A stretch of 64,000 nucleotides of DNA from Pseudomonadota bacterium. GTDB lineage: Bacteria; Pseudomonadota; Gammaproteobacteria; Burkholderiales; Rhodocyclaceae. The stretch's first letter is position 1, and each line of letters opens with the position of its first letter. The stretch lies in contig JAFEFC010000012.1 of NCBI GenBank assembly GCA_018240785.1, positions 1 to 64,000 of the forward strand, written 5' to 3'. A program made the translations under genes and the position numbers. Shown here piece after piece: positions 1 to 64,000 of this stretch. The notes beneath the pieces are model-generated. The model did no database searches, had not been told where the DNA came from, and saw nothing but the letters and a program-made list of their open reading frames with translations.

Positions 1-68
1 ACTTTCCGCCTCACGACTCCCCCAGAACCGCAACAGCCAAAACCACCGCAGCGCTCAAAGAAGGGCGC

Positions 69-96
69 ATTATAAACAGCAAAAGAAAGTGGTCAA
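69..96 (-). promoter_or_regulatory. Strong sigma-70 promoter firing leftwards out of the window
   Basis: On the minus strand TTGACC (91-96) is followed, after a 16-base spacer, by a perfect TATAAT (69-74). Transcription would start near 62 and run off the left edge. The near-consensus quality suits a highly expressed gene such as a ribosomal protein just outside the window; that identity is a guess. The remaining DNA up to 232 shows no gene. Confidence 0.6.
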
Positions 97-232
97 GGGC
101 TTCGAAGAAAATCTCAAAGGAACCGTTCTGTGAGCCTTCGCCGCCAACCCGATCCGACCGACACCGGCCATCGACTTTCGAACGGACTCAGCCGCGCATC
201 GCCAGCCTGAAACACGCATCAACCGGCCGCGA

Positions 233-991
233 CTATTTCCGATGAATGGTGAATCCATTCCAGGTCTGGCTGACCGGCATGATTTCGAGATTGTTGATGT
301 TGATGTGCGGAGGCTGGTTGAGCAGCCAGAAGCAGGTCTCGGCAATATCGGTGGGCTGCACGGGATCGGCGCCTGCATAGGTGGCGTCGTAGCGAGCCTG
401 ATCACCACGAAAACGCACGAGGGTGAATTCGCTCTCGCACAGTCCCGGCTCGAGATTGGTCACGCGCACGCCTGTGCCGGCAAGATCACAACGCAGGTTC
501 AAGGAAAACTGCTGCACGAAGGCCTTCGTGCCGCCATAGACATTCGCGCCGGGATAAGGCCAGTTGCCGGTGGAGGAGCCGATATTCACGATGCTTGCGC
601 CTGCGCCATGAGCGATCAGCCTGGGCAGCAACATGCGTGTCGTGTACATGAGCCCTTTGACGTTGGTGTCGACCATCGCCTCCCAGTCGTCGAGGCTGCA
701 TTCTTGCGCCGGGCCGATCCCCAGTGCCAGGCCGGCGTTATTGATCAGACCACGAAGTCGCGCGAAGTCGTCCGGCAAACCATCGATCGCTCGCTGCATC
801 GCAGCCCGGTCGCGGACATCGACGACCAGTGGCAGCACCGGTGTCTGCTCGGACAATTCCGCTGCAAGCGCATCGAGGCGATCCTTGCGACGACCGGTGA
901 TGATCAGCTTCCAGCCGGCGGCAGCGAACCGCCGTGCGCACGCCTCACCAAAACCCGAGGTCGCGCCGGTGATGAAAAGGCTTGATTCCAT
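233..991 (-). CDS. SDR-family NADP-dependent oxidoreductase (YdfG-like)
   Basis: Classical short-chain dehydrogenase of 252 residues. The N-terminal dinucleotide motif TGATSGFGEACA, the NNAGLALG motif and the catalytic Ser-Tyr-Lys set (IGSSTGNWPYPGANVYGGTKA) are all present. Overall similarity is to YdfG-type 3-hydroxy acid / malonic semialdehyde dehydrogenases, cytoplasmic NADP-dependent enzymes with broad small-substrate range. The start is the ATG at 991, because GGAGGA lies immediately upstream; an upstream in-frame GTG at 1003 falls inside that ribosome binding site. It lies 62 bases after the EamA gene on the same strand and may be co-transcribed. The exact substrate cannot be read from sequence. 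Confidence 0.85.
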   Translation of the reverse strand: MESSLFITGATSGFGEACARRFAAAGWKLIITGRRKDRLDALAAELSEQTPVLPLVVDVRDRAAMQRAIDGLPDDFARLRGLINNAGLALGIGPAQECSLDDWEAMVDTNVKGLMYTTRMLLPRLIAHGAGASIVNIGSSTGNWPYPGANVYGGTKAFVQQFSLNLRCDLAGTGVRVTNLEPGLCESEFTLVRFRGDQARYDATYAGADPVQPTDIAETCFWLLNQPPHININNLEIMPVSQTWNGFTIHRK

Positions 992-1053
992 GGTTCCTCC
1001 CACTCGAAAACCAGATCAGAGAGACTAGCGTCGCCTACTGAGGGGCAGGCTGA

Positions 1054-1983
1054 TCATCGGGTAGCGGCTCTCACCTGCGGTGAGCGACGAGCGATCGTGC
1101 CACGCCACATCGTCGCGATGATGCCGCCGAAAACGAGCGTCATGCCCGCGTAGTGATACCACTGGGGAGCCTCGCCGAGGATCAGCGCCGAAAGGATGGA
1201 CGCAAACACCGGCTGCAGGTGGATGAACAGAGACCCGATCGAGGGCCCGACGACGGCGACTCCGGCGTTGAAACAGACGAATCCGAGGAAGGCGGCGACG
1301 ACGCCCGCATAAAGCACGCCGGCGACCGAACCCATGTTCAGGTGGATCGTTGCACCGGTGCTCAATTCCCACAGATACATCGGAGCCATCACCGCAAGCC
1401 CGACCACGATGAACGCGGCGAGCAGGAGCATCGGGTGGACGCCTTGCGGACGCCACTGCAAACCAACCGTGTAGATGCTCCACGAAAGCACCGCGACCAG
1501 CATCCAGATATCGCCCGTATTGAGGGTAAACCCTAGCAGCACCTCGGCGCTACCACGACTGATGAGCATCAGCACGCCAAGGAGGGAAATCAGCACGCCA
1601 AGCGCCTCCATCCTGCTCAATCGTTTGCCGAGGAACAGAAAGGCCAGCGCGATCGTCGCCACCGGAATGAAGGAGTTAAGCAGTGTCGCGCTGGTGGCGG
1701 TCGTGTACTGCACGGCGACGTAAGAGAACGTGTTGTAACAACCGACTCCGAACACACCGAGAAAGAGCACCCGTTTCCACGCCGCACGCAGCGCCGGCCA
1801 TTGGCTACGCAGATGCGGCAAGGCAAGTGGAAGCACACAGGCAAACGCGACCACCCAGCGCCAGAACGCAAGGGCGACAGGCGGGAGGTCAGCTCGCAGG
1901 CCTCGGCTCATCACCATGTTGCCCGCCCAGAAGAGCGAGGTCACCGTGAGAAGGAGATAGGCAGTGGTGCGTGTGCGCGTCAT
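1054..1983 (-). CDS. EamA/DMT-family transporter
   Basis: A 309-residue inner-membrane protein with about ten hydrophobic segments, arranged as two EamA repeats (roughly residues 8-140 and 155-290). The FWAGN motif in the first helix and the GxxxxSLF.HLQPVFA/ILGE pattern near the end are typical of drug/metabolite exporters. Family members export amino acids, nucleosides or other metabolites; the substrate here is unknown. It is upstream of the SDR gene on the same strand. Two further EamA genes lie at 3386-4306 and 23844-24746, none obviously a recent duplicate of another. Confidence 0.85.
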   Translation of the reverse strand: MTRTRTTAYLLLTVTSLFWAGNMVMSRGLRADLPPVALAFWRWVVAFACVLPLALPHLRSQWPALRAAWKRVLFLGVFGVGCYNTFSYVAVQYTTATSATLLNSFIPVATIALAFLFLGKRLSRMEALGVLISLLGVLMLISRGSAEVLLGFTLNTGDIWMLVAVLSWSIYTVGLQWRPQGVHPMLLLAAFIVVGLAVMAPMYLWELSTGATIHLNMGSVAGVLYAGVVAAFLGFVCFNAGVAVVGPSIGSLFIHLQPVFASILSALILGEAPQWYHYAGMTLVFGGIIATMWRGTIARRSPQVRAATR

Positions 1984-2261
1984 GGTGATCGTGCGGCCCT
2001 GCAGAAAAAACTATCGAACCTGAATGATCGTTATCTTCCTTGGCCGGATAAAGCCCCGTCATTCGGCTAGACCATTCGTATTCGGCAAACAATTCGCGCC
2101 ACCATTCAGGTCATGGCGCACGCGCCTGCATGAAGGCGGGCCGGCGCAGAGGACACCTGCCGGTATCGATGCCGCGGTCGCGCGAGCACTCGTCGTCGGT
2201 GCGCATCGCGTAGAATCCGCGACCCGGGGCCCTTCCCGCCAGATCTTCCGCAAAGCCGAAC

Positions 2262-3356
2262 ATGCCGCTTCCCCGCTTCGACCCCGACGAGTATCACTCC
2301 CAGCTTGACGCCAAGGTCAGCCGCTTCAAGGCGGACTTTGCGGCATTCGGCCTGCCCGAACTCGAGATCTTCAGCTCGGAGCCGCTGCACTACCGCATGC
2401 GGGCGGAATTCCGCATGTGGCATGAAGGCAATCGTGTCGATTACGCGATGTACGATCCGGCGGACCCGCGCAAGCCCGTGGCGATCAACGAATTCCCCGC
2501 TGCGGCCGCAGCGATCGGCGAAGCCATGCCTCGCCTGCGCGAACGGTTGAATGGCTCGGAAACCCTCAAGCGCCGGCTGTTCCAGGCCGAATTCCTCGCG
2601 ACGTTGAGTGGGGAGCTGATGATCACCCTCGTCTATCACCGTCCGCTCGATGAAGCCTGGGTGACCGCCGCGCGCGAGCTGGCGACCGAGCTCAAGGTTC
2701 AGCTCATCGGCCGCAGCCGCAAGCAGAAGATCGTGCTGGACCGCGACTGGCTGCTGGAGGAGTTCGAGCTGGACGGCCGTCATCTGCGCTATCAGCAGAT
2801 CGAGGGGAGCTTCACGCAGCCTAACGGCGGCGTCAATCGCAAGATGCTGGCCTGGACGCGCACGCAGGCGGCGCGCATCGGCGGCGACCTGCTGGAGCTT
2901 TACTGCGGCAATGGCAATTTCACGATCGCGCTGGCACCGCTGTTCGATCGCGTCCTTGCGACCGAACTCAGCAAGCCCTCGGTAAACGCGGCGCGCTACA
3001 ACCTCGAGGCGAATGCCGCGGACAACGTGACGATGGTCCGCATGTCGAGCGAGGAGATCAGCGACGCGATTGCCGGCGGACGCCAGTATCGACGCATGCA
3101 GGGGATCGACCTCGATGCCTATCGCTTCGGCACGCTGTTTGTCGACCCTCCCCGCAGCGGCGTGGACGAGGCGACGCTGCAACTGGCGCGAGGCTTCGAT
3201 GACGTGCTCTACATTTCCTGCAACCCGGAAACGCTGAAGCAGAACGTTGCCGCCCTGCAGGACACGCATCGCATCGCCGCGGCTGCTGCGTTCGACCAGT
3301 TTCCCTACACTCCTCATCTGGAGTGCGGCCTGCACCTCGTCCGCCGCCGGAGCTGA
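2262..3356 (+). CDS. trmA: tRNA (uracil-54-C5)-methyltransferase TrmA
   Basis: S-adenosylmethionine-dependent enzyme that makes ribothymidine at position 54 of the tRNA T-loop. The 364 residues match the usual TrmA length. Motif I LLELYCGNGNF (residues 210-220) binds SAM, VDPPRSG (294-300) is the motif IV region, SCNPETL carries the catalytic Cys320, and Glu354 (HLEC) is the proposed base. TrmA lacks the N-terminal TRAM domain and iron-sulfur cysteines of the rRNA enzymes RlmC/RlmD, and both are absent here. It stands alone, convergent with the EamA gene at 3386. Confidence 0.95.
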   Translation: MPLPRFDPDEYHSQLDAKVSRFKADFAAFGLPELEIFSSEPLHYRMRAEFRMWHEGNRVDYAMYDPADPRKPVAINEFPAAAAAIGEAMPRLRERLNGSETLKRRLFQAEFLATLSGELMITLVYHRPLDEAWVTAARELATELKVQLIGRSRKQKIVLDRDWLLEEFELDGRHLRYQQIEGSFTQPNGGVNRKMLAWTRTQAARIGGDLLELYCGNGNFTIALAPLFDRVLATELSKPSVNAARYNLEANAADNVTMVRMSSEEISDAIAGGRQYRRMQGIDLDAYRFGTLFVDPPRSGVDEATLQLARGFDDVLYISCNPETLKQNVAALQDTHRIAAAAAFDQFPYTPHLECGLHLVRRRS

Positions 3357-3385
3357 TGCTCGCCGAGACGGCCTGAACCGGGAAA

Positions 3386-4306
3386 TCAGCGTGCACGCGA
3401 GGACACCGCGATTCCGGCGACAATCAGCAGGAAGGCCAGCCCATGGTGGGCATGTGGCCATTCGCCGATCGCCGCTGCTGACAGGAGGGCCGCAAACAGC
3501 GGCGTGAGGTTGTAGAAGACGGCAGCCATCTCCGGCCCCGCCTCGGCCACCGCGAGCCCCCAACTGCGGTAGGCGATGATCGATGGGCCGATGGCCATGA
3601 AACCGATCGCTGCCGCCAGCCCCCATGACCACTCCGCCGCCGCGCCTGGAGCGACCACATCGCGCACGAGCGCGCTGCCGACCGCGCACGGAACGCCGAA
3701 CACCGCCTGGGCGACGAGGAATTCCGCCCAGTTCCATGCGGGTCGCCGTTCGCCGAGCATGTGTGCGGGCGGCTTCGCCAGCATCCAGCTATAGACGGAC
3801 CAGCCGAGGATGGCCAGCAACATCAGCAGATCGCCCTCGACGAACTCGACGCGCGTCAGGCTCGAAAGATCGCCGCGCGAGAGCACGAGCGCCACACCCA
3901 ACAGCGACAACGCAGCGCCAACGAGTTGCAGGCGCCTGGGCGTCACCCCGTAGGCCAGCGCACCGATCGCCATGGTCCACACCGGCGAACTCGAGGCGAT
4001 CAGCGTGACGTTGAGCGGCGTGCTGGTGCGCAACGCCATGTACTGCAAGGCGTTGTACCCGCCGATGCCGATCAGCCCCAGCGTGCCGAGGTAGCCCCAG
4101 CGCGTGGCGACCTGCGCCCTCGCCTCCGTCGTCGCCAGCGCGCGCCAACCAAACAGCAGCAGCAGCATGAAAGCCACCACCCAGCGCAAGGCGTTCAGCC
4201 ATAAGGGGCTGATGCTGTCGATCGACATGCGGCCGACCACCGCGTTGCCTGCCCACAGCAGCGGTGGGGTCGCCAGCAACACGGCAAGGCGGGGAGACAG
4301 TTGCAT
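3386..4306 (-). CDS. EamA/DMT-family transporter
   Basis: About 306 residues, ten predicted membrane helices, two EamA repeats. The first helix carries LLWAGNAVVGR, and the second repeat ends with FYNLTPLFAALLSAAAIGEWP, a typical DMT signature. The start is the ATG at 4306 (MQLSPRL), with GGAG seven bases upstream; an upstream in-frame start at 4369 would add a non-hydrophobic extension without homology. Substrate unknown. Its 3' end is 29 bases from the end of trmA, with no clear terminator between them. Confidence 0.82.
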   Translation of the reverse strand: MQLSPRLAVLLATPPLLWAGNAVVGRMSIDSISPLWLNALRWVVAFMLLLLFGWRALATTEARAQVATRWGYLGTLGLIGIGGYNALQYMALRTSTPLNVTLIASSSPVWTMAIGALAYGVTPRRLQLVGAALSLLGVALVLSRGDLSSLTRVEFVEGDLLMLLAILGWSVYSWMLAKPPAHMLGERRPAWNWAEFLVAQAVFGVPCAVGSALVRDVVAPGAAAEWSWGLAAAIGFMAIGPSIIAYRSWGLAVAEAGPEMAAVFYNLTPLFAALLSAAAIGEWPHAHHGLAFLLIVAGIAVSSRAR

Positions 4307-4409
4307 CGGAGCTCCGGGACCCTCCTGCTGGTGGCCCCGGCAAGGCGTCCAGGCAGGAGGTGATACCAAGGGCCCGCCAGTTTAACCAGCGGGTCGTCCC
4401 GGCGGATAC

Positions 4410-4910
4410 TCAGAGGTGATAGAAGTCCAGCACTGCGTTGATCGTGTCGTTCAGCAGCACCACATGCTTGCGCGTGATCTTCCAGCTCTCGCCGGCAGGC
4501 TTGAGGTGATAGGTCGCATAGCCGAAGAAGTGACCCGGCACCGCGAAGCGATAGTAGTGCGTGGACCAGTTCACCCGGACCTCCAGCTCACCGTCAGCGC
4601 CGCCCGCACGGGGGGCGATGCGCACGTTGCTGATCTGGTGCTGCGTGCGCGGCATCGGCGTGCACGCAGCCGACTTGCCGGTGCGGATGCGGTACACGCG
4701 ATCCTCCAGGCCGGAGCGGTTCGCGCAATAGATCAGCGACATGCCACGCTTGGGATCGGTCGTGTACTCGTGCTCGGACGACCACTGCGGCACATGGAAT
4801 TCGCTCTCCTCGTCGAACATGTCGAGGTAGGCATCCCAGTCCTGCGTGTCGCACAGCTCGGCCTTGCGGTACATGAACTGCTCGACCGCGTATTGAAGAT
4901 TCGGATTCAT
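4410..4910 (-). CDS. antB: Anthranilate 1,2-dioxygenase small (beta) subunit, AntB/BenB family
   Basis: A 166-residue ring-hydroxylating dioxygenase beta subunit. It has the cone-shaped NTF2-like fold signature: an early FMYRKAELCDTQDWDAYLDMF helix, a conserved SLIYCANRSGLEDRVYRIRTGKSA segment and a DFYHL C-terminus. The beta subunit gives the alpha3beta3 hexamer structural stability and has no redox centre. It begins four bases after the antA stop codon, so the two are translationally coupled. AntB and BenB are close relatives; the anthranilate assignment rests mainly on the large subunit. Confidence 0.85.
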   Translation of the reverse strand: MNPNLQYAVEQFMYRKAELCDTQDWDAYLDMFDEESEFHVPQWSSEHEYTTDPKRGMSLIYCANRSGLEDRVYRIRTGKSAACTPMPRTQHQISNVRIAPRAGGADGELEVRVNWSTHYYRFAVPGHFFGYATYHLKPAGESWKITRKHVVLLNDTINAVLDFYHL

Positions 4911-4914
4911 GCGC

Positions 4915-6303
4915 TTACTCCTCGTTCGCCATCTGCAGTTTCTTGTCCAGGCCCTTCAGCAGGAACTTCTGCCAGGCGCCGTGCTGATTCACGTACAAGC
5001 CTTCCTGGGTGAATTCGGTGCCGGTCAGCACCGGGCGAATGCCGATCGCCTTGCTGTTGGCAGTCTCGCCCTCGACCCAGTTCTGGTGGCCGCGCGAGAT
5101 GTCGCTCCAGCGCTCAAGCCGTGCCTCGAAGCCGCGTTGCGCTTCACGGAACTCGACCAGATCGTCCGGCGTGCCCATCCCCGACACGTTGAAGAAGTCC
5201 TCGAACTGGCGGATGCGGCTCTCGCGGTCCTTGTCCGACTCTCCCTTCACACCGATGCAGTAGCTGTGGATTTCGGTCTTGTTCCATGCCACCGGTCGGA
5301 TCACCCGCAGTTGCGAGCTGATCTGGTCCATGAAGAAGAGGCTCGGGTAGATGTTCAGATTGCGCAGCCGGTGCATCATCCATTCCGCCTTGGACTGGCC
5401 GAATTCTTCCACCAGCCGCGGCATGATGGTCGCGTAGCCGGGGCGCACCGACGGGTTCGGCATGTCGCTGAACAGCAGGCTGTGGCCATTGCGGAAGGAG
5501 AAGAAACCATCGTCGGTTTCGGCGTCGCCGGCACCCAGCTTGCTGTAGTCAAGCGTGCTTTCCACCTTGCCGCCCTTGTCGGCGTTAACCTCGTGGCGAT
5601 GCTTCACGGTGGCGACGTAGTTGTAGTGCACCGTGCTGACGTGATAGCCGTCCAAGCCGTTTTCGCACTGCAGCTTCCAGTTGCCGTCGTAGGTGTATTG
5701 CGAGCGCCCGGGCAGCACTTCGAGTTCGCCCGTGGGTGACTGCGCCACCATCATGTCGAAGAAGGCCTTGGCGTCGCCGAGGTATTCCTCCAGCGTCTCG
5801 GTACCTTCGACATCCAGGTTGATGAAGACGAAGCCCCCGTAACTCTCGATGCGCGCCTTCTTGAGGTCGTGCTTGCCGAGATCGAAATTCTCCTCGTACT
5901 CGGAAGGCGCCTTCACCTTCAGCAGGCGGCCATCGCTCTTGTACGTCCAGGCGTGGAACGAGCAGGTGAAGCTCGACGCCTTGCCCTTGTGCAGGCGCGT
6001 CAGGGTCGCGCCGCGATGCTGGCAGGCATTGACCAGGGCGTTGAGCTTGCCGTCCGCGCTGCGGGTGATGATCATCGGCTGGCGACCGGCACGCATCGTC
6101 ACATAGTCGTTCGGGTTGGCGATCTCGCTCTCGTGGCAGGCGAAGATCCAGTTCTTCTCGAAGATCATCTCCATCTCGAGATCGAACAGCTCCGGCTCGG
6201 TGAACATCTCGCGGGCAATGCGATAAACGCCTTCGACAGGGCGGAAGTCGAGGCAGTCTTTGACGAAATCACGCCATTCGGCGTAGGTGCGCTGGGTATT
6301 CAT
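4915..6303 (-). CDS. antA: Anthranilate 1,2-dioxygenase large (alpha) subunit
   Basis: A 462-residue Rieske non-heme iron oxygenase. The [2Fe-2S] ligands are Cys94, His96, Cys114 and His117; the mononuclear iron site is His221 and His226 (GYHVSTVH), with Asp218 as the electron-bridging residue. Segments such as MFTEPELFDLEME, FDMMVAQSPTGELEVLPG and FNVSGMGTPDDLVEFREAQ match AntA as I recall it from pseudomonads. The enzyme converts anthranilate to catechol with release of CO2 and ammonia, using electrons from a reductase. No antC-like reductase gene lies nearby, so it must come from elsewhere. GGGGA precedes the ATG. The divergent AraC-type gene is the likely activator. A benzoate-type substrate remains possible. 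Confidence 0.87.
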   Translation of the reverse strand: MNTQRTYAEWRDFVKDCLDFRPVEGVYRIAREMFTEPELFDLEMEMIFEKNWIFACHESEIANPNDYVTMRAGRQPMIITRSADGKLNALVNACQHRGATLTRLHKGKASSFTCSFHAWTYKSDGRLLKVKAPSEYEENFDLGKHDLKKARIESYGGFVFINLDVEGTETLEEYLGDAKAFFDMMVAQSPTGELEVLPGRSQYTYDGNWKLQCENGLDGYHVSTVHYNYVATVKHRHEVNADKGGKVESTLDYSKLGAGDAETDDGFFSFRNGHSLLFSDMPNPSVRPGYATIMPRLVEEFGQSKAEWMMHRLRNLNIYPSLFFMDQISSQLRVIRPVAWNKTEIHSYCIGVKGESDKDRESRIRQFEDFFNVSGMGTPDDLVEFREAQRGFEARLERWSDISRGHQNWVEGETANSKAIGIRPVLTGTEFTQEGLYVNQHGAWQKFLLKGLDKKLQMANEE

Positions 6304-6440
6304 GTTGTCCCCTCATGTCAGGTGTGCGACGGGGGCCATTACACGCCTGTCGCGCCAGCCCTTCTATCCGCGAAGTTGGCCATTTCTGTCCACATTTTCC
6401 GGCGCGGGATGAACGCCGCTGCCGGGCGCTGCGCCACCGA
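6304..6440. promoter_or_regulatory. antA/AraC-regulator divergent control region
   Basis: Non-coding DNA between antA and the AraC-type gene. On the minus strand, GGATA (plus-strand 6365-6369) preceded by CCAA-N6 loosely resembles an XylS-type half-site (TGCA-N6-GGNTA), and TGGA-N6-TGG lies just upstream. These are weak matches, offered as candidate activator sites for antAB. No near-consensus -35 element for antA was seen, which fits an activator-dependent promoter. Confidence 0.3.
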
Positions 6441-6468
6441 TTGCGCGGCCGGGTGAAAAAGCTATGAT
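6441..6468 (+). promoter_or_regulatory. Candidate promoter of the AraC-type regulator gene
   Basis: TTGCGC (6441-6446) and TATGAT (6463-6468) are separated by 16 bases. If real, transcription starts near 6475. That would put the in-frame ATG at 6464 inside the -10 element and rule it out as a start codon. Confidence 0.4.
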
Positions 6469-6544
6469 TTACAAGGAAGTGAACGACAGACTCACTCGCA
6501 CTCGACCACCCCAGCCCAAGCCCCCCGACGGGACACCCTCCCCG

Positions 6545-7573
6545 ATGCCGAGACACATCGTTCCTCTTGCCCCCGAAGCTGCCGAAACACCCGACATCCG
6601 CGTGGTACGCCGCGACCTGGATGGCGCGCGCTCGTGGATGGAAGCCATCTGCGGGCCGCACTGGCTCAAGGTCGGGGCGCCAAGCCGGCTCCAGTTCCAG
6701 CACTCGGGCAACGTGCTGAAATCGATGTCGACGACGATGGGGCTGATCGAGTACGGCACCGACGTCACCGTCGGCATCGACACCGAGACGCCTCTCAACT
6801 GCTACAGCGTCAGCCTGCCCATCTCCGGCCAGCAGGAATTGTCGATACGCGGGAACCTGCTCGTTTCCGACCCCGACACCGGAGTGATCGTGTCGCCCGA
6901 CGCCCTGCAGGAACTCACCATTGCCGGAAACTGCCGCAAGCTGCTGGTTGCCATCCCGCGCCCCGCGATGCGGCAGGTGCTGGAGGAACTGCTGCAGCAT
7001 CCGGCGGAAAGGCCGCTCGTCTTCGAACCGGGCATGGACGCCGCCAATGGCCGCCAGGCCTCCTGGTGGCGCATGGTGCGGCACATGATCAGCGAGATGG
7101 AGGGTGCGGCCGGCGACCTGTATGGCAACACCTTCTTCTCCGGTGATCTCGAGAAGGCGCTGATCAAGGGGCTGATCCTTTCGCAGCCCAACAACTACAC
7201 GACCGAACTCGAACAGGCCGGGAGCATCAGGCTGCCCCATTACCTGCTGCGGGCGCGCGATTTCATGCACGCGAACGTGCGCGAGGACATCGCGCTGGAA
7301 GACATCGAGGCCGTCTCCGGCGTCGCGCGCTCCAGGCTGTTCGAGGACTTCAAGCACTATCTCGGCCTGTCACCCATGGCCTACCTGAAGAAATTCCGCC
7401 TCGAACAGGTGCGCCGCGCGTTGATCGCCGATCGAGGAACGGGCAACGTATCTTCCATTGCCATGGACTGGGGCTTCTCCCACCTTGGCCGTTTCTCGAT
7501 CGAGTACCGCAAGCTCTTCGGCGAGACACCTTCCCAGACGCTGGCGCGCCATCAGGCCAAGGCAGCGGGATGA
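6545..7573 (+). CDS. AraC/XylS-family transcriptional regulator, probable AntR
   Basis: About 342 residues. The N-terminal half is an AraC-binding-like ligand domain (VTVGIDTETPLNCYSVSLPISGQ region), and the C-terminal ~100 residues hold the double helix-turn-helix, including IEAVSGVARSRLFEDFK and the second motif IAMDWGFSHLGRFSIEYRKLFGE. Divergent placement next to antAB and family membership suggest an anthranilate-responsive activator like AntR; that role is inferred. I prefer the ATG at 6545. An upstream ATG at 6464 adds a proline-rich, non-conserved 27 residues and overlaps a likely -10 element. Confidence 0.78.
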   Translation: MPRHIVPLAPEAAETPDIRVVRRDLDGARSWMEAICGPHWLKVGAPSRLQFQHSGNVLKSMSTTMGLIEYGTDVTVGIDTETPLNCYSVSLPISGQQELSIRGNLLVSDPDTGVIVSPDALQELTIAGNCRKLLVAIPRPAMRQVLEELLQHPAERPLVFEPGMDAANGRQASWWRMVRHMISEMEGAAGDLYGNTFFSGDLEKALIKGLILSQPNNYTTELEQAGSIRLPHYLLRARDFMHANVREDIALEDIEAVSGVARSRLFEDFKHYLGLSPMAYLKKFRLEQVRRALIADRGTGNVSSIAMDWGFSHLGRFSIEYRKLFGETPSQTLARHQAKAAG

Positions 7574-7760
7574 GGCGGGCACTACCCTACCCCTCGCGAC
7601 CATGCCCGGGACCGGCCATCACGCAATCCATATGTAGGCTATCAGCCACGGCATCGCATGTGCCCCGGCCCCGCTCGTAAACTCGCCTTGACGATGCGAT
7701 CGCGTGCAGCAAGCCGGCCACGGTCGTCCAGTTACGAACTCGCCCACCTGGAGCTGAAGC

Positions 7761-8234
7761 ATGAGCTACGAAATCAAGTCGATCCTGTACGCCTCCGATC
7801 TCACACCCCGCTCGCCCGCGGTGTTTCTGCATGCGGTCGGCCTCGCCATGAAGTTCGGCGCCAAGCTTCACGCGGTGACCGTCACGCTGCCTGCCACCAG
7901 CCTGCCCTACGAGGAGTTCATCAGCGAAGAAAAGATGGACGAGATCAAGCTGGCCGGCCACAAGAAGGCCGAGGCACTGCTTCGCCAGCGCATCGACGTC
8001 TTCGCCGAGACTTATCCCGAGCTCGACGTTAAGAGCGTGCTGGCCAGCGTACGGGCGCTGGAAGGGGAACCCTCGCGCCGCATCCTCGACGTGGCCAAGC
8101 ATGTGCTGGCTGACGTCATCGTGATGGGCTCGCGCGGCCACAGCACGCTGGGCGAACTGCTGCTGGGCTCGGTCGCCCACAAGGTCACCATGAAGGCCGA
8201 CATCCCGGTCATGCTGGTGCCGATCGACCGCTGA
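7761..8234 (+). CDS. Universal stress protein, UspA family
   Basis: A single-domain Usp of 157 residues. The ATP-binding signature is intact: IVMGSRGHS followed nine residues later by GSVAHKV, with ILYASDLTPRSPAVFLHA at the N-terminus. Such proteins form dimers, bind ATP and support survival under starvation or redox stress. The start has GGAGCTGAAGC just upstream. It stands alone and is closed by a strong hairpin at 8252-8305. The 187 bases before it contain no gene. Confidence 0.88.
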   Translation: MSYEIKSILYASDLTPRSPAVFLHAVGLAMKFGAKLHAVTVTLPATSLPYEEFISEEKMDEIKLAGHKKAEALLRQRIDVFAETYPELDVKSVLASVRALEGEPSRRILDVAKHVLADVIVMGSRGHSTLGELLLGSVAHKVTMKADIPVMLVPIDR

Positions 8235-8251
8235 CTGCCTGCCTCTCCAAG

Positions 8252-8309
8252 GATGGGGCCGTGGCGGCTGGGCGGAAAAACCTGCCCAGCCGCCACGGCC
8301 CCATCATTT
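8252..8309. terminator. Bidirectional terminator hairpin between usp and the LysR gene
   Basis: Perfect 22-bp inverted repeat: left arm 8252-8273 and right arm 8284-8305, with an A-rich 10-base loop. It sits between convergent genes ending at 8234 and 8323. The right side runs into CATTTG, and on the other strand the A-rich loop does not give a T-run, so rho-independent action is likely but not textbook. Confidence 0.7.
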
Positions 8310-8322
8310 GTCGCCATCCCGC

Positions 8323-9279
8323 TCAGGCGGGTTTTGCGGCAGCGGCAGCTTGCGTGACGATGCGGCGGCCGCACTCCGCAAGCAGCCGCCGCAGCCAGCG
8401 GTGGCCGGGAGACTGGTGGTTGCGTTCATGCCACAACTGGTAGAAGCGCATGGGCGGAAACGCGATTGGCGACGGGATGATCGCAAGCGGCAACAGGTCC
8501 GCATAGAACTGTGCAAAGTGACGCGTGGTCGTGAACACCAGGTCGGTGTTCTGCAGCAGATAGGGTGCAGCGGTGAAGGACTGCACCACCACGCGTTCGT
8601 CGCGGCTGATGCGCATCGACGCCAGCACGCTGTCGATCACCCCACGCTGGCTGATCGAATACGGCATGGGCACCACATGCACTGCGCGCTGGAAGTCAGC
8701 AAGGTTCATGCCCTTGCGTGCCGCCGGATGGTTCGCGGACACGAGGAGCACGATCTCGTCCTCAAGCAGCATCGACAGGTGCATGCGATGCGGTGGCTCG
8801 GGCCAGTTGCCGATCACCACATCCAGGTCGCCTTCCGCCAACCAACGCTCGAAGTCGAAGTTCGGCCCCAGCGAATGCAGGGTGAGCTTGGCCTGCGGCG
8901 CCTCGCGACGAAAACGCTCGGCCACCGCAGCGACGAACAGGGGTGCGAGGTAGTCCGGTGATCCGATGCGGAACTCGTGGCGCGTAGTCTGCGGCTCGAA
9001 CGACTCGGGCTCATCCACCATGCGATCGATCTCGGCCAGCGCGCCCTTGGCATGGGACAACAGCGCCAGCGCGCGCTCGGTCGGCACCATGCCGCCCTTT
9101 TCGCGCACCAGCAGCGGGTCGCCCAGGATGTCGCGCAGCCGCTTCAGCGCGGCGCTGATTGCCGGCTGCGACTGGTTCAGGCGCAGCGCGGTGCGGGACA
9201 CGCTGCGCTCGGTGATCAGCAGCACGAAGACGCGCAACAGATAGGTGTCTAGCGGGTCGTCGATGCGTCTTCCAGTCAT
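8323..9279 (-). CDS. LysR-family regulator of the purine catabolic cluster
   Basis: A 318-residue LysR-type protein. The winged helix-turn-helix (residues about 10-68, TALRLNQSQPAISAALKRLRDILGDPLLVR) is followed by a periplasmic-binding-like effector domain starting at HEFRIGSPDYLAPLF. It is divergent from the uraH-puuD-uraD-puuE-alc-allA cluster, and a 21-bp palindrome lies between them (9396-9416). By analogy with other urate clusters it probably responds to urate or a downstream intermediate; this is inference from position. Confidence 0.85.
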   Translation of the reverse strand: MTGRRIDDPLDTYLLRVFVLLITERSVSRTALRLNQSQPAISAALKRLRDILGDPLLVREKGGMVPTERALALLSHAKGALAEIDRMVDEPESFEPQTTRHEFRIGSPDYLAPLFVAAVAERFRREAPQAKLTLHSLGPNFDFERWLAEGDLDVVIGNWPEPPHRMHLSMLLEDEIVLLVSANHPAARKGMNLADFQRAVHVVPMPYSISQRGVIDSVLASMRISRDERVVVQSFTAAPYLLQNTDLVFTTTRHFAQFYADLLPLAIIPSPIAFPPMRFYQLWHERNHQSPGHRWLRRLLAECGRRIVTQAAAAAKPA

Positions 9280-9395
9280 ATCCGTCTCCTCATCCCATCA
9301 TTCTCATTCGTCGACGCACACCCTGAGCCGGCTCGCGGGTGGCCACGGCGCAGAGTGTCGGCCTGCAGGCCCGCCTACAAAATACGAAAATAAAT

Positions 9396-9416
9396 ATATC
9401 ACTTATAAAGTCATAT
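9396..9416. promoter_or_regulatory. Palindromic operator between the LysR gene and uraH
   Basis: Arms ATATCACTT (9396-9404) and AAGTCATAT (9408-9416) form an inverted repeat matching at 8 of 9 positions around ATA. It lies in the only AT-rich stretch of the divergent region. A possible uraH -10 element, TACACT, lies at 9442-9447, putting the palindrome centre near -48. This is the natural binding site for the adjacent LysR protein. Confidence 0.6.
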
Positions 9417-9495
9417 CCATTTCCATAACACAACGCAGACTTACACTGCACTCACACGATCCCCGCACACCCGGAAACGACAAGGAGACAGCAGC

Positions 9496-9846
9496 ATGGG
9501 ACGCCTCACCACTCACGTACTCGACACCGCCAGGGGAACCCCCGGCGTCGGCATCACCGTGACGGTCTACCGCCTCGACGGCGAGCGCCGTGTAGTCGCC
9601 AGTACGGTCACCAACCACGACGGCCGCTGCGACAAGCCCCTGCTCGAGGGCGCCGCGCTCGAGACCGGCAAATATGAAATCATCTTCGCGGCAGGAGACT
9701 ATTTCCGCGCCCAAGGGCTGAACCTGCCCGAACCGCCTTTCGTCGATGAAGTCGCGCTGCGTTTCGGCATCGCCAACACCGACCAGCATTACCACGTGCC
9801 GCTGCTCGTCTCGCCGTGGAGCTACTCCACCTACCGCGGCAGCTAA
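9496..9846 (+). CDS. uraH: 5-Hydroxyisourate hydrolase (transthyretin-like)
   Basis: Hydrolyses 5-hydroxyisourate to OHCU, the second step of urate breakdown. The 116-residue protein has all family marks: THVLDT (His7) at the N-terminus, the NHDGRC arginine loop, QHYHVPLLVSPW and the C-terminal tetrapeptide YRGS. There is no signal peptide, so it is cytoplasmic. AAGGAG lies just upstream of the ATG. It is the first gene of the operon, and puuD follows after 30 bases. Confidence 0.95.
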   Translation: MGRLTTHVLDTARGTPGVGITVTVYRLDGERRVVASTVTNHDGRCDKPLLEGAALETGKYEIIFAAGDYFRAQGLNLPEPPFVDEVALRFGIANTDQHYHVPLLVSPWSYSTYRGS

Positions 9847-9876
9847 CCCCGGCTTCACGGACAGAGAGACAAGCAA

Positions 9877-11070
9877 ATGGAAACCTACCTGCTCGACTGG
9901 GCCAATCTCCTGGTCCGCTGGCTGCACCTGATCGCAGGCATTGCCTGGATCGGCGCATCCTTCTACTTCGTCATGCTGGACAACTCCCTGAAAGCGCCGA
10001 AGAACCCGAATGATGCGAAGCGCGGCGTGTTCGGCGAACTCTGGGCGGTGCACGGTGGCGGCTTCTACCACAGCCAGAAATACCTCACCGGCCCGAAGGG
10101 CGAGCCGCTGACCGAGGACCTCCATTGGTCCAAGTGGGAAGCCTACACGACCTGGTTGTCCGGCATGGGCATGCTCGCCATCGTGTACTGGATCGGCGCC
10201 TCCAGCTACCTGATCGACAGCAACGTCATGGCCCTGACGCCGGCGGCAGCAGTCGGCATCTCCATCGCCTTCCTGATCAGCGGCTGGGTGTTTTACGACA
10301 TCCTGTGTCGCAACATGATCGGCAAGGACGGCCTGCTCGCCGCGATCGTCTTCGTCTTCGTGATGGCAGCGAATTACCTGCTGCACCACGTCTTCTCGGC
10401 CCGCGGAGCGTACATCCACGTCGGTGCGATGCTCGGCACGATGATGGCAGCCAACGTGTTCTTCCACATCATCCCTGGCCAGAAGAAGATGGTCGAGCAG
10501 ATCCGCCGCGGGGAGGCCGTTGACTCCATGCCCGGCATCGTCGGCAAGCAACGCTCGGTTCACAACACCTACTTCACGCTCCCGGTGCTGTTCATCATGA
10601 TCAGCAACCACTACCCGATGACCTACGCCAACAAGCACGGCTGGCTGATCCTCGGCGTGGTGATGCTTGCCGGCGTGCTGATCCGCCAGTTCTTCGTTCT
10701 GCGCCATCGCGGCCAGGTCAAGACTTGGCTGCCGGCGGCCGGCGCCGCCCTGCTCGCCCTGCTGGTGGTCGTGATGGCGCCGAAACAGGTCGATGCCGGT
10801 GGCGAAAAGGTCAGCTTTGCGACCGTGAAGAGCACCCTGGAGCAGCGCTGCGTCACCTGTCACGCCGCGCAGCCCAAGCAGGAAGGTTTCGCCCAGCCGC
10901 CCAAGGGCGTGATGCTGGAGACGCCCGAGCAGATCGCGCAGCACGCCGCCAAGATCGCGGAGACGGTCGCCAGTGGCTACATGCCGCTCGGCAACCTGAC
11001 CCAGATCACCGACAAGGAGCGCGAGGCCATCGCAATCTGGTACGCCCAGGGCGCCCGCCTCAAGGATTGA
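9877..11070 (+). CDS. puuD: Membrane-bound urate hydroxylase with C-terminal cytochrome c domain, PuuD
   Basis: Oxidises urate to 5-hydroxyisourate in the inner membrane, replacing soluble oxygen-dependent uricase. Residues 1-300 carry about eight to nine membrane helices of the urate oxidase N-terminal domain, with many conserved histidines (HLIAGIAWIG, HGGGFYHSQKY, YLLHHVF, FFHIIPGQKKM). Residues about 310-397 are a periplasmic cytochrome c domain with heme motif CVTCH (325-329) and probable axial Met369 (SGYMPLG). Electrons therefore probably go to the respiratory chain rather than to H2O2. Length 397 is normal for the family. Confidence 0.94.
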   Translation: METYLLDWANLLVRWLHLIAGIAWIGASFYFVMLDNSLKAPKNPNDAKRGVFGELWAVHGGGFYHSQKYLTGPKGEPLTEDLHWSKWEAYTTWLSGMGMLAIVYWIGASSYLIDSNVMALTPAAAVGISIAFLISGWVFYDILCRNMIGKDGLLAAIVFVFVMAANYLLHHVFSARGAYIHVGAMLGTMMAANVFFHIIPGQKKMVEQIRRGEAVDSMPGIVGKQRSVHNTYFTLPVLFIMISNHYPMTYANKHGWLILGVVMLAGVLIRQFFVLRHRGQVKTWLPAAGAALLALLVVVMAPKQVDAGGEKVSFATVKSTLEQRCVTCHAAQPKQEGFAQPPKGVMLETPEQIAQHAAKIAETVASGYMPLGNLTQITDKEREAIAIWYAQGARLKD

Positions 11071-11103
11071 AACCGCATACGAACACGGTTGGAAGACATC
11101 ACC

Positions 11104-11652
11104 ATGACTCAGAATACCGCCACACCCGATCGCACCGAGGCCGCGCTGGCCGAACTCTCCCGACTGACGCAGCACGATTTCGTCGCCCGGCTCGAGGGTA
11201 TCTTCGAACATTCCCCCTGGATCGCCGAGCGCACCTGGAACGCCGGCCCCTTCCACACCATCGATGCGCTGCACGCCGCCATGTGCCTGGTCGTCGATGC
11301 CGCGTGCAAGAATGAGCAGCTTGGCCTGATCAGCGCCCACCCGGAGCTCGCGGGCAAGGAAGCAGAGGCAGGCACGCTGACGACCGCCTCCACCGGCGAG
11401 CAGCGCGGCGCCGGTCTCGACCAGTGCAGCAAGGAAGAACTGCAGCGCCTGCGCGATCTGAACAAGGCGTACCGTGAGCGCTTCGGCTTTCCCTTCGTGG
11501 TCGCGGTCAAGGGCCTCACCCGCCACCAGATCATGGATCGTGTCGAAGCTCGGCTTGCCAACGACCGCGACACTGAATTCCGTACCTGCCTGAACGAGAT
11601 CAGCAAGATCGCGCGCTTCCGGCTGGACGCCATCTTCGGCGCGAGCGTGTGA
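11104..11652 (+). CDS. uraD: OHCU decarboxylase
   Basis: Decarboxylates 2-oxo-4-hydroxy-4-carboxy-5-ureidoimidazoline to S-allantoin. The protein has 182 residues; the catalytic histidine motif AHPELAGKEA, the STGEQRGAGLD loop and FPFVVAVKGLTRHQI are all conserved. The ATG at 11104 has GGAAG upstream, and a start 15 bases earlier has no ribosome binding site. It follows puuD by 33 bases. Confidence 0.95.
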   Translation: MTQNTATPDRTEAALAELSRLTQHDFVARLEGIFEHSPWIAERTWNAGPFHTIDALHAAMCLVVDAACKNEQLGLISAHPELAGKEAEAGTLTTASTGEQRGAGLDQCSKEELQRLRDLNKAYRERFGFPFVVAVKGLTRHQIMDRVEARLANDRDTEFRTCLNEISKIARFRLDAIFGASV

Positions 11653-11703
11653 CTCTCCGCTCTGCTGCGACACTTCCCCCACCGCCTTTTCCGGATCGAC
11701 ACC

Positions 11704-12636
11704 ATGACTTCGAACCAGGCCTACCCCCGCGACCTGATCGGCTACGGCAGGAATCCGCCGCATGCCAACTGGCCCGGCCGCGCCCGCGTGGCCGTGCAGT
11801 TCGTGCTCAACTACGAGGAAGGCGGCGAGAACTGCGTGCTGCACGGTGATGCCGGCAGCGAGCAGTTCCTGTCCGAACTGTTCAACGCTGCCAGCTACCC
11901 GGACCGCCACCTGTCGATGGAAGGCATCTACGAGTACGGCTCGCGCGTGGGCGTGTGGCGCTTCCTGCGCGAGTTCGAGCGCCGCGGCCTGCCGATGACG
12001 ATCTTCGGCGTGTCGATGGCGCTCGAGCGCCATCCCGAGCTCACCGCCGCATTCAAGGAGCTCGGCCACGAGATCGCCTGCCACGGCTGGCGCTGGATCC
12101 ATTATCAGAACACGCCCGAAGAGGTCGAGCGCGAGCACATGCGCATCGGCATGGAGATCATCGAGCACCTGACCGGCGAGCGCGCACTGGGCTGGTACAC
12201 CGGCCGCGACTCGCCGAACACCCGGCGCCTGGTGGCCGACTACGGCGGCTTCCTGTACGACTCGGACTACTACGGCGACGACCTGCCGTTCTGGACCGAG
12301 GTGCAGAAGACCAGTGGCGAGACCGTGCCGCACCTCATCGTGCCCTACACGCTCGACACCAACGACATGCGCTTCGCGCTGCCGCAGGGCTTCTCGCACG
12401 GCGACGAGTTCTTCGAGTACCTGCGCGATGCCTTCGACGTGATGTACGCCGAGGGCGAGGAGCGCCCGGCGATGATGTCGATCGGCATGCACTGCCGCCT
12501 GCTCGGCCGGCCGGGCCGCTTCAAGGCGCTGCAGCGCTTCCTCGACCACATCGAGAAGCACGACCGCGTGTGGGTGTGCCGTCGCGTCGACGTCGCCCGC
12601 CACTGGATCGAGCACCACCCCTACAACGCGAAATAA
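11704..12636 (+). CDS. puuE: Allantoinase PuuE (polysaccharide deacetylase family)
   Basis: Converts allantoin to allantoate. At 310 residues it is a full-length member of the cofactor-independent PuuE group within the NodB/polysaccharide deacetylase fold, unrelated to the amidohydrolase-type AllB. Diagnostic stretches include PRDLIGYGRNPPHANWPG, the EGIYEYGSRVGVWR loop, GHEIACHGWRWIHYQ and GWYTGRDSPNTRRL. The N-terminal ~160 residues occur almost unchanged in a truncated copy at 24892-25386. No clear Shine-Dalgarno precedes the ATG. Confidence 0.94.
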   Translation: MTSNQAYPRDLIGYGRNPPHANWPGRARVAVQFVLNYEEGGENCVLHGDAGSEQFLSELFNAASYPDRHLSMEGIYEYGSRVGVWRFLREFERRGLPMTIFGVSMALERHPELTAAFKELGHEIACHGWRWIHYQNTPEEVEREHMRIGMEIIEHLTGERALGWYTGRDSPNTRRLVADYGGFLYDSDYYGDDLPFWTEVQKTSGETVPHLIVPYTLDTNDMRFALPQGFSHGDEFFEYLRDAFDVMYAEGEERPAMMSIGMHCRLLGRPGRFKALQRFLDHIEKHDRVWVCRRVDVARHWIEHHPYNAK

Positions 12637-12708
12637 GTTTTCAGCGCAGGCGGGCCCGCAAGACTGCGGGATCCGCCTCAAACCCCCCGAACCCAAAGGA
12701 GAACCCCC

Positions 12709-13758
12709 ATGGCCAGCCACACTCCCGGCGCCCCCGTCTTCGCCCCGCCCGCCGACCTGCCCGACTGGGCCCTGCGCTCGGTCGACCTCGCCAACCCCCG
12801 CCTGGGCGCCAAGGCGCTCGCCGCGTCCGACGACTTCTTCGCCGAAGTCTCGCGCATGCTCAACCCCGAGCCGGCCCAGTTCGTCCCCGGCAAGTTCGAC
12901 ACCAACGGCAAGTGGATGGACGGCTGGGAATCCCGCCGCAAGCGCGTCGCCGGCCATGACTGGGCGCTCGTCAAGCTCGGCGTCAAGGGTGTGATCCGCG
13001 GCTTCGACGTCGACACCTCCCACTTCACCGGCAACTACCCGCCGGCCGTCTCGATCGAGGCCTGCGTCTCCGAGACCGACGACGTGGAAGCGCTCAAGGC
13101 CGCGGCCTGGACCGAGATCCTCCCGGCCACCGCGATGGGCCCCAACAGCCACCACATCGTCGAGTGCGCCAGCACCGAGGCGTGGACCCACCTGCGCGTG
13201 AACATGTATCCCGACGGCGGCATCGCCCGTCTGCGCGTCTATGGCCGCCCGGTCGGCACGCTCGCCGCCAAGGCCGCCTCGGGCGAGCTGGTCGACCTGG
13301 TCGCGATGGAGAACGGCGGCCGCGCAGTGTCGTGGAACGACGCCAGCTTCGGCTCCTCCGCCTCCGCCCTGCTGCTGCCGGGCCGTGGCATGAACATGGG
13401 CGACGGCTGGGAAACCCGCCGCCGCCGCGAACCCGGCAACGACTGGTGCGTGCTCGAACTCGGCGCCCCCGGCACGGTCGACAAGATCGAGGTCGACACC
13501 GCCTTCTTCAAGGGCAACTACCCCGACCGCTGCTCGGTGCAGGCCGCCTACGTGACCGGCGGCACCGACCGCTCCATCACCACCCAGTCCATGTTCTGGC
13601 AGACCCTGCTGCCCGAGCAGAAGCTCGAGATGGACGCGATCCACACCTTCACGGAACAGGTCGCCAAGCTCGGACCCATCACCCACGTCCGCTTCAACAT
13701 CTTCCCCGACGGCGGCGTCTCGCGACTGCGCCTGTGGGGCAAGGTCGAAGCCAAGTAA
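12709..13758 (+). CDS. alc: Allantoicase
   Basis: Hydrolyses allantoate to ureidoglycolate and urea. The 349 residues form two homologous allantoicase repeats: the first around [22 protein letters not shown], the second around [29 protein letters not shown] good ribosome binding site (AAAGGAG) precedes the start. The second repeat (from residue 211) is found again, fused to a permease fragment, at 25941-26360. Confidence 0.95.
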
Positions 13759-13854
13759 GCAGCGCCCCCGCCGCGCCGACATGCGCTGCCGCCCGGCCAG
13801 TCCGGCGCCAGCGCATGCGGGGGCGGCGAGCCCCACAATCTACGGGAGCACCCC

Positions 13855-14367
13855 ATGTCCGCGAAAACCGCCATCACGCTCGACGTGCTGCCGCTGACCC
13901 GCGAAGCCTTCGCACCCTACGGCGACGTCATCGAGGCCAGCGACGCCGCCCGGCACTTCACGATCAACGCCGGCAATACCGAGCGCTACCACGACCTGGC
14001 CAACATCGAGCCCGGCCCCGAGGGCCGCGTCATCGTCTCCATCTTCCGCGGCCAGCCGCGCAGCCTGCCCTTCACTGTGCAGATGATGGAACGACACCCG
14101 CTTGCCTCGCAGGCCTTCATCCCGATGTCGGGCAAGCCTTACCTCGTCGTCGTCGCCCCTGCCGGCGACACGCCCGCGACTGAAGATCTCAAGGTCTTCC
14201 TCGCGCGCGGCGACCAGGGCGTCAACTACGCCACCGGCGTCTGGCACCACCCCCTGCTCGCGCTCGACGGCGTCTGCGACTTCCTCGTCGTCGATCGCAG
14301 CGGGCCCAACCCCAATTGTGACGAAGTCCAGCTCGACACTCACGGCGTGATCAACGCCGCGGCTTGA
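13855..14367 (+). CDS. allA: Ureidoglycolate lyase AllA, first copy
   Basis: Splits ureidoglycolate into glyoxylate and urea. The 170-residue cupin-like protein is full length; [40 protein letters not shown], and the metal-site region [21 protein letters not shown] are typical. It completes the urate-to-glyoxylate pathway started by puuD. A close paralogue lies at 26361-26864. Confidence 0.94.
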
Positions 14368-14407
14368 ATCCGCCGCGCGGCGCGCGGCACAATGCGACGA
14401 GCGTGAA

Positions 14408-14429
14408 GGGGCTGCCTGCGGGCAGCCCC
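14408..14429. terminator. Stem-loop after allA
   Basis: Perfect 9-bp inverted repeat (14408-14416 with 14421-14429) with a 4-base loop, 40 bases after the allA stop codon. No T-run follows, so it may attenuate transcription or protect the 3' end rather than stop transcription fully. It separates the core pathway genes from the aldolase gene. Confidence 0.4.
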
Positions 14430-14496
14430 TGCGTCATTCAGGGCCCGGCAAGATCGCCAGACCCATACCGCCATCCGAAATCGATCCACCGACATC

Positions 14497-15261
14497 ATGC
14501 TGCACGCCGATCCCTACGCCCACCGACCACCGCAATTCGGCGCCGAGGAATGGCGCGCCCGTGTCGATCTCGCCGCCTGCTACCGCCTCGCCGCGCAACG
14601 CGGCTGGGGTGACCTGATCTACACTCACATTTCGCTGCGCCTGCCCGGCCACGACGATGCCTTCCTGATCAACCCCTTTGGTGCAACCTTCGACGAAATC
14701 AGCGCCTCCAGCCTGCTGACGATCGATTTCAACGGCCGCGTCACCGACGGCACCGGCCGCATCGCCAATCCCAGCGGCTTCGCCATCCACGGCGCCGTCC
14801 ATCGCGCCCGTGCCGATGCGCACTGCGTGATCCACCTGCACACCGATGCGGGGATCGCCGTCTCGGCGCTCGCGGACGGCCTGCTCCCGCTGTCGCAGCA
14901 CGCCATGCGCTTCTGGCGCGACATCGCCTACCACGATTACCAGGGTCTTGCCTTCGCGGCCGACGAACAGGCGCAGTTCGTCACCGAACTGGGCAAGCGG
15001 CGGGCGATGATCCTGCACAACCACGGCACCCTGACCTGCGGCCGGACGGTGGCCGAAGCCTTCGTGCTGATGGATACGCTGGAGAAGGCCTGCCGCACCC
15101 AGTTGCTGGCGATGGCGGCGGGCACCCTGCACATCCCGCCCGCCGAGGTGGCGGACCGCACCCACGCCCAACTGACCGCCGACCCGGAGCCCGAAGGCGC
15201 ACTGGAATGGCCTGCGCTGCTGCGCGGCCTGTTGCGGCTCGATCCCGCCTTCGCACGTTGA
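14497..15261 (+). CDS. Class II aldolase/adducin family protein
   Basis: A 254-residue protein with the class II aldolase fold. The zinc-binding histidines are visible in VIHLHTDAGIAVSAL and in LHNHGTLTCG, and the phosphate/substrate loop region YTHISLRLPGHDDAFLINPFG is conserved. These enzymes act on small hydroxy-carbonyl substrates. It lies between allA and the NCS2 permease, so a role in using a purine-derived C2-C4 compound such as glyoxylate is conceivable but unproven. A hairpin separates it from allA. Confidence 0.8.
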   Translation: MLHADPYAHRPPQFGAEEWRARVDLAACYRLAAQRGWGDLIYTHISLRLPGHDDAFLINPFGATFDEISASSLLTIDFNGRVTDGTGRIANPSGFAIHGAVHRARADAHCVIHLHTDAGIAVSALADGLLPLSQHAMRFWRDIAYHDYQGLAFAADEQAQFVTELGKRRAMILHNHGTLTCGRTVAEAFVLMDTLEKACRTQLLAMAAGTLHIPPAEVADRTHAQLTADPEPEGALEWPALLRGLLRLDPAFAR

Positions 15262-15399
15262 TCCGCACCGACGCCTGTCGGCCACATATCGAGGGCCCGG
15301 TTGGCCGGCACGCCCGAACTTGCAACCCTCGTCCCCGGGATGAAAGCAACCTGGAATTCCTTCTCCCCAACCGTCTCTTCCACCTGACAGGAGCCCACC

Positions 15400-15588
15400 A
15401 TGCCCACCATGCACATTGAACTGTTCGAAGGTCGCAGCCCGGAAAAGAAGCGTGAACTGGTCGAAGCCCTCACCCGCGAGACTTGCCGCGTGCTCGAATG
15501 CGAGCCTGCCGCGGTCGACATCGTCCTCATCGACGTCAAGCGCGAGAACTGGGCCACCGGCGGAGTCATGTGGTCCGAGCGAAGCTAG
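15400..15588 (+). CDS. 4-Oxalocrotonate tautomerase family protein
   Basis: A 62-residue tautomerase. Proline follows the initiator Met (MPTMHIELFEGRS), giving the catalytic Pro1 after Met removal. The helix SPEKKRELVEALTRETCRVL and the RENWATGG loop match the 4-OT family and include the Arg11- and Arg39-type positions. CAGGAG lies upstream. Substrate unknown; family members isomerise unsaturated 2-oxoacids. It follows the class II aldolase by 138 bases. Confidence 0.82.
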   Translation: MPTMHIELFEGRSPEKKRELVEALTRETCRVLECEPAAVDIVLIDVKRENWATGGVMWSERS

Positions 15589-15665
15589 CCTGGAAGGCAC
15601 CCTCCCGGGTGCGCATCGCAGGGAGGGATTCGTAGCGCTCCAATATGATTTCCGTGATGCGTTCT

Positions 15666-15708
15666 ATAAGTCCATAAACGTTTTCATATCCGTGCGTCCC
15701 CCTAGACT
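15666..15708 (+). promoter_or_regulatory. Promoter/operator region of the NCS2 permease gene
   Basis: AT-rich block ATAAGTCCATA (15666-15676) followed by an AACGTT-centred imperfect dyad and TTTTCATATCC (15681-15691), then CCTAGACTG with a -10-like TAGACT at 15703-15708. The ATAAGTC.ATA half-site resembles the uraH operator (9396-9416), and TTTTC.TATCC plus CCTAGACTG recur before the second NCS2 gene (27655-27665 and 27707-27715). A shared LysR-type regulator is the simplest reading. Confidence 0.45.
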
Positions 15709-15744
15709 GGAATCCGACAGTCCAAAACAACGAGGAGACGCACG

Positions 15745-17148
15745 ATGTCCGCGACAAACCACACGCCCGACCTGCAGGCGGTCGACCCGGTCAATGAATG
15801 CCCGCCGGGGGGCCGCCTCTTTACCCTGGCCCTGCAGCACGTGCTGGTGATGTATGCCGGCGCGATCGCGGTGCCGCTGATCGTTGGCGGCGCGCTCAAG
15901 CTGCCCAAGGATCAGATCGCATTGCTGATCAACTCCGACCTGCTGTGCTGCGGCCTCGTTACCATCATCCAGGCGCTGGGGGTCGGCCGCTTCGGCATCC
16001 GCCTGCCGATCATGATGGGCGTCACGTTCGCGGCGGTCGGCCCGATGGTGGCGATGGCGACCAACCCGGCGCTCGGCATCAACGCCATCCTCGGCTCGGG
16101 CATCGCCGCCGGCCTGTTCGGCATCTTCTTCGCGCCGCTGGTGTCACGCGCGCTGCCGCTGTTCCCTCCCATCGTGACCGGCTCGATCATCTCCGTGATC
16201 GGCATCTCGCTGATGCCGGTCGCCATCAACTGGTCCGCCGGCGGCCAGCCGAGGATCCGCGACGCGGCCACCGGCCAGTTCATCGACAACCCGGCCTACG
16301 GCTCGCTCGAGTATCTGGCGATCGCCGGCATCGTGCTGCTGATCGTGCTCGCCATCACCCGCTACGGCCGCGGCTTCATGTCCAACGTCGCGGTGCTGCT
16401 GGGCATGGCGGTGGGTTTCGCGATCTCCATCGCGATGGGCAAGGTCAGCTTCGACGGCCTGGCCGACATGCCGTGGATCTCGCTGGTGACCCCGATGCAC
16501 TTCGGCATGCCGATCTTCGACCTCGTCTCCATCGCCACCATGTGCCTGGTCATGGTTGTCGTCATGGTCGAGTCGTTGGGCATGTTCCTCGCGCTCGGCG
16601 AGCTCACCGGCCGCCAGCTCACACGCGAGGATCTCACCCGCGGCCTGCGCACCGACGGGCTCGGCACGCTGATCGGCGGTTTCCTGAACACCTTTCCGCA
16701 CACCTCGTTCTCGCAGAACGTCGGCCTGGTGGGTGTCACCGGCGTCAAGAGCCGCTGGGTATGCGTCGTTGGTGGCGCCATCCTGATGGCCTTCGGTCTG
16801 TTCCCCAAGATGGCGCTGATCATTGCTTCGGTACCGCAGTACGTGCTTGGCGGCGCAGGCCTGGTGATGTTCGGCATGGTCGCAGCCACCGGTATCAAGA
16901 TCCTCCTCTCCGCCGACCTGCGCACCAACCGCTTCAACCTTTACATCGTGGCGCTGTCTGTGGGCGCCGGGATGATCCCGATGGTGGCACCGAAGTTCTT
17001 CCAGCAGATGCCGCACGCGCTGGAGCCGCTGCTGCATAGCGGCATCCTGCTGGCCGCGATCACCGCGGTAGGCCTGAATCTGTTCCTTAACGGCACGCGC
17101 CGCAACGCCGGCACCGACGACCTCACGCAGTCTGCGCACGCACACTGA
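15745..17148 (+). CDS. NCS2-family purine (urate/xanthine) permease
   Basis: Full-length 467-residue nucleobase:cation symporter-2. It has 14 predicted helices and the signature stretches VLVMYAGAIAVPLIVGGAL, the ESLGMFLALGELTGR motif of helix 8 and the NTFPHTSFSQNVGLV motif of helix 10. Similarity is to the urate/xanthine branch (UacT, PucJ/PucK-like), fitting its position behind the urate operon. A ribosome binding site (CGAGGAG) precedes the ATG. A shortened relative is at 27901-28668. Confidence 0.92.
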   Translation: MSATNHTPDLQAVDPVNECPPGGRLFTLALQHVLVMYAGAIAVPLIVGGALKLPKDQIALLINSDLLCCGLVTIIQALGVGRFGIRLPIMMGVTFAAVGPMVAMATNPALGINAILGSGIAAGLFGIFFAPLVSRALPLFPPIVTGSIISVIGISLMPVAINWSAGGQPRIRDAATGQFIDNPAYGSLEYLAIAGIVLLIVLAITRYGRGFMSNVAVLLGMAVGFAISIAMGKVSFDGLADMPWISLVTPMHFGMPIFDLVSIATMCLVMVVVMVESLGMFLALGELTGRQLTREDLTRGLRTDGLGTLIGGFLNTFPHTSFSQNVGLVGVTGVKSRWVCVVGGAILMAFGLFPKMALIIASVPQYVLGGAGLVMFGMVAATGIKILLSADLRTNRFNLYIVALSVGAGMIPMVAPKFFQQMPHALEPLLHSGILLAAITAVGLNLFLNGTRRNAGTDDLTQSAHAH

Positions 17149-17161
17149 GCATCAAGGCCAG

Positions 17162-17207
17162 GCGCAGGGTGCGGCGGGCGTCCGCAGACGAACGCCGCAC
17201 CCTGCGC
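17162..17207. terminator. Stem-loop after the NCS2 permease gene
   Basis: Perfect 15-bp inverted repeat (17162-17176 with 17193-17207) starting 14 bases after the NCS2 stop codon. No T-run follows. It probably marks the end of the purine transcription unit and lies just before the scarred tract. Confidence 0.5.
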
Positions 17208-17357
17208 TACACAGTCGCATACCGGGTTTGCGGGCATCACGCATCCGGAAATGACTGGCTGCTCGCCACCGGCGCCAGCGCCCGTGCCCTGGTGCTCGCG
17301 TTGCTGGAGATGGAAATCGGGCTGAATGTGGTGTTCGAGGATATCGTGCCGGCTGGA

Positions 17358-17837
17358 TCAGTCCGGGACGAGGGCGCGACGCCGAAGGGTCGACTCCAGC
17401 GTATGGATCGATTTCTTCCTCGGAGAAGCAACTCCGCAAATCGAACGCCTTGATTCCGTACCAGTTCCAGCTTTTCGCAGTTGTCGGCCCAGATGCCGAG
17501 GATGAAGCCGAGCAGGCTGAAGCTGGCCGCGGGAAAAGCTCACCGTGTTCCACACCGTCTCGAAAGCATCGGTGGTGAGTTCCTGCGGCACCAGGCCGAT
17601 CATCGCGCGCGCGGCACGATCGTCACGGATGATGTCGCAGCCGCCCACCGTCACCCGCCCGGCGCTCGGATTGACCAGGTCGCAGACGACGCTGATCGGC
17701 GTCGTCTTGCCCGCCCCGTTGGGACCGAGCAGTGCGGAGACCTCGCCCTGACGGATGTCGAGTTCAAAGACCTTCAGCGCAGCAAAGCCCGAGGCGCAGG
17801 TCTTGGACAGACCCGAAATGGAGATGACCGCTTGCAT
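17358..17837 (-). pseudogene. Collapsed ABC exporter: YadG-like ATPase N-terminus joined to a YadH-like permease fragment
   Basis: The first ~110 residues are a normal ABC ATPase start with Walker [10 protein letters not shown], the [11 protein letters not shown] segment and [25 protein letters not shown]. Directly after SFSRG the frame changes. In another frame (about 17450-17530) the DNA encodes [19 protein letters not shown], a typical ABC-2 permease stretch. The signature motif, Walker B and most of the permease are gone. A deletion of well over 1 kb must have joined the two genes out of frame. Not functional. Confidence 0.75.
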
Positions 17838-17873
17838 GGGGCGAAGATCGCAGATCGGCCGCGCCGCGACCCG

Positions 17874-18345
17874 CTACAGGCTCGCCGCCCAGGGGACCGC
17901 GTCGAAATGCAGCGCCATGCCCTCGCGGCGCCAGACCACGCCCTCGTGCTGCACGGCGAGCCACCAGGTCTGCGTGCCCGAGTCCGACCGTGGCTGGGCG
18001 AAGGCGTCCGGGGTCAACACCGCCACGCACCAGGCCGGTTCGGGATCGCGCACCGAACGGTAGACGATGGCGCCGATGCCGCCATCCCGCGCCACGCGCG
18101 CAAAGGCCTGCGTGGCGCCGCAAGCGACCGGATCGGTCCAGCGGGCCGCATCGTCCGCGAAGGGCGGCTGGCGCAGATCCACCGCCTGCGTCGCCAGGCC
18201 CGCACGGAAGGCGGTATGGGCCACCGGTTCGAGCCGCTCCAGATCCACCGCGTCGCGCGGGAAGCGCCAGTAGCCCAGTTCCGCGCAGGCGGTGCGCACC
18301 CGCTCGGCACCGTAGAACACGCCGGGGTCGGTAGCCGCGCGGTGC
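17874..18345 (-). pseudogene. RES-domain toxin remnant, N-terminus lost
   Basis: The reading frame ending at 17874 encodes the C-terminal two thirds of a RES-family NAD+-targeting toxin: PGVFYGAERVRTACAELGYWRF, then HTAFRAGLATQAVDLRQPPF, and GGIGAIVYRSVRDPEPAWCVAVL. The N-terminal part with the conserved arginine is missing, and no start codon with a ribosome binding site precedes it. It joins the antitoxin gene at about 18335-18345 in a different frame. Family knowledge: RES toxins degrade NAD+ and are paired with Xre/ParS-type antitoxins, as here. Confidence 0.7.
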
Positions 18346-18598
18346 GCTCGTCGCCGACGATGGAATCGAGCGAGCGGAACAGGCGCACGAAGAGCAGGCC
18401 GAACTCCCGCTCCTTGCGGTCCTGCTCGAGCCGATAGCGCCCCGCATACAGGCGCGTGGCAGTGGCGGGGCTGACGCCCAGCACCCGTGCCAGCAGCGAA
18501 CGCGAGACTTCGAGCCGCTCGGCCGCGCGAGCAACGGCCTTGGTCAGCACGGCCGCCGCATCTGCAGGATTGGCGAGGGGCCTGGCGCTCGGAGTCAT
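18336..18598 (-). pseudogene. Xre/MbcA/ParS-type antitoxin, truncated
   Basis: A normal start (ATG 18598 with AAAAGGAGA upstream) encodes about 88 residues: ARAAERLEVSRSLLARVLGV, then a helix-turn-helix ATATRLYAGRYRLEQDRKERE, then LLFVRLFRSLDSIVGDERTA. The toxin-binding C-terminal domain is missing, and downstream codons are toxin sequence in the wrong frame, running on to a stop near 18014. The DNA-binding part could still be made. Original gene order was antitoxin then toxin. Confidence 0.7.
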
Positions 18599-18781
18599 GG
18601 CATTCTCCTTTTCTTGGGCAAGATTCTATTGATCTTTTTTCCTTGGAAAGACGATTTCGCGTCCACAGCGAGACTTCGCGGCAGTGCTTGATTTGCCCGG
18701 TGGCATCCTCGCAACCCGCGCGCCTACGGCGTTGCGCCTGCGATACACTCGACGCGTCTGCTTGTCGGCCATGTCCATCCC

Positions 18782-19831
18782 ATGTCCAGGCTCCGCTGCT
18801 GTCGCGCTCTGCTGGTTCCGCTGCTCGCCGCCCTTCTGCCCGGCGTGGCACTGGCGGTCGACACGCTGCGCGTACTGGCCTGGCCGGGCTATGCTGACCC
18901 CGACGTGGTGCGGATCTTCGAACAGCGTACCAGGACGAAGGTCGAGGTCACCCGCATCGATTCCGACGAAATCCTGTGGCAGAAGATCAGCCACCGGCAT
19001 GCCGAGGATTTCGACGTCTTCGCCGTCAACACCGCAGAACTGCAACGCTACATCGCCGCAAAGCTCGTAGTGCCGATCGATCTCGGCACCATCCGCAACC
19101 GCAGGGCGCAACTGCCTCACTTTCGCGACCTCGCTGCGCTGCCGGGCGTCACTTATGACGGCCAGGCTTACGCCATTCCCTACACCTATGCCGCCATGGG
19201 GCTGATCTACGACAGGCGGCAGATCGGCGAGCCACCCGCCTCAATCGCTGCGCTGTGGGACCCGCGCTACAAGGGCAAGGTGCTCGCATACAACAGCGGG
19301 ACGCACAATTTCGCCCTCGCCGCGCAGAAGATCGGCGCCGCGTCGCCCTTCACGCTGGCCGAGCGCGACTGGGCCGGCGCCGTGGATGCGCTGATCGCGC
19401 TGCGCCGCAACGTACTCACCTTCTACAGCCAACCTGAGGAGTCGGCCGAGCTGTTCGTCAGCCGCCAGGCTGCGCTGCTGTTCGCCAACTATGGCACCCA
19501 GCAACTCCATCTGCTTCGTGCGGCAGGCGCAGACGTGGGCTTCGTCCTGCCCGACGAGGGCGCCCTGGCATGGCTCGACTGCTGGGTCATCACGCGTGGC
19601 GCGCGCGACAAGGCCCTCGCTGCAGCCTGGATTGACTACCTGCTCGAACCCGGCCCGTCCGGACTGCTCACCACCCGTCACGGCTTGGCCAACACCCGGG
19701 TACAGCCCGAAGATCACGCTGCGGGCGACCGCCTCGCCTGGCTGCAACCGGTCGAGAGCGTCGAGCGCCGCAACCAGCTTTGGGAAAGAATCCTGTCCGG
19801 CTACCGGGCGTCGCGAGTGCTCACCCCATGA
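18782..19831 (+). CDS. PotD-like periplasmic solute-binding protein, coupled to a GGDEF gene
   Basis: A 349-residue bacterial solute-binding protein of the spermidine/putrescine group. It has a signal peptide of about 25 residues (ALLVPLLAALLPGVALA), then LRVLAWPGYADPDVVRIFEQ and the core pattern IPYTYAAMGLIYDRR. No ABC permease or ATPase gene is nearby. Its stop codon overlaps the start of the membrane GGDEF gene (ATGA), so the two are translated together. This arrangement resembles NspS/MbaA of Vibrio cholerae, where a PotD-like protein presents polyamines to a membrane c-di-GMP enzyme. The ligand is not known. Confidence 0.82.
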   Translation: MSRLRCCRALLVPLLAALLPGVALAVDTLRVLAWPGYADPDVVRIFEQRTRTKVEVTRIDSDEILWQKISHRHAEDFDVFAVNTAELQRYIAAKLVVPIDLGTIRNRRAQLPHFRDLAALPGVTYDGQAYAIPYTYAAMGLIYDRRQIGEPPASIAALWDPRYKGKVLAYNSGTHNFALAAQKIGAASPFTLAERDWAGAVDALIALRRNVLTFYSQPEESAELFVSRQAALLFANYGTQQLHLLRAAGADVGFVLPDEGALAWLDCWVITRGARDKALAAAWIDYLLEPGPSGLLTTRHGLANTRVQPEDHAAGDRLAWLQPVESVERRNQLWERILSGYRASRVLTP

Positions 19832-21513
19832 GGCTCGGCATCGCCGCCAAGCTCGGCCTGGTGCTGGCCCTGGTCGGCATGCTGGCGGCCGGGCTCACCG
19901 GTTTCTACGCGTACACGGCCAGCAGGAATCTGCTGATCGATTCGGCGAAGAAAGAGCTCCTGACCTCCACCCAGGTGCTCGGCCGCCGCATTCTGCAGGC
20001 GCGCGAGGAGGGCTCCCGCAATCTGCGCACCCTCGCCCACCATCCTGCCGCCCTTGCCGCCCTGCAGCAGGCCGACCGGGCACGCGAGGACGAGCTGGCC
20101 GTCCTGTTCAGCCTGCTGATGGAGGCCAACCCGGCCTACTTCCAGATCCGCCTGATCTCCGCCGAGGACGGCGGCCTCGAGCGGGTGCGCATCGACCGCG
20201 ACGGCACGACCCTGCTGCGCGTTGACGGCGACGAACTGCAGGAGAAGGGACATTACCCCTACGTCTTCGATGCACTGAAGCTGGCTGCCGGCCAGACCTA
20301 CATGTCGCGCATCGCCATCAACAACGAGCGCGGTTCGCATGCTGCGCTGGGCCAGCCCGCCGTCCAGTACGCCATGCCGGTGATGGACCCGCAGGGCATC
20401 GCGCGCGGCGTCATCGTGATCAACGTCGACCTCGATGGTGTCTTCGCACTCCTGGCGCAGGACCTGCGCCAGGAGTTCCACCTGTTCCTCACCAATCGCC
20501 AGGGCGATTTCCTGATTCACCCCGACCCGACGCTCACCTTCGGCTTCGACAAGGGCCGGCGGATCCTCGTCCATGACGAGTTCCCCGACACCCGCGACCT
20601 GGTCGACGGCCGCGCGGCGCACGTCGTCACCACGGCAAAGGATCGACGCTATGCGAAAAGGCCAGTGGTCGCCGCATTCATCGCCCTGCGACCGCAGGTC
20701 ACGACCGACGAGAGCCAGGTGATCCTGGGCCTCGCGCAGCCCCTGGAAAAAGTGCTGAAGCAGGCCGACGCGCTGGGCATGGTCACCGTTCAGATCGTGG
20801 CGATCCTGTGCCTCGCCGGCATCCCGGTCGCCGCCGTACTGGCACGCGCCATCACCCGCCCGATCAACGACCTCAGCGCGGCGGTCGAGCACTTCTCGGA
20901 CAATGGTCACACGCCCAAGCTACCGCTCGATCGCCGCGACGAAATCGGCGTCCTGGCGCGCAGCTTCAACCTGCTGCGCAATCAGATCCACCAGCAGATT
21001 GCCGACCTGAACCGGAACCGCCGCGAGCTGGAACACCTTGCGCGCCACGACACGCTGACCGGCCTGCCGAATCGTGCGCTGTTCGACGACCGCGTGAATG
21101 TCGCCCTGTCCGCGGCCCGTCGCGAGAACACCCGCCTCGCGCTTCTGTTCATCGATCTCGACCACTTCAAGCCGATCAACGACCAGCTCGGCCACGCGGC
21201 CGGCGACCTCGTGCTGAAGGCCGTGGCCGACCGCATCCTGGGAATCATCCGCGAATCGGACACGGCGGCACGCATTGGGGGCGACGAATTCGTCGTCCTG
21301 TTGCGAAACACCCACGGCCGCGAGGATGCGGCCAATGTCGCGCAGAAGATCGCCCGGGCCATCGCGCAGCCGCTGGCACTCGGCGGACAGGGCGTTTCGG
21401 TGTCGGCCAGTATCGGCATCGCGATATACCCCGAGGACGGTGCCGACGTCGCGACGCTATCGAAGAGTGCCGACCAGGCGATGTACCGCGTGAAGCAAAA
21501 GGCGCGCGCTTAG
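19828..21513 (+). CDS. Membrane diguanylate cyclase with periplasmic sensor, HAMP and GGDEF domains
   Basis: 561 residues. Helix 1 spans about 8-30, a ~285-residue periplasmic dCache-like sensor follows, helix 2 is at about 317-340, HAMP at about 340-394 and the GGDEF domain at about 400-561. The active-site GGDEF (484-488) is intact, the metal-binding FIDLDHFK is present, and an inhibitory-site RESD (475-478) lies five residues before it. It should make c-di-GMP under product inhibition. No EAL domain. The ATG overlaps the stop of the PotD-like gene, so I start here rather than at the in-frame start at 19780. Signal input through the partner binding protein is inferred. Confidence 0.88.
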   Translation: MRLGIAAKLGLVLALVGMLAAGLTGFYAYTASRNLLIDSAKKELLTSTQVLGRRILQAREEGSRNLRTLAHHPAALAALQQADRAREDELAVLFSLLMEANPAYFQIRLISAEDGGLERVRIDRDGTTLLRVDGDELQEKGHYPYVFDALKLAAGQTYMSRIAINNERGSHAALGQPAVQYAMPVMDPQGIARGVIVINVDLDGVFALLAQDLRQEFHLFLTNRQGDFLIHPDPTLTFGFDKGRRILVHDEFPDTRDLVDGRAAHVVTTAKDRRYAKRPVVAAFIALRPQVTTDESQVILGLAQPLEKVLKQADALGMVTVQIVAILCLAGIPVAAVLARAITRPINDLSAAVEHFSDNGHTPKLPLDRRDEIGVLARSFNLLRNQIHQQIADLNRNRRELEHLARHDTLTGLPNRALFDDRVNVALSAARRENTRLALLFIDLDHFKPINDQLGHAAGDLVLKAVADRILGIIRESDTAARIGGDEFVVLLRNTHGREDAANVAQKIARAIAQPLALGGQGVSVSASIGIAIYPEDGADVATLSKSADQAMYRVKQKARA

Positions 21514-21750
21514 GCACGCTGCAGCCACCCACGACCGATCGGCCTGGCGAGCCCGGGCTCGCCGCGCATGCGAGCGGCGATGCTTGCTCCGGTCTACACG
21601 ATCCGACACGCCGCAAGTCAGCCCGCAGGCCAGATATGGGCCAGGGCGTTCCTTGCCGGCAGCGAACGATCTGCGACGACTCTACCCCGTCTGCAGCGGA
21701 TGGGCGGCAAGGACGGAGCGTCGAGAGCAGGCTGCCTGCAAGCCAGCCCC

Positions 21751-22422
21751 CTACCCCAGCGTCGCCGTCGCCAGCTTGGCACCGAAACCGATGAACAAGC
21801 CGCCGACGCCGGCGGTGGCGCCCGCGGCAACGCGGTGGTGGCGGCGAAACTGGGCGGCGAGCCGGGCGCCGGCGAAGATCAGCACCGACAGGTAGATCAC
21901 GCTGCACACCTGCACGATGACGCCGAGCATCAGGAAGGAGAGCCCGGGGTGCGCGTAGCCCGGGTCGACGAACTGGATGAAGAAGGACACGAAGAACAGG
22001 ATCGCCTTCGGGTTCATCAGGCTGATGATCAACGCGGTGCGGAAGGGGTGCGGCGTGCCGCGGACCTTGGGATAGTCCGGCGCGGTACCGGCGGTGGAGT
22101 CCGGCGTCGCGTCGCCGCGCCGCCAGGTGGCCAGCGCACCGCGCAGCAGGTTGACGCCGACCCAGGCGAGATAGGCCGCACCCGCATACTTGATGGCCAT
22201 GAACAGCTCGGGGGTGGCGCGCAGCAGCGAAGCAGTGCAGGTGACCGCGAGCAGCATCAGGATGGTGTCACCGACGAAGATGCCGCAGGCCCCGCGGTAG
22301 CCGGCCGCGACGCCCCAGCGCGAGGCCGTCGCCATCACATAGAGGGAGTTCGGCCCCGGCAGCAGCACGATGAAGACGGTGCCGAGGATGAAGGTCGTCA
22401 GGTCGGTGATGCCGTAGAACAT
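21751..22422 (-). CDS. LysE-family amino-acid exporter, LeuE-like
   Basis: About 223 residues with six hydrophobic segments. The LysE family motif TVFIVLLPGPNSLYVMATAS is at the N-terminus, followed by FVGDTILMLLA, SLMNPKAILFFVSFFIQFVD and GGLFIGFGAKLA. The pattern of MFYGITDLTTFILG plus NPKAILFFVSFFIQF is closest to LeuE, a leucine and related amino-acid exporter. The start at 22422 is chosen by homology; an upstream in-frame start at 22485 adds charged residues. The preceding 237 bases (21514-21750) hold no gene. Confidence 0.85.
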   Translation of the reverse strand: MFYGITDLTTFILGTVFIVLLPGPNSLYVMATASRWGVAAGYRGACGIFVGDTILMLLAVTCTASLLRATPELFMAIKYAGAAYLAWVGVNLLRGALATWRRGDATPDSTAGTAPDYPKVRGTPHPFRTALIISLMNPKAILFFVSFFIQFVDPGYAHPGLSFLMLGVIVQVCSVIYLSVLIFAGARLAAQFRRHHRVAAGATAGVGGLFIGFGAKLATATLG

Positions 22423-22580
22423 CGCGTCGTCACGCTCAGAAGGATCGGGGCGCTCACTTTGCCACGCGTCGGCGCTTCGCTCCACCCCGCGCGGCTCGCG
22501 GTAGTCGCATGGCGGCCGCCGGTGCCGTCATGAAGCGGCGACTTGGCGGGGCCGGCGGCAGGGGATGCTTGGGGGGCGAG

Positions 22581-23306
22581 CTATCGGGCCGCCTCGGCGC
22601 GTTCGAGGATACGCACCATCTCGTCGTAGCCGCGTTGCCGCGCCATGTGCAGCGGCAAGACGCCGCTTCGGTCGCCGATGTCGCTGCGGGCGCCGGCATC
22701 GACCAGCGCCTTCAGCGTGGCGACGTGGCGCGGGCCGCCGTCGCCGAGCACGATGGACTCGATCAGCGCGGTCCAGTGCAGGTTGTTGATGTGGTCCAGC
22801 GGCGCACCGGCCGCGATGAGGCGGCGCACGACGCCGTCGTGGCCGAGGTGGGCAGCGGCGATCAGCGCGGTGCCGTCGTAGCGGCTGGTGATCTGGTCGG
22901 CACGAGCACCGAGTTCCAGCAGCAGGTCGAGGGTCTGCTCGTCATCGGCCACCGCGGCGATGGTGACGGCGTCGTAGCGGTCGGCATCGAGCAGGTCGAT
23001 GTTCGCACCCGCCCGCACCAGTGCGCGGATCGCGTCGCGCCGGCGGGCATGGGTGGCAACATGCAGGGCCGTGCGGCCCCGCCCGTCGCGTGCATCGAGC
23101 GCCGCCCCCTGGGCGAGCAGGCGGGCGATCGCGGCCGCGTTGCCGGACCACGCCGCGGCGTGCAGGCCCGAGTACGCGGCAGCCTCGCGCGCCGACGGCG
23201 GCACCTGTGCCGCAGCATCCAGCGGTGCAAGACCAGCCGCCAGTCCGGCAACGACCAGCGCGGCGCCGGCAAGAAGCGTCCCGGGGGCCGTGGTGACTTC
23301 CCTCAT
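22581..23306 (-). CDS. Secreted ankyrin-repeat protein
   Basis: About 241 residues. A signal peptide (APGTLLAGAALVVAGLAAGLAPLDAAAQ) precedes five to six ankyrin repeats, e.g. GRGRTALHVATHARRRDAIR, DGTALIAAAHLGHDGVVRRL and SGVLPLHMARQRGYDEMVRI. Periplasmic ankyrin proteins act as binding scaffolds; the partner is unknown. There is no good ribosome binding site before the ATG at 23306, and the frame is open upstream into a glcG remnant, so the gene may have lost its own leader in the same deletion. Confidence 0.75.
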   Translation of the reverse strand: MREVTTAPGTLLAGAALVVAGLAAGLAPLDAAAQVPPSAREAAAYSGLHAAAWSGNAAAIARLLAQGAALDARDGRGRTALHVATHARRRDAIRALVRAGANIDLLDADRYDAVTIAAVADDEQTLDLLLELGARADQITSRYDGTALIAAAHLGHDGVVRRLIAAGAPLDHINNLHWTALIESIVLGDGGPRHVATLKALVDAGARSDIGDRSGVLPLHMARQRGYDEMVRILERAEAAR

Positions 23307-23622
23307 TGAAGATCGAGCGGCGCCCGGAGCCGAAGCATGCGGGCGCCCCGCTGCGCGCTTACTCAGCAGGTCGGCTGCACGTTCGATGCCGGCGACCGCA
23401 CACTGCTCGTCCAGGTTGCCACCGCGAGCACCGCCGACGCCGACCGCGCCGACGACTTCGTCGCCCGCCCTCACCGTCACGCCACCTCCCAGCACGACGA
23501 AGCCCGGAATGTCGCCGAGCGTGGCGGCGCCCGCGTTCTTCTGCGAGGTTTCAAGCATGGCCGACGTGGCGTCGAGCGTCGACGCCGCGGTGCACGGAAG
23601 CGAGAAGGGACAGCTTTTTCAT
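23307..23622 (-). pseudogene. GlcG/HbpS-family gene remnant with internal deletion, reading into the ankyrin gene
   Basis: The ATG at 23622 begins MKKLSLLASV, a signal peptide start, but the frame ends within 25 codons. From about 23570 another frame encodes TLDATSAMLETSQKNAGAA, LGDIPGFVVLGGGVTVRAGD and GAVGVGGARGGNLDEQCAVA, the C-terminal third of a GlcG/HbpS (DUF336) protein. Some 70-90 central residues are missing. The frame then continues without a stop into the ankyrin gene. Non-functional as a GlcG protein. Confidence 0.65.
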
Positions 23623-23843
23623 GCGGTTCACCGTTAGGGGATCGGCATCTCCGATCGATGAATACAGTCTATGAATCTCCCGTGCCTCGGCCCATCCGGG
23701 CACCTACGCAGGACGGCCTGCCCCGCTCCGTAGAAATACGGAGGTGCCCGCGACGAGCGATCCTGCCCTGTCGCCGCTCGGGCTCCGCTCACCCCATGCA
23801 CGCAAGACGCCTGCGCAATCGGGCGGGCACGTTCGGACGGCCC

Positions 23844-24746
23844 TCATCGATCCGCCCCAGCCCGGCGGGACTGCCACAGGGCCATCACGCTGATCAGCGC
23901 CAGCGCTGTTCCGATCAGCAGCATACCGGTCAGTTCCACCGCGCCCGGGCGCTCGCCGAGTTCCAGCCACCCGGCCAGCGCGCCGATCATCGGGACGCCC
24001 AGCGTGGACAATCCGGCCAGGCCGGTGGAAAGGTGCTGCAGCACGTATAGCCACAGCAACCAAGCCAGGCCGGTCGCCAGCACCGCATTGAAGGCCAGCG
24101 CGCCGAAGAAGTACGGCGTGGGATCGATCGGCCGCGACGGATGCAGCACTGCGATCACGCACAGCGCAAGCGCGCCGAACAGCATCTGCCAGGCGGTCAG
24201 GGACAGCAGGTCGAACACGTGGTCGCGGCGCATGCGCTTGGCCAGCACCGCCGAGGCCGCCCAGGTGAGGCCGCCGGCGATGGCCAGCAGGTTGCTGAAC
24301 AGGCTCCCGCGCATCGCCCACGGCTCCAGCACCAGCACGAGGCCGAGGCCTGCGACCGCAATCGCGAACCATTGCGACCCTTTTATCCGTTCTCCCGGCA
24401 GCCACCAGGCCATCGGCAAGACCCAGAACGGCATCGTGTATACGAGCACTGCGGTCTTGCCCGCGCCGCCCGCCACCAAAGCCCACTGGATCAGTGCAGT
24501 GAAGGCTGCCGTCTGCAGCACGCCGAGCAGCGCCACCTGACGCAAGGCCGTTATCTTCATCGGCCGGCGCAGGATCAACAGCACCAGGAACAGGGTGGCG
24601 GCTCCCAGCAAGGTGCGGATGGCGGAGAAGTCGAACGGATCGACATACTGGATGACCTGCTTCATCACCACCCAGTTGTAGCCCCAGATCAGGGCCAAAA
24701 GCGCCAGCGCGACGAACGCGAGGCGAGACTTGCCTATCGCAGGCAT
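23844..24746 (-). CDS. EamA/DMT-family transporter
   Basis: About 300 residues and ten membrane helices in two EamA repeats. LALIWGYNWVVMK, then FSAIRTLLGAATLFLVLLIL and GLAGLSTLGVPMIGALAGWLELGE are typical of YdcZ/RhaT-like DMT exporters. The start ATG at 24746 has GGAG six bases upstream; an upstream in-frame start at 24818 is not supported. Substrate unknown. It lies immediately downstream of the remains of the second purine cluster on the same strand. Confidence 0.84.
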   Translation of the reverse strand: MPAIGKSRLAFVALALLALIWGYNWVVMKQVIQYVDPFDFSAIRTLLGAATLFLVLLILRRPMKITALRQVALLGVLQTAAFTALIQWALVAGGAGKTAVLVYTMPFWVLPMAWWLPGERIKGSQWFAIAVAGLGLVLVLEPWAMRGSLFSNLLAIAGGLTWAASAVLAKRMRRDHVFDLLSLTAWQMLFGALALCVIAVLHPSRPIDPTPYFFGALAFNAVLATGLAWLLWLYVLQHLSTGLAGLSTLGVPMIGALAGWLELGERPGAVELTGMLLIGTALALISVMALWQSRRAGADR

Positions 24747-24882
24747 CGGATCTCCAAATTGAAACGCCGCGCCTTTTCCCAAAACGTGCCTTGCCATCCG
24801 CCCTCGCGCGGCCGACATTGCGGGCGAGCAGGTCCGCCATCGCGACCGAGACGGCCACGTTGTCGATCAGAGGCACGGTCAT
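24747..24882 (-). pseudogene. Possible fragment of an Asp/Glu/hydantoin racemase
   Basis: After the TAA that ends the truncated puuE, the same frame continues TVPLIDNVAVSVAMADLLAR. This resembles the C-terminal VPVIDGVAAAVKLAE segment of hydantoin/allantoin racemases, which would suit a purine cluster. The stretch is short and the match is from memory, so this is a weak call. Nothing else is seen between 24747 and the EamA start. Confidence 0.3.
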
Positions 24883-24891
24883 CCGGTCGGA

Positions 24892-25386
24892 TTAACCGCC
24901 AGGAACCGCAGCGCCGGTGAGGCGCTCGATGATCTCCATGCCGATGCGCATGTGCTCGCGCTCGACCTCTTCAGGCGTGTTCTGGTAGTGGATCCAGCGC
25001 CAGCCGTGGCAGGCGATCTCGTGGCCGAGCTCCTTGAACGCTGCGGTGAGCTCGGGATGGCGCTCGAGCGCCATCGACACGCCGAAGATCGTCATCGGCA
25101 GGCGGCGGCGCTCGAACTCGCGCAGGAAGCGCCACACGCCGACGCGCGAGCCGTACTCGTAGATGCCTTCCATCGACAGGTGGCGCTCGGGGTAGCTGGC
25201 GGCGTTGAACAGTTCGGACAGGAACTGCTCGCTGCCGGCGTCGCCGTGCAGCACGCAGTTCTCGCCGCCCTCCTCGTAGTTGAGCACGAACTGCACCGCG
25301 ACGCGGGCGCGGCCGGGCCAGTTGGCCTGCGGCGGATTCCTGCCGTAGCCGACCAGGTCGCGCGGGTAGTTTGATGAAGCATTCAT
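24892..25386 (-). pseudogene. puuE: Truncated second allantoinase gene (puuE N-terminal half)
   Basis: ATG 25386, with GGAGA upstream, starts a protein nearly identical to PuuE at 11704-12636 over residues 1 to about 158 ([19 protein letters not shown] through IGMEIIERLTG). It then diverges into AAVPGG and stops. The second half, including the GWYTGRDSPNTRRL region, is missing, so activity is unlikely. It faces away from the chimeric permease-allantoicase ORF, and the two starts overlap. The very high similarity to the intact copy indicates a recent duplication or transfer from a close relative. Confidence 0.85.
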
Positions 25387-26360
25387 TGCGGGTCTCCATT
25401 GGAGGCATTCACGCGACCGACCTGCGCACACGGTCAGCCGCTGAGGGTACGATCAGTTCTCGAGGAAGCGCTTACTTCTGGGGCCTGCCGGAAAACTTCC
25501 TTGCCTTCTCGATCGTCAGCGTCGTCATCACCGCTGGCAGGATCCCGGTTTTCGGTCACATGATCACCGACCCGATCGAGACTGTCAGCAAGATCGACAA
25601 CACGATGGCAACGGTCCTGGGCGCCTTCACCTTCGTCACCGCCACGATCGGCATCAACATCGTCGCCAACTTCGTGTCGCCGGCCTTCGACTTCTCCAAC
25701 GTCGCACCGAAGCACATCAGCTTCCGCACCGGGGGCTTCATCGCCGCGGTCGGCCCCATCTTCATCACGCCGTGGAACCTGTTCAACTCACCGGAAGTGA
25801 TCCTCTACACCCTCGACATGCTCGCCGCCTTCATCGGCCCGCTGTTCGGCATCCTGCTGGTGCACTTTTACTTCGTGCGCAACATGAAGATCGTCGCCGA
25901 GGACCTCTACAGGGACAAGCCGGGCGGCGCCTACTGGTACGACGCCAGCTTCGGCTCCTCGGCCGCCGCCCTGCTGCTGCCGGGCCGCGGCATGAACATG
26001 GGCGACGGCTGGGAAACCCGCCGCCGCCGCGAACCGGGCAACGACTGGTGCGTGATCGAACTGGGCGCCCCCGGCACCGTCGAGAAGATCGAGGTCGATA
26101 CCGCCTTCTTCAAGGGCAACTACCCCGACCGCTGCTCGGTGCAGGCCGCCCATGTGACCGGCGGCACCGACCGCTCCATCACCACCCAGTCGATGTTCTG
26201 GCAGACCCTGCTGCCCGAGCAGAAGCTCGAGATGGACGCGATCCACACCTTCACCGAGCAGGTGGCCAAGCTGGGCCCCATCACCCACGTCCGCTTCAAC
26301 ATCTTCCCCGATGGCGGTGTCTCGCGACTGCGCCTGTGGGGCAAGGTCGAGGCCAAGTAA
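25371..26360 (+). CDS. In-frame chimera: NCS1 (allantoin-type) permease fragment fused to the C-terminal repeat of allantoicase
   Basis: One open frame joins two unrelated proteins. From about 25466 to 25940 it encodes an internal part of an NCS1 nucleobase/allantoin permease ([80 protein letters not shown]). At 25941 it switches to [19 protein letters not shown] and continues to the end as allantoicase residues 211-349, complete second repeat. The permease has lost roughly its N-terminal two thirds and its end. Codons before 25466 show no homology and overlap the truncated puuE. Probably a deletion product; whether it is translated is unknown. Confidence 0.8.
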
Positions 26361-26864
26361 ATGGGCGCCCTCCAGCTCGAGGTGCAGCCGCTCACCCGCG
26401 AAGCCTTCGCCCCCTTCGGCGAAGTCATCGAGGCCAGCGATGCGGCGAAGCACTTCACCATCAACGCCGGCAACACCGAGCGGTACCACGACCTGGCCAA
26501 CATCGAGCCCGGCCCCGACGGGCGCGTGATCGTCTCCATCTTCCGCGGCCAGCCGCGGTCCCTGCCCTTCACGGTGCAGATGATGGAGCGCCATCCGCTC
26601 GCGTCTCAGGCCTTCATTCCAATGTCGGGCAGGCCCTATCTCGTCGTCGCCCCGGCCGGCGAGCCGCCCGCAGCCGAAGACCTCAAGGTCTTCCTCGCCC
26701 GCGGCGACCAGGGCGTCAATTACGCCACCGGTGTCTGGCACCATCCGCTGCTCGCGCTCGAGGGCGTGTGCGACTTCCTCGTCGTCGATCGCAGCGGGCC
26801 GGGGCACAACTGCAATGAGGTGCACCTGAGCCGCCACGGGATCGTTGTTGGACTTGAAGACTGA
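26361..26864 (+). CDS. allA: Ureidoglycolate lyase AllA, second copy
   Basis: A complete 167-residue AllA, closely similar to the copy at 13855-14367 ([58 protein letters not shown]) but with a different C-terminus. Its ATG directly follows the stop codon of the chimera without a gap, so translation would depend on coupling. It appears intact, yet its upstream partner enzymes in this cluster are broken, so it is probably redundant. Confidence 0.92.
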
Positions 26865-27002
26865 ATGCCCGAGCCCTCATCGAGGCAACGGCAAGACACA
26901 ACATATGCACTTCCTGATTTGTGTCATAAGACCTGCCTACACGCACCGGGGTCACCAAGATCTAAATTCCGACCGGAAACCAATGCACCAAAGGAGTGCG
27001 CA

Positions 27003-27518
27003 ATGCTGCTCGGTCTGTCGCTGTTCTATGTCGGAGCGGTGCTGATTCTCAACGGCGTGTGGATGCTGGGCCGGATCGCGGATCGCGAGATCACGATTAT
27101 TAACCTGTTCACCGGCGGGCTGACCTTGCTCATATCGCTCAAGCTCGCTCTCGGCGAGGGCGCCGACGCGGCATCTATCAAGGGCGCGGCGCTGTCCCTG
27201 CTGTTTTCATTCACCTATCTCTGGGTGGCGTTCAATCGTCTGACCGGCGCCGACGGCCGTGGCCTGGGGTGGTTCAGCCTCTTCGTCGCCGTCACGGCAA
27301 TACCGGTTGCGATCGATTCCCTGCGCATGGCATCCACCTCCTGGGACTGGTGGCTGGGGCTATCGTGGGCCGCATGGGCCGTGCTGTGGCTGCTCTTCTT
27401 CGTACTGCTGGCCCTGCAGAAACCAATCGCCCGCCTGACCGCCGGCGTCGCCATCAGCCAGGGCATCTTCACCGGCTGGCTGCCTGGCTACCTGCTGCTG
27501 ACCGGAGCGCTGGCCTGA
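27003..27518 (+). CDS. AmiS/UreI-family urea or short-chain amide channel
   Basis: A 171-residue inner-membrane protein with six helices: MLLGLSLFYVGAVLILNGVW, then INLFTGGLTLLISLKLAL and LLFSFTYLWVAFNRLTG, ending TGWLPGYLLLTGALA. This matches the AmiS/UreI family, which passes urea or amides. A strong ribosome binding site (AAAGGAG) fixes the start at 27003. In this setting it would handle the two ureas released per allantoate; no urease genes are in the window. It is one of the few intact genes of the second cluster. Confidence 0.88.
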   Translation: MLLGLSLFYVGAVLILNGVWMLGRIADREITIINLFTGGLTLLISLKLALGEGADAASIKGAALSLLFSFTYLWVAFNRLTGADGRGLGWFSLFVAVTAIPVAIDSLRMASTSWDWWLGLSWAAWAVLWLLFFVLLALQKPIARLTAGVAISQGIFTGWLPGYLLLTGALA

Positions 27519-27900
27519 CTTCCGCGCCCCCAAACAATCCAGTCTTCCCTCCGCAAGGCCGTGCCGTTCCAACGAAGACGCGGCCTTGCCGCGTACACAG
27601 GAACCAGATCGAAAGAAACAAAGGCTATGAAATATTGCGTCGCAACAATATAAATTTTCTTATCCCAGCTATTGGCCCAGCTCGCGGCATCACCAAAGTC
27701 GATTCTCCTAGACTGCGCCCCCGGGTCAGCGCAGCGCGATGCGGGCACGAGCCGCCGCACAACACCGCAACGGGAAACCCCCGAGCGGACAGAACACAGG
27801 GAGCCTGCTGCCTGACCCCTTGCAGAGCGCGTTCATTACGCGCACCCAACCAGGCCGGATTGACCAACGAGAGACAGTCGAAAAGGGCAAGGAAACACCC
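27519..27900 (+). promoter_or_regulatory. 382-bp intergenic region with dyads and candidate promoter before the second NCS2 gene
   Basis: No gene is seen. A perfect dyad TTGCG-T-CGCAA (27635-27645) sits inside an ATATTG/CAATAT inverted repeat (27632-27637, 27646-27651), followed by TTTTCTTATCC (27655-27665). CCTAGACTG with -10-like TAGACT (27709-27714) matches the element before the first NCS2 gene. Here the TTTTC.TATCC block lies 43 bases from the -10, against 11 in the first cluster. Confidence 0.45.
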
Positions 27901-28668
27901 ATGTCCGAGCACGCACTGGAAGGCGCCCCCCCGAGGTCCATCCCGATGGCCAACAACCCGAACTACAGCGCGCTCGACACCATGGCGGTGGCGGCGTTCG
28001 TACGGGTCATGATCCTGCTCCTCGTCCGCTATGGCCGCGGCTTCCTCGCCAACATCGCGGTGCTGCTCGGCATCATCGTCGGCTGCGTCGTCGCAGTCGT
28101 GATGGGCAAGATGCATTTCGACAAGGTGGCGAAAGCGCACTGGTTCGACGTCGTCACACCCTTCGCCTTCGGCATGCCCACCTTCGATCCGGTGATGGTC
28201 CTGACCATGACGCTGGTCATGGTGGTGGTGGTGATCGAGTCGGTCGGCATGTTCCTGGCACTGGGCGAGATCACCGACAAGCGCATTTCCCGTACCGAGC
28301 TCGCAGCCGGCCTGCGCACCGACGGCCTGGGTACTCTGCTCGGCGGCATCTTCAACACCTTCCGCTACACCAGCCTCTCGCAGAACGTGGGCCTGGCGGC
28401 GGCGACCGGCATCCGCATTCCCGCCAACGTCGATTTCCGCGGCAACCGCAACAACCTGTACATCGTCGCGCTGTCGATCGGTTTCGGCCTGGTGCCGCTG
28501 GTCGCGCCGCGCTGGATGCAGCACATGGCGCACAGCCTGCACCCGCTGCTCGAATCCGGAATCCTGCTGACCGCCATCGCCGCTGTCCTGCTGAACCTGT
28601 ATTTCAACGGCGGCAAGGAAGACAAGGCCGGCGCCATCGAGGCGGCCAAGGCAGCCGAAGCTCACTGA
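27901..28668 (+). CDS. Internally deleted NCS2-family permease
   Basis: A 255-residue open frame, against 467 for the intact relative at 15745-17148. After an apparently normal start (AAGGAAA before ATG; MSEHALEGAPP), the first ~190-200 residues, including the early helices, are missing and the sequence resumes at LLLVRYGRGFLANIAVLLG. ESVGMFLALGEITDKR and SLSQNVGL are retained. Directly after SQNVGL about 60 residues are lost in frame, resuming at AAATGIRI/VDFRGNRNNLYIVALS. It cannot form a complete transporter. Both deletions keep the frame. Confidence 0.82.
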   Translation: MSEHALEGAPPRSIPMANNPNYSALDTMAVAAFVRVMILLLVRYGRGFLANIAVLLGIIVGCVVAVVMGKMHFDKVAKAHWFDVVTPFAFGMPTFDPVMVLTMTLVMVVVVIESVGMFLALGEITDKRISRTELAAGLRTDGLGTLLGGIFNTFRYTSLSQNVGLAAATGIRIPANVDFRGNRNNLYIVALSIGFGLVPLVAPRWMQHMAHSLHPLLESGILLTAIAAVLLNLYFNGGKEDKAGAIEAAKAAEAH

Positions 28669-28699
28669 TCCACAACCACAAGCACACGGAGACCTCCGC

Positions 28700-29566
28700 A
28701 TGAACGCACGACTCACCACCATCGCCGCAGCCGTCGCCCTCGCCACGCTTGCCGCGCCCGCCGCCCAGGCCGCGACCTGGAGCGACACCTTCATCGGCTA
28801 CCGCTATAGCGGCGAATTCCGGGAACCGAACAACCGCAACGAAGTCGAGAAGAACGTGCTGCAATTCACGCATTCGAGCGGCTATTCGATCGGACAGAAC
28901 TTCGTGAACCTGGACGTCCTGCAGTCGGATTCGAATGACCCGGCAAACCGCAGCAAGGACGGCGCCACCGAGTTCTACTTGACCTACCGGCACCAGATCC
29001 ACCTGGGCAAGGCCTTCGACAAGAATCTCGCCTTTGGTCCGGTCAAGGAGGTTGCCCTCACCGCCGGTTTCGACCTCAACAGCAAGAACACCGAGTTCGC
29101 GCCGCGCAAGCGCCTGCTGGTCGTCGGCCCCACGCTGAAGTTCGATGTGCCGGGCTTCCTCGACGTCAGCCTGCTGTACGGCAAGGAGTGGAACCACTGC
29201 GGCCTGATCGACAGGCTCTGCCCCAACCACGACATCGCCTTCGATCCGCAATGGATCGTCAGCGTCGCCTGGGGCATCCCCTTCCAGGCCGGTCCGGTGC
29301 CGTTGAAATTCCAGGGTTTCCTGAACTACAACAGCGAGAAGGGCAAGGACTACGCCGGCGTGAAGACCGAGGCAGAGACGCTGATGCGCACCTCGCTGAT
29401 GGCGGACGTCGGGCAGATGGCGACAGGCAAGAAGGACGTGTTCTTCATGGGGGTGGGTTACGAACTTTGGCTGAACAAGTTCGGCAACCACGCCTTCGCC
29501 AACGGTCGCGAGAAGCCGGGCATCAACACCTACGCCCCGACCTTGCAGATGGAATGGCACTTCTGA
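28700..29566 (+). CDS. Tsx-like nucleoside-specific outer-membrane channel
   Basis: 288 residues with a clear signal peptide (AAAVALATLAAPAAQA) and a beta-rich body starting ATWSDTFIGYRYSGEFREP. It ends in WHF, the aromatic C-terminus recognised by the BAM complex. The pattern fits nucleoside-specific channel-forming (Tsx-like) porins of beta-proteobacteria. It would bring nucleosides or purines across the outer membrane for the nearby permeases. It starts 31 bases after the shortened NCS2 gene and is intact; a terminator hairpin follows. Confidence 0.8.
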   Translation: MNARLTTIAAAVALATLAAPAAQAATWSDTFIGYRYSGEFREPNNRNEVEKNVLQFTHSSGYSIGQNFVNLDVLQSDSNDPANRSKDGATEFYLTYRHQIHLGKAFDKNLAFGPVKEVALTAGFDLNSKNTEFAPRKRLLVVGPTLKFDVPGFLDVSLLYGKEWNHCGLIDRLCPNHDIAFDPQWIVSVAWGIPFQAGPVPLKFQGFLNYNSEKGKDYAGVKTEAETLMRTSLMADVGQMATGKKDVFFMGVGYELWLNKFGNHAFANGREKPGINTYAPTLQMEWHF

Positions 29567-29599
29567 TCGCGGTCTGAAGACAACCCGCCAACCCGCGCG

Positions 29600-29647
29600 G
29601 CCGGGCCCGCTCCACCCACCGGTGGCAGCGGGCCCGGCTTGTCTGTT
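29600..29647. terminator. Terminator after the Tsx-like gene
   Basis: A 12-bp GC-rich stem (29600-29611 with 29627-29638) with an internal CCACC/GGTGG extension, followed by TTGTCTGTTT. It lies between convergent genes. Confidence 0.7.
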
Positions 29648-29666
29648 TCCGTAACGGACGGGACGC

Positions 29667-31181
29667 CTATTCGACGGCGTCGGGGGGCAGTTCCTGCTTG
29701 CGCGGCCGACGGCTGCGGCTGGCCTGCTTGCGCGGCTTCTTTTCCGCCACGGCATCCGCCTCGGCCACTGCAGCCACTGCAGCCACGGCGGCCGGCTGCG
29801 GCTCTGGCACCGGCTCGCGGTGCTGCGCCGTCGCTGCATCCCCGGCGCCCGCACCAGACGGAGAAACAGTCGCGGCTTCAAGCGTCGGGGCTGTCGCCAC
29901 ATGGCCAGCGGCAGTCGCCTCGTCCGCACTCTTGCGTCCACGCTTGCGAGCCGAGCCACCGCGTGGCGTGGCAGATTTGCGCTTCTGTCCGGAGCCACTC
30001 TCGGCAGCGGCCTGCGCGGCAGCCTCGGAGGCCATGCCCGCCTCGATCCCTTCGTCGGCTCCCCGTGTTACGGCCTCCGCCCGATGCTCCACCTGGCCCG
30101 GCTCCACCTGGCCCGGCTCAGCCTGGCTTGCAAGGGCTTCGCCCCCCGCGAGCTCGCTCGCCACCGGCTCGCGCGCAACGGACGTCGCCTCGCCGGTCTT
30201 GCGACCACGACGGCGGCCCTCCTTGGCCGGCTTGCGGCCGCCCTCCCGCGGCGCGACATCCACCGTTCCCTCGGCCATCGGCGCCTCAGCACCGCTGTCG
30301 CCACGGACCTCTGCCGCTTCGGCGGATCCGCGCCCATTCGGCGCGTCGATGCGCACAGCCTCGGTGTGACCGCGTGACACGAAGGTCCGCCCCTTCTCGT
30401 CGCGCGTGAAATCGAGCAGGCCACGCGCGCGCGCCTCCTCGAGCAGGTTGCCGAAGGCGCGGAAGCCGTAGTACGACTCGCTGAAGTCGGGCTTGCGCCG
30501 CTTCATTGCCTCCTTCAGCACGGAAGCCCAGATCTTGCCGGAGTCGCCGCGTTCGGCATACAGGGCGTCGAAAGTCTGCACCGCGAACTCGATCGCCTGC
30601 GCCTTGCGCGCCTCGACCTCCTCGCGCCGGCGCTTCTCTTCCTCCGGGGAGCGCTTTGCCGACGCCTGCGTCTCACGCGCCTCCTTGCGCGCGCTGCGCT
30701 GGCTCTCGCGCACGAGGTCGTCGTAGAAGATGAACTCGTCGCAATTGGCGATCAGCAGGTCGGAGGTCGACTGCTTCACGCCCACGCCGATCACCTGCTT
30801 GGCGTTCTCGCGCAACTTGGAAACCAGGGGCGAGAAATCGGAATCGCCGCTGATGATGACGAAGGTATCAACATGCGACTTCGTGTAGCACAGGTCGAGC
30901 GCGTCGACGACGAGCCGGATGTCGGCCGAATTCTTGCCGGACTGGCGCACGTGCGGGATCTCGATCAACTCGAAATTGGCCTCGTGCATGGAGGCCTTGA
31001 AGCTCTTGTAGCGATCCCAGTCGCAATACGCCTTCTTGACGACGATGCTGCCCTTAAGCAGCAAACGCTCCAGCACGCGCTTGATGTCGAACTTCTCGTA
31101 GTTCGCATCGCGCACGCCGAGCGCGACGTTCTCGAAGTCGCAGAACAGCGCCATGCTGACGCTGTCGGACGATGAGGCCAT
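29667..31181 (-). CDS. NYN-domain (LabA/DUF88) protein with LOTUS/OST-HTH domain and long basic tail
   Basis: 504 residues. The NYN PIN-like nuclease domain spans about 8-160: ALFCDFENVALGVR, then SADIRLVVDALDLC and VIISGDSDFSPLVSKLRE supply the acidic metal-binding residues. A LOTUS/OST-HTH RNA-binding domain follows at about 205-275 (FDALYAERGDSGKIWASVLK, YYGFRAFGNLLEEARARGLL). The last ~220 residues are low-complexity, rich in Ala, Glu, Lys and Arg, with AT-hook-like GRRRGRK and KRGRK motifs. Likely an RNA-directed nuclease or regulator. ATG 31181 has TTGGAG upstream. Confidence 0.85.
   Translation of the reverse strand: MASSSDSVSMALFCDFENVALGVRDANYEKFDIKRVLERLLLKGSIVVKKAYCDWDRYKSFKASMHEANFELIEIPHVRQSGKNSADIRLVVDALDLCYTKSHVDTFVIISGDSDFSPLVSKLRENAKQVIGVGVKQSTSDLLIANCDEFIFYDDLVRESQRSARKEARETQASAKRSPEEEKRRREEVEARKAQAIEFAVQTFDALYAERGDSGKIWASVLKEAMKRRKPDFSESYYGFRAFGNLLEEARARGLLDFTRDEKGRTFVSRGHTEAVRIDAPNGRGSAEAAEVRGDSGAEAPMAEGTVDVAPREGGRKPAKEGRRRGRKTGEATSVAREPVASELAGGEALASQAEPGQVEPGQVEHRAEAVTRGADEGIEAGMASEAAAQAAAESGSGQKRKSATPRGGSARKRGRKSADEATAAGHVATAPTLEAATVSPSGAGAGDAATAQHREPVPEPQPAAVAAVAAVAEADAVAEKKPRKQASRSRRPRKQELPPDAVE
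30086..30130 (-). repeat. 15-bp tandem repeat in the NYN protein tail
   Basis: Two exact 15-base units (30086-30100, 30101-30115) and a degenerate third (30116-30130). They encode repeated EPGQV peptides in the disordered tail. The period is a multiple of three, so copy changes would keep the frame. Confidence 0.7.
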
Positions 31182-31230
31182 GTTGTTCTCCAATGGGTCC
31201 GCGAACGCGTGATGCGTGGCGGAGATGTTT

Positions 31231-32601
31231 TCATTCCAGATCGCGCAGCCGTTCCAAGGCCTCCTCGACCCGCTCGACGGCGATCACCCGCATTCCTTCG
31301 GGCGCCTGCTTCGGCGCATTGGCCTTCGGAACGATGGCGACGTCGAAGCCGAGTTTGGCTGCTTCCTTGAGCCGATCCTGACCGCGCGGCGCAGGCCGGA
31401 TCTCGCCCGCCAGGCCCACTTCGCCGAACACCGCTAGCCCGCGCCGCAGCGGTCGGCTGCGCAGCGAGGAGACAATGGCGAAAAGGATGGCGAGATCGGC
31501 TGCAGGTTCGGCAATTTTGACACCGCCCACCGCGTTGACGAAAACATCCTGATCAAAGCAGGCGATGCCGGCATGACGATGCAGGACTGCCAGCAGCATC
31601 GCCAGCCGCGTCTGCTCGAGTCCGACCGACAGCCGGCGCGGGTTCGGGCTGTGCGCGGCATCGACCAGCGCCTGGATCTCGACCAGCAACGGCCGCGTCC
31701 CCTCCTGCGTCACCAGCACGCAACTCCCGGGTACCTGCTGGCCATGCTGCGACAGGAAGATGGCCGACGGATTGGACACGCCACGCAGGCCGCGCTCGGT
31801 CATCGCGAACACCCCCAGCTCGTTCACCGCACCGAAGCGGTTCTTGAATGCGCGGATGAGGCGGAAGCTGGAATGCGTGTCGCCTTCGAAATACAGCACG
31901 GTATCGACGATGTGCTCGAGCACCCGGGGACCGGCGAGGGTGCCGTCCTTGGTGACGTGGCCGACGAGGATCAGGCTGGTACCGCTCTGCTTGGCGAAGC
32001 GGGTGAGCTGTGCCGCGCATTCGCGCACCTGCGCCACCGAACCCGGCGCCGACTGCAAGGTCTCGGAATAGACCGTCTGGATCGAGTCGATCACTGCCAC
32101 GCGCGGACGGCTGTCGCGCAGCGCGGCGAGGATGCGCTCGAGGTTGATCTCGGCCAGCATCTGCAGCGGCGATGGCGGCAGTTGCAGCCGCTGCGCGCGC
32201 AGCGCCACCTGCTCGCCCGATTCCTCGCCGCTCACGTACACCACGCTTTGGCTGCCGGCCAGGTGCGACAGAGCCTGCAGCAGCAGCGTGGACTTGCCGA
32301 TGCCGGGATCCCCGCCGATCAGCACCACGCCGCCACTCACCAGGCCGCCACCCAGCACGCGATCGAACTCTTCCAGCCCGGTCGGTTGCCGAGGCTCCTC
32401 ACGCGGCTGCAGCGACGACAAGGGCTGCAGGCGGCTCGCCTGGCCGGCAATTGCGGCGAACCGCCCGCCCGCGCCCGGCGCAGCCTCCACCACGCTCTCG
32501 ACCAGCGTGTTCCACGCCTGGCACTGCGGGCACTGCCCCTGCCAGCGCGCAAGCTGTGCACCGCACTCGGTGCAGACGTAGGCCGTGCGCGATTTCGCCA
32601 T
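31231..32601 (-). CDS. radA: DNA repair protein RadA
   Basis: 456 residues. The N-terminal zinc finger has Cys10, Cys13, Cys24 and Cys27. The RecA-like core has Walker A GGDPGIGKST (96-105), the RadA-specific KNRFG motif (KNRFGAVNELGVF) and a C-terminal Lon-protease-like domain (VNAVGGVKIAEPAADLAILF, VFGEVGLAGEIRP). RadA is a DnaB-like helicase that promotes branch migration in recombinational repair. The start is ATG 32601 (MAKSRTAYVC); an in-frame codon further upstream is inside the LysR gene. The LysR gene stops 10 bases from this end. Confidence 0.96.
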   Translation of the reverse strand: MAKSRTAYVCTECGAQLARWQGQCPQCQAWNTLVESVVEAAPGAGGRFAAIAGQASRLQPLSSLQPREEPRQPTGLEEFDRVLGGGLVSGGVVLIGGDPGIGKSTLLLQALSHLAGSQSVVYVSGEESGEQVALRAQRLQLPPSPLQMLAEINLERILAALRDSRPRVAVIDSIQTVYSETLQSAPGSVAQVRECAAQLTRFAKQSGTSLILVGHVTKDGTLAGPRVLEHIVDTVLYFEGDTHSSFRLIRAFKNRFGAVNELGVFAMTERGLRGVSNPSAIFLSQHGQQVPGSCVLVTQEGTRPLLVEIQALVDAAHSPNPRRLSVGLEQTRLAMLLAVLHRHAGIACFDQDVFVNAVGGVKIAEPAADLAILFAIVSSLRSRPLRRGLAVFGEVGLAGEIRPAPRGQDRLKEAAKLGFDVAIVPKANAPKQAPEGMRVIAVERVEEALERLRDLE

Positions 32602-32611
32602 CAATCCGCCC

Positions 32612-33526
32612 CTAGACTTCCCGCTCCATCTTCGCCATCTCGTCGCAGGCGAAATCGGCAAAAGTGGTGATCAGCCGCGAGCGGAACTTGTCGCGCGGGA
32701 TGATGACCTCGAGCGGCGTGAACATCTGCGGTTCCAGCGGCACCGCAACCAGCCTGCCCTCGCACACGTCGCGCCGGATCGCGGCGCGCGAGGCGATCGC
32801 AAAGCCCAGGCCTTCCGCGGCGAGATGCTTCACCGTGGCCAGACTGCCCAGTTCCGCGCAGATTGGAAGCTCGCTCATCTGGATCCCGGCGGCGGCGAAG
32901 AACTCTTCCGTGAGCTGACGGATCGCGTTGCCGCTGTCGCGGTTGATGAAGGGATGGCCGACGAGGTCTCCGGCCTTGAGGCGCTCGAAGCGGGCGAGCG
33001 GATGGTCCGCGCTGCAGATGATCATCAGCTCGTCCCTCGCCGCGCTGCGGCGCTCGATCGAGTTCTGGTCGCTGACGATCTCGATCAGGCCGATGTCCAG
33101 ATCCCGTGCCGCCACGCGATCTTCGGTGAGCTGCGAGTTGCCGACGACGACCCGTGGCACCACCCGGGGAAAGCGGCGCTTGAAACCCTCGAGCAGGCGC
33201 GGCAGCCAGTAGGCGGCGATCGTCGTGCTGGTGCCGATGTTGAGCGTGCCGGCGAGCTCGTCGGTGAGCTCCGAAACGCGCGACTCGAGCTCTTCCGACA
33301 AGCCCAGGATGCGCTCCGCGTAGGCAAGCACGAGTTCGCCGGCCGGCGTCAGGCTGATCTTGCCGTGACCGCGATCGAGCAGGCGCGTGTCGAAGTGCTC
33401 TTCGAGCTGCTTGATCTGGAAAGTGACCGCCGGCTGCGTCATGAAGAGATGCTCGGCCGCGCGCGTGAACGAGCCGTGCTTCGCCACGGCGTGAAAAACC
33501 TGGAGTCTGCGATCTGCCATACGCAT
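32612..33526 (-). CDS. LysR-family transcriptional regulator
   Basis: 304 residues. Winged helix-turn-helix at about 5-65 (AVAKHGSFTRAAEHLFMTQPAVTFQIKQLEEHF), then a substrate-binding effector domain beginning GTLNIGTSTTIAAYWLP and including GLGFAIASRAAIRRDV. The type with MTQPAVTFQIKQLE belongs to the CbbR/YeiE-like group; effector and targets are unknown. Divergent from lplT and close to radA on the same strand. A second start, ATG 33520, is possible. Confidence 0.85.
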   Translation of the reverse strand: MRMADRRLQVFHAVAKHGSFTRAAEHLFMTQPAVTFQIKQLEEHFDTRLLDRGHGKISLTPAGELVLAYAERILGLSEELESRVSELTDELAGTLNIGTSTTIAAYWLPRLLEGFKRRFPRVVPRVVVGNSQLTEDRVAARDLDIGLIEIVSDQNSIERRSAARDELMIICSADHPLARFERLKAGDLVGHPFINRDSGNAIRQLTEEFFAAAGIQMSELPICAELGSLATVKHLAAEGLGFAIASRAAIRRDVCEGRLVAVPLEPQMFTPLEVIIPRDKFRSRLITTFADFACDEMAKMEREV

Positions 33527-33674
33527 GATAAGTGTGTTTTATGAACGGAATTAGATCACAAAATCCCGTCGATCTCACCACGACATCCACTCGAAGCCGG
33601 CAGCCGCGCCTCACAAGGCGTGCAGCTTCGTGTTATAAACCGCGCTCCCGATATCGCGACGCTCGACTCACACG

Positions 33675-34925
33675 ATGCCGCTCGGCTTCTACATCATCAT
33701 GGCAGCGCAGTTCTTCTCCGCGCTCGCCGACAACGCCCTGCTCATCGTCGCAATCGCCCTGCTGCGGGACATGTCCGCTCCTGCGGAGTACGAGCCGCTG
33801 CTCAAACTCTTCTTCACCGTGTCCTACGTCGGCCTGGCTGCCTTCGTCGGCGCGTTCGCCGACTCGATGCCCAAGTGGCGCGTGATGCTGATCAGCAACA
33901 CGATCAAGATCGGCGGCTGCCTGATGCTGTTCCTCGGCGTGCATCCTTTGTTTGCCTATGCGGTGATCGGCCTGGGTGCCGCCGCCTATTCGCCCGCGAA
34001 GTACGGCATCCTCACCGAATACCTGCCGCACCGCCTGCTGGTCGTGGCCAACGGCTGGATCGAGGGCCTGACGGTGGGCGCGATCATCCTGGGCACGGTG
34101 ATGGGGGGCATCCTCATCCGCAACGACGTGTCCGCCTGGCTGCTGTCGCTGCACCTGCCGCTGGTGCATTCGGCCTTCGAGGCGGGCGTGCTGGCGATCG
34201 GCACGCTGTACCTGATCGCAGCGGGCTTCAATCTGTATGTGCCCGATACCGGAGTCGACCACAAGCCGCTCAAGAACAACCCGCTCTACCTGATCCACGA
34301 CTTCAACCACTGCCTCAAGCTGCTGTGGCGCGACAAGCTCGGCCAGATCTCGCTTGCCGTCACCACGCTGTTCTGGGGCGCGGGCGCAACCCTGCAGTTC
34401 ATCGTGATCAAGTGGGCCGAACACAACCTCGGCCTGTCATTGTCCCAGGCTTCGATGCTGCAGGGCGTGGTGGCCATCGGCGTCGCCTTGGGCGCCGTGC
34501 TCGCCGCACGGTTCATCACGCTGCGGCGTTCGGTGCAGGTTATCCCGCTCGGCATTGCGATGGGCCTGGTGGTGCTGGTGATGATCGGTGTGACCGATTC
34601 CCGTGTCGCGATGGTGTTGATGGTGATCGTCGGCGGCCTGGCAGGATTCTTCGTCGTACCGATGAACGCCCTGCTGCAGCACCGCGGGCACATCCTGATG
34701 GGGGCCGGACACTCCATCGCGGTGCAGAACTTCAACGAGAACCTTTCGATCCTGATGATGACTGGCACCTACGCCGTGCTGATCATGCTCGGGCTTTCGA
34801 TCAACACCGTGATCGTGCTGTTCGGCCTGTTCGTCGCGATTTCCATGTATCTGGTGAGGCTGCGCCACCAGGCCAACCAGCGCGAGCACGACGCGGTATC
34901 GCTGCTCGAAGACCACCCGCATTAA
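33675..34925 (+). CDS. lplT: Lysophospholipid transporter LplT
   Basis: A 416-residue major-facilitator protein with twelve predicted helices. Diagnostic stretches are FSALADNALLIVAIALL, GAAAYSPAKYGILTEYLP, EGLTVGAIILGTVMGG and PMNALLQHRGHILMGAGHSIAVQNFNEN split over helices 10-11. LplT flips lysophosphatidylethanolamine back into the inner leaflet for re-acylation. In many relatives the acyltransferase aas is adjacent; here it is not. A terminator hairpin follows. Confidence 0.92.
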   Translation: MPLGFYIIMAAQFFSALADNALLIVAIALLRDMSAPAEYEPLLKLFFTVSYVGLAAFVGAFADSMPKWRVMLISNTIKIGGCLMLFLGVHPLFAYAVIGLGAAAYSPAKYGILTEYLPHRLLVVANGWIEGLTVGAIILGTVMGGILIRNDVSAWLLSLHLPLVHSAFEAGVLAIGTLYLIAAGFNLYVPDTGVDHKPLKNNPLYLIHDFNHCLKLLWRDKLGQISLAVTTLFWGAGATLQFIVIKWAEHNLGLSLSQASMLQGVVAIGVALGAVLAARFITLRRSVQVIPLGIAMGLVVLVMIGVTDSRVAMVLMVIVGGLAGFFVVPMNALLQHRGHILMGAGHSIAVQNFNENLSILMMTGTYAVLIMLGLSINTVIVLFGLFVAISMYLVRLRHQANQREHDAVSLLEDHPH

Positions 34926-34933
34926 ATGGCGCC

Positions 34934-34962
34934 GAGGCGGCCAGACGAGGCCGCCTCTTCCG
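34934..34962. terminator. Terminator between lplT and the uracil-DNA glycosylase gene
   Basis: A 9-bp perfect stem (34934-34942 with 34949-34957) with a 6-base loop, followed by TTCCGTCTTCT. It lies between convergent genes. Confidence 0.55.
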
Positions 34963-35012
34963 TCTTCTGCCGGCTCGTCATTGACAGCAGGCAATGACGC
35001 CGCCCGCCGACT

Positions 35013-35996
35013 TCAGGCGCTGGGGCTTGCCTGCATGCAGTGCCGCGCAAAGCACAGATCTTCCCACGCCTTGCCCTTGTCCTGCGGGTTGCGCAGCAGA
35101 TAGGCAGGATGGTAGGTCACGACCACCGGAATCCCGCGGTGGGCGAACAGCTTTCCACGTGCCGCACCAATGCGGACTTCGCTGCCCAGCAGCGCCTGCG
35201 CAGCCGGCCGTCCGAGCGCGACCAGCAGCCGCGGCTGCACGAGATCGATCTGCCGCTCCAGGTAGGGCAGGCAGGCGGCGACCTCGCCGGCCTCGGGCGT
35301 ACGGTTATGCGGCGGGCGGCACTTCACCGCGTTGGCGATGTAGACATCGTCACCGCGCTTGAGTCCGATTGAGCCGAGCATGTTGTCGAGCAGCCGCCCC
35401 GCCTGGCCGACGAAGGGCTCGCCGCGCAAGTCCTCCTCGGCCCCGGGCCCCTCGCCCACCAGCATCCAGCGCGCACGCCGGTCGCCTACACCGGGAACGG
35501 GCTGGCTACGACGCTCGCACAGCACGCACGCACGGCACTCACGGATGTCCGCCTCGAGATCGTCCCAGGCCAGCGTGGCGATGCGTCGGGCGCGCTCGCC
35601 AGACGCATCCTGATCCAGCCCGGTCCGCGCAGAAGGCCTCTGTGCCGAGTCGTGCGCGGCCGACTTCACCGGCGCGGAGCGGTGATCCGCGGCGAACTGG
35701 CGCCCGTCACCGCCGGACGGGCGCGACTGGGCAGCGGCATGCAGGCGCTCAATGCGCTCCACTGGCTGCGTCGGCGTCGACCACTGCAACTCCGGCGTGG
35801 AAGCTACCCCGCCCGACGCCATCGGGACTGCGGCCTCCGCATCGGGAATCCGCGCCTCGTGCGCTTCAGCGTTAGGCTCCATCACTTGAGCGTGGTCTCT
35901 GCCGCGCAAGCGCCATACCGGACCCAACCCCATCTCGCGCAACACTGCGGCGCGGCGCCTGGCGGCCGACGATAGATGCGCACTGGACGCAGTCAA
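35013..35996 (-). CDS. Uracil-DNA glycosylase, family 4 (4Fe-4S), with long N-terminal extension
   Basis: Removes uracil from DNA. The catalytic domain covers the last ~190 residues: DIRECRACVLCERRSQPVPG with iron-sulfur cysteines, motif GEGPGAEEDLRGEPFVGQAG, NAVKCRPPHNRTP and the conserved HPAYLLRNP. About 130 residues of poorly conserved sequence precede it, common in beta-proteobacterial members. I start at the TTG at 35996, because it overlaps the rimI stop codon (TTGA) and has GAGG upstream, and because SSAARRRAAVLREMGLGPVW matches usual N-termini; the ATG at 35933 is the alternative. Confidence 0.85.
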   Translation of the reverse strand: MTASSAHLSSAARRRAAVLREMGLGPVWRLRGRDHAQVMEPNAEAHEARIPDAEAAVPMASGGVASTPELQWSTPTQPVERIERLHAAAQSRPSGGDGRQFAADHRSAPVKSAAHDSAQRPSARTGLDQDASGERARRIATLAWDDLEADIRECRACVLCERRSQPVPGVGDRRARWMLVGEGPGAEEDLRGEPFVGQAGRLLDNMLGSIGLKRGDDVYIANAVKCRPPHNRTPEAGEVAACLPYLERQIDLVQPRLLVALGRPAAQALLGSEVRIGAARGKLFAHRGIPVVVTYHPAYLLRNPQDKGKAWEDLCFARHCMQASPSA

Positions 35997-36457
35997 AGTG
36001 CACACCTCATCACGATCGCATCCTCGCGGCCATCCACCGCTGGGTAGTAGTCTCGCCGACGCCCGATGTGCTCGAAGCCGTGCCTCCGATACAGCGCAAG
36101 CGCCGCCTCGTTGGAGGGCCTCACCTCGAGGAAGAACTGCGTGGCGCCATGGCGTCGCGCCTCGTCGCGAAGGTGGTCGAGCAATGCCGCACCGTGACCG
36201 TGCCCCTGAAAGCTGCGGTCGACGCTGATGTCGAGCAGATGCGCCTCGTCGAGCACCCGCATCATCACCGCGTAGCCGGCGCGACGCCCTTGCACCTTCA
36301 GCAGCCAGCAACCATGTCCGGCCACCAGTGAGTCGACGAAGTTGCCACGGGTCCACGGAAATGCATGCAGATCGCGTTCGCAGGCGACGACCCAGTCGAG
36401 ATCTTGTTCCGTCATTGGAACGAAGTGCAGGTCGGAAGAGGAGGCCTGCGTCTTCAA
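35993..36457 (-). CDS. rimI: Ribosomal protein S18 alanine N-acetyltransferase RimI
   Basis: A 154-residue GNAT acetyltransferase. Motifs seen are HFVPMTEQDLDWV (first strand), HAFPWTRGNFVDSL, the acetyl-CoA loop SFQGHGHGAALLDHL and EVRPSNEAALALYRRHGFEHIGRRRDYY. The start is a TTG overlapping the tsaB stop (TTGA). A later ATG would delete the first beta strand, so the TTG is preferred. The order tsaB-rimI is widely conserved. Confidence 0.92.
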   Translation of the reverse strand: MKTQASSSDLHFVPMTEQDLDWVVACERDLHAFPWTRGNFVDSLVAGHGCWLLKVQGRRAGYAVMMRVLDEAHLLDISVDRSFQGHGHGAALLDHLRDEARRHGATQFFLEVRPSNEAALALYRRHGFEHIGRRRDYYPAVDGREDAIVMRCAL

Positions 36458-37146
36458 GCCCTGCCCCCGCTGGCCAGTCGCTCGGCCGTGGTGAGCGCCA
36501 CCTTGTCGCGTACATACAGCGGAGCGGCATGTTGCGGCGCCACCACTTCACCGCGTCGCAAACGTGCTGCCGCCAGCCGGGCCACCTGCGCAGCGCGCGC
36601 GATGACGTCTTCATCGAAGCCAGCAAGCGCCTCACCAAGGCGCGAACGCAGGGCCTCGCCATGCACTGCGAAACCTGAGCCGACACCGAACCACTTCCCT
36701 TCGCGCACGGCGAGCGCTTCGGGCCGCGCGCAGGCTGGCTCGCCCCGCGCCACGAGGGTGCCATTGCCGTCGCGCTCATAGAAGCAGAAGTACAGCTCGC
36801 CCAGCCGCGCGTCGGTGGCGGCCAGGATGCGCTGTTCCGGACACAGCGAGGCAAGCGCCTCGAGGCTGCACACAGGGATCACCCCCAGGCCCCCGCCAAG
36901 CGCCAGACCTTGAGCGACACCGCATGCCAGCCGCAGGCCGGTGAATGCACCCGGCCCGCTGCCGAACGCGATCGCATCGAGACGGCTCACAGTCAGCCCG
37001 GCCTCAGCGAGCAGCCAGTCGATGCCTGGCAGCACTCCTTCGGAGTGCGCCGCGACGCCGTCCAGCTCGCACTCCAGGAGGTCTTCTCCGCTCAGCAGCG
37101 CAATGCTGCCGATCTCGCACGATGTTTCGATCGCCAGGATGTTCAT
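36454..37146 (-). CDS. tsaB: tRNA threonylcarbamoyladenosine biosynthesis protein TsaB
   Basis: A 230-residue TsaB, the partner of TsaD and TsaE in making t6A37 on tRNAs that read ANN codons. It has an ASKHA-fold N-terminus ILAIETSCEIGSIALL, the conserved AFGSGPGAFTGLRLACGVAQGLA motif and AATDARLGELYF. It heads the coupled set tsaB-rimI-udg. Confidence 0.95.
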   Translation of the reverse strand: MNILAIETSCEIGSIALLSGEDLLECELDGVAAHSEGVLPGIDWLLAEAGLTVSRLDAIAFGSGPGAFTGLRLACGVAQGLALGGGLGVIPVCSLEALASLCPEQRILAATDARLGELYFCFYERDGNGTLVARGEPACARPEALAVREGKWFGVGSGFAVHGEALRSRLGEALAGFDEDVIARAAQVARLAAARLRRGEVVAPQHAAPLYVRDKVALTTAERLASGGRA

Positions 37147-37202
37147 GGACCGGCATTCTACCGGCAGCGATGCGTGCAGTCCTCTCCGCCGGCGTCCGGG
37201 CG

Positions 37203-37532
37203 TCAGTTGCGCCGGCGCGGCGGACGCGGGTCTTCCGGATAGGCGCCTCGCATCGCGTCGCGCAGGTCACGGCGAAGCGCGCTGCGCTCCTCAGTGCTCA
37301 GCTTGCGTCTCGTGGGCGCCGATTCCTCACGGTCGTTGCGCGGCGCGAGAGATTCACGCAGTCCGGCCGGCCGCTCGGCGCGGTCGCGCTCGCCCGCAAA
37401 GAAACCATCGAGCATGGGCGGCCGCGCATGCGCACCCATACAAACCAGGGGCAACATGACAACAAGCAGCAGATGCCGTAGGCGAAACCTGCACAGCGGC
37501 CGGAACGAGGCAGATGAGAATGGGAACTTCAT
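37203..37532 (-). CDS. Small secreted basic protein of unknown function
   Basis: 109 residues. A long signal sequence (FRLRHLLLVVMLPLVCMGAHA) precedes a charged, Arg/Pro-rich mature part with STEERSALRRDLRDAMRGAY and a PRPPRRRN end. No family recognised; the STEER.ALRRDLRDA helix resembles small periplasmic proteins often found in these bacteria. The ATG at 37532 has only a weak ribosome binding site. It lies between tsaB and the two-component system. Confidence 0.6.
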   Translation of the reverse strand: MKFPFSSASFRPLCRFRLRHLLLVVMLPLVCMGAHARPPMLDGFFAGERDRAERPAGLRESLAPRNDREESAPTRRKLSTEERSALRRDLRDAMRGAYPEDPRPPRRRN

Positions 37533-37756
37533 CGCAGACTCGCGGGACCGGACTGATCCCCGCGAAGGTTTTGGGTGGATGGGCGAAAAATACGGCAATC
37601 GAACAACGATGGATAGCGTCCCGCCGCAGCTCTCCGGGCCATTTGTAAGCCCATGTTGCGCTCACGCTGCGCACTTACGAAGCGTTACCGTGCGAGCTGC
37701 CCGCGGCACACGGCGTCCACTGGCAACTGGAATTCGTCGAGGATACGATTCGTCCC

Positions 37757-38494
37757 ATGAATGCAAAAACCCGCTACCGCGTACTGCTGGTCGACGATGA
37801 CGCTCGCCTGCGCGAGCTCTTGTCGCGTTATCTCCAGGAACAGGGATTTGCCGTCAAGGCAGTCGGCGATGCGCCGATGATGGATCGCGCGCTGCACCGC
37901 GAACACTTCGACCTCATCGTGCTCGACCTCATGCTCCCCGGCGAGGATGGCCTTGCCATCTGCCGGCGCCTGCGAGCCGCCGAGAATCCCATCCCGATCA
38001 TCATGCTGACGGCCAAAGGCGACGACGTCGATCGCATCCTGGGCCTTGAAATGGGCGCCGACGACTACCTCGCCAAGCCCTTCAATCCGCGCGAGCTCGT
38101 CGCGCGCATCCAGGCCGTCATGCGCCGCCAGCCGCAGACGCTGCCGGGTGCGCCCACGCCTGAGGACGAGGTCGTCTCCTTTGGCCGCGTGCAGGTGAAT
38201 CTGGGCACGCGTTCACTCACCCGCGACGGAGAGGAAATCCAGCTCACGACCGGTGAGTTCTCGCTGCTGAAGGTCCTGCTGCAGCATCCACGCCAGCCGC
38301 TTTCGCGCGACAAGCTGATGGAACTCGCACGCGGCCGCGAATACGGTGTGTTCGATCGCGCCATCGACGTGCAAGTCTCGCGACTGCGCAAGCTGGTGGA
38401 AGATGATCCGGCCAAGCCGAGATATATCCAGACCGTGTGGGGTTTCGGCTATGTATTCGTGCCCGACGACAGCAAGTCCGGCGACGACGCATAG
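37757..38494 (+). CDS. ompR: OmpR-family response regulator
   Basis: 245 residues. The receiver domain is complete: acidic pocket LLVDDDARL, phospho-acceptor Asp in LIVLDLMLPGEDG, then MLTAKGDD and ADDYLAKPFNPRELVARI. The C-terminal winged helix has LTTGEFSLLKVLLQHPRQPLSRDKLM, AIDVQVSRLRKLVE and IQTVWGFGYVF. This matches OmpR closely. It is followed after 21 bases by an EnvZ-type kinase, giving an osmo/envelope-responsive pair. Confidence 0.9.
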   Translation: MNAKTRYRVLLVDDDARLRELLSRYLQEQGFAVKAVGDAPMMDRALHREHFDLIVLDLMLPGEDGLAICRRLRAAENPIPIIMLTAKGDDVDRILGLEMGADDYLAKPFNPRELVARIQAVMRRQPQTLPGAPTPEDEVVSFGRVQVNLGTRSLTRDGEEIQLTTGEFSLLKVLLQHPRQPLSRDKLMELARGREYGVFDRAIDVQVSRLRKLVEDDPAKPRYIQTVWGFGYVFVPDDSKSGDDA

Positions 38495-38515
38495 TAGACC
38501 GGCGCCGCGTACCTG

Positions 38516-39937
38516 ATGTCGAGCTTCCTGCGCACGCTGGCTGCGCCGCTTTCCCGATGGCTGCCGCGTTCGCTCCTGTGGCAGACCTTCATCCTGGTGG
38601 GGCTACTGCTCATCGTCTCGCTGGGCGTCTGGTCGCAGATCTTTCGCTACTTCCAGGAGCCGGCACGCGCGCGTGACGTCGCCCAGATGGTCGCGAGCGT
38701 GGTCAACCTGACACGTACCGCGCTCATCAACGCCGATGCCGAACGTCGCACCGATCTGCTCATCGAGCTTGCGGCGCTGGAAGGCATCCGGATCTACCCG
38801 GCCGAGCCTTCCGATGAGGTCGAGCCACTGCCCGACACCCGTCCGCTGAACCTCCTCACCACCCACGTGCGCCAGCAGCTCGGCGCTCACACCCGCTTTG
38901 CCTCGCGCTGGAAATCGCTCGACGGTTTCTGGGTCAGCTTCCGGCTCGACCCGGACGACAATACCGACGAGTACTGGGTGATGCTGCCGGCGGACCGCAT
39001 CGAGCAGCACCACGCCTTCGAATGGCTCGCCTGGGGTGGCGCTGCGCTGCTGGTTGCGCTCACGGGGGCCTTCGTCATCGTGTCGCGCATCAGCCGGCCC
39101 TTGCGTAATCTGACCCGCGCGGCGCTGATGGTCGGCAGCGGCCGCACCCCGCCGGTGCAGGAAGAGAAGGGGCCACAAGAGATCGCAGTGGTAGCACGCG
39201 CCTTCAACCGCATGGCTGGGGAACTGGCCCGAACCGACGCCGACCGTGCGCTCATCCTGGCGGGAGTGTCACACGACCTGCGCACGCCGCTTGCTCGCCT
39301 GCGGCTCGGGATCGAGATGTCTGGCGCACCGTCGGGCGAGGTGCTCGCCATGGTGGCCGACATTGAGGAGATGGACCGCATCATCGGCCAGTTCCTCGAT
39401 TTCGGGCGCGGTGACAGCCAGGAACCGGCCCAGCCGGTCGACACCGCGGGGCTCGCGCGCGACGTCACGGAGCCATACAGGCTAAGGGGGCTCGACGTCA
39501 GGATCGACGCACCGGACACGCTCGTCACCGAGGCGCGCGCGCTACCGCTGCGCCGATCGCTCTCCAACCTGATCGACAACGCGCTGCGCTACGCTGGCGA
39601 GGACAAACCGATCGATGTCCAGGTGTATTCGGAAGACAAGGACGTCTGCATCGAGGTCGCCGATCGGGGCCCCGGCATCCCCCTCGACCAGGTCGAGCGC
39701 ATGCGCCACCCCTTCACCCGGCTGGAGGAAGCACGCTCCAACACCAAGGGCGCGGGCCTGGGCCTGGCGATCGTCGACCGCGTGATGCGATCCCACCACG
39801 GACGCCTCGACCTGTTGCCGCGTGAGGGTGGCGGACTGCGTGCCATTCTTCGCCTGCCGCGCACCGGCGGGTCACCGACCAGGCCGGCCCCTCCTGGTGA
39901 CAGCGCAAGAGCCTTGATGAAGGGTGGGCAAGGATGA
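38516..39937 (+). CDS. envZ: EnvZ-type sensor histidine kinase
   Basis: 473 residues. Helix 1 spans about 22-42, a ~120-residue periplasmic sensor follows, helix 2 is at about 168-190, then HAMP (ISRPLRNLTRAALMVGSGRT). The H-box is GVSHDLRTPLARLRLG, the N-box SLSNLIDNALRYA, and the ATP lid has DRGPGIPLDQ and GAGLGLAIVDRVMRSHHG. It should phosphorylate the OmpR-type regulator encoded just upstream. Confidence 0.9.
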   Translation: MSSFLRTLAAPLSRWLPRSLLWQTFILVGLLLIVSLGVWSQIFRYFQEPARARDVAQMVASVVNLTRTALINADAERRTDLLIELAALEGIRIYPAEPSDEVEPLPDTRPLNLLTTHVRQQLGAHTRFASRWKSLDGFWVSFRLDPDDNTDEYWVMLPADRIEQHHAFEWLAWGGAALLVALTGAFVIVSRISRPLRNLTRAALMVGSGRTPPVQEEKGPQEIAVVARAFNRMAGELARTDADRALILAGVSHDLRTPLARLRLGIEMSGAPSGEVLAMVADIEEMDRIIGQFLDFGRGDSQEPAQPVDTAGLARDVTEPYRLRGLDVRIDAPDTLVTEARALPLRRSLSNLIDNALRYAGEDKPIDVQVYSEDKDVCIEVADRGPGIPLDQVERMRHPFTRLEEARSNTKGAGLGLAIVDRVMRSHHGRLDLLPREGGGLRAILRLPRTGGSPTRPAPPGDSARALMKGGQG

Positions 39938-40047
39938 ACCACGCCCTTCGCAGCCCCGCCGGGACCGAGCCGGCTGCGCAGTTGCCCCACGCGTGGAAAT
40001 TCCCGCACGCAATTCCCGGAACTGATGAATAATTTGCGGCGTTCTTT

Positions 40048-40095
40048 CCCCGGCACACCGCAGAACGGCGCAAAGCGAGCCGCCGTGTGCCGGGG
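40048..40095. terminator. Long hairpin between envZ and the globin gene
   Basis: An 11-bp perfect inverted repeat (40048-40058 with 40085-40095), with a smaller CGGC/GCCG stem (40066-40069, 40079-40082) inside the loop. It lies 110 bases after envZ and 20 before the globin gene. No T-run follows, so it may be regulatory, for example in the globin mRNA leader. Confidence 0.45.
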
Positions 40096-40115
40096 CCCAA
40101 ACCTGATCGACATTC

Positions 40116-40556
40116 ATGCAGCCTGAACCAAACCCCAAGCCCCCGCTCTCCCCCTACGAACTGATCGGTGGAGAACCGACCGTGCGTGCCATCGTCAAAC
40201 GATTTTACGAACTGATGGACACACTCCCCGAGGCATGGGAAGTGCGCAAATTGCACGGTGCGGACCTCGCAGGATCGGAGGAAAAGCTCTTCCTTTTCCT
40301 GTCTGGCTGGCTCGGCGGCCCTAATCTTTACGTCGAACGTTATGGCCCGCCCTTCCTGCGCGCCCGCCACCTTCCGTTCTCGATCGGCCGTGCCGAGCGC
40401 GACCAATGGATGTTGTGCATGCGCCAGGCTCTCGACGAGTTCGTGCACGACGGGGCGCTGCGCATCCGCCTGCACGAATCCCTCGCTGCCCTCGCCAACC
40501 ACATGCGCAATCGCGCCGAGTCTCCAGCGCCGGCCGATGACGGCAGCGCGGGATAA
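40116..40556 (+). CDS. Group II truncated hemoglobin (trHbO-like)
   Basis: 146 residues, two-over-two globin. SPYELIGGEPTVRAIVKRFYELM is the N-terminal helix pattern; FLFLSGWLGGPNLYVERYGPPFLRARHLPF includes the proximal histidine region (RARH) and the conserved GGP turn, and WMLCMRQALDE follows. Group II members bind oxygen and may help with NO or peroxide detoxification. It lies alone between envZ and yciB. Confidence 0.85.
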   Translation: MQPEPNPKPPLSPYELIGGEPTVRAIVKRFYELMDTLPEAWEVRKLHGADLAGSEEKLFLFLSGWLGGPNLYVERYGPPFLRARHLPFSIGRAERDQWMLCMRQALDEFVHDGALRIRLHESLAALANHMRNRAESPAPADDGSAG

Positions 40557-40587
40557 AAGCGGTGACGGTCCTCTATAATTCGCGTTC

Positions 40588-41193
40588 ATGAAATTCCTCT
40601 TCGACCTCCTGCCGGTCATCCTCTTCTTCGCCACCTACAAGATCGCAGGCGCCAATCCGGACGCGGCCCATGCGCTGGCGACCCAGTGGTTCGGCAGCGG
40701 CATCGTGGCGACGCAAGCCCCCATCCTGATCGCCACCGCCGCCACCATCGTCGCCACCTTCCTGCAGATCGCCATCGTCTGGATCAAGCATCGGAAGGTG
40801 GATGCGATGCTCTGGGTCAGCCTCGCCATCATCGTGGTCTTCGGCGGCGCAACGCTGTTCTTCCACAACCCGACATTCATCAAGTGGAAGCCCACCGCCC
40901 TCTATTGGCTGTTCGGCGCGGTGCTGCTCGTTTCCGCCTCTGTATTCAGGCGGAATCTCATTCGCAAGATGCTCGAGGCTCAGATCCAGTTGCCCGATTC
41001 CGTATGGGCGCGGCTGAATCTGGCGTGGGCGGGCTTCTTCCTGGCCATGGGCCTCATCAACCTTTACGTCGCCTACAGCTTTAGCGAGGAAACCTGGGTC
41101 AATTTCAAGCTGTTCGGCGCCACCGGCCTGATGCTTGCGTTCGTGCTGGGCCAGGGCGTGTATCTTTCCAGACATATCGAGGAAACCAACTGA
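40588..41193 (+). CDS. yciB: Inner-membrane septation protein YciB (IspZ family)
   Basis: 201 residues, five predicted helices, starting [59 protein letters not shown] and [16 protein letters not shown] are diagnostic. YciB is needed for normal septation and envelope upkeep. Its stop codon overlaps the yciI start by one base (TGATG), opening a tightly overlapping four-gene set. Confidence 0.93.
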
Positions 41194-41492
41194 TGCTTTA
41201 CGCCATGATCGGAGACGACGTTCCGGGCAGCCTTGAGGCACGCCTGAAGGCTCGCCCGGCGCACCTGGCGCGCCTCGAGGCGCTGCGTGACGAGGGGCGC
41301 CTGGTGCTGGCCGGGCCGATGCCCGCGATCGATTCGCCGGATCCCGGTCCTGCCGGCTTCAGCGGCACGCTGATGGTCGCCGAGTTCGAGTCGCTGACGG
41401 CCGCCGAGCAATGGTTTGCCGACGATCCCTACGTCACGCAGGGGGTCTTTGCCCGTACCAGCGTGAAGCCCTTCAAGAAGGTCCTGCCGTGA
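41193..41492 (+). CDS. YciI-like protein
   Basis: 99 residues with the YCII fold (dimeric alpha+beta barrel). [32 protein letters not shown] and [18 protein letters not shown] are typical, including the conserved His/Asp region of the family ([12 protein letters not shown]). Role unknown; a YciB-YciI pairing is common. It overlaps bolA by four bases (GTGA). Confidence 0.88.
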
Positions 41493-41782
41493 CCACCCAG
41501 GAAAAGATGAGGGCAAGGCTCGCCCCGCTGCAGCCCGAACGCATCGAGATCGGCGACGACAGCGCACTGCATGCCGGCCACGCCGGAGCGCGCAGCGGCG
41601 GCGGCCATTACCGCCTGCTGATCGTTTCGGCGCAGTTCGAATCCAGAAATACGGTGGCACGCCACCGCATGATTTATGACGCGCTTGGCGACATGATGAA
41701 GACCGACATTCATGCGCTCGCCATCCGCGCCGTTTCGGCCACCGAGGCCACCAAGCAACTCAGTCACGAGGAACCCCGATGA
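41489..41782 (+). CDS. BolA-family protein
   Basis: 97 residues from a GTG start that overlaps the yciI stop. [38 protein letters not shown] and [20 protein letters not shown] give the BolA class-II KH-like fold with the conserved RHR(M) motif. BolA proteins pair with monothiol glutaredoxins in iron-sulfur or stress regulation. Its stop overlaps the ppiC start (ATGA). Confidence 0.9.
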
Positions 41783-42561
41783 AGATTTTTCCGAGCCGTC
41801 TCGCCATCTCCCTGCTTGCCGGCTTCCTCACTCTTCCTGCGCTGGCGGCCGAGCCGATCGCCACCGTCAACGGCACGGCCATCTCGGCGGCCCGCGCGGA
41901 CGCAATGATCGCCGAGCAGCGTGCCCAGGGCGCCCCCGAAAGTGCGCAATTGCGCGACGCGGTCCGCGAAGAGCTGGTGCGTCGAGAAGTGCTGAGCCAG
42001 GAGGCGTCGAAGAAGGGTTTCGACAAGAAGTCCGACGTGCAGGCGCAAATGGACATGGCCAAGCAGGCCATCCTGATCCGCGCCTACCTGCAGGATTACG
42101 TGAAGGCGAATCCTGTCACCGATGCGGATCTGCGCAAGGAGTACGAGGGCATCAAGTCGCGCATGGGTGACAAGGAGTACAAGCCGCGCCATGTGCTGGT
42201 CGAGACGGAGGACCAGGCCAAGGCGATCATCTCCAAGCTGCAGAACGGTTCCAAGTTCGAAGACCTGGCGAAGGAGTCGCGTGACCCGGGTTCGAAGGAG
42301 CGCGGCGGCGATCTCGGCTGGAGCAATCCGGGCATGTTCGTGAAGCCCTTCTCCGACGCGATGGTCAAGCTCGAGAAAGGCAAGTACACCACTACCCCGG
42401 TGAAGAGCGACTTCGGCTACCACGTGATCATGCTCGACGACGTGCGTCCGCTGCAGGCCCCGTCGTTCGATGAAGTGAAGCCGCAACTGCAGCAACGCCT
42501 GCAGCAGCAGAAAGTCGAGAAGCACGTGCTCGAGCTGCGCAGCAAGGCCAAGGTGCAGTAA
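41779..42561 (+). CDS. Periplasmic peptidyl-prolyl isomerase, parvulin (PpiC/SurA) family
   Basis: 260 residues. The signal peptide (LAISLLAGFLTLPALA) is followed by a helical chaperone-like N-terminal part and a single parvulin domain at about 130-225: KPRHVLVETEDQAKAIISKL, SRDPGSKERGGDLGWSNPG and VKSDFGYHVIMLDD. It helps outer-membrane or secreted protein folding. Last gene of the yciB-yciI-bolA-ppiC set, with a terminator 58 bases downstream. Confidence 0.92.
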   Translation: MKIFPSRLAISLLAGFLTLPALAAEPIATVNGTAISAARADAMIAEQRAQGAPESAQLRDAVREELVRREVLSQEASKKGFDKKSDVQAQMDMAKQAILIRAYLQDYVKANPVTDADLRKEYEGIKSRMGDKEYKPRHVLVETEDQAKAIISKLQNGSKFEDLAKESRDPGSKERGGDLGWSNPGMFVKPFSDAMVKLEKGKYTTTPVKSDFGYHVIMLDDVRPLQAPSFDEVKPQLQQRLQQQKVEKHVLELRSKAKVQ

Positions 42562-42618
42562 ACGCAGCGAGCAGCAACAGGCCCGGCCGCGGTTCGCCGC
42601 ACCGGGCACGAAAAACAG

Positions 42619-42650
42619 AAGGCCGACGGATCGCTCCGCCGGCCTTTTTC
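42619..42650 (+). terminator. Rho-independent terminator after ppiC
   Basis: A 12-base stem (42619-42630 with 42635-42646, one mismatch) with a TCGC loop and a run of five T. Good canonical form; convergent with the acyl-CoA dehydrogenase gene. Confidence 0.85.
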
Positions 42651-42708
42651 ATCTGGGCTTGCGTGCCGCGAGGTCCGGCGGCCCGCCAGGCCTCGGGCCA
42701 GTCAGCCG

Positions 42709-44505
42709 TCAGAACTGCTCTTCGGCAAGCTCCAGCGCGCCCGCTGCGCCATTGACCACCGTGTATGACAAGCCCGGTGCTTCAGCCAGCACGTGGTCGG
42801 CGTAGAAGCGCGCGGTGACGATCTTCGCCTGCAGGAAACGCGCATCGCCTTCGCCTGCGGCAAGCTTCTTCTGCGCGATGAGCGCCGCGCGCGCCATCTG
42901 CCAGCCGCCCGCGACGATGCCCAGCAGCTTGAGGAAAGGCACGGACCCCACCGATGCCGCCTTGATATCCTTGGCGTAGGTGGCGAGGATGTAGGCAACC
43001 GCCTCTTCCACTGCCGTGATCCCGGCGCCCAGGGCGCGACGGATCGCCGCGAAGGCTTCGCCATCGGCGGCGCCGAGTTCGGCCTCGACCTTGCGCATCT
43101 CGGCAACGACGCCAGCGACGGTCACGCCGTTTTCACGTGCGATCTTGCGCCCGATCAGGTCGTTGGCCTGGATCGCGGTGGTGCCTTCGTAGATCGGCGT
43201 GATGCGGGCGTCGCGCAGATGCTGCGCTGCGCCGGTTTCCTCGATGAAACCCATGCCGCCGTGGACCTGCACGCCGACCGAGGCCACATCGACCGAGTTC
43301 TCGGTGCACCAGCCCTTCACCACCGGAATCATCAGGTCGACGAAAGCCTGGTTGCGCGCGCGAACCTCTGGGTCCGCATGGCAGTGCGCCTTGTCGGAGG
43401 CAGCCCCCACAACATAGGCCAACGCCCGCATCGCCTCGGTCTTGCTCTTCATCGACATCAGCATGCGGCGCACGTCGGCATGGTGGATGATGCTGACCTT
43501 GGGGCCACCACGGACGCCGGCCTCGGTGCCCTGCACACGTTCCTTGGCGTATTGCAGCGCGTGCTGGTAGGCGCGCTCGGACAGCGCCAGACCTTCCATT
43601 CCCACCGCAAAACGGGCCTCGTTCATCATGATGAACATGTACTCGAGGCCACGGTTGGGCTCGCCCACCAAGGTGCCGATGGCACCGCCCTTGTCGCCGA
43701 AGGCCAGCACCGCGGTCGGGCTGGCGTGGATGCCGAGCTTGTGCTCGATCGACACGCAATGCACGTCGTTGCGCGCGCCCAGGCTGCCGTCGGCATTGAC
43801 CAGGAACTTCGGCACGACGAACAGCGAGATGCCCTTCACGCCCTCGGGCGCGTCCGGCAGGCGGGCCAGCACCAGGTGGATGATGTTGTCGGTGAGGTCG
43901 TGCTCGCCATACGTGATGAAGATCTTCTGGCCGAAGATCTTGTAGGTGCCGTCGCCCTGCGGTTCGGCCTTGGTGCGTACCGCGGCGAGGTCGGAACCAG
44001 CCTGAGGTTCGGTCAGGTTCATGGTGCCGGTCCACTCGCCCGAGACCATCTTCGGCAGGTACATCGCCTTCTGTTCGTCGTTGCCACACAGCAGCAGCGC
44101 CTCGATTGCACCCGTGGTCAGCATCGGGCACAGCGAGAAGGCCATGTTGGCGGACTTCCACATCTCCATGACGGCCGTGGCGACGAGCTTGGGCAGGCCC
44201 TGGCCGCCGAACTCGGGTTCGCCCGCCAGCGCCGTCCAGCCCGCCTCGGCGAACTGGTCGTAGGCCGACTTCCAGCCGGTGGCGGTCTTCACTTTCCCGT
44301 CGTGCCAGGTGGCGCCTTCCTGGTCGCCCGCCCAGTTCAGCGGCGCGAGCACGCCGCTGGCGAACTTGTCGGCCTCTTCGAGGATGGCATCGACCAGATC
44401 GACCGAAACCTCTTCATTGCCGGGCAGCGCAGCGACCTCGTCGAGGCCGGCCAGCTCGCGCATCACGAACTGCATGTCGCGAATGGGTGCAGCGTAGTTG
44501 CTCAT
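42709..44505 (-). CDS. Acyl-CoA dehydrogenase with extended C-terminal domain
   Basis: 598 residues, the long form of the acyl-CoA dehydrogenase family (FadE5/DmdC-like), FAD-dependent, passing electrons to Etf. GEWTGTMNLTEPQAGSDLAAV and KIFITYGEHDLTDNI are FAD/substrate loops; RFAVGMEGLALSERAYQHALQYAKERVQG and GVQVHGGMGFIEETGAAQHLRDARITPIYEGTTAIQ (positions about 405-440) are hallmark regions. The start MSNYAAPIRD at 44505 has GGAGGGAA upstream. It is downstream of etfBA on the same strand, so the electron acceptor is encoded in the same unit. Acyl-chain preference is not evident. Confidence 0.92.
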   Translation of the reverse strand: MSNYAAPIRDMQFVMRELAGLDEVAALPGNEEVSVDLVDAILEEADKFASGVLAPLNWAGDQEGATWHDGKVKTATGWKSAYDQFAEAGWTALAGEPEFGGQGLPKLVATAVMEMWKSANMAFSLCPMLTTGAIEALLLCGNDEQKAMYLPKMVSGEWTGTMNLTEPQAGSDLAAVRTKAEPQGDGTYKIFGQKIFITYGEHDLTDNIIHLVLARLPDAPEGVKGISLFVVPKFLVNADGSLGARNDVHCVSIEHKLGIHASPTAVLAFGDKGGAIGTLVGEPNRGLEYMFIMMNEARFAVGMEGLALSERAYQHALQYAKERVQGTEAGVRGGPKVSIIHHADVRRMLMSMKSKTEAMRALAYVVGAASDKAHCHADPEVRARNQAFVDLMIPVVKGWCTENSVDVASVGVQVHGGMGFIEETGAAQHLRDARITPIYEGTTAIQANDLIGRKIARENGVTVAGVVAEMRKVEAELGAADGEAFAAIRRALGAGITAVEEAVAYILATYAKDIKAASVGSVPFLKLLGIVAGGWQMARAALIAQKKLAAGEGDARFLQAKIVTARFYADHVLAEAPGLSYTVVNGAAGALELAEEQF

Positions 44506-44549
44506 CGGTTGATTCCCTCCGTTTCGTTCGATTGAGATGTGACCTGGCG

Positions 44550-45215
44550 TCACTTGTTCAGCAGGTAGCGGTCATCGTCGAAACTCGATACCCACTCCGG
44601 CTTGTAGATCACGAGCAGGGTAACTACCGCACCGCTGATCCAGGCTTCCGAAAAACCCAGCAGCAGGAAGAACGGCAGGTACTCCGTCATCAGGAATTCG
44701 GCCGGATAGGCACCTGCGAGCGCCAACACCAGCGAAGCGAACAGCCCCTGCAGGATCACGGTCAATGCCGCGCCAGCAAAGCCGATGACGAAGATGAAAA
44801 TGAAAAAATGGGCCGGCAACCAGCGCTCGACCAGCCTTTGCAGGCCCGCCGCAATGAGCACCGGCACGACGACCATCAGCATGAAATTGACCGGCCATGC
44901 CAACCATTCGGTGCTGCCGTTGAGGGCTATTCCGCACAGCGCCAGCGCCATCGCCACCATCGCCAGCCTCGGGCCAAGGATCAGCGTCGCTGCCATGGCA
45001 CCGACAAGATGCAGGTCCAGTCCGGGTTTGACGCCGGCCTTCATGCTCCAGAGCAGCGTCAATGCCGTCGCGCAGCCCAGCATCACATTCAACGTCGGCC
45101 CCTCGCGCAGCCGCGTCCACGGTGCCCGTCGAAGAATGTCGTAGCCCGCCGCGAGCGCGAGGAGCAGCATGAAGACGTGCCATGTCGTCGAGAACTGCGA
45201 TGGCTCCAGATTCAT
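44550..45215 (-). CDS. CbiM-like energy-coupling-factor transporter membrane protein
   Basis: 221 residues, about six to seven helices, starting MNLEPSQFSTTWHVFMLLLA. GLDLHLVGAMAATLILGPRL and YLPFFLLLGFSEAWISGAVV resemble CbiM/NikM substrate-binding membrane proteins of metal ECF transporters. The usual N-terminal MHIP motif and the partner CbiQ/CbiO genes are absent, as in stand-alone proteobacterial relatives. It lies oddly between etfA and the acyl-CoA dehydrogenase gene. Cobalt or nickel transport is only a guess. Confidence 0.65.
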   Translation of the reverse strand: MNLEPSQFSTTWHVFMLLLALAAGYDILRRAPWTRLREGPTLNVMLGCATALTLLWSMKAGVKPGLDLHLVGAMAATLILGPRLAMVAMALALCGIALNGSTEWLAWPVNFMLMVVVPVLIAAGLQRLVERWLPAHFFIFIFVIGFAGAALTVILQGLFASLVLALAGAYPAEFLMTEYLPFFLLLGFSEAWISGAVVTLLVIYKPEWVSSFDDDRYLLNK

Positions 45216-45242
45216 GCCGCCGCCCAGCGCACGCGGGAAGCC

Positions 45243-46178
45243 TCAGCCCAGCGTTGCGGTCAGTTCGGGCACCACCTGGAACAGATCCCCCACCAGGCCG
45301 TAGTCGGCCACCTGGAAGATCGGTGCCTCCGGATCCTTGTTGATCGCCACGATCACCTTGGAGTCCTTCATGCCCGCCAGGTGCTGGATGGCGCCCGAGA
45401 TGCCCACCGCAACATAGAGCTGGGGCGCCACGATCTTGCCGGTCTGGCCCACCTGGTAGTCGTTCGGGACGTAGCCCGCATCGACCGCCGCACGGCTGGC
45501 GCCGAGCGCCGCACCCAGCTTGTCGGCCAGCGGCTCGAGCAGGGCATGGTAGTTCTCGCCGCTGCCCACGCCACGACCGCCCGACACGATGATCTTCGCC
45601 GCACCCAGCTCCGGACGCGCGCTCTTGGTGATCTCGCGACCCACCAGTTGCGTCAGGCCCAGGTCGGCCGCAGCCGCCACTGCTTCGACGGCTGCACTGC
45701 CGCCCTCGGCCGCAGCGGCCTCGAAGGCAGTGGTGCGCACCGTGATGACCTTCACCGCATCGGCGCTCTTCACCGTCGCCAGCGCATTGCCGGCATAGAT
45801 CGGGCGGACGAAGGTGTCGGCCGATTCCACGCCGACGATGTCGGAGATCTGCGCCACATCCAGTTGCGCTGCCACGCGCGGCAGCATGTTCTTGCCGGCG
45901 GACGTGGCCGGGGCCAGCACGTGGCTGTAGCTGCTCGCCAAACCCTTAACCAGCTCGGCGACGTTTTCTGCGGTCTGCGCCTCGTAATGCGCGGCATCGG
46001 CCACCAGTACCTTGGCCACACCGCCAATCTTCGCGGCCGCCGCGGCCGCCGCGCCGCAGCCGGCACCGGCCACCAGCACATGAACGTCGCCGCCGATCTT
46101 CGCCGCCGCGCCGACGGTGTTGAGCGTGGCCGCCTTGATCGATTGGTTGTCGTGTTCCGCAATAACCAGGATAGCCAT
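45243..46178 (-). CDS. etfA: Electron transfer flavoprotein alpha subunit
   Basis: 311 residues. N-terminal [20 protein letters not shown], then the C-terminal FAD-binding domain: [41 protein letters not shown] and [40 protein letters not shown]. It carries electrons from acyl-CoA dehydrogenases to the quinone pool with EtfB. Starts one base after the etfB stop. Confidence 0.96.
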
Positions 46179-46179
46179 G

Positions 46180-46929
46180 TCAGATCACCTTCGCTTCGTT
46201 CTTCAGTTTTTCGACCAGTTGAGCCACGTCGGCCACCCGCACTCCCGCGCTGCGCTTGGGCGGCTCGGCCACCTTCAGCGTGGTGAGCCGCGGCGCCACA
46301 TCGACGCCCAGATCGGCCGGCTTCAACGTGTCGAGCGGCTTCTTCTTCGCCTTCATGATGTTGGGAAGCGTCGCATAGCGCGGCTCGTTCAGGCGCAGAT
46401 CGGTGGTGACCACCGCCGGCAGCCGAATCGCCAGCGTCTCGAGGCCACCGTCGATCTCACGCGTGACCGAGGCCTTGCCGTCAGCCAGCGTCACCTTGGA
46501 CGCGAAGGTCGCTTGCGGCCAGCCCAGCAGCGCAGCCAGCATCTGGCCGGTCTGGTTGGCGTCGTCGTCGATCGCCTGCTTGCCGCAGATCACCAGATTC
46601 GGGCCTTCCTTGTCCGCCACTGCCTTGAGCAGCTTGGCCACCGCCAGCGGCTGCAGCTCGGCGTCGCTCTCGACCAGGATGCCGCGGTCGGCGCCGATCG
46701 CCATCGCCGCGCGCAAGGTCTCCTGGCAGGCCGCGATGCCGCACGACACCGCCACGACTTCGGTCGCCACGCCCGCTTCCTTCAGCCGCACCGCTTCTTC
46801 CACCGCGATCTCGTCGAATGGGTTCATGCTCATCTTGACGTTGGCGATATCCACGCCCGTGCCGTCGGCCTTCACCCGGACCTTGACGTTGTAATCGACC
46901 ACGCGTTTGACGGGAACAAGAATCTTCAC
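46180..46929 (-). CDS. etfB: Electron transfer flavoprotein beta subunit
   Basis: 249 residues, complete Etf[60 protein letters not shown] and the AMP-binding/recognition stretch [20 protein letters not shown]. First gene of the etfB-etfA-cbiM-like-acyl-CoA dehydrogenase unit; divergent from the TetR regulator. Confidence 0.96.
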
Positions 46930-47050
46930 TCTGCCGTGCTCCTCAGGTTGTGTTGTTCGTCGGCTCTTGCCGCCCGCTCGGGCGAACCGCCGTCGAATTA
47001 TGTCACCGCTTTGCCAGCTTTGGGGGTGGGCTCATCCAGCCGGCGCATTT

Positions 47051-47088
47051 CCATACCACTCAGTATGGTTTGCATACGGTAGCGTATG
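47051..47088. promoter_or_regulatory. Tandem CATAC/GTATG operators between etfB and tetR
   Basis: Two inverted repeats: CCATAC-N6-GTATGG (47051-47068) and the perfect CATACG-GTAG-CGTATG (47073-47088). A further GTATGG lies at 47115-47120. The second palindrome lies between a -35-like TTGCAT (47070-47075) and a -10-like ATAAAT (47093-47098, 17-base spacer). Binding of the adjacent TetR protein here would shut its own promoter and probably the etf operon. Confidence 0.65.
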
Positions 47089-47115
47089 GAGAATAAATCG
47101 TCAATACTTGTCCGT

Positions 47116-47715
47116 ATGGAAACCAAAATCAAGCAGAAGAGACCGCAGCTCGACAGACAGGCCTGGATCGCATGCGCTTTCGAGGTCATGGCGGAAGAAG
47201 GGGTTGCCGGGCTGCGCGTGGAAGTGCTGGCCAAACGCCTGAAAGTGACCAAGGGCAGCTTCTACTGGCACTTCCAGGACCGGCGTGATCTGCTGATGGC
47301 CGTCCTCGGCGAATGGAAGGAAGGGCGCATCCGCGACATCCTGAAGCAGACCCGCGCCCAGCCCGGCAACGAACTCGAGCAGATCTACCATGTCATCGAT
47401 GTCTATAGCACCAGTCGCAGCCGCCGGGGGGTAGTCATCGAACTGGCGGTGCGTGACTGGGCCCGACGCGACGCAGAAGCCGCAGCGATCGTCGCCGAGG
47501 TCGATGACATCCGCCTGCGCTGCACCCGCGACCTGTTCCTCGCCTGCGGGCTGTCGCAGGAAGAGGCTTCCAGCCACTCGATGCTGCTCTATGCCTACGT
47601 GTTCGGCCTGTCGCTGATGCTGTACGACAAGTTCCATCCCGACATCCCTCGCCTGAAGCGAGATATTGCCGACATCATCGCGCGTAACAAGCGCGACGCC
47701 GCATCGCCCGCCTGA
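47116..47715 (+). CDS. TetR-family regulator, probably of the etf/acyl-CoA dehydrogenase operon
   Basis: About 199 residues. The N-terminal helix-turn-helix is RQAWIACAFEVMAEEGVAGL then VEVLAKRLKVTKGSFYWHFQDRRDLLMAV, the classic TetR pattern. The C-terminal ligand domain is poorly conserved. The position, divergent from etfBA with shared palindromes, suggests control by an acyl-CoA or fatty acid, as for PsrA/FadR-type TetR proteins; that is inference. I prefer the ATG at 47116 because the in-frame ATG at 47086 is inside an operator and upstream of the likely transcription start. Neither has a clear ribosome binding site. Confidence 0.82.
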   Translation: METKIKQKRPQLDRQAWIACAFEVMAEEGVAGLRVEVLAKRLKVTKGSFYWHFQDRRDLLMAVLGEWKEGRIRDILKQTRAQPGNELEQIYHVIDVYSTSRSRRGVVIELAVRDWARRDAEAAAIVAEVDDIRLRCTRDLFLACGLSQEEASSHSMLLYAYVFGLSLMLYDKFHPDIPRLKRDIADIIARNKRDAASPA

Positions 47716-47778
47716 CATCGATCGATCGGAGCGCGACGCGCTCCCGCACGGCGCATTCGCCCGCAACCGAGCAGGCGC

Positions 47779-48561
47779 TCAACAGCCGTCAGCGACCGTG
47801 CCAAGGCGGGGAAAGACCGCCACGGCATTGCGCGAAGTGGCGCGAGCCACCTCTTCTACCGGCATCCCTCTCAGGTCGGCGAGGATGGCCGCGAATCGGG
47901 CCAGGTTGGCCGGCTCGTTGCGCTGCCCCTGCGCCCAGGCGGGCGGAATGTCCGGCGCGTCCGTCTCAAGCACGATCGACTCCAGCGGCAGTTCTGCGGC
48001 CAGCTTGCGAATGCGGCTGGAGCCGTCGAAGGACATCGCGCCGCCAAAGCCGAGCTTGAAGCCGAGCGCGATGAACGTATCGGCCTGCTGGCGGCTGCCA
48101 TTGAAGGCATGAGCGATGCCGCCGCACACTTCGACGCGCCGCAGATGCTTCAGGATCTGGTCCACCGCGCGGCGCACGTGCAGGATCACCGGCAGGCCAT
48201 GGTCGCGCGCGAAGCGCAGTTGTGCCGCAAGGAAGCGCTCCTGCCGCGCCGGATCGAGACCTGGCACGAAGAAATCCAGCCCGATCTCGCCCACCGCGAT
48301 GACGTCATCCTGCGCAAGGCGTCCTTCAAGTACGTCGAGATCGGCGTCGCTCGCCTGCATCACGTACATGGGGTGGATGCCGTAGGCGTGAGACACATCC
48401 TCGTGCCTCGCGGAAAGGGCCGCCACCCGGTCGAAGCTCGCCACATCCACCGCAGGGACGATGAAGCGGCCGACCCCTGCCGCGCGCGCGGCAGCCATCG
48501 CCCGCTCGCGATCGGCGTCGAACTCCGCCGCGTCCAGATGAATGTGGGTGTCGACGAGCAT
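47779..48561 (-). CDS. TatD-family metal-dependent deoxyribonuclease
   Basis: 260 residues, TIM-barrel hydrolase. Metal ligands are visible in LVDTHIHLDAAEF, AVGEIGLDFFV, LPVILHVRRA, GGIAHAFNGS and ESIVLETDAPDIPP. TatD proteins have 3'-5' exonuclease activity in DNA repair and turnover. A strong ribosome binding site (GGAGGAAG) sets the start at 48561. It lies 31 bases after the enoyl-CoA hydratase gene and is probably co-transcribed. Confidence 0.9.
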   Translation of the reverse strand: MLVDTHIHLDAAEFDADRERAMAAARAAGVGRFIVPAVDVASFDRVAALSARHEDVSHAYGIHPMYVMQASDADLDVLEGRLAQDDVIAVGEIGLDFFVPGLDPARQERFLAAQLRFARDHGLPVILHVRRAVDQILKHLRRVEVCGGIAHAFNGSRQQADTFIALGFKLGFGGAMSFDGSSRIRKLAAELPLESIVLETDAPDIPPAWAQGQRNEPANLARFAAILADLRGMPVEEVARATSRNAVAVFPRLGTVADGC

Positions 48562-48592
48562 GGCGGCGCTTCCTCCCGCGATCAGCGCGACC

Positions 48593-49393
48593 TCAGCAGC
48601 CCTTCCACTGCGGCTTGCGCTTGGCCATGAAGGCATCGATGCCTTCGGCCGCATCCTCGCTCATCATGTTGCAGGCCATCGTCTCCGACGCCATCTGATA
48701 GGCCGCATCCAGGCCCATCTCGAGCTGGCGGTAGAACATCTGCTTGCCCATGCGGATCGCCACCGGCGACTTCGCGACGATGGATGCGCACAAGCGCTCC
48801 ACCTCGCCGTCGAGCGCCTCGAGCGGCACCACGCGGTTGATCAGGCCGCGCCGCTGCGCCTCGTGTGCATCGATGAACTCACCCGTCACCAGCATCTCGA
48901 AAGCCTGCTTGCGCCCCATGTTGCGCGACAGCCCGACGCTGGGCGTGGAGCAGAACAGGCCGACGTTGATCCCCGACACGGCGAAACGCGACACTTCCGC
49001 CGCGACCGCCAGATCGCACATCGACACGAGCTGGCAGCCAGCCGCGGTGGCGATGCCATGCACACGGGCAATCACCGGCTGCGGCAGCTCGGTGAGCTTC
49101 ATCATGAGCTTGCCGCACAGGCGGAACAGGCCCTGCTGGAAGGCGAGCGTGTGGTTGCTGCGCATCTCCTTGAGGTCGTGACCAGCGCAGAAAGCCTTGC
49201 CCGCACCGGCCAGCACGACCACGCGCACCGATTCGTCGCGGGCGATGCGGTCCACTTCGGCCAGCAGCGCCTCCAGCATGGCTGAGGACAGCGCGTTGAA
49301 CTGTGCGGGACGATTCAGGGTCAGCGTCGCCACGCCACCGTCGTCGCGGCGCAGCAGCATCGGTTCGTCGGTAGGGTGTTCGGTGGGGCTCAT
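48593..49393 (-). CDS. Enoyl-CoA hydratase/isomerase family protein
   Basis: 266 residues, crotonase fold. The oxyanion-hole motifs are VVLAGAGKAFCAGHDLKEMR and GIATAAGCQLVSMCDLAVAA; SGINVGLFCSTPSVGLSRNM is typical of the ECHDC3-like branch. At the usual catalytic glutamate positions it has Cys/Thr-type residues rather than a clear Glu pair, so hydratase activity should not be assumed. It sits between the acyl-CoA synthetase and tatD on the same strand. Confidence 0.85.
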   Translation of the reverse strand: MSPTEHPTDEPMLLRRDDGGVATLTLNRPAQFNALSSAMLEALLAEVDRIARDESVRVVVLAGAGKAFCAGHDLKEMRSNHTLAFQQGLFRLCGKLMMKLTELPQPVIARVHGIATAAGCQLVSMCDLAVAAEVSRFAVSGINVGLFCSTPSVGLSRNMGRKQAFEMLVTGEFIDAHEAQRRGLINRVVPLEALDGEVERLCASIVAKSPVAIRMGKQMFYRQLEMGLDAAYQMASETMACNMMSEDAAEGIDAFMAKRKPQWKGC

Positions 49394-49495
49394 GTCTCCT
49401 CCTCGATTTCGGTTTACGTTAACGTCAATGGCCGTTCATGGTAGCGCGTCGCTCCCAGAACGGCCATCGGTCAACGCGGGCTCAGCCCGCCTGAA

Positions 49496-51148
49496 TCACT
49501 CGAACGAAGCGGTCGACTTCGCCTTCTCGCGCAGCACGAACTTCTGGATCTTGCCGGTCGACGTCTTCGGCACCTCGCCGAAGATGATCTTCTTGGGCAC
49601 CTTGAAGCCGGCGAGATGCTCGCGGCAATGGGCAACCATCTCGTCGGTGGTCGCCTCGACGCCGTCGCGCAGCTCGACGAAGGCGCACGGCACCTCGCCC
49701 CACTTGGGATCAGGCAGCGCCACCACCGCCGCAGCCATCACCGCCGGATGCTTGTAGAGCGCATCCTCCACTTCGATCGAAGAGATGTTCTCGCCGCCGG
49801 AAATGATGATGTCCTTGGAGCGGTCCTTGATCTTGACGTAGCCATCGGGCTGCATCACCGCCAGGTCGCCGGTGTGATACCAGCCACCGTGGAAGGACTC
49901 GGCGGTCGCCGTCGGGTTCTTCAGATAGCCCTTCATCACCAGGTTGCCGCGGAACATGATCTCGCCCATGGTCTCGCCGTCCCAGGGCACCGGATCCATC
50001 GTGTTCGGATCGAGCACCGTGATGCCTTCCTGGGCGTGGTAGCGCACACCCTGGCGGCCGTTAAGCGTCACCTGGTCGGCCAGCGGCAGATCCTTCCATT
50101 CGTCGTGCTTTGCGCACACCGAAGCCGGGCCGTAGGTCTCGGTCAGGCCATAGACGTGGGTGATGTCGAAGCCGATCTTGGCCATGCCCTCGATCACCGC
50201 TGCCGGAGGCGGCGCGGCGGCGATGAGGCCATAGACCTTGTGGTCGATGCCCTTGCGCCATTCCTCCGGCGAGTTGGCGAGCATGGAATGCACGATGGGC
50301 GCGCCGCAATAATGGGTGACGCCATGCTCGCGGATGGCATCGAAGATCAGGCGCGGATCGACGCGGCGCAGGCAGACGTTGATACCGGCATTGGCCGCCA
50401 TCGTCCACGCGAAGCACCAGCCGTTGCAGTGGAACATCGGCAGTGTCCACAGATAGGTCGAGTGCGGCGGCATGCCCCACGACACGATGTTCGACATCGC
50501 GTTGAGATAGGCGCCGCGGTGGTGGTAGACCACGCCCTTGGGATTGCCGGTGGTGCCGGACGTGTAGTTCAGCGAAATGGCCTCCCACTCGTCGGCAGGC
50601 TGCTCGAAGACGAAGTCCTCGCTGCCCGAAGCGAGCAGCGCCTCATATTCCACCGTGCCGATGCGATCACCCGGGCCGGTGTACTCAGGATCGTCCACAT
50701 CGATCACGATCATGTCGGCGCGGTCGGCGAGCTCGATCGCCTTCTTCATCACACGCGCGTACTCGCGGTCGGTGATCAGCACCCTGGCTTCCGCGTGGTT
50801 CAGGATGAAGGCGACCGCTTCGGCATCGAGGCGGGTGTTGACGGTGTTCAGCACGGCGCCGCAGGCCGGCACGCCGAAGTGGCATTCGAACATTTCCGGC
50901 GTGTTGTTGAGCACGACGGCAACGGTGTCGTTCTTGCCCACGCCCAGTTGCTTCAGCGCCGAAGCCAGCCGGCGGCAGCGCGCATAGCTTTCCTGCCACG
51001 TGAAGCGCCGCTTGCCATGAACGACAGCCAGGCGGTCCGGATACACGTAGGCGCTGCGCTGGATGAAGGTCAGCGGCGTCAGCGGCACGTAGTTCGCGGG
51101 ATTCTTCTCCAGCCCCTGGTCATAGGGCGATTGTTTGTTCTCGGTCAT
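49496..51148 (-). CDS. Acyl-CoA synthetase (AMP-forming)
   Basis: 550 residues. Motifs of the ANL superfamily are clear: ISLNYTSGTTGNPKGVVYHH (phosphate loop), THVYGLTETYGPASVC, GGWYHTGDLAVMQPDGYVKI and DRSKDIIISGGENIS, with the catalytic lysine near the end (PKTSTGKIQKFVLRE). Similarity is to medium/long-chain acyl-CoA ligases (AlkK/FadD-like). The start MTENKQSPYDQGLEKN at 51148 has GGGAGC upstream. It probably supplies CoA thioesters to the adjacent hydratase and dehydrogenase. Confidence 0.92.
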   Translation of the reverse strand: MTENKQSPYDQGLEKNPANYVPLTPLTFIQRSAYVYPDRLAVVHGKRRFTWQESYARCRRLASALKQLGVGKNDTVAVVLNNTPEMFECHFGVPACGAVLNTVNTRLDAEAVAFILNHAEARVLITDREYARVMKKAIELADRADMIVIDVDDPEYTGPGDRIGTVEYEALLASGSEDFVFEQPADEWEAISLNYTSGTTGNPKGVVYHHRGAYLNAMSNIVSWGMPPHSTYLWTLPMFHCNGWCFAWTMAANAGINVCLRRVDPRLIFDAIREHGVTHYCGAPIVHSMLANSPEEWRKGIDHKVYGLIAAAPPPAAVIEGMAKIGFDITHVYGLTETYGPASVCAKHDEWKDLPLADQVTLNGRQGVRYHAQEGITVLDPNTMDPVPWDGETMGEIMFRGNLVMKGYLKNPTATAESFHGGWYHTGDLAVMQPDGYVKIKDRSKDIIISGGENISSIEVEDALYKHPAVMAAAVVALPDPKWGEVPCAFVELRDGVEATTDEMVAHCREHLAGFKVPKKIIFGEVPKTSTGKIQKFVLREKAKSTASFE

Positions 51149-51200
51149 GCTTGCTCCCTCTCGTATAAGACAACGGACGATCGTCGTCCCCATGCAAATC

Positions 51201-51869
51201 TCATGACGGCGCGCAACGTCCGCCGTCATTCAATCCCTGCACGCTATTGCGGTCAAGTTCAACGAGCCACGCCGCCAGCTCTTCCGCCAATCCCCGCACG
51301 GCGCTGCGCGCTGCGCGGACCCCACCTTCGGCATCCGCCGTATCGGCCGCATCGTGCCGGCTGAAGTCGCGCGCCGCCAGCGGCAATTCGCCGCGCGCCG
51401 GCAACAGTCGGGCCCTCGCGACGAGTTCGACATGACTGCGCTGTTGCGCCTCGAACACCTGCACGAACTCGTCCAGGTCCACCTTCAGCCGGCAACGAGA
51501 CTGCGCGGCCTCACCGCCGGCGGGGCGCAAGGCCCTCGTCAGGGATTGCGAAAGCATGTCGGCGGGCGCCGCCGCCCAGCGGCTCTCGACGTAACTGCGG
51601 CGGCGCTCGGGCTGCTTCCAGGCCAGCCTGTACTGCATGGCGCTGCCGCTGAGCCAGCCTGGCACTGCCACCTCGACGCGGGCCGGTGTGAGCGCGGCGG
51701 GAACGGCGACCGGGTCAAGCAAGCCAAGATCGTACATGGCGAGCGGCGGCGACTGCAGTCCGGCACAGCCGCCAAGCCCAATCGCGAGCGAGACCGCACC
51801 AGCGAGCTGCCGCAGACCACGCCCAGGCCGCGCAAGCGTCGGCGGAGCGCTCCTGCTTCGATCCTTCAT
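51201..51869 (-). CDS. ABC-type transport auxiliary lipoprotein (PqiC/YmbA-like)
   Basis: 222 residues with a lipoprotein signal (AGAVSLAIGLGGC|AG lipobox). YDLGLLDPVAVPAALTPARV, then MQYRLAWKQPERRRSYVESR and ADMLSQSLTRAL match the PqiC family, outer-membrane partners of MCE lipid transporters. It starts next to the MlaD-like stop codon and is the last gene of the operon. Confidence 0.82.
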   Translation of the reverse strand: MKDRSRSAPPTLARPGRGLRQLAGAVSLAIGLGGCAGLQSPPLAMYDLGLLDPVAVPAALTPARVEVAVPGWLSGSAMQYRLAWKQPERRRSYVESRWAAAPADMLSQSLTRALRPAGGEAAQSRCRLKVDLDEFVQVFEAQQRSHVELVARARLLPARGELPLAARDFSRHDAADTADAEGGVRAARSAVRGLAEELAAWLVELDRNSVQGLNDGGRCAPS

Positions 51870-52814
51870 TCACTTCCCTCCCGACCCATAGCCTTCCTCG
51901 CCCGGCCCCGGCTCGCCGGCGTCGCGCCCGGCCAGCAGGACTTGCGGCTGGGTCTCGATTTCCTCCAGCACGCGCCCGAGGCGCCGCGAGGTCGACGTCA
52001 GTTCGCGCAGCAGCGCGTCGACCTGCGGCAGCGTACCCTCGACCAGCCCCTCTCCGGCCACCCCAGCGACCTTGTCCACCCGTTGCGCGAGTTGGTCGAT
52101 GCGGGCGACGAGAGTGCGGATCTCGCCCGCCGCCGGCGCCGCTTCGCGAGTGGCCGCCTCGAGATTGGCAAGCGTGGACGAGAGCTTCTGCATGTTCTGC
52201 GGACTCAGCGCGCTGCGCAGCGCGCCGACAGTCGCCGGCAACTGCGCGAAGCTCTGATCCATGCTCGACGCGGCCGACTCCAGATGCGCCAGCGTGCGGC
52301 CCAACCGTGCCACGCTCTGGTCATCGAAAAGCGCAGCCAGCCGATCCGCCACAATCCGCACACGCTCGGCCGTCTGCAGCGCGCGGTCGCTGATCTGCTC
52401 GATCAGGCCGGGTTCGAGGGCGATGCGCGGCGGTCCCGAGCCGTCATCCGTGAGCGGCGTGGGATCGGTGCCACGATCGTCGAGCTGGATGAAGGCCAGC
52501 CCCGTCACCCCCTGGGTGCCCAGGGTTGCGCGCGTGCCGCGCGTGACCGGCAGGTTCCCGCGCAAACGGATACGCACCAGGAGGTTGCGCGCATCCGCCG
52601 GATCGACGCCGATGTCGGTCACATTGCCCGCTGCCATGCCCCGGTAGCGCACCCGCGCCTGCAGGTTGAGACCATTGACCGTGCCCTTCGACACCAGGAT
52701 GTATTCGCGCATTGGCTCGCGGTTCTGCGAGAACCACCACAGCGCGACCATCAGGCCCGCCCCGAGGAAGAGCGCAAACAGCCCGGCAGCCAGTGCGTGA
52801 GCCCGGTTTTCCAT
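51870..52814 (-). CDS. MlaD/MCE-family lipid-transport protein
   Basis: 314 residues. One N-terminal membrane helix (AHALAAGLFALFLGAGLMVALWW split over residues 5-27), then an MCE domain at about 40-120 (YILVSKGTVNGLNLQARVRY, GTQGVTGLAFIQLDD), then a long helical region with repeated LxxLxxA segments. MCE proteins form hexameric rings that carry lipids across the periplasm. Start ATG 52814; one base after the ATPase stop. Confidence 0.88.
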   Translation of the reverse strand: MENRAHALAAGLFALFLGAGLMVALWWFSQNREPMREYILVSKGTVNGLNLQARVRYRGMAAGNVTDIGVDPADARNLLVRIRLRGNLPVTRGTRATLGTQGVTGLAFIQLDDRGTDPTPLTDDGSGPPRIALEPGLIEQISDRALQTAERVRIVADRLAALFDDQSVARLGRTLAHLESAASSMDQSFAQLPATVGALRSALSPQNMQKLSSTLANLEAATREAAPAAGEIRTLVARIDQLAQRVDKVAGVAGEGLVEGTLPQVDALLRELTSTSRRLGRVLEEIETQPQVLLAGRDAGEPGPGEEGYGSGGK

Positions 52815-52815
52815 G

Positions 52816-53595
52816 TCAGTAATTCCCTCCGTGGCGAGCCAGCGCATTGCGCCCATGCTCGCCCAGGAAAAAGCGCTGGATGAAAGGATGATCCTGCGCC
52901 AAGGTCTCTTCCAGCGTCCCGAAGCTCACGATGCGCCGCTCGGCCAGCACCGCAATCCGCGTCGCCAGCGCGGCCAGCGTATCGACGTCGTGCGTCACCA
53001 GCACTACGGTCAGTCCCAGCTCGTGATGCAGCGAGCGGATCAGGCGGACGAAGGCAGCGCTGCGATCCGGGTCCAGTCCGGCCGTCGGCTCGTCGAGCAA
53101 CAGCAGCTCAGGCTCCAGCGCCAGCGCGCGCGCCAGCGCCGCGCGCTTGACCATGCCGCCGGACAGTTCGGCCGGCATCAAGGACGCATGCTCGGGCTCC
53201 ATCTCCACCATTGCCAGCTTGAGTGCCACCAGGTCGCGCAACTCCGCGTCGGTCGCCACGCCGAGTTCCTTCAGCGGAAAGGCGATGTTCTCGCCTACGG
53301 TGAGCGCCGAGAACAGCGCGCCCTGCTGGAACAGTACGCCGAAACGGCGCTGGCGTGCGATGCGCTCATGGACGGTGCCGTCGCGCAGTCCTTCGCCGAA
53401 AAGCCTCACCGTGCCACCCGCCGGCCGCGTCAGGCCGATGATGTGGCGCAGCAGGGTCGTCTTGCCGCTGCCCGAACCGCCCACCAGGGCGACGATCTCG
53501 CCCGCCTGGATCTCGAGCGTGAGACCGTCGTGCACCAGGTTCGCACCGAAGCGGGTGACGATGTCGTGCAGCGCCACGACCGGCCCCGCGCTCAT
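52816..53595 (-). CDS. ABC transporter ATP-binding protein, MlaF-like
   Basis: 259 residues. Walker A GGSGSGKTTLLRHIIGL, signature LSGGMVKRAALARALAL, Walker B ELLLLDEPTAGLDPD and the switch histidine VTHDVDTLA are intact. It powers the MlaE-like permease whose stop codon overlaps its start (53592-53595). Confidence 0.92.
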   Translation of the reverse strand: MSAGPVVALHDIVTRFGANLVHDGLTLEIQAGEIVALVGGSGSGKTTLLRHIIGLTRPAGGTVRLFGEGLRDGTVHERIARQRRFGVLFQQGALFSALTVGENIAFPLKELGVATDAELRDLVALKLAMVEMEPEHASLMPAELSGGMVKRAALARALALEPELLLLDEPTAGLDPDRSAAFVRLIRSLHHELGLTVVLVTHDVDTLAALATRIAVLAERRIVSFGTLEETLAQDHPFIQRFFLGEHGRNALARHGGNY

Positions 53596-54716
53596 GTCGG
53601 CACCCCGATGGAACGGGTGGCGATGGCGAACACCGCATCGGCCAGGATCACCATGGTGATCGCCGTCACCACCGACGCCGTCGTGTTCACCGACAAGCTT
53701 TCCGTATTGGGCCGCACGCGCAGACCGAAATGGCAGGCAATCAGCGCGATCAGGAAACCGAAGACCGCGCCCTTGGCAAGGCCGATGTAGAGGTTGGAGA
53801 TCGGCACCACCGCAGGCAGCGTCTGGACGAAGAAACCCAGCGACAGGTCAAGCTCCAGCCGCGCCGACACCCAGCCGCCGAGCAGCGCCACCGCCGACGT
53901 CCACAGCACCAGCAAGGGCATCGCCAGCGTCAGCGCCAGCACCTTGGGCAGCACCAGCCGCAGGCTGCGCGAGATGCCCATCGCCGCCAGCGCGTCGATT
54001 TCCTCGGTCACCCGCATCACGCCCAGTTGCGCCGTCATCGCCGACCCCGAGCGCCCCGCCACCAGGACCGACACCAGCACCGGCCCCAGCTCCCGGATGA
54101 TGCCCAGCCCGAGGATGTTCACGATGAAAATGTCGGCGCCGAAGATCTTCAACTGCAGCGCAGACAGATAGGACAGCACCACCCCGATCAGGAAGCCGAC
54201 CAGCGCCGTCACCGGCATCGCCTTCACCCCGACCTTGTGGATGTTGGCAGACACCTCGCGCAGTGGCCATTCGCGCGGATAGCGCAGCAGATGTGCAAGG
54301 TCGAGAAAGATCTGCCCGAACAGCGCGATGAAGCCCAGCGCATGCGAGCGAAAGCCGAGCAACGCACCGCCAAGCAGGATGATCGCGTCCACGACGCCGA
54401 AACGCGCACCTCCGGGCCGCAGTTGCCCGGAGCTGGCAGCGACGCGCCCGATCACCCTCCGCTGCGCCTCGCCGAGCCCTTCAACGATCGGCCAGCGGCG
54501 CTTCCACGCATGCCACAGCAGCGCGGCGCCGAAACTGTCCAGGCGCTGCACCGCGGTGAAATCCCAGCGCGCCGCCGACGGCACCTGCGCAAGCTGGGCG
54601 CGCAGGTCGGGAAGATCGGTGGACAGCGCGCGCAAGGTCCAGTCGCCCGCAAGAAGCACCTTGCCATCCGCGGCGACCCGGATCGCGGGCTCGGCGCCCG
54701 GCCGGTGCTCAGCCAT
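53592..54716 (-). CDS. MlaE-like permease with N-terminal STAS-like domain
   Basis: 374 residues. About 95 residues of a STAS-like domain (VLLAGDWTLRALSTDLPDLR, DSFGAALLWHAW) come before the MlaE permease proper with five to six helices: GVKAMPVTALVGFLIGVVLS, ELGPVLVSVLVAGRSGSAMTAQLGVM over about 205-230, and EIDALAAMGISRSLRLVLPK. The fused form replaces separate MlaB and MlaE. It lies six bases after ppx, so phosphate metabolism and lipid transport genes share a transcript. Confidence 0.92.
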   Translation of the reverse strand: MAEHRPGAEPAIRVAADGKVLLAGDWTLRALSTDLPDLRAQLAQVPSAARWDFTAVQRLDSFGAALLWHAWKRRWPIVEGLGEAQRRVIGRVAASSGQLRPGGARFGVVDAIILLGGALLGFRSHALGFIALFGQIFLDLAHLLRYPREWPLREVSANIHKVGVKAMPVTALVGFLIGVVLSYLSALQLKIFGADIFIVNILGLGIIRELGPVLVSVLVAGRSGSAMTAQLGVMRVTEEIDALAAMGISRSLRLVLPKVLALTLAMPLLVLWTSAVALLGGWVSARLELDLSLGFFVQTLPAVVPISNLYIGLAKGAVFGFLIALIACHFGLRVRPNTESLSVNTTASVVTAITMVILADAVFAIATRSIGVPT

Positions 54717-54722
54717 GGAAAC

Positions 54723-56219
54723 TCAGGCAGCGCTGCGCGCGGACACCGCGCGCACGTAAAGGCCGCGACCCAGCGAAATCCACTGACGCTGCTCCTCGTC
54801 GAGCGCCGCAGCGGTCAGCGGCAGCTTCTGCAACCAGCCGGCAGTGGTGTTCACCGAGAACCCCCTGCCCTCCCGCGCCAGCGAGATCGGTGGAATGCCA
54901 CGTGCATCGCGCGCGCGGTGCACCACCACCGCCAGGCGCAGGCAGGCGATCAGCAGCCAGTCCGGGCTCAGCGGGTCGATGCCGGCAACGCGCTCGAGCT
55001 TGCCGCGATGCGCCAGCACCAGGCGCGCGAGCCGTCCCTGGTCCATGCGCGAAAAACCGGGCATGTCGGCATTGCCCAGGATATAGGCACTGTGCTTGTG
55101 GTAGCTGGAATGCGCGACCGAGATGCCGATCTCGTGCAGCAGCGCCGCCCAGCGCAGGAAGCGGCGGTCGTCGTTGTCCTTCGCCGCGCTCTCGGGCGCA
55201 ACCTGCACCAGCAGATGACAGGCCGTGTCGGCCACCTGCTCGGCCTGCCGCACATCGACGCCATAACGCCGCATGAAAGCCTGCACCGTCGCATCGCGCA
55301 GATCGTGATGGTGGTAGCGGCCCAGCAGGTCGTACAGCACGCCCAGCCGCAGCGCACCGTCGGAAAACACCATGTGTTCGAGTTCGAGTTCCTTGAACAC
55401 CGCGCTCATGATCGCGAAGCCGCCGAGGAACACCGGCACCCGGTCGCCCTTCAGTCCAGCCAGGTTCACGTTGCTGATGTTTCCCGCCTTCAGCAGGATC
55501 GTCTTCAAGCGCTCGAGTCCATCGCGCGAGATGCCGCGCCGCGACAGGCCGTTCTGCTCGAGCACCTCGGCAATCGCCTTGGCCGATCCGCTGGAACCCA
55601 CCGCTTCTTCCCAGCCGGTTTCGCGATAGGCCTGGCCGATCGTCTGCAGCTCGCGCCGAGCCGCCATTTCGGCCTCCTTGAGCCCGCGCTTGTCGATGCG
55701 ACCGTCGGGAAAGTAGCGCAGGCTGTAGCCGACGCACCCCATGTACAGCGATTCGAGCTGCAGCGGCTCGAAGCTCTTGCCGATGATGAACTCGGTCGAA
55801 CCGCCGCCGACGTCCACCACCAGTTGCTGACGGTGCGGATCCGGCAAGGTGTGCGCCACGCCGACGTAGATCAGGCGCGCCTCCTCCCGTCCGGCGATCA
55901 CCTCGATCGGGAACCCGAGCGCCGCCTCAGCCCGGATGAGGAATTCGGCCGCGTTCTTGGCCACGCGCAAGGTGTTGGTGGCCACCGCACGCACCCCGTC
56001 GGGCTTGAAGTCGTGCAGGCGCTCATGAAACCGCTGCAGCGCGGCCACGCCACGCTGCTGGGCGGGCATGTCCAGCCATTTTTCCGGCGACAGACCCGCC
56101 GCCAGGCGCACCGGCTCCTTCAGGCCATCGAGCGGATAGATCTGGTCATTGACGATGCGACCGACCTGGAGCCGGAAGCTGTTGGAACCCAGATCGATGG
56201 CGGCAATCAGATCTCGCAT
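54723..56219 (-). CDS. ppx: Exopolyphosphatase, Ppx/GppA family
   Basis: 498 residues. The ASKHA-fold motifs AAIDLGSNSFRLQVG, AVATNTLRVAKNAAEFL, EVIAGREEARLIYVGVAHTL, VVDVGGGSTEFIIG and FLGGFAIMS are present, followed by an HD-like C-terminal domain with HEIGISVAHSSYHKHSAYIL. It removes terminal phosphates from polyphosphate. Divergent from ppk1, a classic arrangement. The start is ATG 56219 (MRDLIAAID). Confidence 0.95.
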   Translation of the reverse strand: MRDLIAAIDLGSNSFRLQVGRIVNDQIYPLDGLKEPVRLAAGLSPEKWLDMPAQQRGVAALQRFHERLHDFKPDGVRAVATNTLRVAKNAAEFLIRAEAALGFPIEVIAGREEARLIYVGVAHTLPDPHRQQLVVDVGGGSTEFIIGKSFEPLQLESLYMGCVGYSLRYFPDGRIDKRGLKEAEMAARRELQTIGQAYRETGWEEAVGSSGSAKAIAEVLEQNGLSRRGISRDGLERLKTILLKAGNISNVNLAGLKGDRVPVFLGGFAIMSAVFKELELEHMVFSDGALRLGVLYDLLGRYHHHDLRDATVQAFMRRYGVDVRQAEQVADTACHLLVQVAPESAAKDNDDRRFLRWAALLHEIGISVAHSSYHKHSAYILGNADMPGFSRMDQGRLARLVLAHRGKLERVAGIDPLSPDWLLIACLRLAVVVHRARDARGIPPISLAREGRGFSVNTTAGWLQKLPLTAAALDEEQRQWISLGRGLYVRAVSARSAA

Positions 56220-56341
56220 GATGTTGGAGAGGTGCAAGGCGCAGAGCGCTGAAGCCTTGAATTCTACCACCCCGCCCTACCCCGCCGCCCGCGCGGCGAT
56301 GGTTTTCGCGCCGCTGAACACCGCCGTGCGCCTCTGCCCGC

Positions 56342-56375
56342 CTGTCATCAAACCGCAAGGAAAATGTCACATAAT
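56342..56375 (+). promoter_or_regulatory. Probable Pho box and -10 of ppk1
   Basis: CTGTCAT (56342-56348), CCGCAAG (56353-56359) and ATGTCAC (56364-56370) repeat with an exact 11-base period, as in PhoB sites, and a -10-like CATAAT (56370-56375) starts ten bases after the second unit, the spacing of PhoB-activated promoters. The middle unit is weak. It predicts induction of ppk1 by phosphate starvation. Confidence 0.5.
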
Positions 56376-56405
56376 CACTCGAAGCAGTCATCCCACGGAA
56401 CCAGC

Positions 56406-58487
56406 ATGCGCCTGCCAAGCGAGATCATCAAATACCCCGCCGAGCATTTCATCAATCGCGAGCTGTCGCTGCTGCAGTTCCAGCGCCGGGTGCTCGCGCA
56501 GGCAGCCGACCCCTCGGTGCCGCTGCTCGAAAGGTTGCGTTTCATCTGCATCGTCTCCAGCAACCTCGACGAGTTCTTCGAGATCCGCGTTTCCGGCATC
56601 AAGGAGCAGATCCGCCTCGGCGACCGCAAGGGTGGCATCGACGGCATCGCCCCCACCGAGTTGCTCCGCCAACTGAGCGACGAGGTGCACAAGCTCATCT
56701 CCGAGCAGTACGCGCTGCTCAACGAAGACATCCTCCCCGCACTCGAGAAGGAAGGCGTCTCCTTCCTGCGCCGCAACCTGTGGACCGATGCCCAGCGCGC
56801 CTGGATCCGCGAGTACTTCCTGCGCGAAGTCATGCCGGTGCTGACGCCCATCGGGCTCGATCCGGCGCACCCTTTCCCGCGCGTGCTGAACAAGAGCCTC
56901 AACTTCGCGGTGGAACTCGACGGCCTGGATGCCTTCGGCCGCGACTCGGGGGCCGCCATCGTGCAGGCGCCGCGCGCACTGCCGCGGGTGATCCGCCTGC
57001 CGCGCGAAATCTGCGAGCAGGAATACAGCTTCGTGTTCCTGTCGTCGGTGCTGCACGCCCACGTCGGCGAACTGTTCTCGGGCATGCAGGTGCTCGGTTG
57101 CTACCAGTTCCGCGTCACGCGCAATTCGGACCTGTTCGTGGATGAGGAGGAGGTCAAGGACCTGCGCACCACGCTCAAGGGCGAACTCCAGCAGCGCCAC
57201 TACGGCGACGCCGTGCGCCTGGAAATGGCCGACAACTGCTCCGAGGAGATGGCCGCTTTCCTCGTCGAGCATTTCCACCTCGGCCGCCAGGACCTCTATC
57301 GCACGCCCGGCATCGTCAACCTGGTGCGTCTGATGCAGGTGCCCGATTGGGTTGACCGGCCCGACCTCAAGTACCAGCCCTTCACCCCAGGCATGCCCAA
57401 AGGCCTGGACAAGCGGCAGGACATCTTCGACGTCGTCTGCAAGCAGGACATCCTGCTGCACCACCCCTTCCAGAGCTTCGCCCCGGTCATCGACCTGCTG
57501 CGCACCGCGGCCGACGATCCTCAGGTGCTGGCGATCAAGATGACCGTGTATCGCACCGGCACCGACTCGGTGCTGATGGAACACCTGGTGCGTGCCGCGC
57601 AGAAGGGCAAGGAAGTCACCGTCGTGCTGGAGCTGATGGCGCGCTTCGACGAGGAAGCCAACATCACCTGGGCAAACCGGCTGGAGGAAGTCGGTGCGCA
57701 CGTCATCTACGGCGTGTTCGGCTACAAGACGCATGCCAAGCTGCTCATGGTAGTGCGGCGCGAAGAAGGCGGCCTGCGCCACTACGTGCATCTGGGCACC
57801 GGCAACTACCATCCGCGCACCACCCGCCTCTACACCGACTTCGGTCTCCTCACCAGCAACCCGGAAATCGGCGAGGACGTCGCCACCGTCTTCAAGCAGC
57901 TCACCGGACTCGGCCAGGCGACCGAGTTGCGCCACCTGTGGCAGGCGCCCTTCACGCTGCAGCCCAAGGTCGTCGCCGCCATCCGGCGCGAGGCCGCCAT
58001 CGCGCGCGAAGGCCGCAAGGCGCGCGTCATCGCCAAGATGAACGCGCTGCTCGAACCCGAGACCATCGAGGCGCTCTACGAGGCTTCGCAGGCCGGGGTC
58101 GAGATCGACCTCATCGTGCGCGGCCCCTGCGCGCTGCGGCCGGGCGTCCCGGGCTTGTCGGAAAACATCCGCGTGCGCTCGGTGATCGGCCGCTTCCTCG
58201 AGCACCACCGCATCTTCTACTTCCGCGCCGACGGCGAGGAACAGGTGTATCTGTCCAGCGCCGACTGGATGGAGCGCAACTTCTTCCGCCGCATCGAGAT
58301 CGCCTTCCCGATCCTCGACACGCGCATCAAGCGTCGAGTGATCCGCGAAGGTCTGCGCCCTTACGTCGCCGACAACGCCCAGGCCTGGGAAATGCAGCCC
58401 AACGGCTGCTACCGCCGCAAGACGGCGCGCGGCGCGACCCGCGCGGCGCAGCTCAAGCTGTTGCACGATCTGGCGGCGAATAGCTGA
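56406..58487 (+). CDS. ppk1: Polyphosphate kinase 1
   Basis: 693 residues, full-length Ppk1. N-terminal FINRELSLLQFQRRVLAQA and SSNLDEFFEIRVSGIKEQI; the phosphorylated histidine is His443 in GYKTHAKLLMVVRREEGG, and a second motif has HLGTGNYHPRTTRLYTDFGL. It makes polyphosphate reversibly from ATP. I start at ATG 56406 (MRLPSEIIKYP, GGA upstream), because the ATG at 56364 lies inside the predicted Pho box/-10 region. Divergent from ppx. Confidence 0.94.
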   Translation: MRLPSEIIKYPAEHFINRELSLLQFQRRVLAQAADPSVPLLERLRFICIVSSNLDEFFEIRVSGIKEQIRLGDRKGGIDGIAPTELLRQLSDEVHKLISEQYALLNEDILPALEKEGVSFLRRNLWTDAQRAWIREYFLREVMPVLTPIGLDPAHPFPRVLNKSLNFAVELDGLDAFGRDSGAAIVQAPRALPRVIRLPREICEQEYSFVFLSSVLHAHVGELFSGMQVLGCYQFRVTRNSDLFVDEEEVKDLRTTLKGELQQRHYGDAVRLEMADNCSEEMAAFLVEHFHLGRQDLYRTPGIVNLVRLMQVPDWVDRPDLKYQPFTPGMPKGLDKRQDIFDVVCKQDILLHHPFQSFAPVIDLLRTAADDPQVLAIKMTVYRTGTDSVLMEHLVRAAQKGKEVTVVLELMARFDEEANITWANRLEEVGAHVIYGVFGYKTHAKLLMVVRREEGGLRHYVHLGTGNYHPRTTRLYTDFGLLTSNPEIGEDVATVFKQLTGLGQATELRHLWQAPFTLQPKVVAAIRREAAIAREGRKARVIAKMNALLEPETIEALYEASQAGVEIDLIVRGPCALRPGVPGLSENIRVRSVIGRFLEHHRIFYFRADGEEQVYLSSADWMERNFFRRIEIAFPILDTRIKRRVIREGLRPYVADNAQAWEMQPNGCYRRKTARGATRAAQLKLLHDLAANS

Positions 58488-58560
58488 CGGCTTGCCGTGC
58501 AGCGAGCCGGGACCGCCCCGCACGGCCGCGGCCCCGGGAGTCCCAAGGTCTGCGGAGGCC

Positions 58561-60762
58561 CTACTTTCGCTGCACGTCCATCACGCCCGACACTTCACGG
58601 ATCAGCGTGATGGCGCGCTGCATCTGCTGCACGCCGCCGACTTCCATGGTGAAGCGCATATAGGCGGTGCCGCGCTTGGTGAGCGTATTGACGGCGATGA
58701 CGTTCAGCCTTTCGCGCGACAGCACTTCGGAGATGTCGCGCAGCAGGCCCTGGCGATCGGTGGCTTCGACGGCGATGTCGACCTGATATACCGCCTGCTT
58801 GTTGTCGAAGGCACGGTCGCCCCATTCGGCCTGGATCACCCGCTCGGGGTGGCGCAGGGCGAGCTGCTGGAAGTCGTGGCAATCCACGCGGTGAATCGAG
58901 ATGCCGCGGCCGCGGGTGACGAAGCCTTCGATGGCGTCGGGTGGCGCCGGCTTGCAGCAGCGCGACAGCGAAGTCATCAGCTTGCCGACACCGACGATCA
59001 GGATCTTGTCGGAGTTGTCGCCCGAGCGGCTGCGGCCGACGACGATCTCCGGTTCGGCCTCGACCTCGGCCGGGGCACTGCCCTCGCGCAGCGCCACCTG
59101 CACCGAGCGCGGCCCGACTTCGCCGCGGCCGGCGGCGAGGAACAGCGCCTCCGCGTTCTTGAAGCCCATGCGCTCGGCCAGACCGTCGATGTTGGCCTGG
59201 GCGTGGCCGTCGCGCTGCATCTCCTTGGTGACGAAGCTGCGTCCGCGGGCGAGCAGTTCCTCTTCGTCCAACTGGGCGAAGTACTGCTTGATCTTGTTGC
59301 GCGCACGCGAGGTGGCGACATAGCCCTGGCGCGCATCGAGCCAGTCGCGCGACGGCCCGCCCTCCTTCACCGTGTTGATCTCGACCGTCTGGCCGTTCTC
59401 GAGGCGGGTGTTGAGCGGCACCAGGTGGCCATCCACCTTCGCACCGCGGCAGCGGTGGCCAAGGTTGGTATGCAGGCGGTAGGCGAAATCCACCGGCGTG
59501 GCGCCGCGCGGCAGGTCGATGACCTTGCCCTGCGGCGTGAGCACGTACAGGGTGTCGTCGAGCGAGGCGCGGCGGTATTGCTCCAGCCAGTGCGCCGAAT
59601 CCGCGACCTCGTCGCGCCAGGACAGCAGGCTGCGCAGCAATGCGATCTTCTCGTCGTAATCGCTGCCCTTGTGCGTGCCCTCCTTGTAGCGCCAGTGCGC
59701 CGCCACGCCCAGCTCGGCATGCTTGTGCATGTCGTGGGTGCGGATCTGCACTTCCAGCGCGCGGCCGTCGCCCGCCAGCACCGCAGTGTGCAGCGACTGG
59801 TAGTTGTTGCCCTTGGGCTTGGTGATGTAGTCGTCGAATTCCTTGCTGATCGGCTGCCAGATCTGGTGCACGATGCCCAGCACCGTGTAGCAGTCCTTCA
59901 CCTCGTCGACCAGCACGCGCAGCGCCCGGATGTCGTAGACCTGCGAGAAATCCAGCCGCTTGGCGCGCATCTTGTTGTAGATGCTGTAGATGTGCTTGGG
60001 CCGGCCGTAGATCTCGGCCTTGATGCCGACCGCCGCCAGCTCGCGGCGCAGCCGTTCGATGGCGTTGTCGATGAACTCCTGACGCTCGACGCGGCGCTCG
60101 TCGAGCATCTTCGCGATGCGCTTGTAGGTGTCGGGCTCGATGAAGCGGAAGGAGAGGTCCTCCAGTTCCCACTTCAGTTGCCACACGCCGAGCCGGTTGG
60201 CGAGGGGCGCGTAGATGTCCAGGCTCTCGCGCGCCACGTCGACACGTGCGTCGTCCTTGACGTCGGTGTAGTAGCGCAGCGTCTGCGTGCGTGAGGCCAG
60301 CCGCACCAGCACGACGCGAATATCCTCGACCATGGCGAGCAGCATCTTGCGCAGCACTTCGGTCTGTGCGCGGATCTCGGGCGCAGTGGCGGTGGCCGTC
60401 ATGCGGGTGACGAGGCGCAGGCCATTGAGGCGGTTGAGACCATCGACAAGATGCGCCACACCCTCGCCAAAGCGGGCCTCGATTGCGTCCAGCACGTCCT
60501 CGCGATAGGCGCATGCGGCAAACAGCAGCGCGGCAATTCGCGTCTCGGCGTCGAGCCTGAGCGACGCCACAATCAGCGCAGAGCCGACGGCATGCGTCCA
60601 TGTGGATTCGCCGGTGCCGAGCGTCCGGTCGGCATAGAGTTCGGCGGCAAAGTCGAGCGCGTCGCGGACCCGAGCAGCTTCCGCCTCGGACAGAGCTTCC
60701 GACAGCAGTTCGACGGGAGGGGCGGTGTCGCCCTGGGAAATTGCGTGAGTGACTGAAACCAT
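58561..60762 (-). CDS. relA: (p)ppGpp synthetase RelA (monofunctional type)
   Basis: 733 residues. The hydrolase domain is degenerate: where active Rel/SpoT enzymes have an HD pair, this protein has LLFAACAYREDV (about 80-91). The synthetase domain has EIYGRPKHIYSIYNKM, YDIRALRVLVDEVKDCY and GNNYQSLHTAVLA, with the acidic ExDD motif (Glu308, Asp310, Asp311) typical of synthesis-only RelA. TGS (VIDLPRGATPVDFAYRLHT), zinc-finger-like (LSRCCKPAPPDAIEGF) and ACT domains follow. Made on stalled ribosomes in amino-acid starvation. The ATG at 60762 is the more likely start; 60780 is possible. Confidence 0.94.
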   Translation of the reverse strand: MVSVTHAISQGDTAPPVELLSEALSEAEAARVRDALDFAAELYADRTLGTGESTWTHAVGSALIVASLRLDAETRIAALLFAACAYREDVLDAIEARFGEGVAHLVDGLNRLNGLRLVTRMTATATAPEIRAQTEVLRKMLLAMVEDIRVVLVRLASRTQTLRYYTDVKDDARVDVARESLDIYAPLANRLGVWQLKWELEDLSFRFIEPDTYKRIAKMLDERRVERQEFIDNAIERLRRELAAVGIKAEIYGRPKHIYSIYNKMRAKRLDFSQVYDIRALRVLVDEVKDCYTVLGIVHQIWQPISKEFDDYITKPKGNNYQSLHTAVLAGDGRALEVQIRTHDMHKHAELGVAAHWRYKEGTHKGSDYDEKIALLRSLLSWRDEVADSAHWLEQYRRASLDDTLYVLTPQGKVIDLPRGATPVDFAYRLHTNLGHRCRGAKVDGHLVPLNTRLENGQTVEINTVKEGGPSRDWLDARQGYVATSRARNKIKQYFAQLDEEELLARGRSFVTKEMQRDGHAQANIDGLAERMGFKNAEALFLAAGRGEVGPRSVQVALREGSAPAEVEAEPEIVVGRSRSGDNSDKILIVGVGKLMTSLSRCCKPAPPDAIEGFVTRGRGISIHRVDCHDFQQLALRHPERVIQAEWGDRAFDNKQAVYQVDIAVEATDRQGLLRDISEVLSRERLNVIAVNTLTKRGTAYMRFTMEVGGVQQMQRAITLIREVSGVMDVQRK

Positions 60763-60915
60763 GGACGAATTATCCCACATCGCCGGGGTGCCGCAGGCTT
60801 TGACAGCGTGCGATCATCTGTGGGGGAATCCCTGAAACAGATCGCGGTCAGGCCCGCTGCCGCCTGAAACCGGCCGGCGATTCTTCCCGTTGTCCACGAC
60901 CGATCCACTGCCTCG

Positions 60916-61722
60916 ATGTTCGCCAAGCTCCAGCAATGGCTGGGCCTCAAGCGCCCGCCTCCGTCCATTCCCGACGCCTTGTGGCGCCGCGTCGAAGCCG
61001 GCCTGCCCTTCCTCGATTTTCTCGGCGTGGACGAGCGTCTGCGCCTGCGTGAGCTGGCGCGCGGCTTCCTGGCGGAAAAGGAATTCCACGGCGCGCAGGG
61101 CCTGCGGCTCACCGACGAGATGCTGCTCGGCATTGCATTGCAGGCCTGCCTGCCGATCCTGAACAAGGGACTGGATGCCTACCGGAGCTGGGTGGGCGTG
61201 ATCGTGTATCCGGGAGATTTCGTCATTCCGCGCCATGAGATGGACGAGGATGGCGTCGTGCACGAATACGACGACGAGGTGCTGGGCGAGGCCTGGGAAG
61301 GCGGACCGGTCGTGCTGTCGTGGTTTCCCGGGCACCTTGCCCCCGACGGCGTGAATGTGGTGATCCATGAGTTCGCGCACAAGCTCGACATGGAGAACGG
61401 CGGCGCCGACGGCTTTCCACGCCTGCCGGCGGGGATGTCCCGCGAGGCCTGGGCCGCGGCCTTCTCGTCCGCCTACGAGGCATTGTGCGAGGACGTCGAT
61501 GCGGGGCGCGACACCGCGCTCGATCCTTATGCCGCTGAGAGTCCGGGCGAATTCTTCGCCGTCGCCTCCGAGGCCTTTTTCGAGACGCCAGCCAGCCTGT
61601 CGGAAAGCCATCCGGCCGTTTATGCGCAGCTTGCCGCTTTCTACGGCAGCGACCCGGCGACCGGGGAGCGCCGCCTCGACGAGCTGGCCGGCGCTCGCGG
61701 CACCGCGCCGCCAGGGGCTTAG
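60916..61722 (+). CDS. mtfA: Zinc-dependent peptidase MtfA
   Basis: 268 residues. The zinc motif HEFAH (151-155, His151, Glu152, His155) and the downstream ESPGEFFAVASEAFFETP glutamate region are intact; GLRLTDEMLLGIALQACLPIL is typical. MtfA is a cytosolic M90-type peptidase that binds the repressor Mlc in enterobacteria; its target here is unknown. Divergent from relA. Confidence 0.92.
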   Translation: MFAKLQQWLGLKRPPPSIPDALWRRVEAGLPFLDFLGVDERLRLRELARGFLAEKEFHGAQGLRLTDEMLLGIALQACLPILNKGLDAYRSWVGVIVYPGDFVIPRHEMDEDGVVHEYDDEVLGEAWEGGPVVLSWFPGHLAPDGVNVVIHEFAHKLDMENGGADGFPRLPAGMSREAWAAAFSSAYEALCEDVDAGRDTALDPYAAESPGEFFAVASEAFFETPASLSESHPAVYAQLAAFYGSDPATGERRLDELAGARGTAPPGA

Positions 61723-61876
61723 CGCCCCGCGCCCCGCGTACGCGCAACGGCGTTTCACATGGCGGTAACGAAGCTCGTTGGCAGGGCGGGCTGCAGTGGC
61801 TACTCTTCAGTTGGCACTGCCCACGGCGGGAGGCTGGGGATGGTGTCTTTCCTCAATGTGGAACGGAGGGTGTCTC

Positions 61877-62317
61877 ATGGCCATTACCTGGATTCTGGTT
61901 GCCAACGCGAGCCTGGCGAAGCTGTATGCGAACCTCGGCCCCAACAAGGGCCTGCAGCTCGTCAAGGAGCTGATTCACCCGGAAAGCCGGCAAAAGAATT
62001 CCGAACTCGTCAGTGACCGCCCTGGCAGCATGGGGTCGAACGGAACAGGCGGCGGCACGATGCGGCCGCAAACGGAACCGAAGCAGCACGAAGCGAAGGT
62101 GTTTGCCCAGAAGATTGCCCAGGAGCTGTACCAGGGGCGTGCCGCCAATGCGTTCAAGCGCGCCATCGTCGTCGCGCCGCCCTCCTTCATGGGCGTCCTC
62201 AATGGCGTGATCGACGGGCCCACGGCGCAAATGATCAGCGATCGCTTCGAGAAGGACTACACGAAGTCGACCGAAGCGGAGCTGAGCGAGCGACTCGCAA
62301 GCGCGATCTTTCTTTGA
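61877..62317 (+). CDS. Host-attachment-family protein
   Basis: 146 residues: MAITWILVANASLAKLYANL, ELIHPESRQKNSELVSDRPG, HEAKVFAQKIAQELYQGRAA and AIVVAPPSFMGVLNGVID match the 'host attachment protein' family, related in fold to bacterial eRF1-like proteins. The name comes from Agrobacterium plant attachment; the function is not established. GGAGG directly upstream sets the start at 61877. Confidence 0.85.
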   Translation: MAITWILVANASLAKLYANLGPNKGLQLVKELIHPESRQKNSELVSDRPGSMGSNGTGGGTMRPQTEPKQHEAKVFAQKIAQELYQGRAANAFKRAIVVAPPSFMGVLNGVIDGPTAQMISDRFEKDYTKSTEAELSERLASAIFL

Positions 62318-62376
62318 TTTCTCACACGTCTCCCTTCAGGAGACGACGGGGCGGGCGAAAGCCACCCCTGGGAGCC

Positions 62377-62401
62377 GCGGGGCGCTTGGCGCCCCGCTTT
62401 C
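62377..62401. terminator. Terminator after the host-attachment gene
   Basis: A 9-bp GC stem (62377-62385 with 62389-62397), TTG loop, then TTTC. It lies between convergent genes. Confidence 0.65.
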
Positions 62402-62420
62402 ACGTCCGGCCGACCTGCTT

Positions 62421-63011
62421 TCATTTTCCGCTGCCGGCCTGCATGTCGCGGGACAGCGGCCAGCGCCCGATGCACTCGTAGCGCGCCCCTTCGCCGCCGA
62501 GGTGCGAGCGCATCAGGGCGAACTCACCCACCGGCCACGAAACGGGCGGATCGATCTCGCGCGGCGGCGGCTGACGGCCATTGCGCACCAGCGTGACATG
62601 CGCCGCAAACGGCCGCGCCTCGACTTCGAACCCTTGCGCCCGCAAGGCCGCAGCCAGCCCTTCGGCCAGCGCCGCCAATGCCTGCGGCGTCGCCTCCGGC
62701 CCACCCCACACGATGCGCCCGCGCTGCCACGCACCCGCGCGCGAAAGCTGGAGTTGGAAGACCTCACCCTGCAGCGTGGCGGCGAGCTCGCGCAGGGTGT
62801 CCACGCGCTCGGGCGGCTGGTCGCCGAGGAAGGCCAGGGTGAGATGCAGGCTGTCGCGCTGCATCAGGCGACCGCCTGTCTGCGCGTGGATGCGGCGTGC
62901 GCAGGCGTGCAGGGCAGTGGCGACCCGCTCATCCGGCCACAGCGCGAAAAACACCCGCTGCGGACTGGTGCCGGAATCACGCGCGGGCACCGCGCCCGCC
63001 TGCTGCGTCAT
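62421..63011 (-). CDS. thpR: RNA 2',3'-cyclic phosphodiesterase ThpR
   Basis: 196 residues, 2H phosphoesterase. Both HxTx motifs are present: [13 protein letters not shown] and [15 protein letters not shown], with [18 protein letters not shown] at the start. It opens 2',3'-cyclic RNA ends. The start overlaps the ispF stop codon by four bases. Confidence 0.92.
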
Positions 63012-63493
63012 GCGCGCGCCAGCAGGGCGACGACCTGCGCGGCGATGCCTTCGCCACGGCCGGTGAAGCCGAGCTTCTCGGTAGTCTTGCCCTTGATGTT
63101 GACCGCGCCAGGGTCCATGCCGAGATCGGCGGCGATGTTGGCGACCATCGCCGGTGCGTGCGGCAGGATGCGCGGCGCCCTGCAGATCACGGTGGCGTCA
63201 ACGTTCACCACCTGCCAGCCGGCACCGCGCACGCGCGCCCAGGCCTCGCGCAGCAGCACGCGGCTGTCGGCACCGGCGTGCTTCTGGTCAGTGTCGGGAA
63301 ACAGCCGTCCGATGTCGCCCATTCCCGCGGCGCCGAGCAGCGCATCGGTGAGCGCATGCAGCAGCACGTCGGCATCCGAATGGCCGAGCAGGCCACGTTC
63401 ATGAGGAATGGTCACGCCGCCGATGATCAGCGGCCGCCCGGCAACCAGAGCATGCACGTCGAACCCCTGCCCGATACGAAACGGCACGTTCAT
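63008..63493 (-). CDS. ispF: 2-C-methyl-D-erythritol 2,4-cyclodiphosphate synthase
   Basis: 161 residues. [20 protein letters not shown] holds the metal ligands Asp and His; [32 protein letters not shown] and [20 protein letters not shown] are diagnostic. Fifth step of the non-mevalonate isoprenoid pathway. Overlaps the end of ispD by four bases. Confidence 0.97.
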
Positions 63494-64000
63494 GCCTCGA
63501 CTCCTTCACGGTTCTGCAGGATCCACTCTGCCAGATGCAGGTCGAGCGGATAAGTCACCTTGAGGTTGGTGGCGTCGCCCAGCACCAGGCGCGGGCGCAA
63601 ACCGGCGGCCTCGATGGCGCTCGCCTCGTCGGTGACTTCGCTGGCGCTTTCCAGTGCGCGGCGCAGCATCACGTAGCGGAACATCTGCGGCGTCTGCGCC
63701 TGCCACAAGCTGTCGCGCGGCACCGTCGCAGCCACTTGTCGATGGGCATCGGCACGCTTGAGCGTGTCGGCCACCGGCACGGCGAGCAGGCCGCCGACTT
63801 CGTCGTGCGCCAGTTCGCGGATCAGCTTGTCGATGTGCCAGGGCGCCAGGCAGGGACGCGCGGCATCGTGCACCAGCACCCAGTCGGACGGCGAGGCCTC
63901 GCCCGCGATTGCCCGCAGGCCACCGAGCACGCTGTCGGCCCGCGTCGCGCCACCGCAGAACAGCGGCACCAGCTTGTCGCCGAGCGCGCGCCAGTCGTGA
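63490..64000 (-). CDS. ispD: 2-C-methyl-D-erythritol 4-phosphate cytidylyltransferase, 5' end outside window
   Basis: Partial: about 170 C-terminal residues, missing the N-terminal nucleotide-binding glycine loop, which lies beyond 64000. [70 protein letters not shown] and [14 protein letters not shown] are IspD motifs. The frame stays open to the window edge. Third step (CTP-dependent) of the isoprenoid pathway, in the usual ispD-ispF order. Confidence 0.94.

Follow-up and report, generated by a model that had tools for sequence, protein, structure and literature searches.

Probable remnant of a separate allantoin-use locus, reduced by deletion, beside an intact urate-degradation cluster in a Rhodocyclaceae genome

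Known clusters for the catabolism of urate and allantoin combine uraH, puuD, uraD, puuE, alc and allA with permeases of the NCS2 and NCS1 families. Partial uric-acid modules occur on Acinetobacter baumannii plasmids, where, in the passages of PMC10117892 that concern them, related plasmids lack some of the genes or have them marked as disrupted (puuE, uacT and hpxO among them), tsx is named as part of the module, and in some cases an insertion sequence takes the place of tsx. The window analysed here (the whole stretch of 64,000 nucleotides) carries an intact cluster, A, spanning 9.5-17.1 kb, and a broken one, locus B; cluster A and the ancestral gene set of B consist of members of the families found in the known clusters, but locus B is now without a complete allantoinase, allantoicase or permease. 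It resembles the A. baumannii modules, as those passages present them, in being a partial module with broken or missing genes, and differs from them in that they are plasmid-borne and sometimes have tsx swapped for an insertion sequence. Locus B is very probably the remnant of an older, separate locus for the use of allantoin and hydantoin, reduced by deletion; it is ordinary gene decay, seen in unusual detail. The features of both clusters, as supported by Pfam and NCBIfam profile searches, are the following (relatives carry G numbers, G007 being the sister genome, Thauera sp. 2A1).

9496-9846, plus strand: uraH of cluster A (profile match to TIGR02962)
9877-11070, plus strand: puuD-type urate oxidase of cluster A (Urate_ox_N)
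11089-11652, plus strand: uraD of cluster A (TIGR03164)
11704-12636, plus strand: puuE of cluster A (TIGR03212)
12709-13758, plus strand: allantoicase of cluster A (TIGR02961)
13855-14367, plus strand: allA of cluster A (ureidoglycolate lyase models)
15745-17148, plus strand: NCS2 purine permease of cluster A, full length (PF00860 positions 3-388 of 389)
23844-24818, minus strand: EamA-family exporter, which borders locus B on the left, as it does in relatives
24785-24890, minus strand: scrap of an Asp/Glu/hydantoin racemase of the G007 type, close to the C-terminus (roughly residues 231-275 of 290)
24889-24911, minus strand: probable scrap with the N-terminal motif of the same racemase, R-(I/F)-L-x-V-N-P, joined out of frame
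24912-25386, minus strand: puuE, first ~158 codons, then TAA in frame
25451-25473, minus strand: end of an NCS1b permease gene with its final codons and stop (identical to G016 at all 23 bases)
25464-25937, plus strand: NCS1', middle fragment of an NCS1 permease, allantoin-permease-like (PF02133 positions 239-402 of 440)
25935-26360, plus strand: C-terminal half of allantoicase (residues 209-349), in frame with NCS1'
26361-26864, plus strand: allA-B, ureidoglycolate lyase, full length
26997-27518, plus strand: predicted amide/urea channel of the AmiS/UreI family, intact
27901-28668, plus strand: NCS2B permease remnant, net frame open
28700-29566, plus strand: Tsx-like outer-membrane porin, intact (PF03502 21.4 bits, below the 27.2 cut-off)

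In locus B (24785-28668) puuE, the allantoicase and the NCS2 permease are truncated with respect to intact orthologues, while allA and the channel are full length. The PuuE of B covers positions 1-155 of 297 of TIGR03212 with 244 bits, below the cut-off of 424.6, against 511 bits for the PuuE of A; the allantoicase covers positions 191-324 of 324 of TIGR02961 (189.5 bits, below 277.9), and NCS2B passed PF00860 (128 vs 27 bits) with a TIGR00801 score of 158 bits, under the cut-off of 291.8. Curated cut-offs were exceeded by allA-B (PF04115, positions 3-158 of 162, 200.3 bits, cut-off 23) and by the AmiS/UreI channel (PF02293, positions 2-165 of 166, 206.8 bits, cut-off 25). An earlier note, made on the letters alone, had seen a cluster decaying beside an intact one, its enzymes lost while the channel, allA and the porin remained, and the picture of a second, decaying cluster in which redundant genes were lost and these three retained is supported here; its gene list stood for the genes it named and had missed the NCS1' fragment, the racemase scraps and the NCS1b end.

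Nucleotide alignment of the two clusters, as that note had proposed, placed three pieces of B on A at 88.1-95.6% identity: puuE (B 24912-25369 with A 12178-11721, inverted; 95.6% over 458 bp, no gaps), the allantoicase (25935-26360 with 13333-13758; 95.1% over 426 bp) and allA (26366-26800 with 13869-14306; 88.1% over 438 columns). The five matches obtained had E-values from 0 to 4e-17, and two more short matches at 4e-4 were ignored. NCS2B shares two stretches with the NCS2 of A at only 68-69% identity and is for this reason considered a different paralogue. Two further NCS2 copies are present elsewhere in the genome, in which no second match was found for AmiS (E<=0.001) or for the porin. 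Passage of urea or amides through AmiS is suggested by its family.

Concerning NCS1', its ~155 residues represent only the middle piece of a hydantoin/allantoin permease of the Mhp1 kind (PDB 2jln), matching Mhp1 residues 288-404 with an E-value of 5e-13 and the NCBIfam allantoin permease models with scores under their cut-offs. A DNA search at E<=0.001 gave hits in 26 of 121 genomes of the family, window included, and besides the window itself these were matches of 25-86 bases; since DNA gave short matches only, the fragment was compared by protein search. Protein matches were found in 12 of the 28 other genomes of the genus, the best at 45% identity, and among these 28 there was no close relative of NCS1' and no intact copy ahead of alc.

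The window and the sister genome are colinear over 64 kb, in blocks of 93-96% identity and one 106-bp scrap at 89.6%, the only large gaps being those of 17.25-18.34 and 24.78-28.41 kb. In its own locus B the sister retains AmiS-NCS2B-porin intact, together with a scrap of alc (311-349), a GntR scrap and an NCS1'-like scrap at 44%, and no allA match was found there. No relative was found to share this broken layout and to keep it under purifying selection, the sister being broken there in a different way. Locus B of the window contains six or seven colinear deletion junctions, three of which lie at short shared sequences (CCATCCCG, 8 bp; an imperfect 24-bp repeat; ACGAC). At the left border the extreme N-terminus of the EamA exporter continues into the racemase scrap; the piece at 24889-24911 is probably a second racemase scrap, judging from its motif and from an 82% match over 39 bp to G027 (L191, 296-334) within which it falls, an assignment less certain than that of the other pieces because it is short. 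Compared with the sister, NCS2B has internal deletions of 581 and 150 bp plus one of 1 bp, and its protein is without ~190 residues near the start and a 50-residue inner block.

From these comparisons the ancestral order in this lineage would have been EamA, NCS1a, racemase, puuE, NCS1b, racemase and GntR on the minus strand, then NCS1', alc, allA, AmiS, NCS2B and porin on the plus strand. Cluster A would supply the enzymes from uricase to ureidoglycolate and another NCS2 permease; the puuE, alc and NCS2 of B, being redundant, may therefore have been shortened through deletion between short repeats, possibly through slippage or end-joining. The full predecessor occurs in no single genome, and the place of NCS1' before alc is taken from the window, the 44% scrap of the sister and G435, a genome from another family of the same order that holds puuE, racemase, GntR, an NCS1'-like gene, alc and allA together, with NCS1 divergent from GntR and near puuE, alc and allA.

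NCS1' and the allantoicase half share one reading frame with no stop between them, giving a single ORF (25371-26360). We placed eight one-strand junctions, five of them in frame alone and six net. Those in frame are NCS1'/alc and the 150-bp deletion of NCS2B in the window, two in the NCS2B of G021 and one in the NCS2A of G006; the 581-bp deletion of NCS2B by itself shifts the frame, which the 1-bp deletion next to it restores, and the internal racemase junction (559 bp with respect to G027) and the puuE/racemase junction are out of frame. Left out of the count were EamA/racemase, which is outside the EamA frame proper, and NCS1b/NCS1', on opposite strands. If the N-terminal racemase scrap were a chance match, the two out-of-frame junctions would become one.

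Pairs of 8-bp repeats lie in the same codon phase in 87-94% of cases in five of six GC-rich genes and in 74% in the sixth, and codon-shuffled controls gave 81-91%; in the corresponding statistic for 24-mers the pairs overlap and hence are not independent. Since most repeat pairs share codon phase, deletions would tend toward multiples of three and open fused frames need no selection; the NCS1'-alc and NCS2B frames may have stayed open mainly in this way. We propose only tentatively that decay in GC-rich bacteria is phase-locked, regularly yielding open chimeric or shortened frames, and that the NCS1'-alc fusion may be translated and membrane-bound. On this reading, repeats long enough for deletion would mostly share phase because third codon positions are ~89-95% G+C, and genes would consequently erode by in-frame steps. 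No title on phase-locked decay was found in a literature search limited to open-licence PMC. Because short-repeat deletions tend by default to be in phase, finding an open frame in a GC-rich genome says little about whether a shortened or fused gene works.

It is possible to imagine that, besides decay, the frames stay open to spare the downstream allA and porin from transcriptional polarity, which is compatible with reduction of an older locus. The TAA of the fused ORF directly abuts the ATG of allA-B (TAAATG) and the porin begins 31 bases past the NCS2B stop, the same spacing as in the sister, which speaks for it; however, given the codon-phase statistics such a constraint is unnecessary, and we regard it as unlikely.

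A role for selection in keeping the frames, with the NCS1'-allantoicase chimera and the small NCS2 working as mini-proteins, is less probable again. The frames are indeed open, in-frame internal deletions are also present in NCS2 genes of two other Thauera genomes (two in the NCS2B of G021, one in the NCS2A of G006), the C-terminal part of the G006 NCS2A still looks constrained, and the changes private to the window in NCS2B (4N:4S) do not differ from those in four intact lineages (10N:12S, p=0.57). However, the bias of repeats in codon phase accounts for in-frame deletions without selection, breakpoints vary between genomes, and the broken NCS2B of G021 has 13N:3S private changes against 16N:32S in its own AmiS and porin (p=0.001) and against the same 10N:12S in the intact NCS2B of four relatives (p=0.028). 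The window branch of NCS2B likewise shows 9N:9S versus 31N:105S over nine genes (one-sided Fisher p=0.018; p=0.021 without NCS2A, for which some loci gave the NCS2B paralogue as best hit), but does not differ from the 1N:3S of the sister branch (p=0.37). These branches were polarised with 1 (puuD) to 15 (AmiS) outgroup loci, ambiguous changes being excluded. Relaxed selection on the NCS2B of the window is thus suggested by one count, 9N:9S, and not by the stricter one, 4N:4S. The puuE half has 7N:6S versus 8N:17S (p=0.17) and the alc half 1N:2S; AmiS (1N:5S) and the porin (3N:22S), among the nine genes compared, look constrained.

The search for an intact cluster B among relatives, also suggested earlier, found one beside A in G009, on one contig and ~29 kb apart (cluster A at C1:3047538-3049542 and locus B at 3078228-3083653), both having puuE and alc complete, although NCS1a is frameshifted; the reference named NCS1a_G009 is a single-frame translation of this gene containing a stop, and matches to its second half elsewhere, being frame-shifted readings, were not used. 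A second intact version, in G016, lies on two contigs that would join up, C128 (EamA-puuE-NCS1b-racemase-GntR-GntR2-DctA-alc-allA) and C18 (allA-AmiS-NCS2B-porin), and G004 and G001 have two complete alc genes each. With the exception of the NCS1' fragment, locus B of the window is colinear with this separate allantoin/hydantoin locus. The opposite strand of puuE had been taken as rearrangement; however, the B loci of G009 (L045), G016 (L196) and G004 (L044, lying at a contig edge) likewise have puuE on the minus strand and divergent from alc-allA. This layout is hence the ancestral one, and genes were lost from it by colinear deletion. An inversion of puuE was accordingly rejected.

The same relatives bear on the proposal that B is a recent segmental duplication of A which then decayed. 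Identity to A is 95-96% in the halves of puuE and alc, and in G001 alc and allA hardly differ between the A and B loci, so that copying between A and B does occur within the genus. However, high puuE and alc identity is a genus-wide trait: the puuE half of B is about equally close to window A (95.6%), sister A (94.8%) and G009 B (94.5%, where the EamA flank has 82%). Moreover AmiS, porin, NCS1 and racemase are absent from A, the NCS2 of B is a different paralogue (~69%), and A and B coexist in G009, G004 and G001. Trees were built for puuE (5 rows), the C-terminal half of alc (9) and allA (10) and are little resolved, with 0/2, 1/6 and 3/7 starred inner branches; the puuE half of B falls outside a group of window A, sister A and G009 B, with weak support (84/84, drawn open). 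B was not found nested with its own A, its gene content is different, and the puuE and alc trees are weakly supported. On gene content and on the presence of B beside A in relatives, the trees being at any rate not in its favour, we rejected recent duplication as very improbable.

Least probable is an assembly artefact, short-read contigs misjoined through the A/B repeats, for although the genome is a 58-contig draft and contigs of relatives (G018, G014, G019, G027) stop within puuE or alc, just where the two clusters resemble each other, both NCS2B deletions lie within sequence that only B has, the corresponding pieces of A and B are 4-12% different, and it was rejected on the colinearity of the junction order with relatives' loci and the separate erosion of the sister's B.

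Read as the remnant of an older, separate locus, B offers a gene-by-gene view of a redundant catabolic locus being dismantled, in which members without a substitute are retained, and the two sister genomes represent different stages in the dismantling of one locus. If decay is phase-locked as tentatively proposed, chimeric open frames would be annotated as genes and could seed new proteins.

Locus B is a real, decayed and redundant locus, and the earlier note was correct in outline when it described a second cluster with truncated puuE, allantoicase (alc) and NCS2 genes beside an intact one. Profile models showed cluster A (9496-17148) to be complete; the source genome of the window comprises 58 contigs and 4.7 Mb. 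The gene contents are as follows.

Cluster A: hydroxyisourate hydrolase, membrane urate oxidase with cytochrome domain, OHCU decarboxylase, PuuE, allantoicase, ureidoglycolate lyase (allA), aldolase-family protein, NCS2 permease (NCS2A)
Locus B, left part, in order: EamA exporter (-), racemase scraps (-; one sure, one probable), puuE first half (-), NCS1 gene tail (-)
Locus B, right part, in order: NCS1 permease middle (+; NCS1', 25464-25937), allantoicase second half (+; in-frame continuation of NCS1'), allA, AmiS channel, NCS2 remnant (NCS2B), Tsx-like porin

The puuE and alc pieces have counterparts in cluster A, and NCS2 has two other copies in the genome, while a genome search found no second match to AmiS or to the Tsx-like porin. 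From its family, AmiS would pass urea or amides, and a urease alpha subunit gene elsewhere in the genome (contig C23) makes urea use by the host probable.

Nucleotide alignment of the two loci gave 95.6% identity for puuE (inverted), 95.1% for the allantoicase half and 88.1% for allA. The NCS2 genes, however, are only 68-69% alike, and both loci lie side by side in a related genome, G009 (puuE 3047538 and alc 3048496 in cluster A; locus B 29 kb away on the same contig), so that a recent duplication of A is unsupported. Across the genus, matches were found in 19 of 29 genomes for AmiS (window genome counted) and in 18 of 29 for allantoicase (fragments counted). The gene orders in relatives are:

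G009, left: EamA(-), NCS1a(-), puuE(-), NCS1b(-), racemase(-), GntR(-)
G009, right: alc(+), allA(+), AmiS(+), NCS2B(+)
G016, first contig: puuE to GntR, then GntR2-DctA-alc-allA
G016, another contig: allA-AmiS-NCS2B-porin
G001 and G022: GntR2-DctA-alc-allA-AmiS-NCS2B, without puuE between EamA and GntR2
G023 and G027: racemase of the type in G007 (the sister genome, Thauera sp. 2A1) between puuE and NCS1a-EamA

These orders accommodate every piece of locus B in the window except NCS1', and puuE is on the minus strand in G009 too; an inversion is therefore unnecessary, and the proposed rearrangement finds no support. In G009, NCS1a (L045:2628-4102) carries a frameshift around residue 155; decay has thus begun even in the most complete locus B seen on one contig. 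In G008, 29 residues that match the N-terminus of allantoicase (C1:1050356-1050442; 72%, E 6e-6) lie between EamA and AmiS and perhaps mark another separate erosion of locus B. The A-locus and B-locus copies of alc and allA in G001 (L036/L037) are nearly identical, which points to recent gene conversion.

As far as the 29 genus genomes show, NCS1' would be foreign to the genus: it has matches in 12 of the 28 others, at best with 45% identity. Of 399 sampled genomes from the order, 30 had matches, the window among them; the best other match (77%) was in G435, where the gene adjoins GntR, racemase, puuE, alc and allA. A 43-residue NCS1'-like scrap (44%) occupies the corresponding place in G007.

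Alignment of the 64-kb window with G007 yields two long blocks, 17.3 kb at 95.2% and 35.6 kb at 95.8%, together with five smaller blocks; large gaps are confined to 17.25-18.34 and 24.78-28.41 kb. Two stretches of G007's NCS2B are missing from the window's copy. One, of 581 bp, lay between two copies of CCATCCCG, and a 1-bp deletion stands immediately upstream of it; the other, of 150 bp, was bounded by imperfect repeats of 24 bp. NCS1' and allantoicase meet at a common ACGAC. The racemase, whose start is joined to puuE, appears to be 559 bp shorter by deletion relative to G027. The NCS1b tail is joined to the NCS1' middle at one junction, with which, we infer from the gene order in relatives, racemase and GntR were removed. 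Sister G007 keeps NCS2B whole and has alc, GntR and the NCS1'-like gene as scraps; no allA match was found in its locus B. In locus B of G021, AmiS and porin flank an NCS2B whose two in-frame deletions differ from those in the window, and NCS2A of G006 has one in-frame deletion (L194:12402-13433, single-contig genome), where about 120 codons are missing, a 343-residue frame stays open and private changes are 6 nonsynonymous to 8 synonymous over the retained parts.

Other differences from G007 were also observed. The window has 564 bp (17252-17815) missing from G007, which include part of a fragmentary ABC-transporter ATPase gene (PF00005; ORF 17358-17837, minus), and lacks about 335 bp of G007 at 18334-18341, another short-repeat junction, with 8 bp that can be aligned to either side. 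Measured in 200-bp steps, identity to G007 drops from 95-99% in the flanks to 77-90% over allA-A and the aldolase gene (14001-15200), which suggests allele replacement by recombination; the porin (28700-29566), with a synonymous difference of 0.243 vs 0.06-0.11 in most compared genes, is perhaps also a replaced allele.

Between 1 and 15 outgroup loci served to polarise the changes on the window branch. The NCS2B pieces carry 9 nonsynonymous and 9 synonymous changes (9:9) vs 31:105 summed over nine genes, including AmiS (1:5) and porin (3:22) (one-sided Fisher p=0.018; p=0.021 without NCS2A). A stricter count of changes private to the window does not support relaxation of NCS2B (4:4 vs 10:12 in intact NCS2B of G007, G016, G001 and G015; p=0.57), nor does 9:9 differ from the sister branch (1:3; p=0.37). 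Private changes stand at 7:6 in the puuE half of locus B vs 8:17 in four intact copies, one covering 60 codons only (p=0.17), at 1:2 in the B alc half, and at 6:13 in allA-B, which may still be working. In G021, relaxed selection on the broken NCS2B is clear (13:3 vs 16:32 in its AmiS plus porin, p=0.001; vs 10:12 in the four intact lineages, p=0.028), whereas in locus B of the window it is only suggested, as expected if the breaks there are young.

Open frames in the remnants do not require selection. In NCS2B of G007, 121 of 132 identical 8-mer pairs at least 30 bp apart share codon phase, as do all 54 of the (overlapping) 24-mer pairs with at least 18 matches; the same-phase share of 8-mer pairs is 87-94% in NCS2A, alc, puuE and puuD, and 74% in the NYN gene. 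When five genes (the NYN gene left out) were shuffled 50 times each, this share stayed at 81-91% under codon shuffling and fell to 32-34% under base shuffling; codon usage, with a GC3 of 0.89-0.95, is therefore enough to produce the phase bias, and in-frame remnants from repeat-mediated deletion are expected without selection. The observed junctions, 5 of 8 in frame by themselves and 6 of 8 net, agree loosely with this bias. The decay of locus B is ordinary biology, and the phase-locking of deletions is its one point of wider use.
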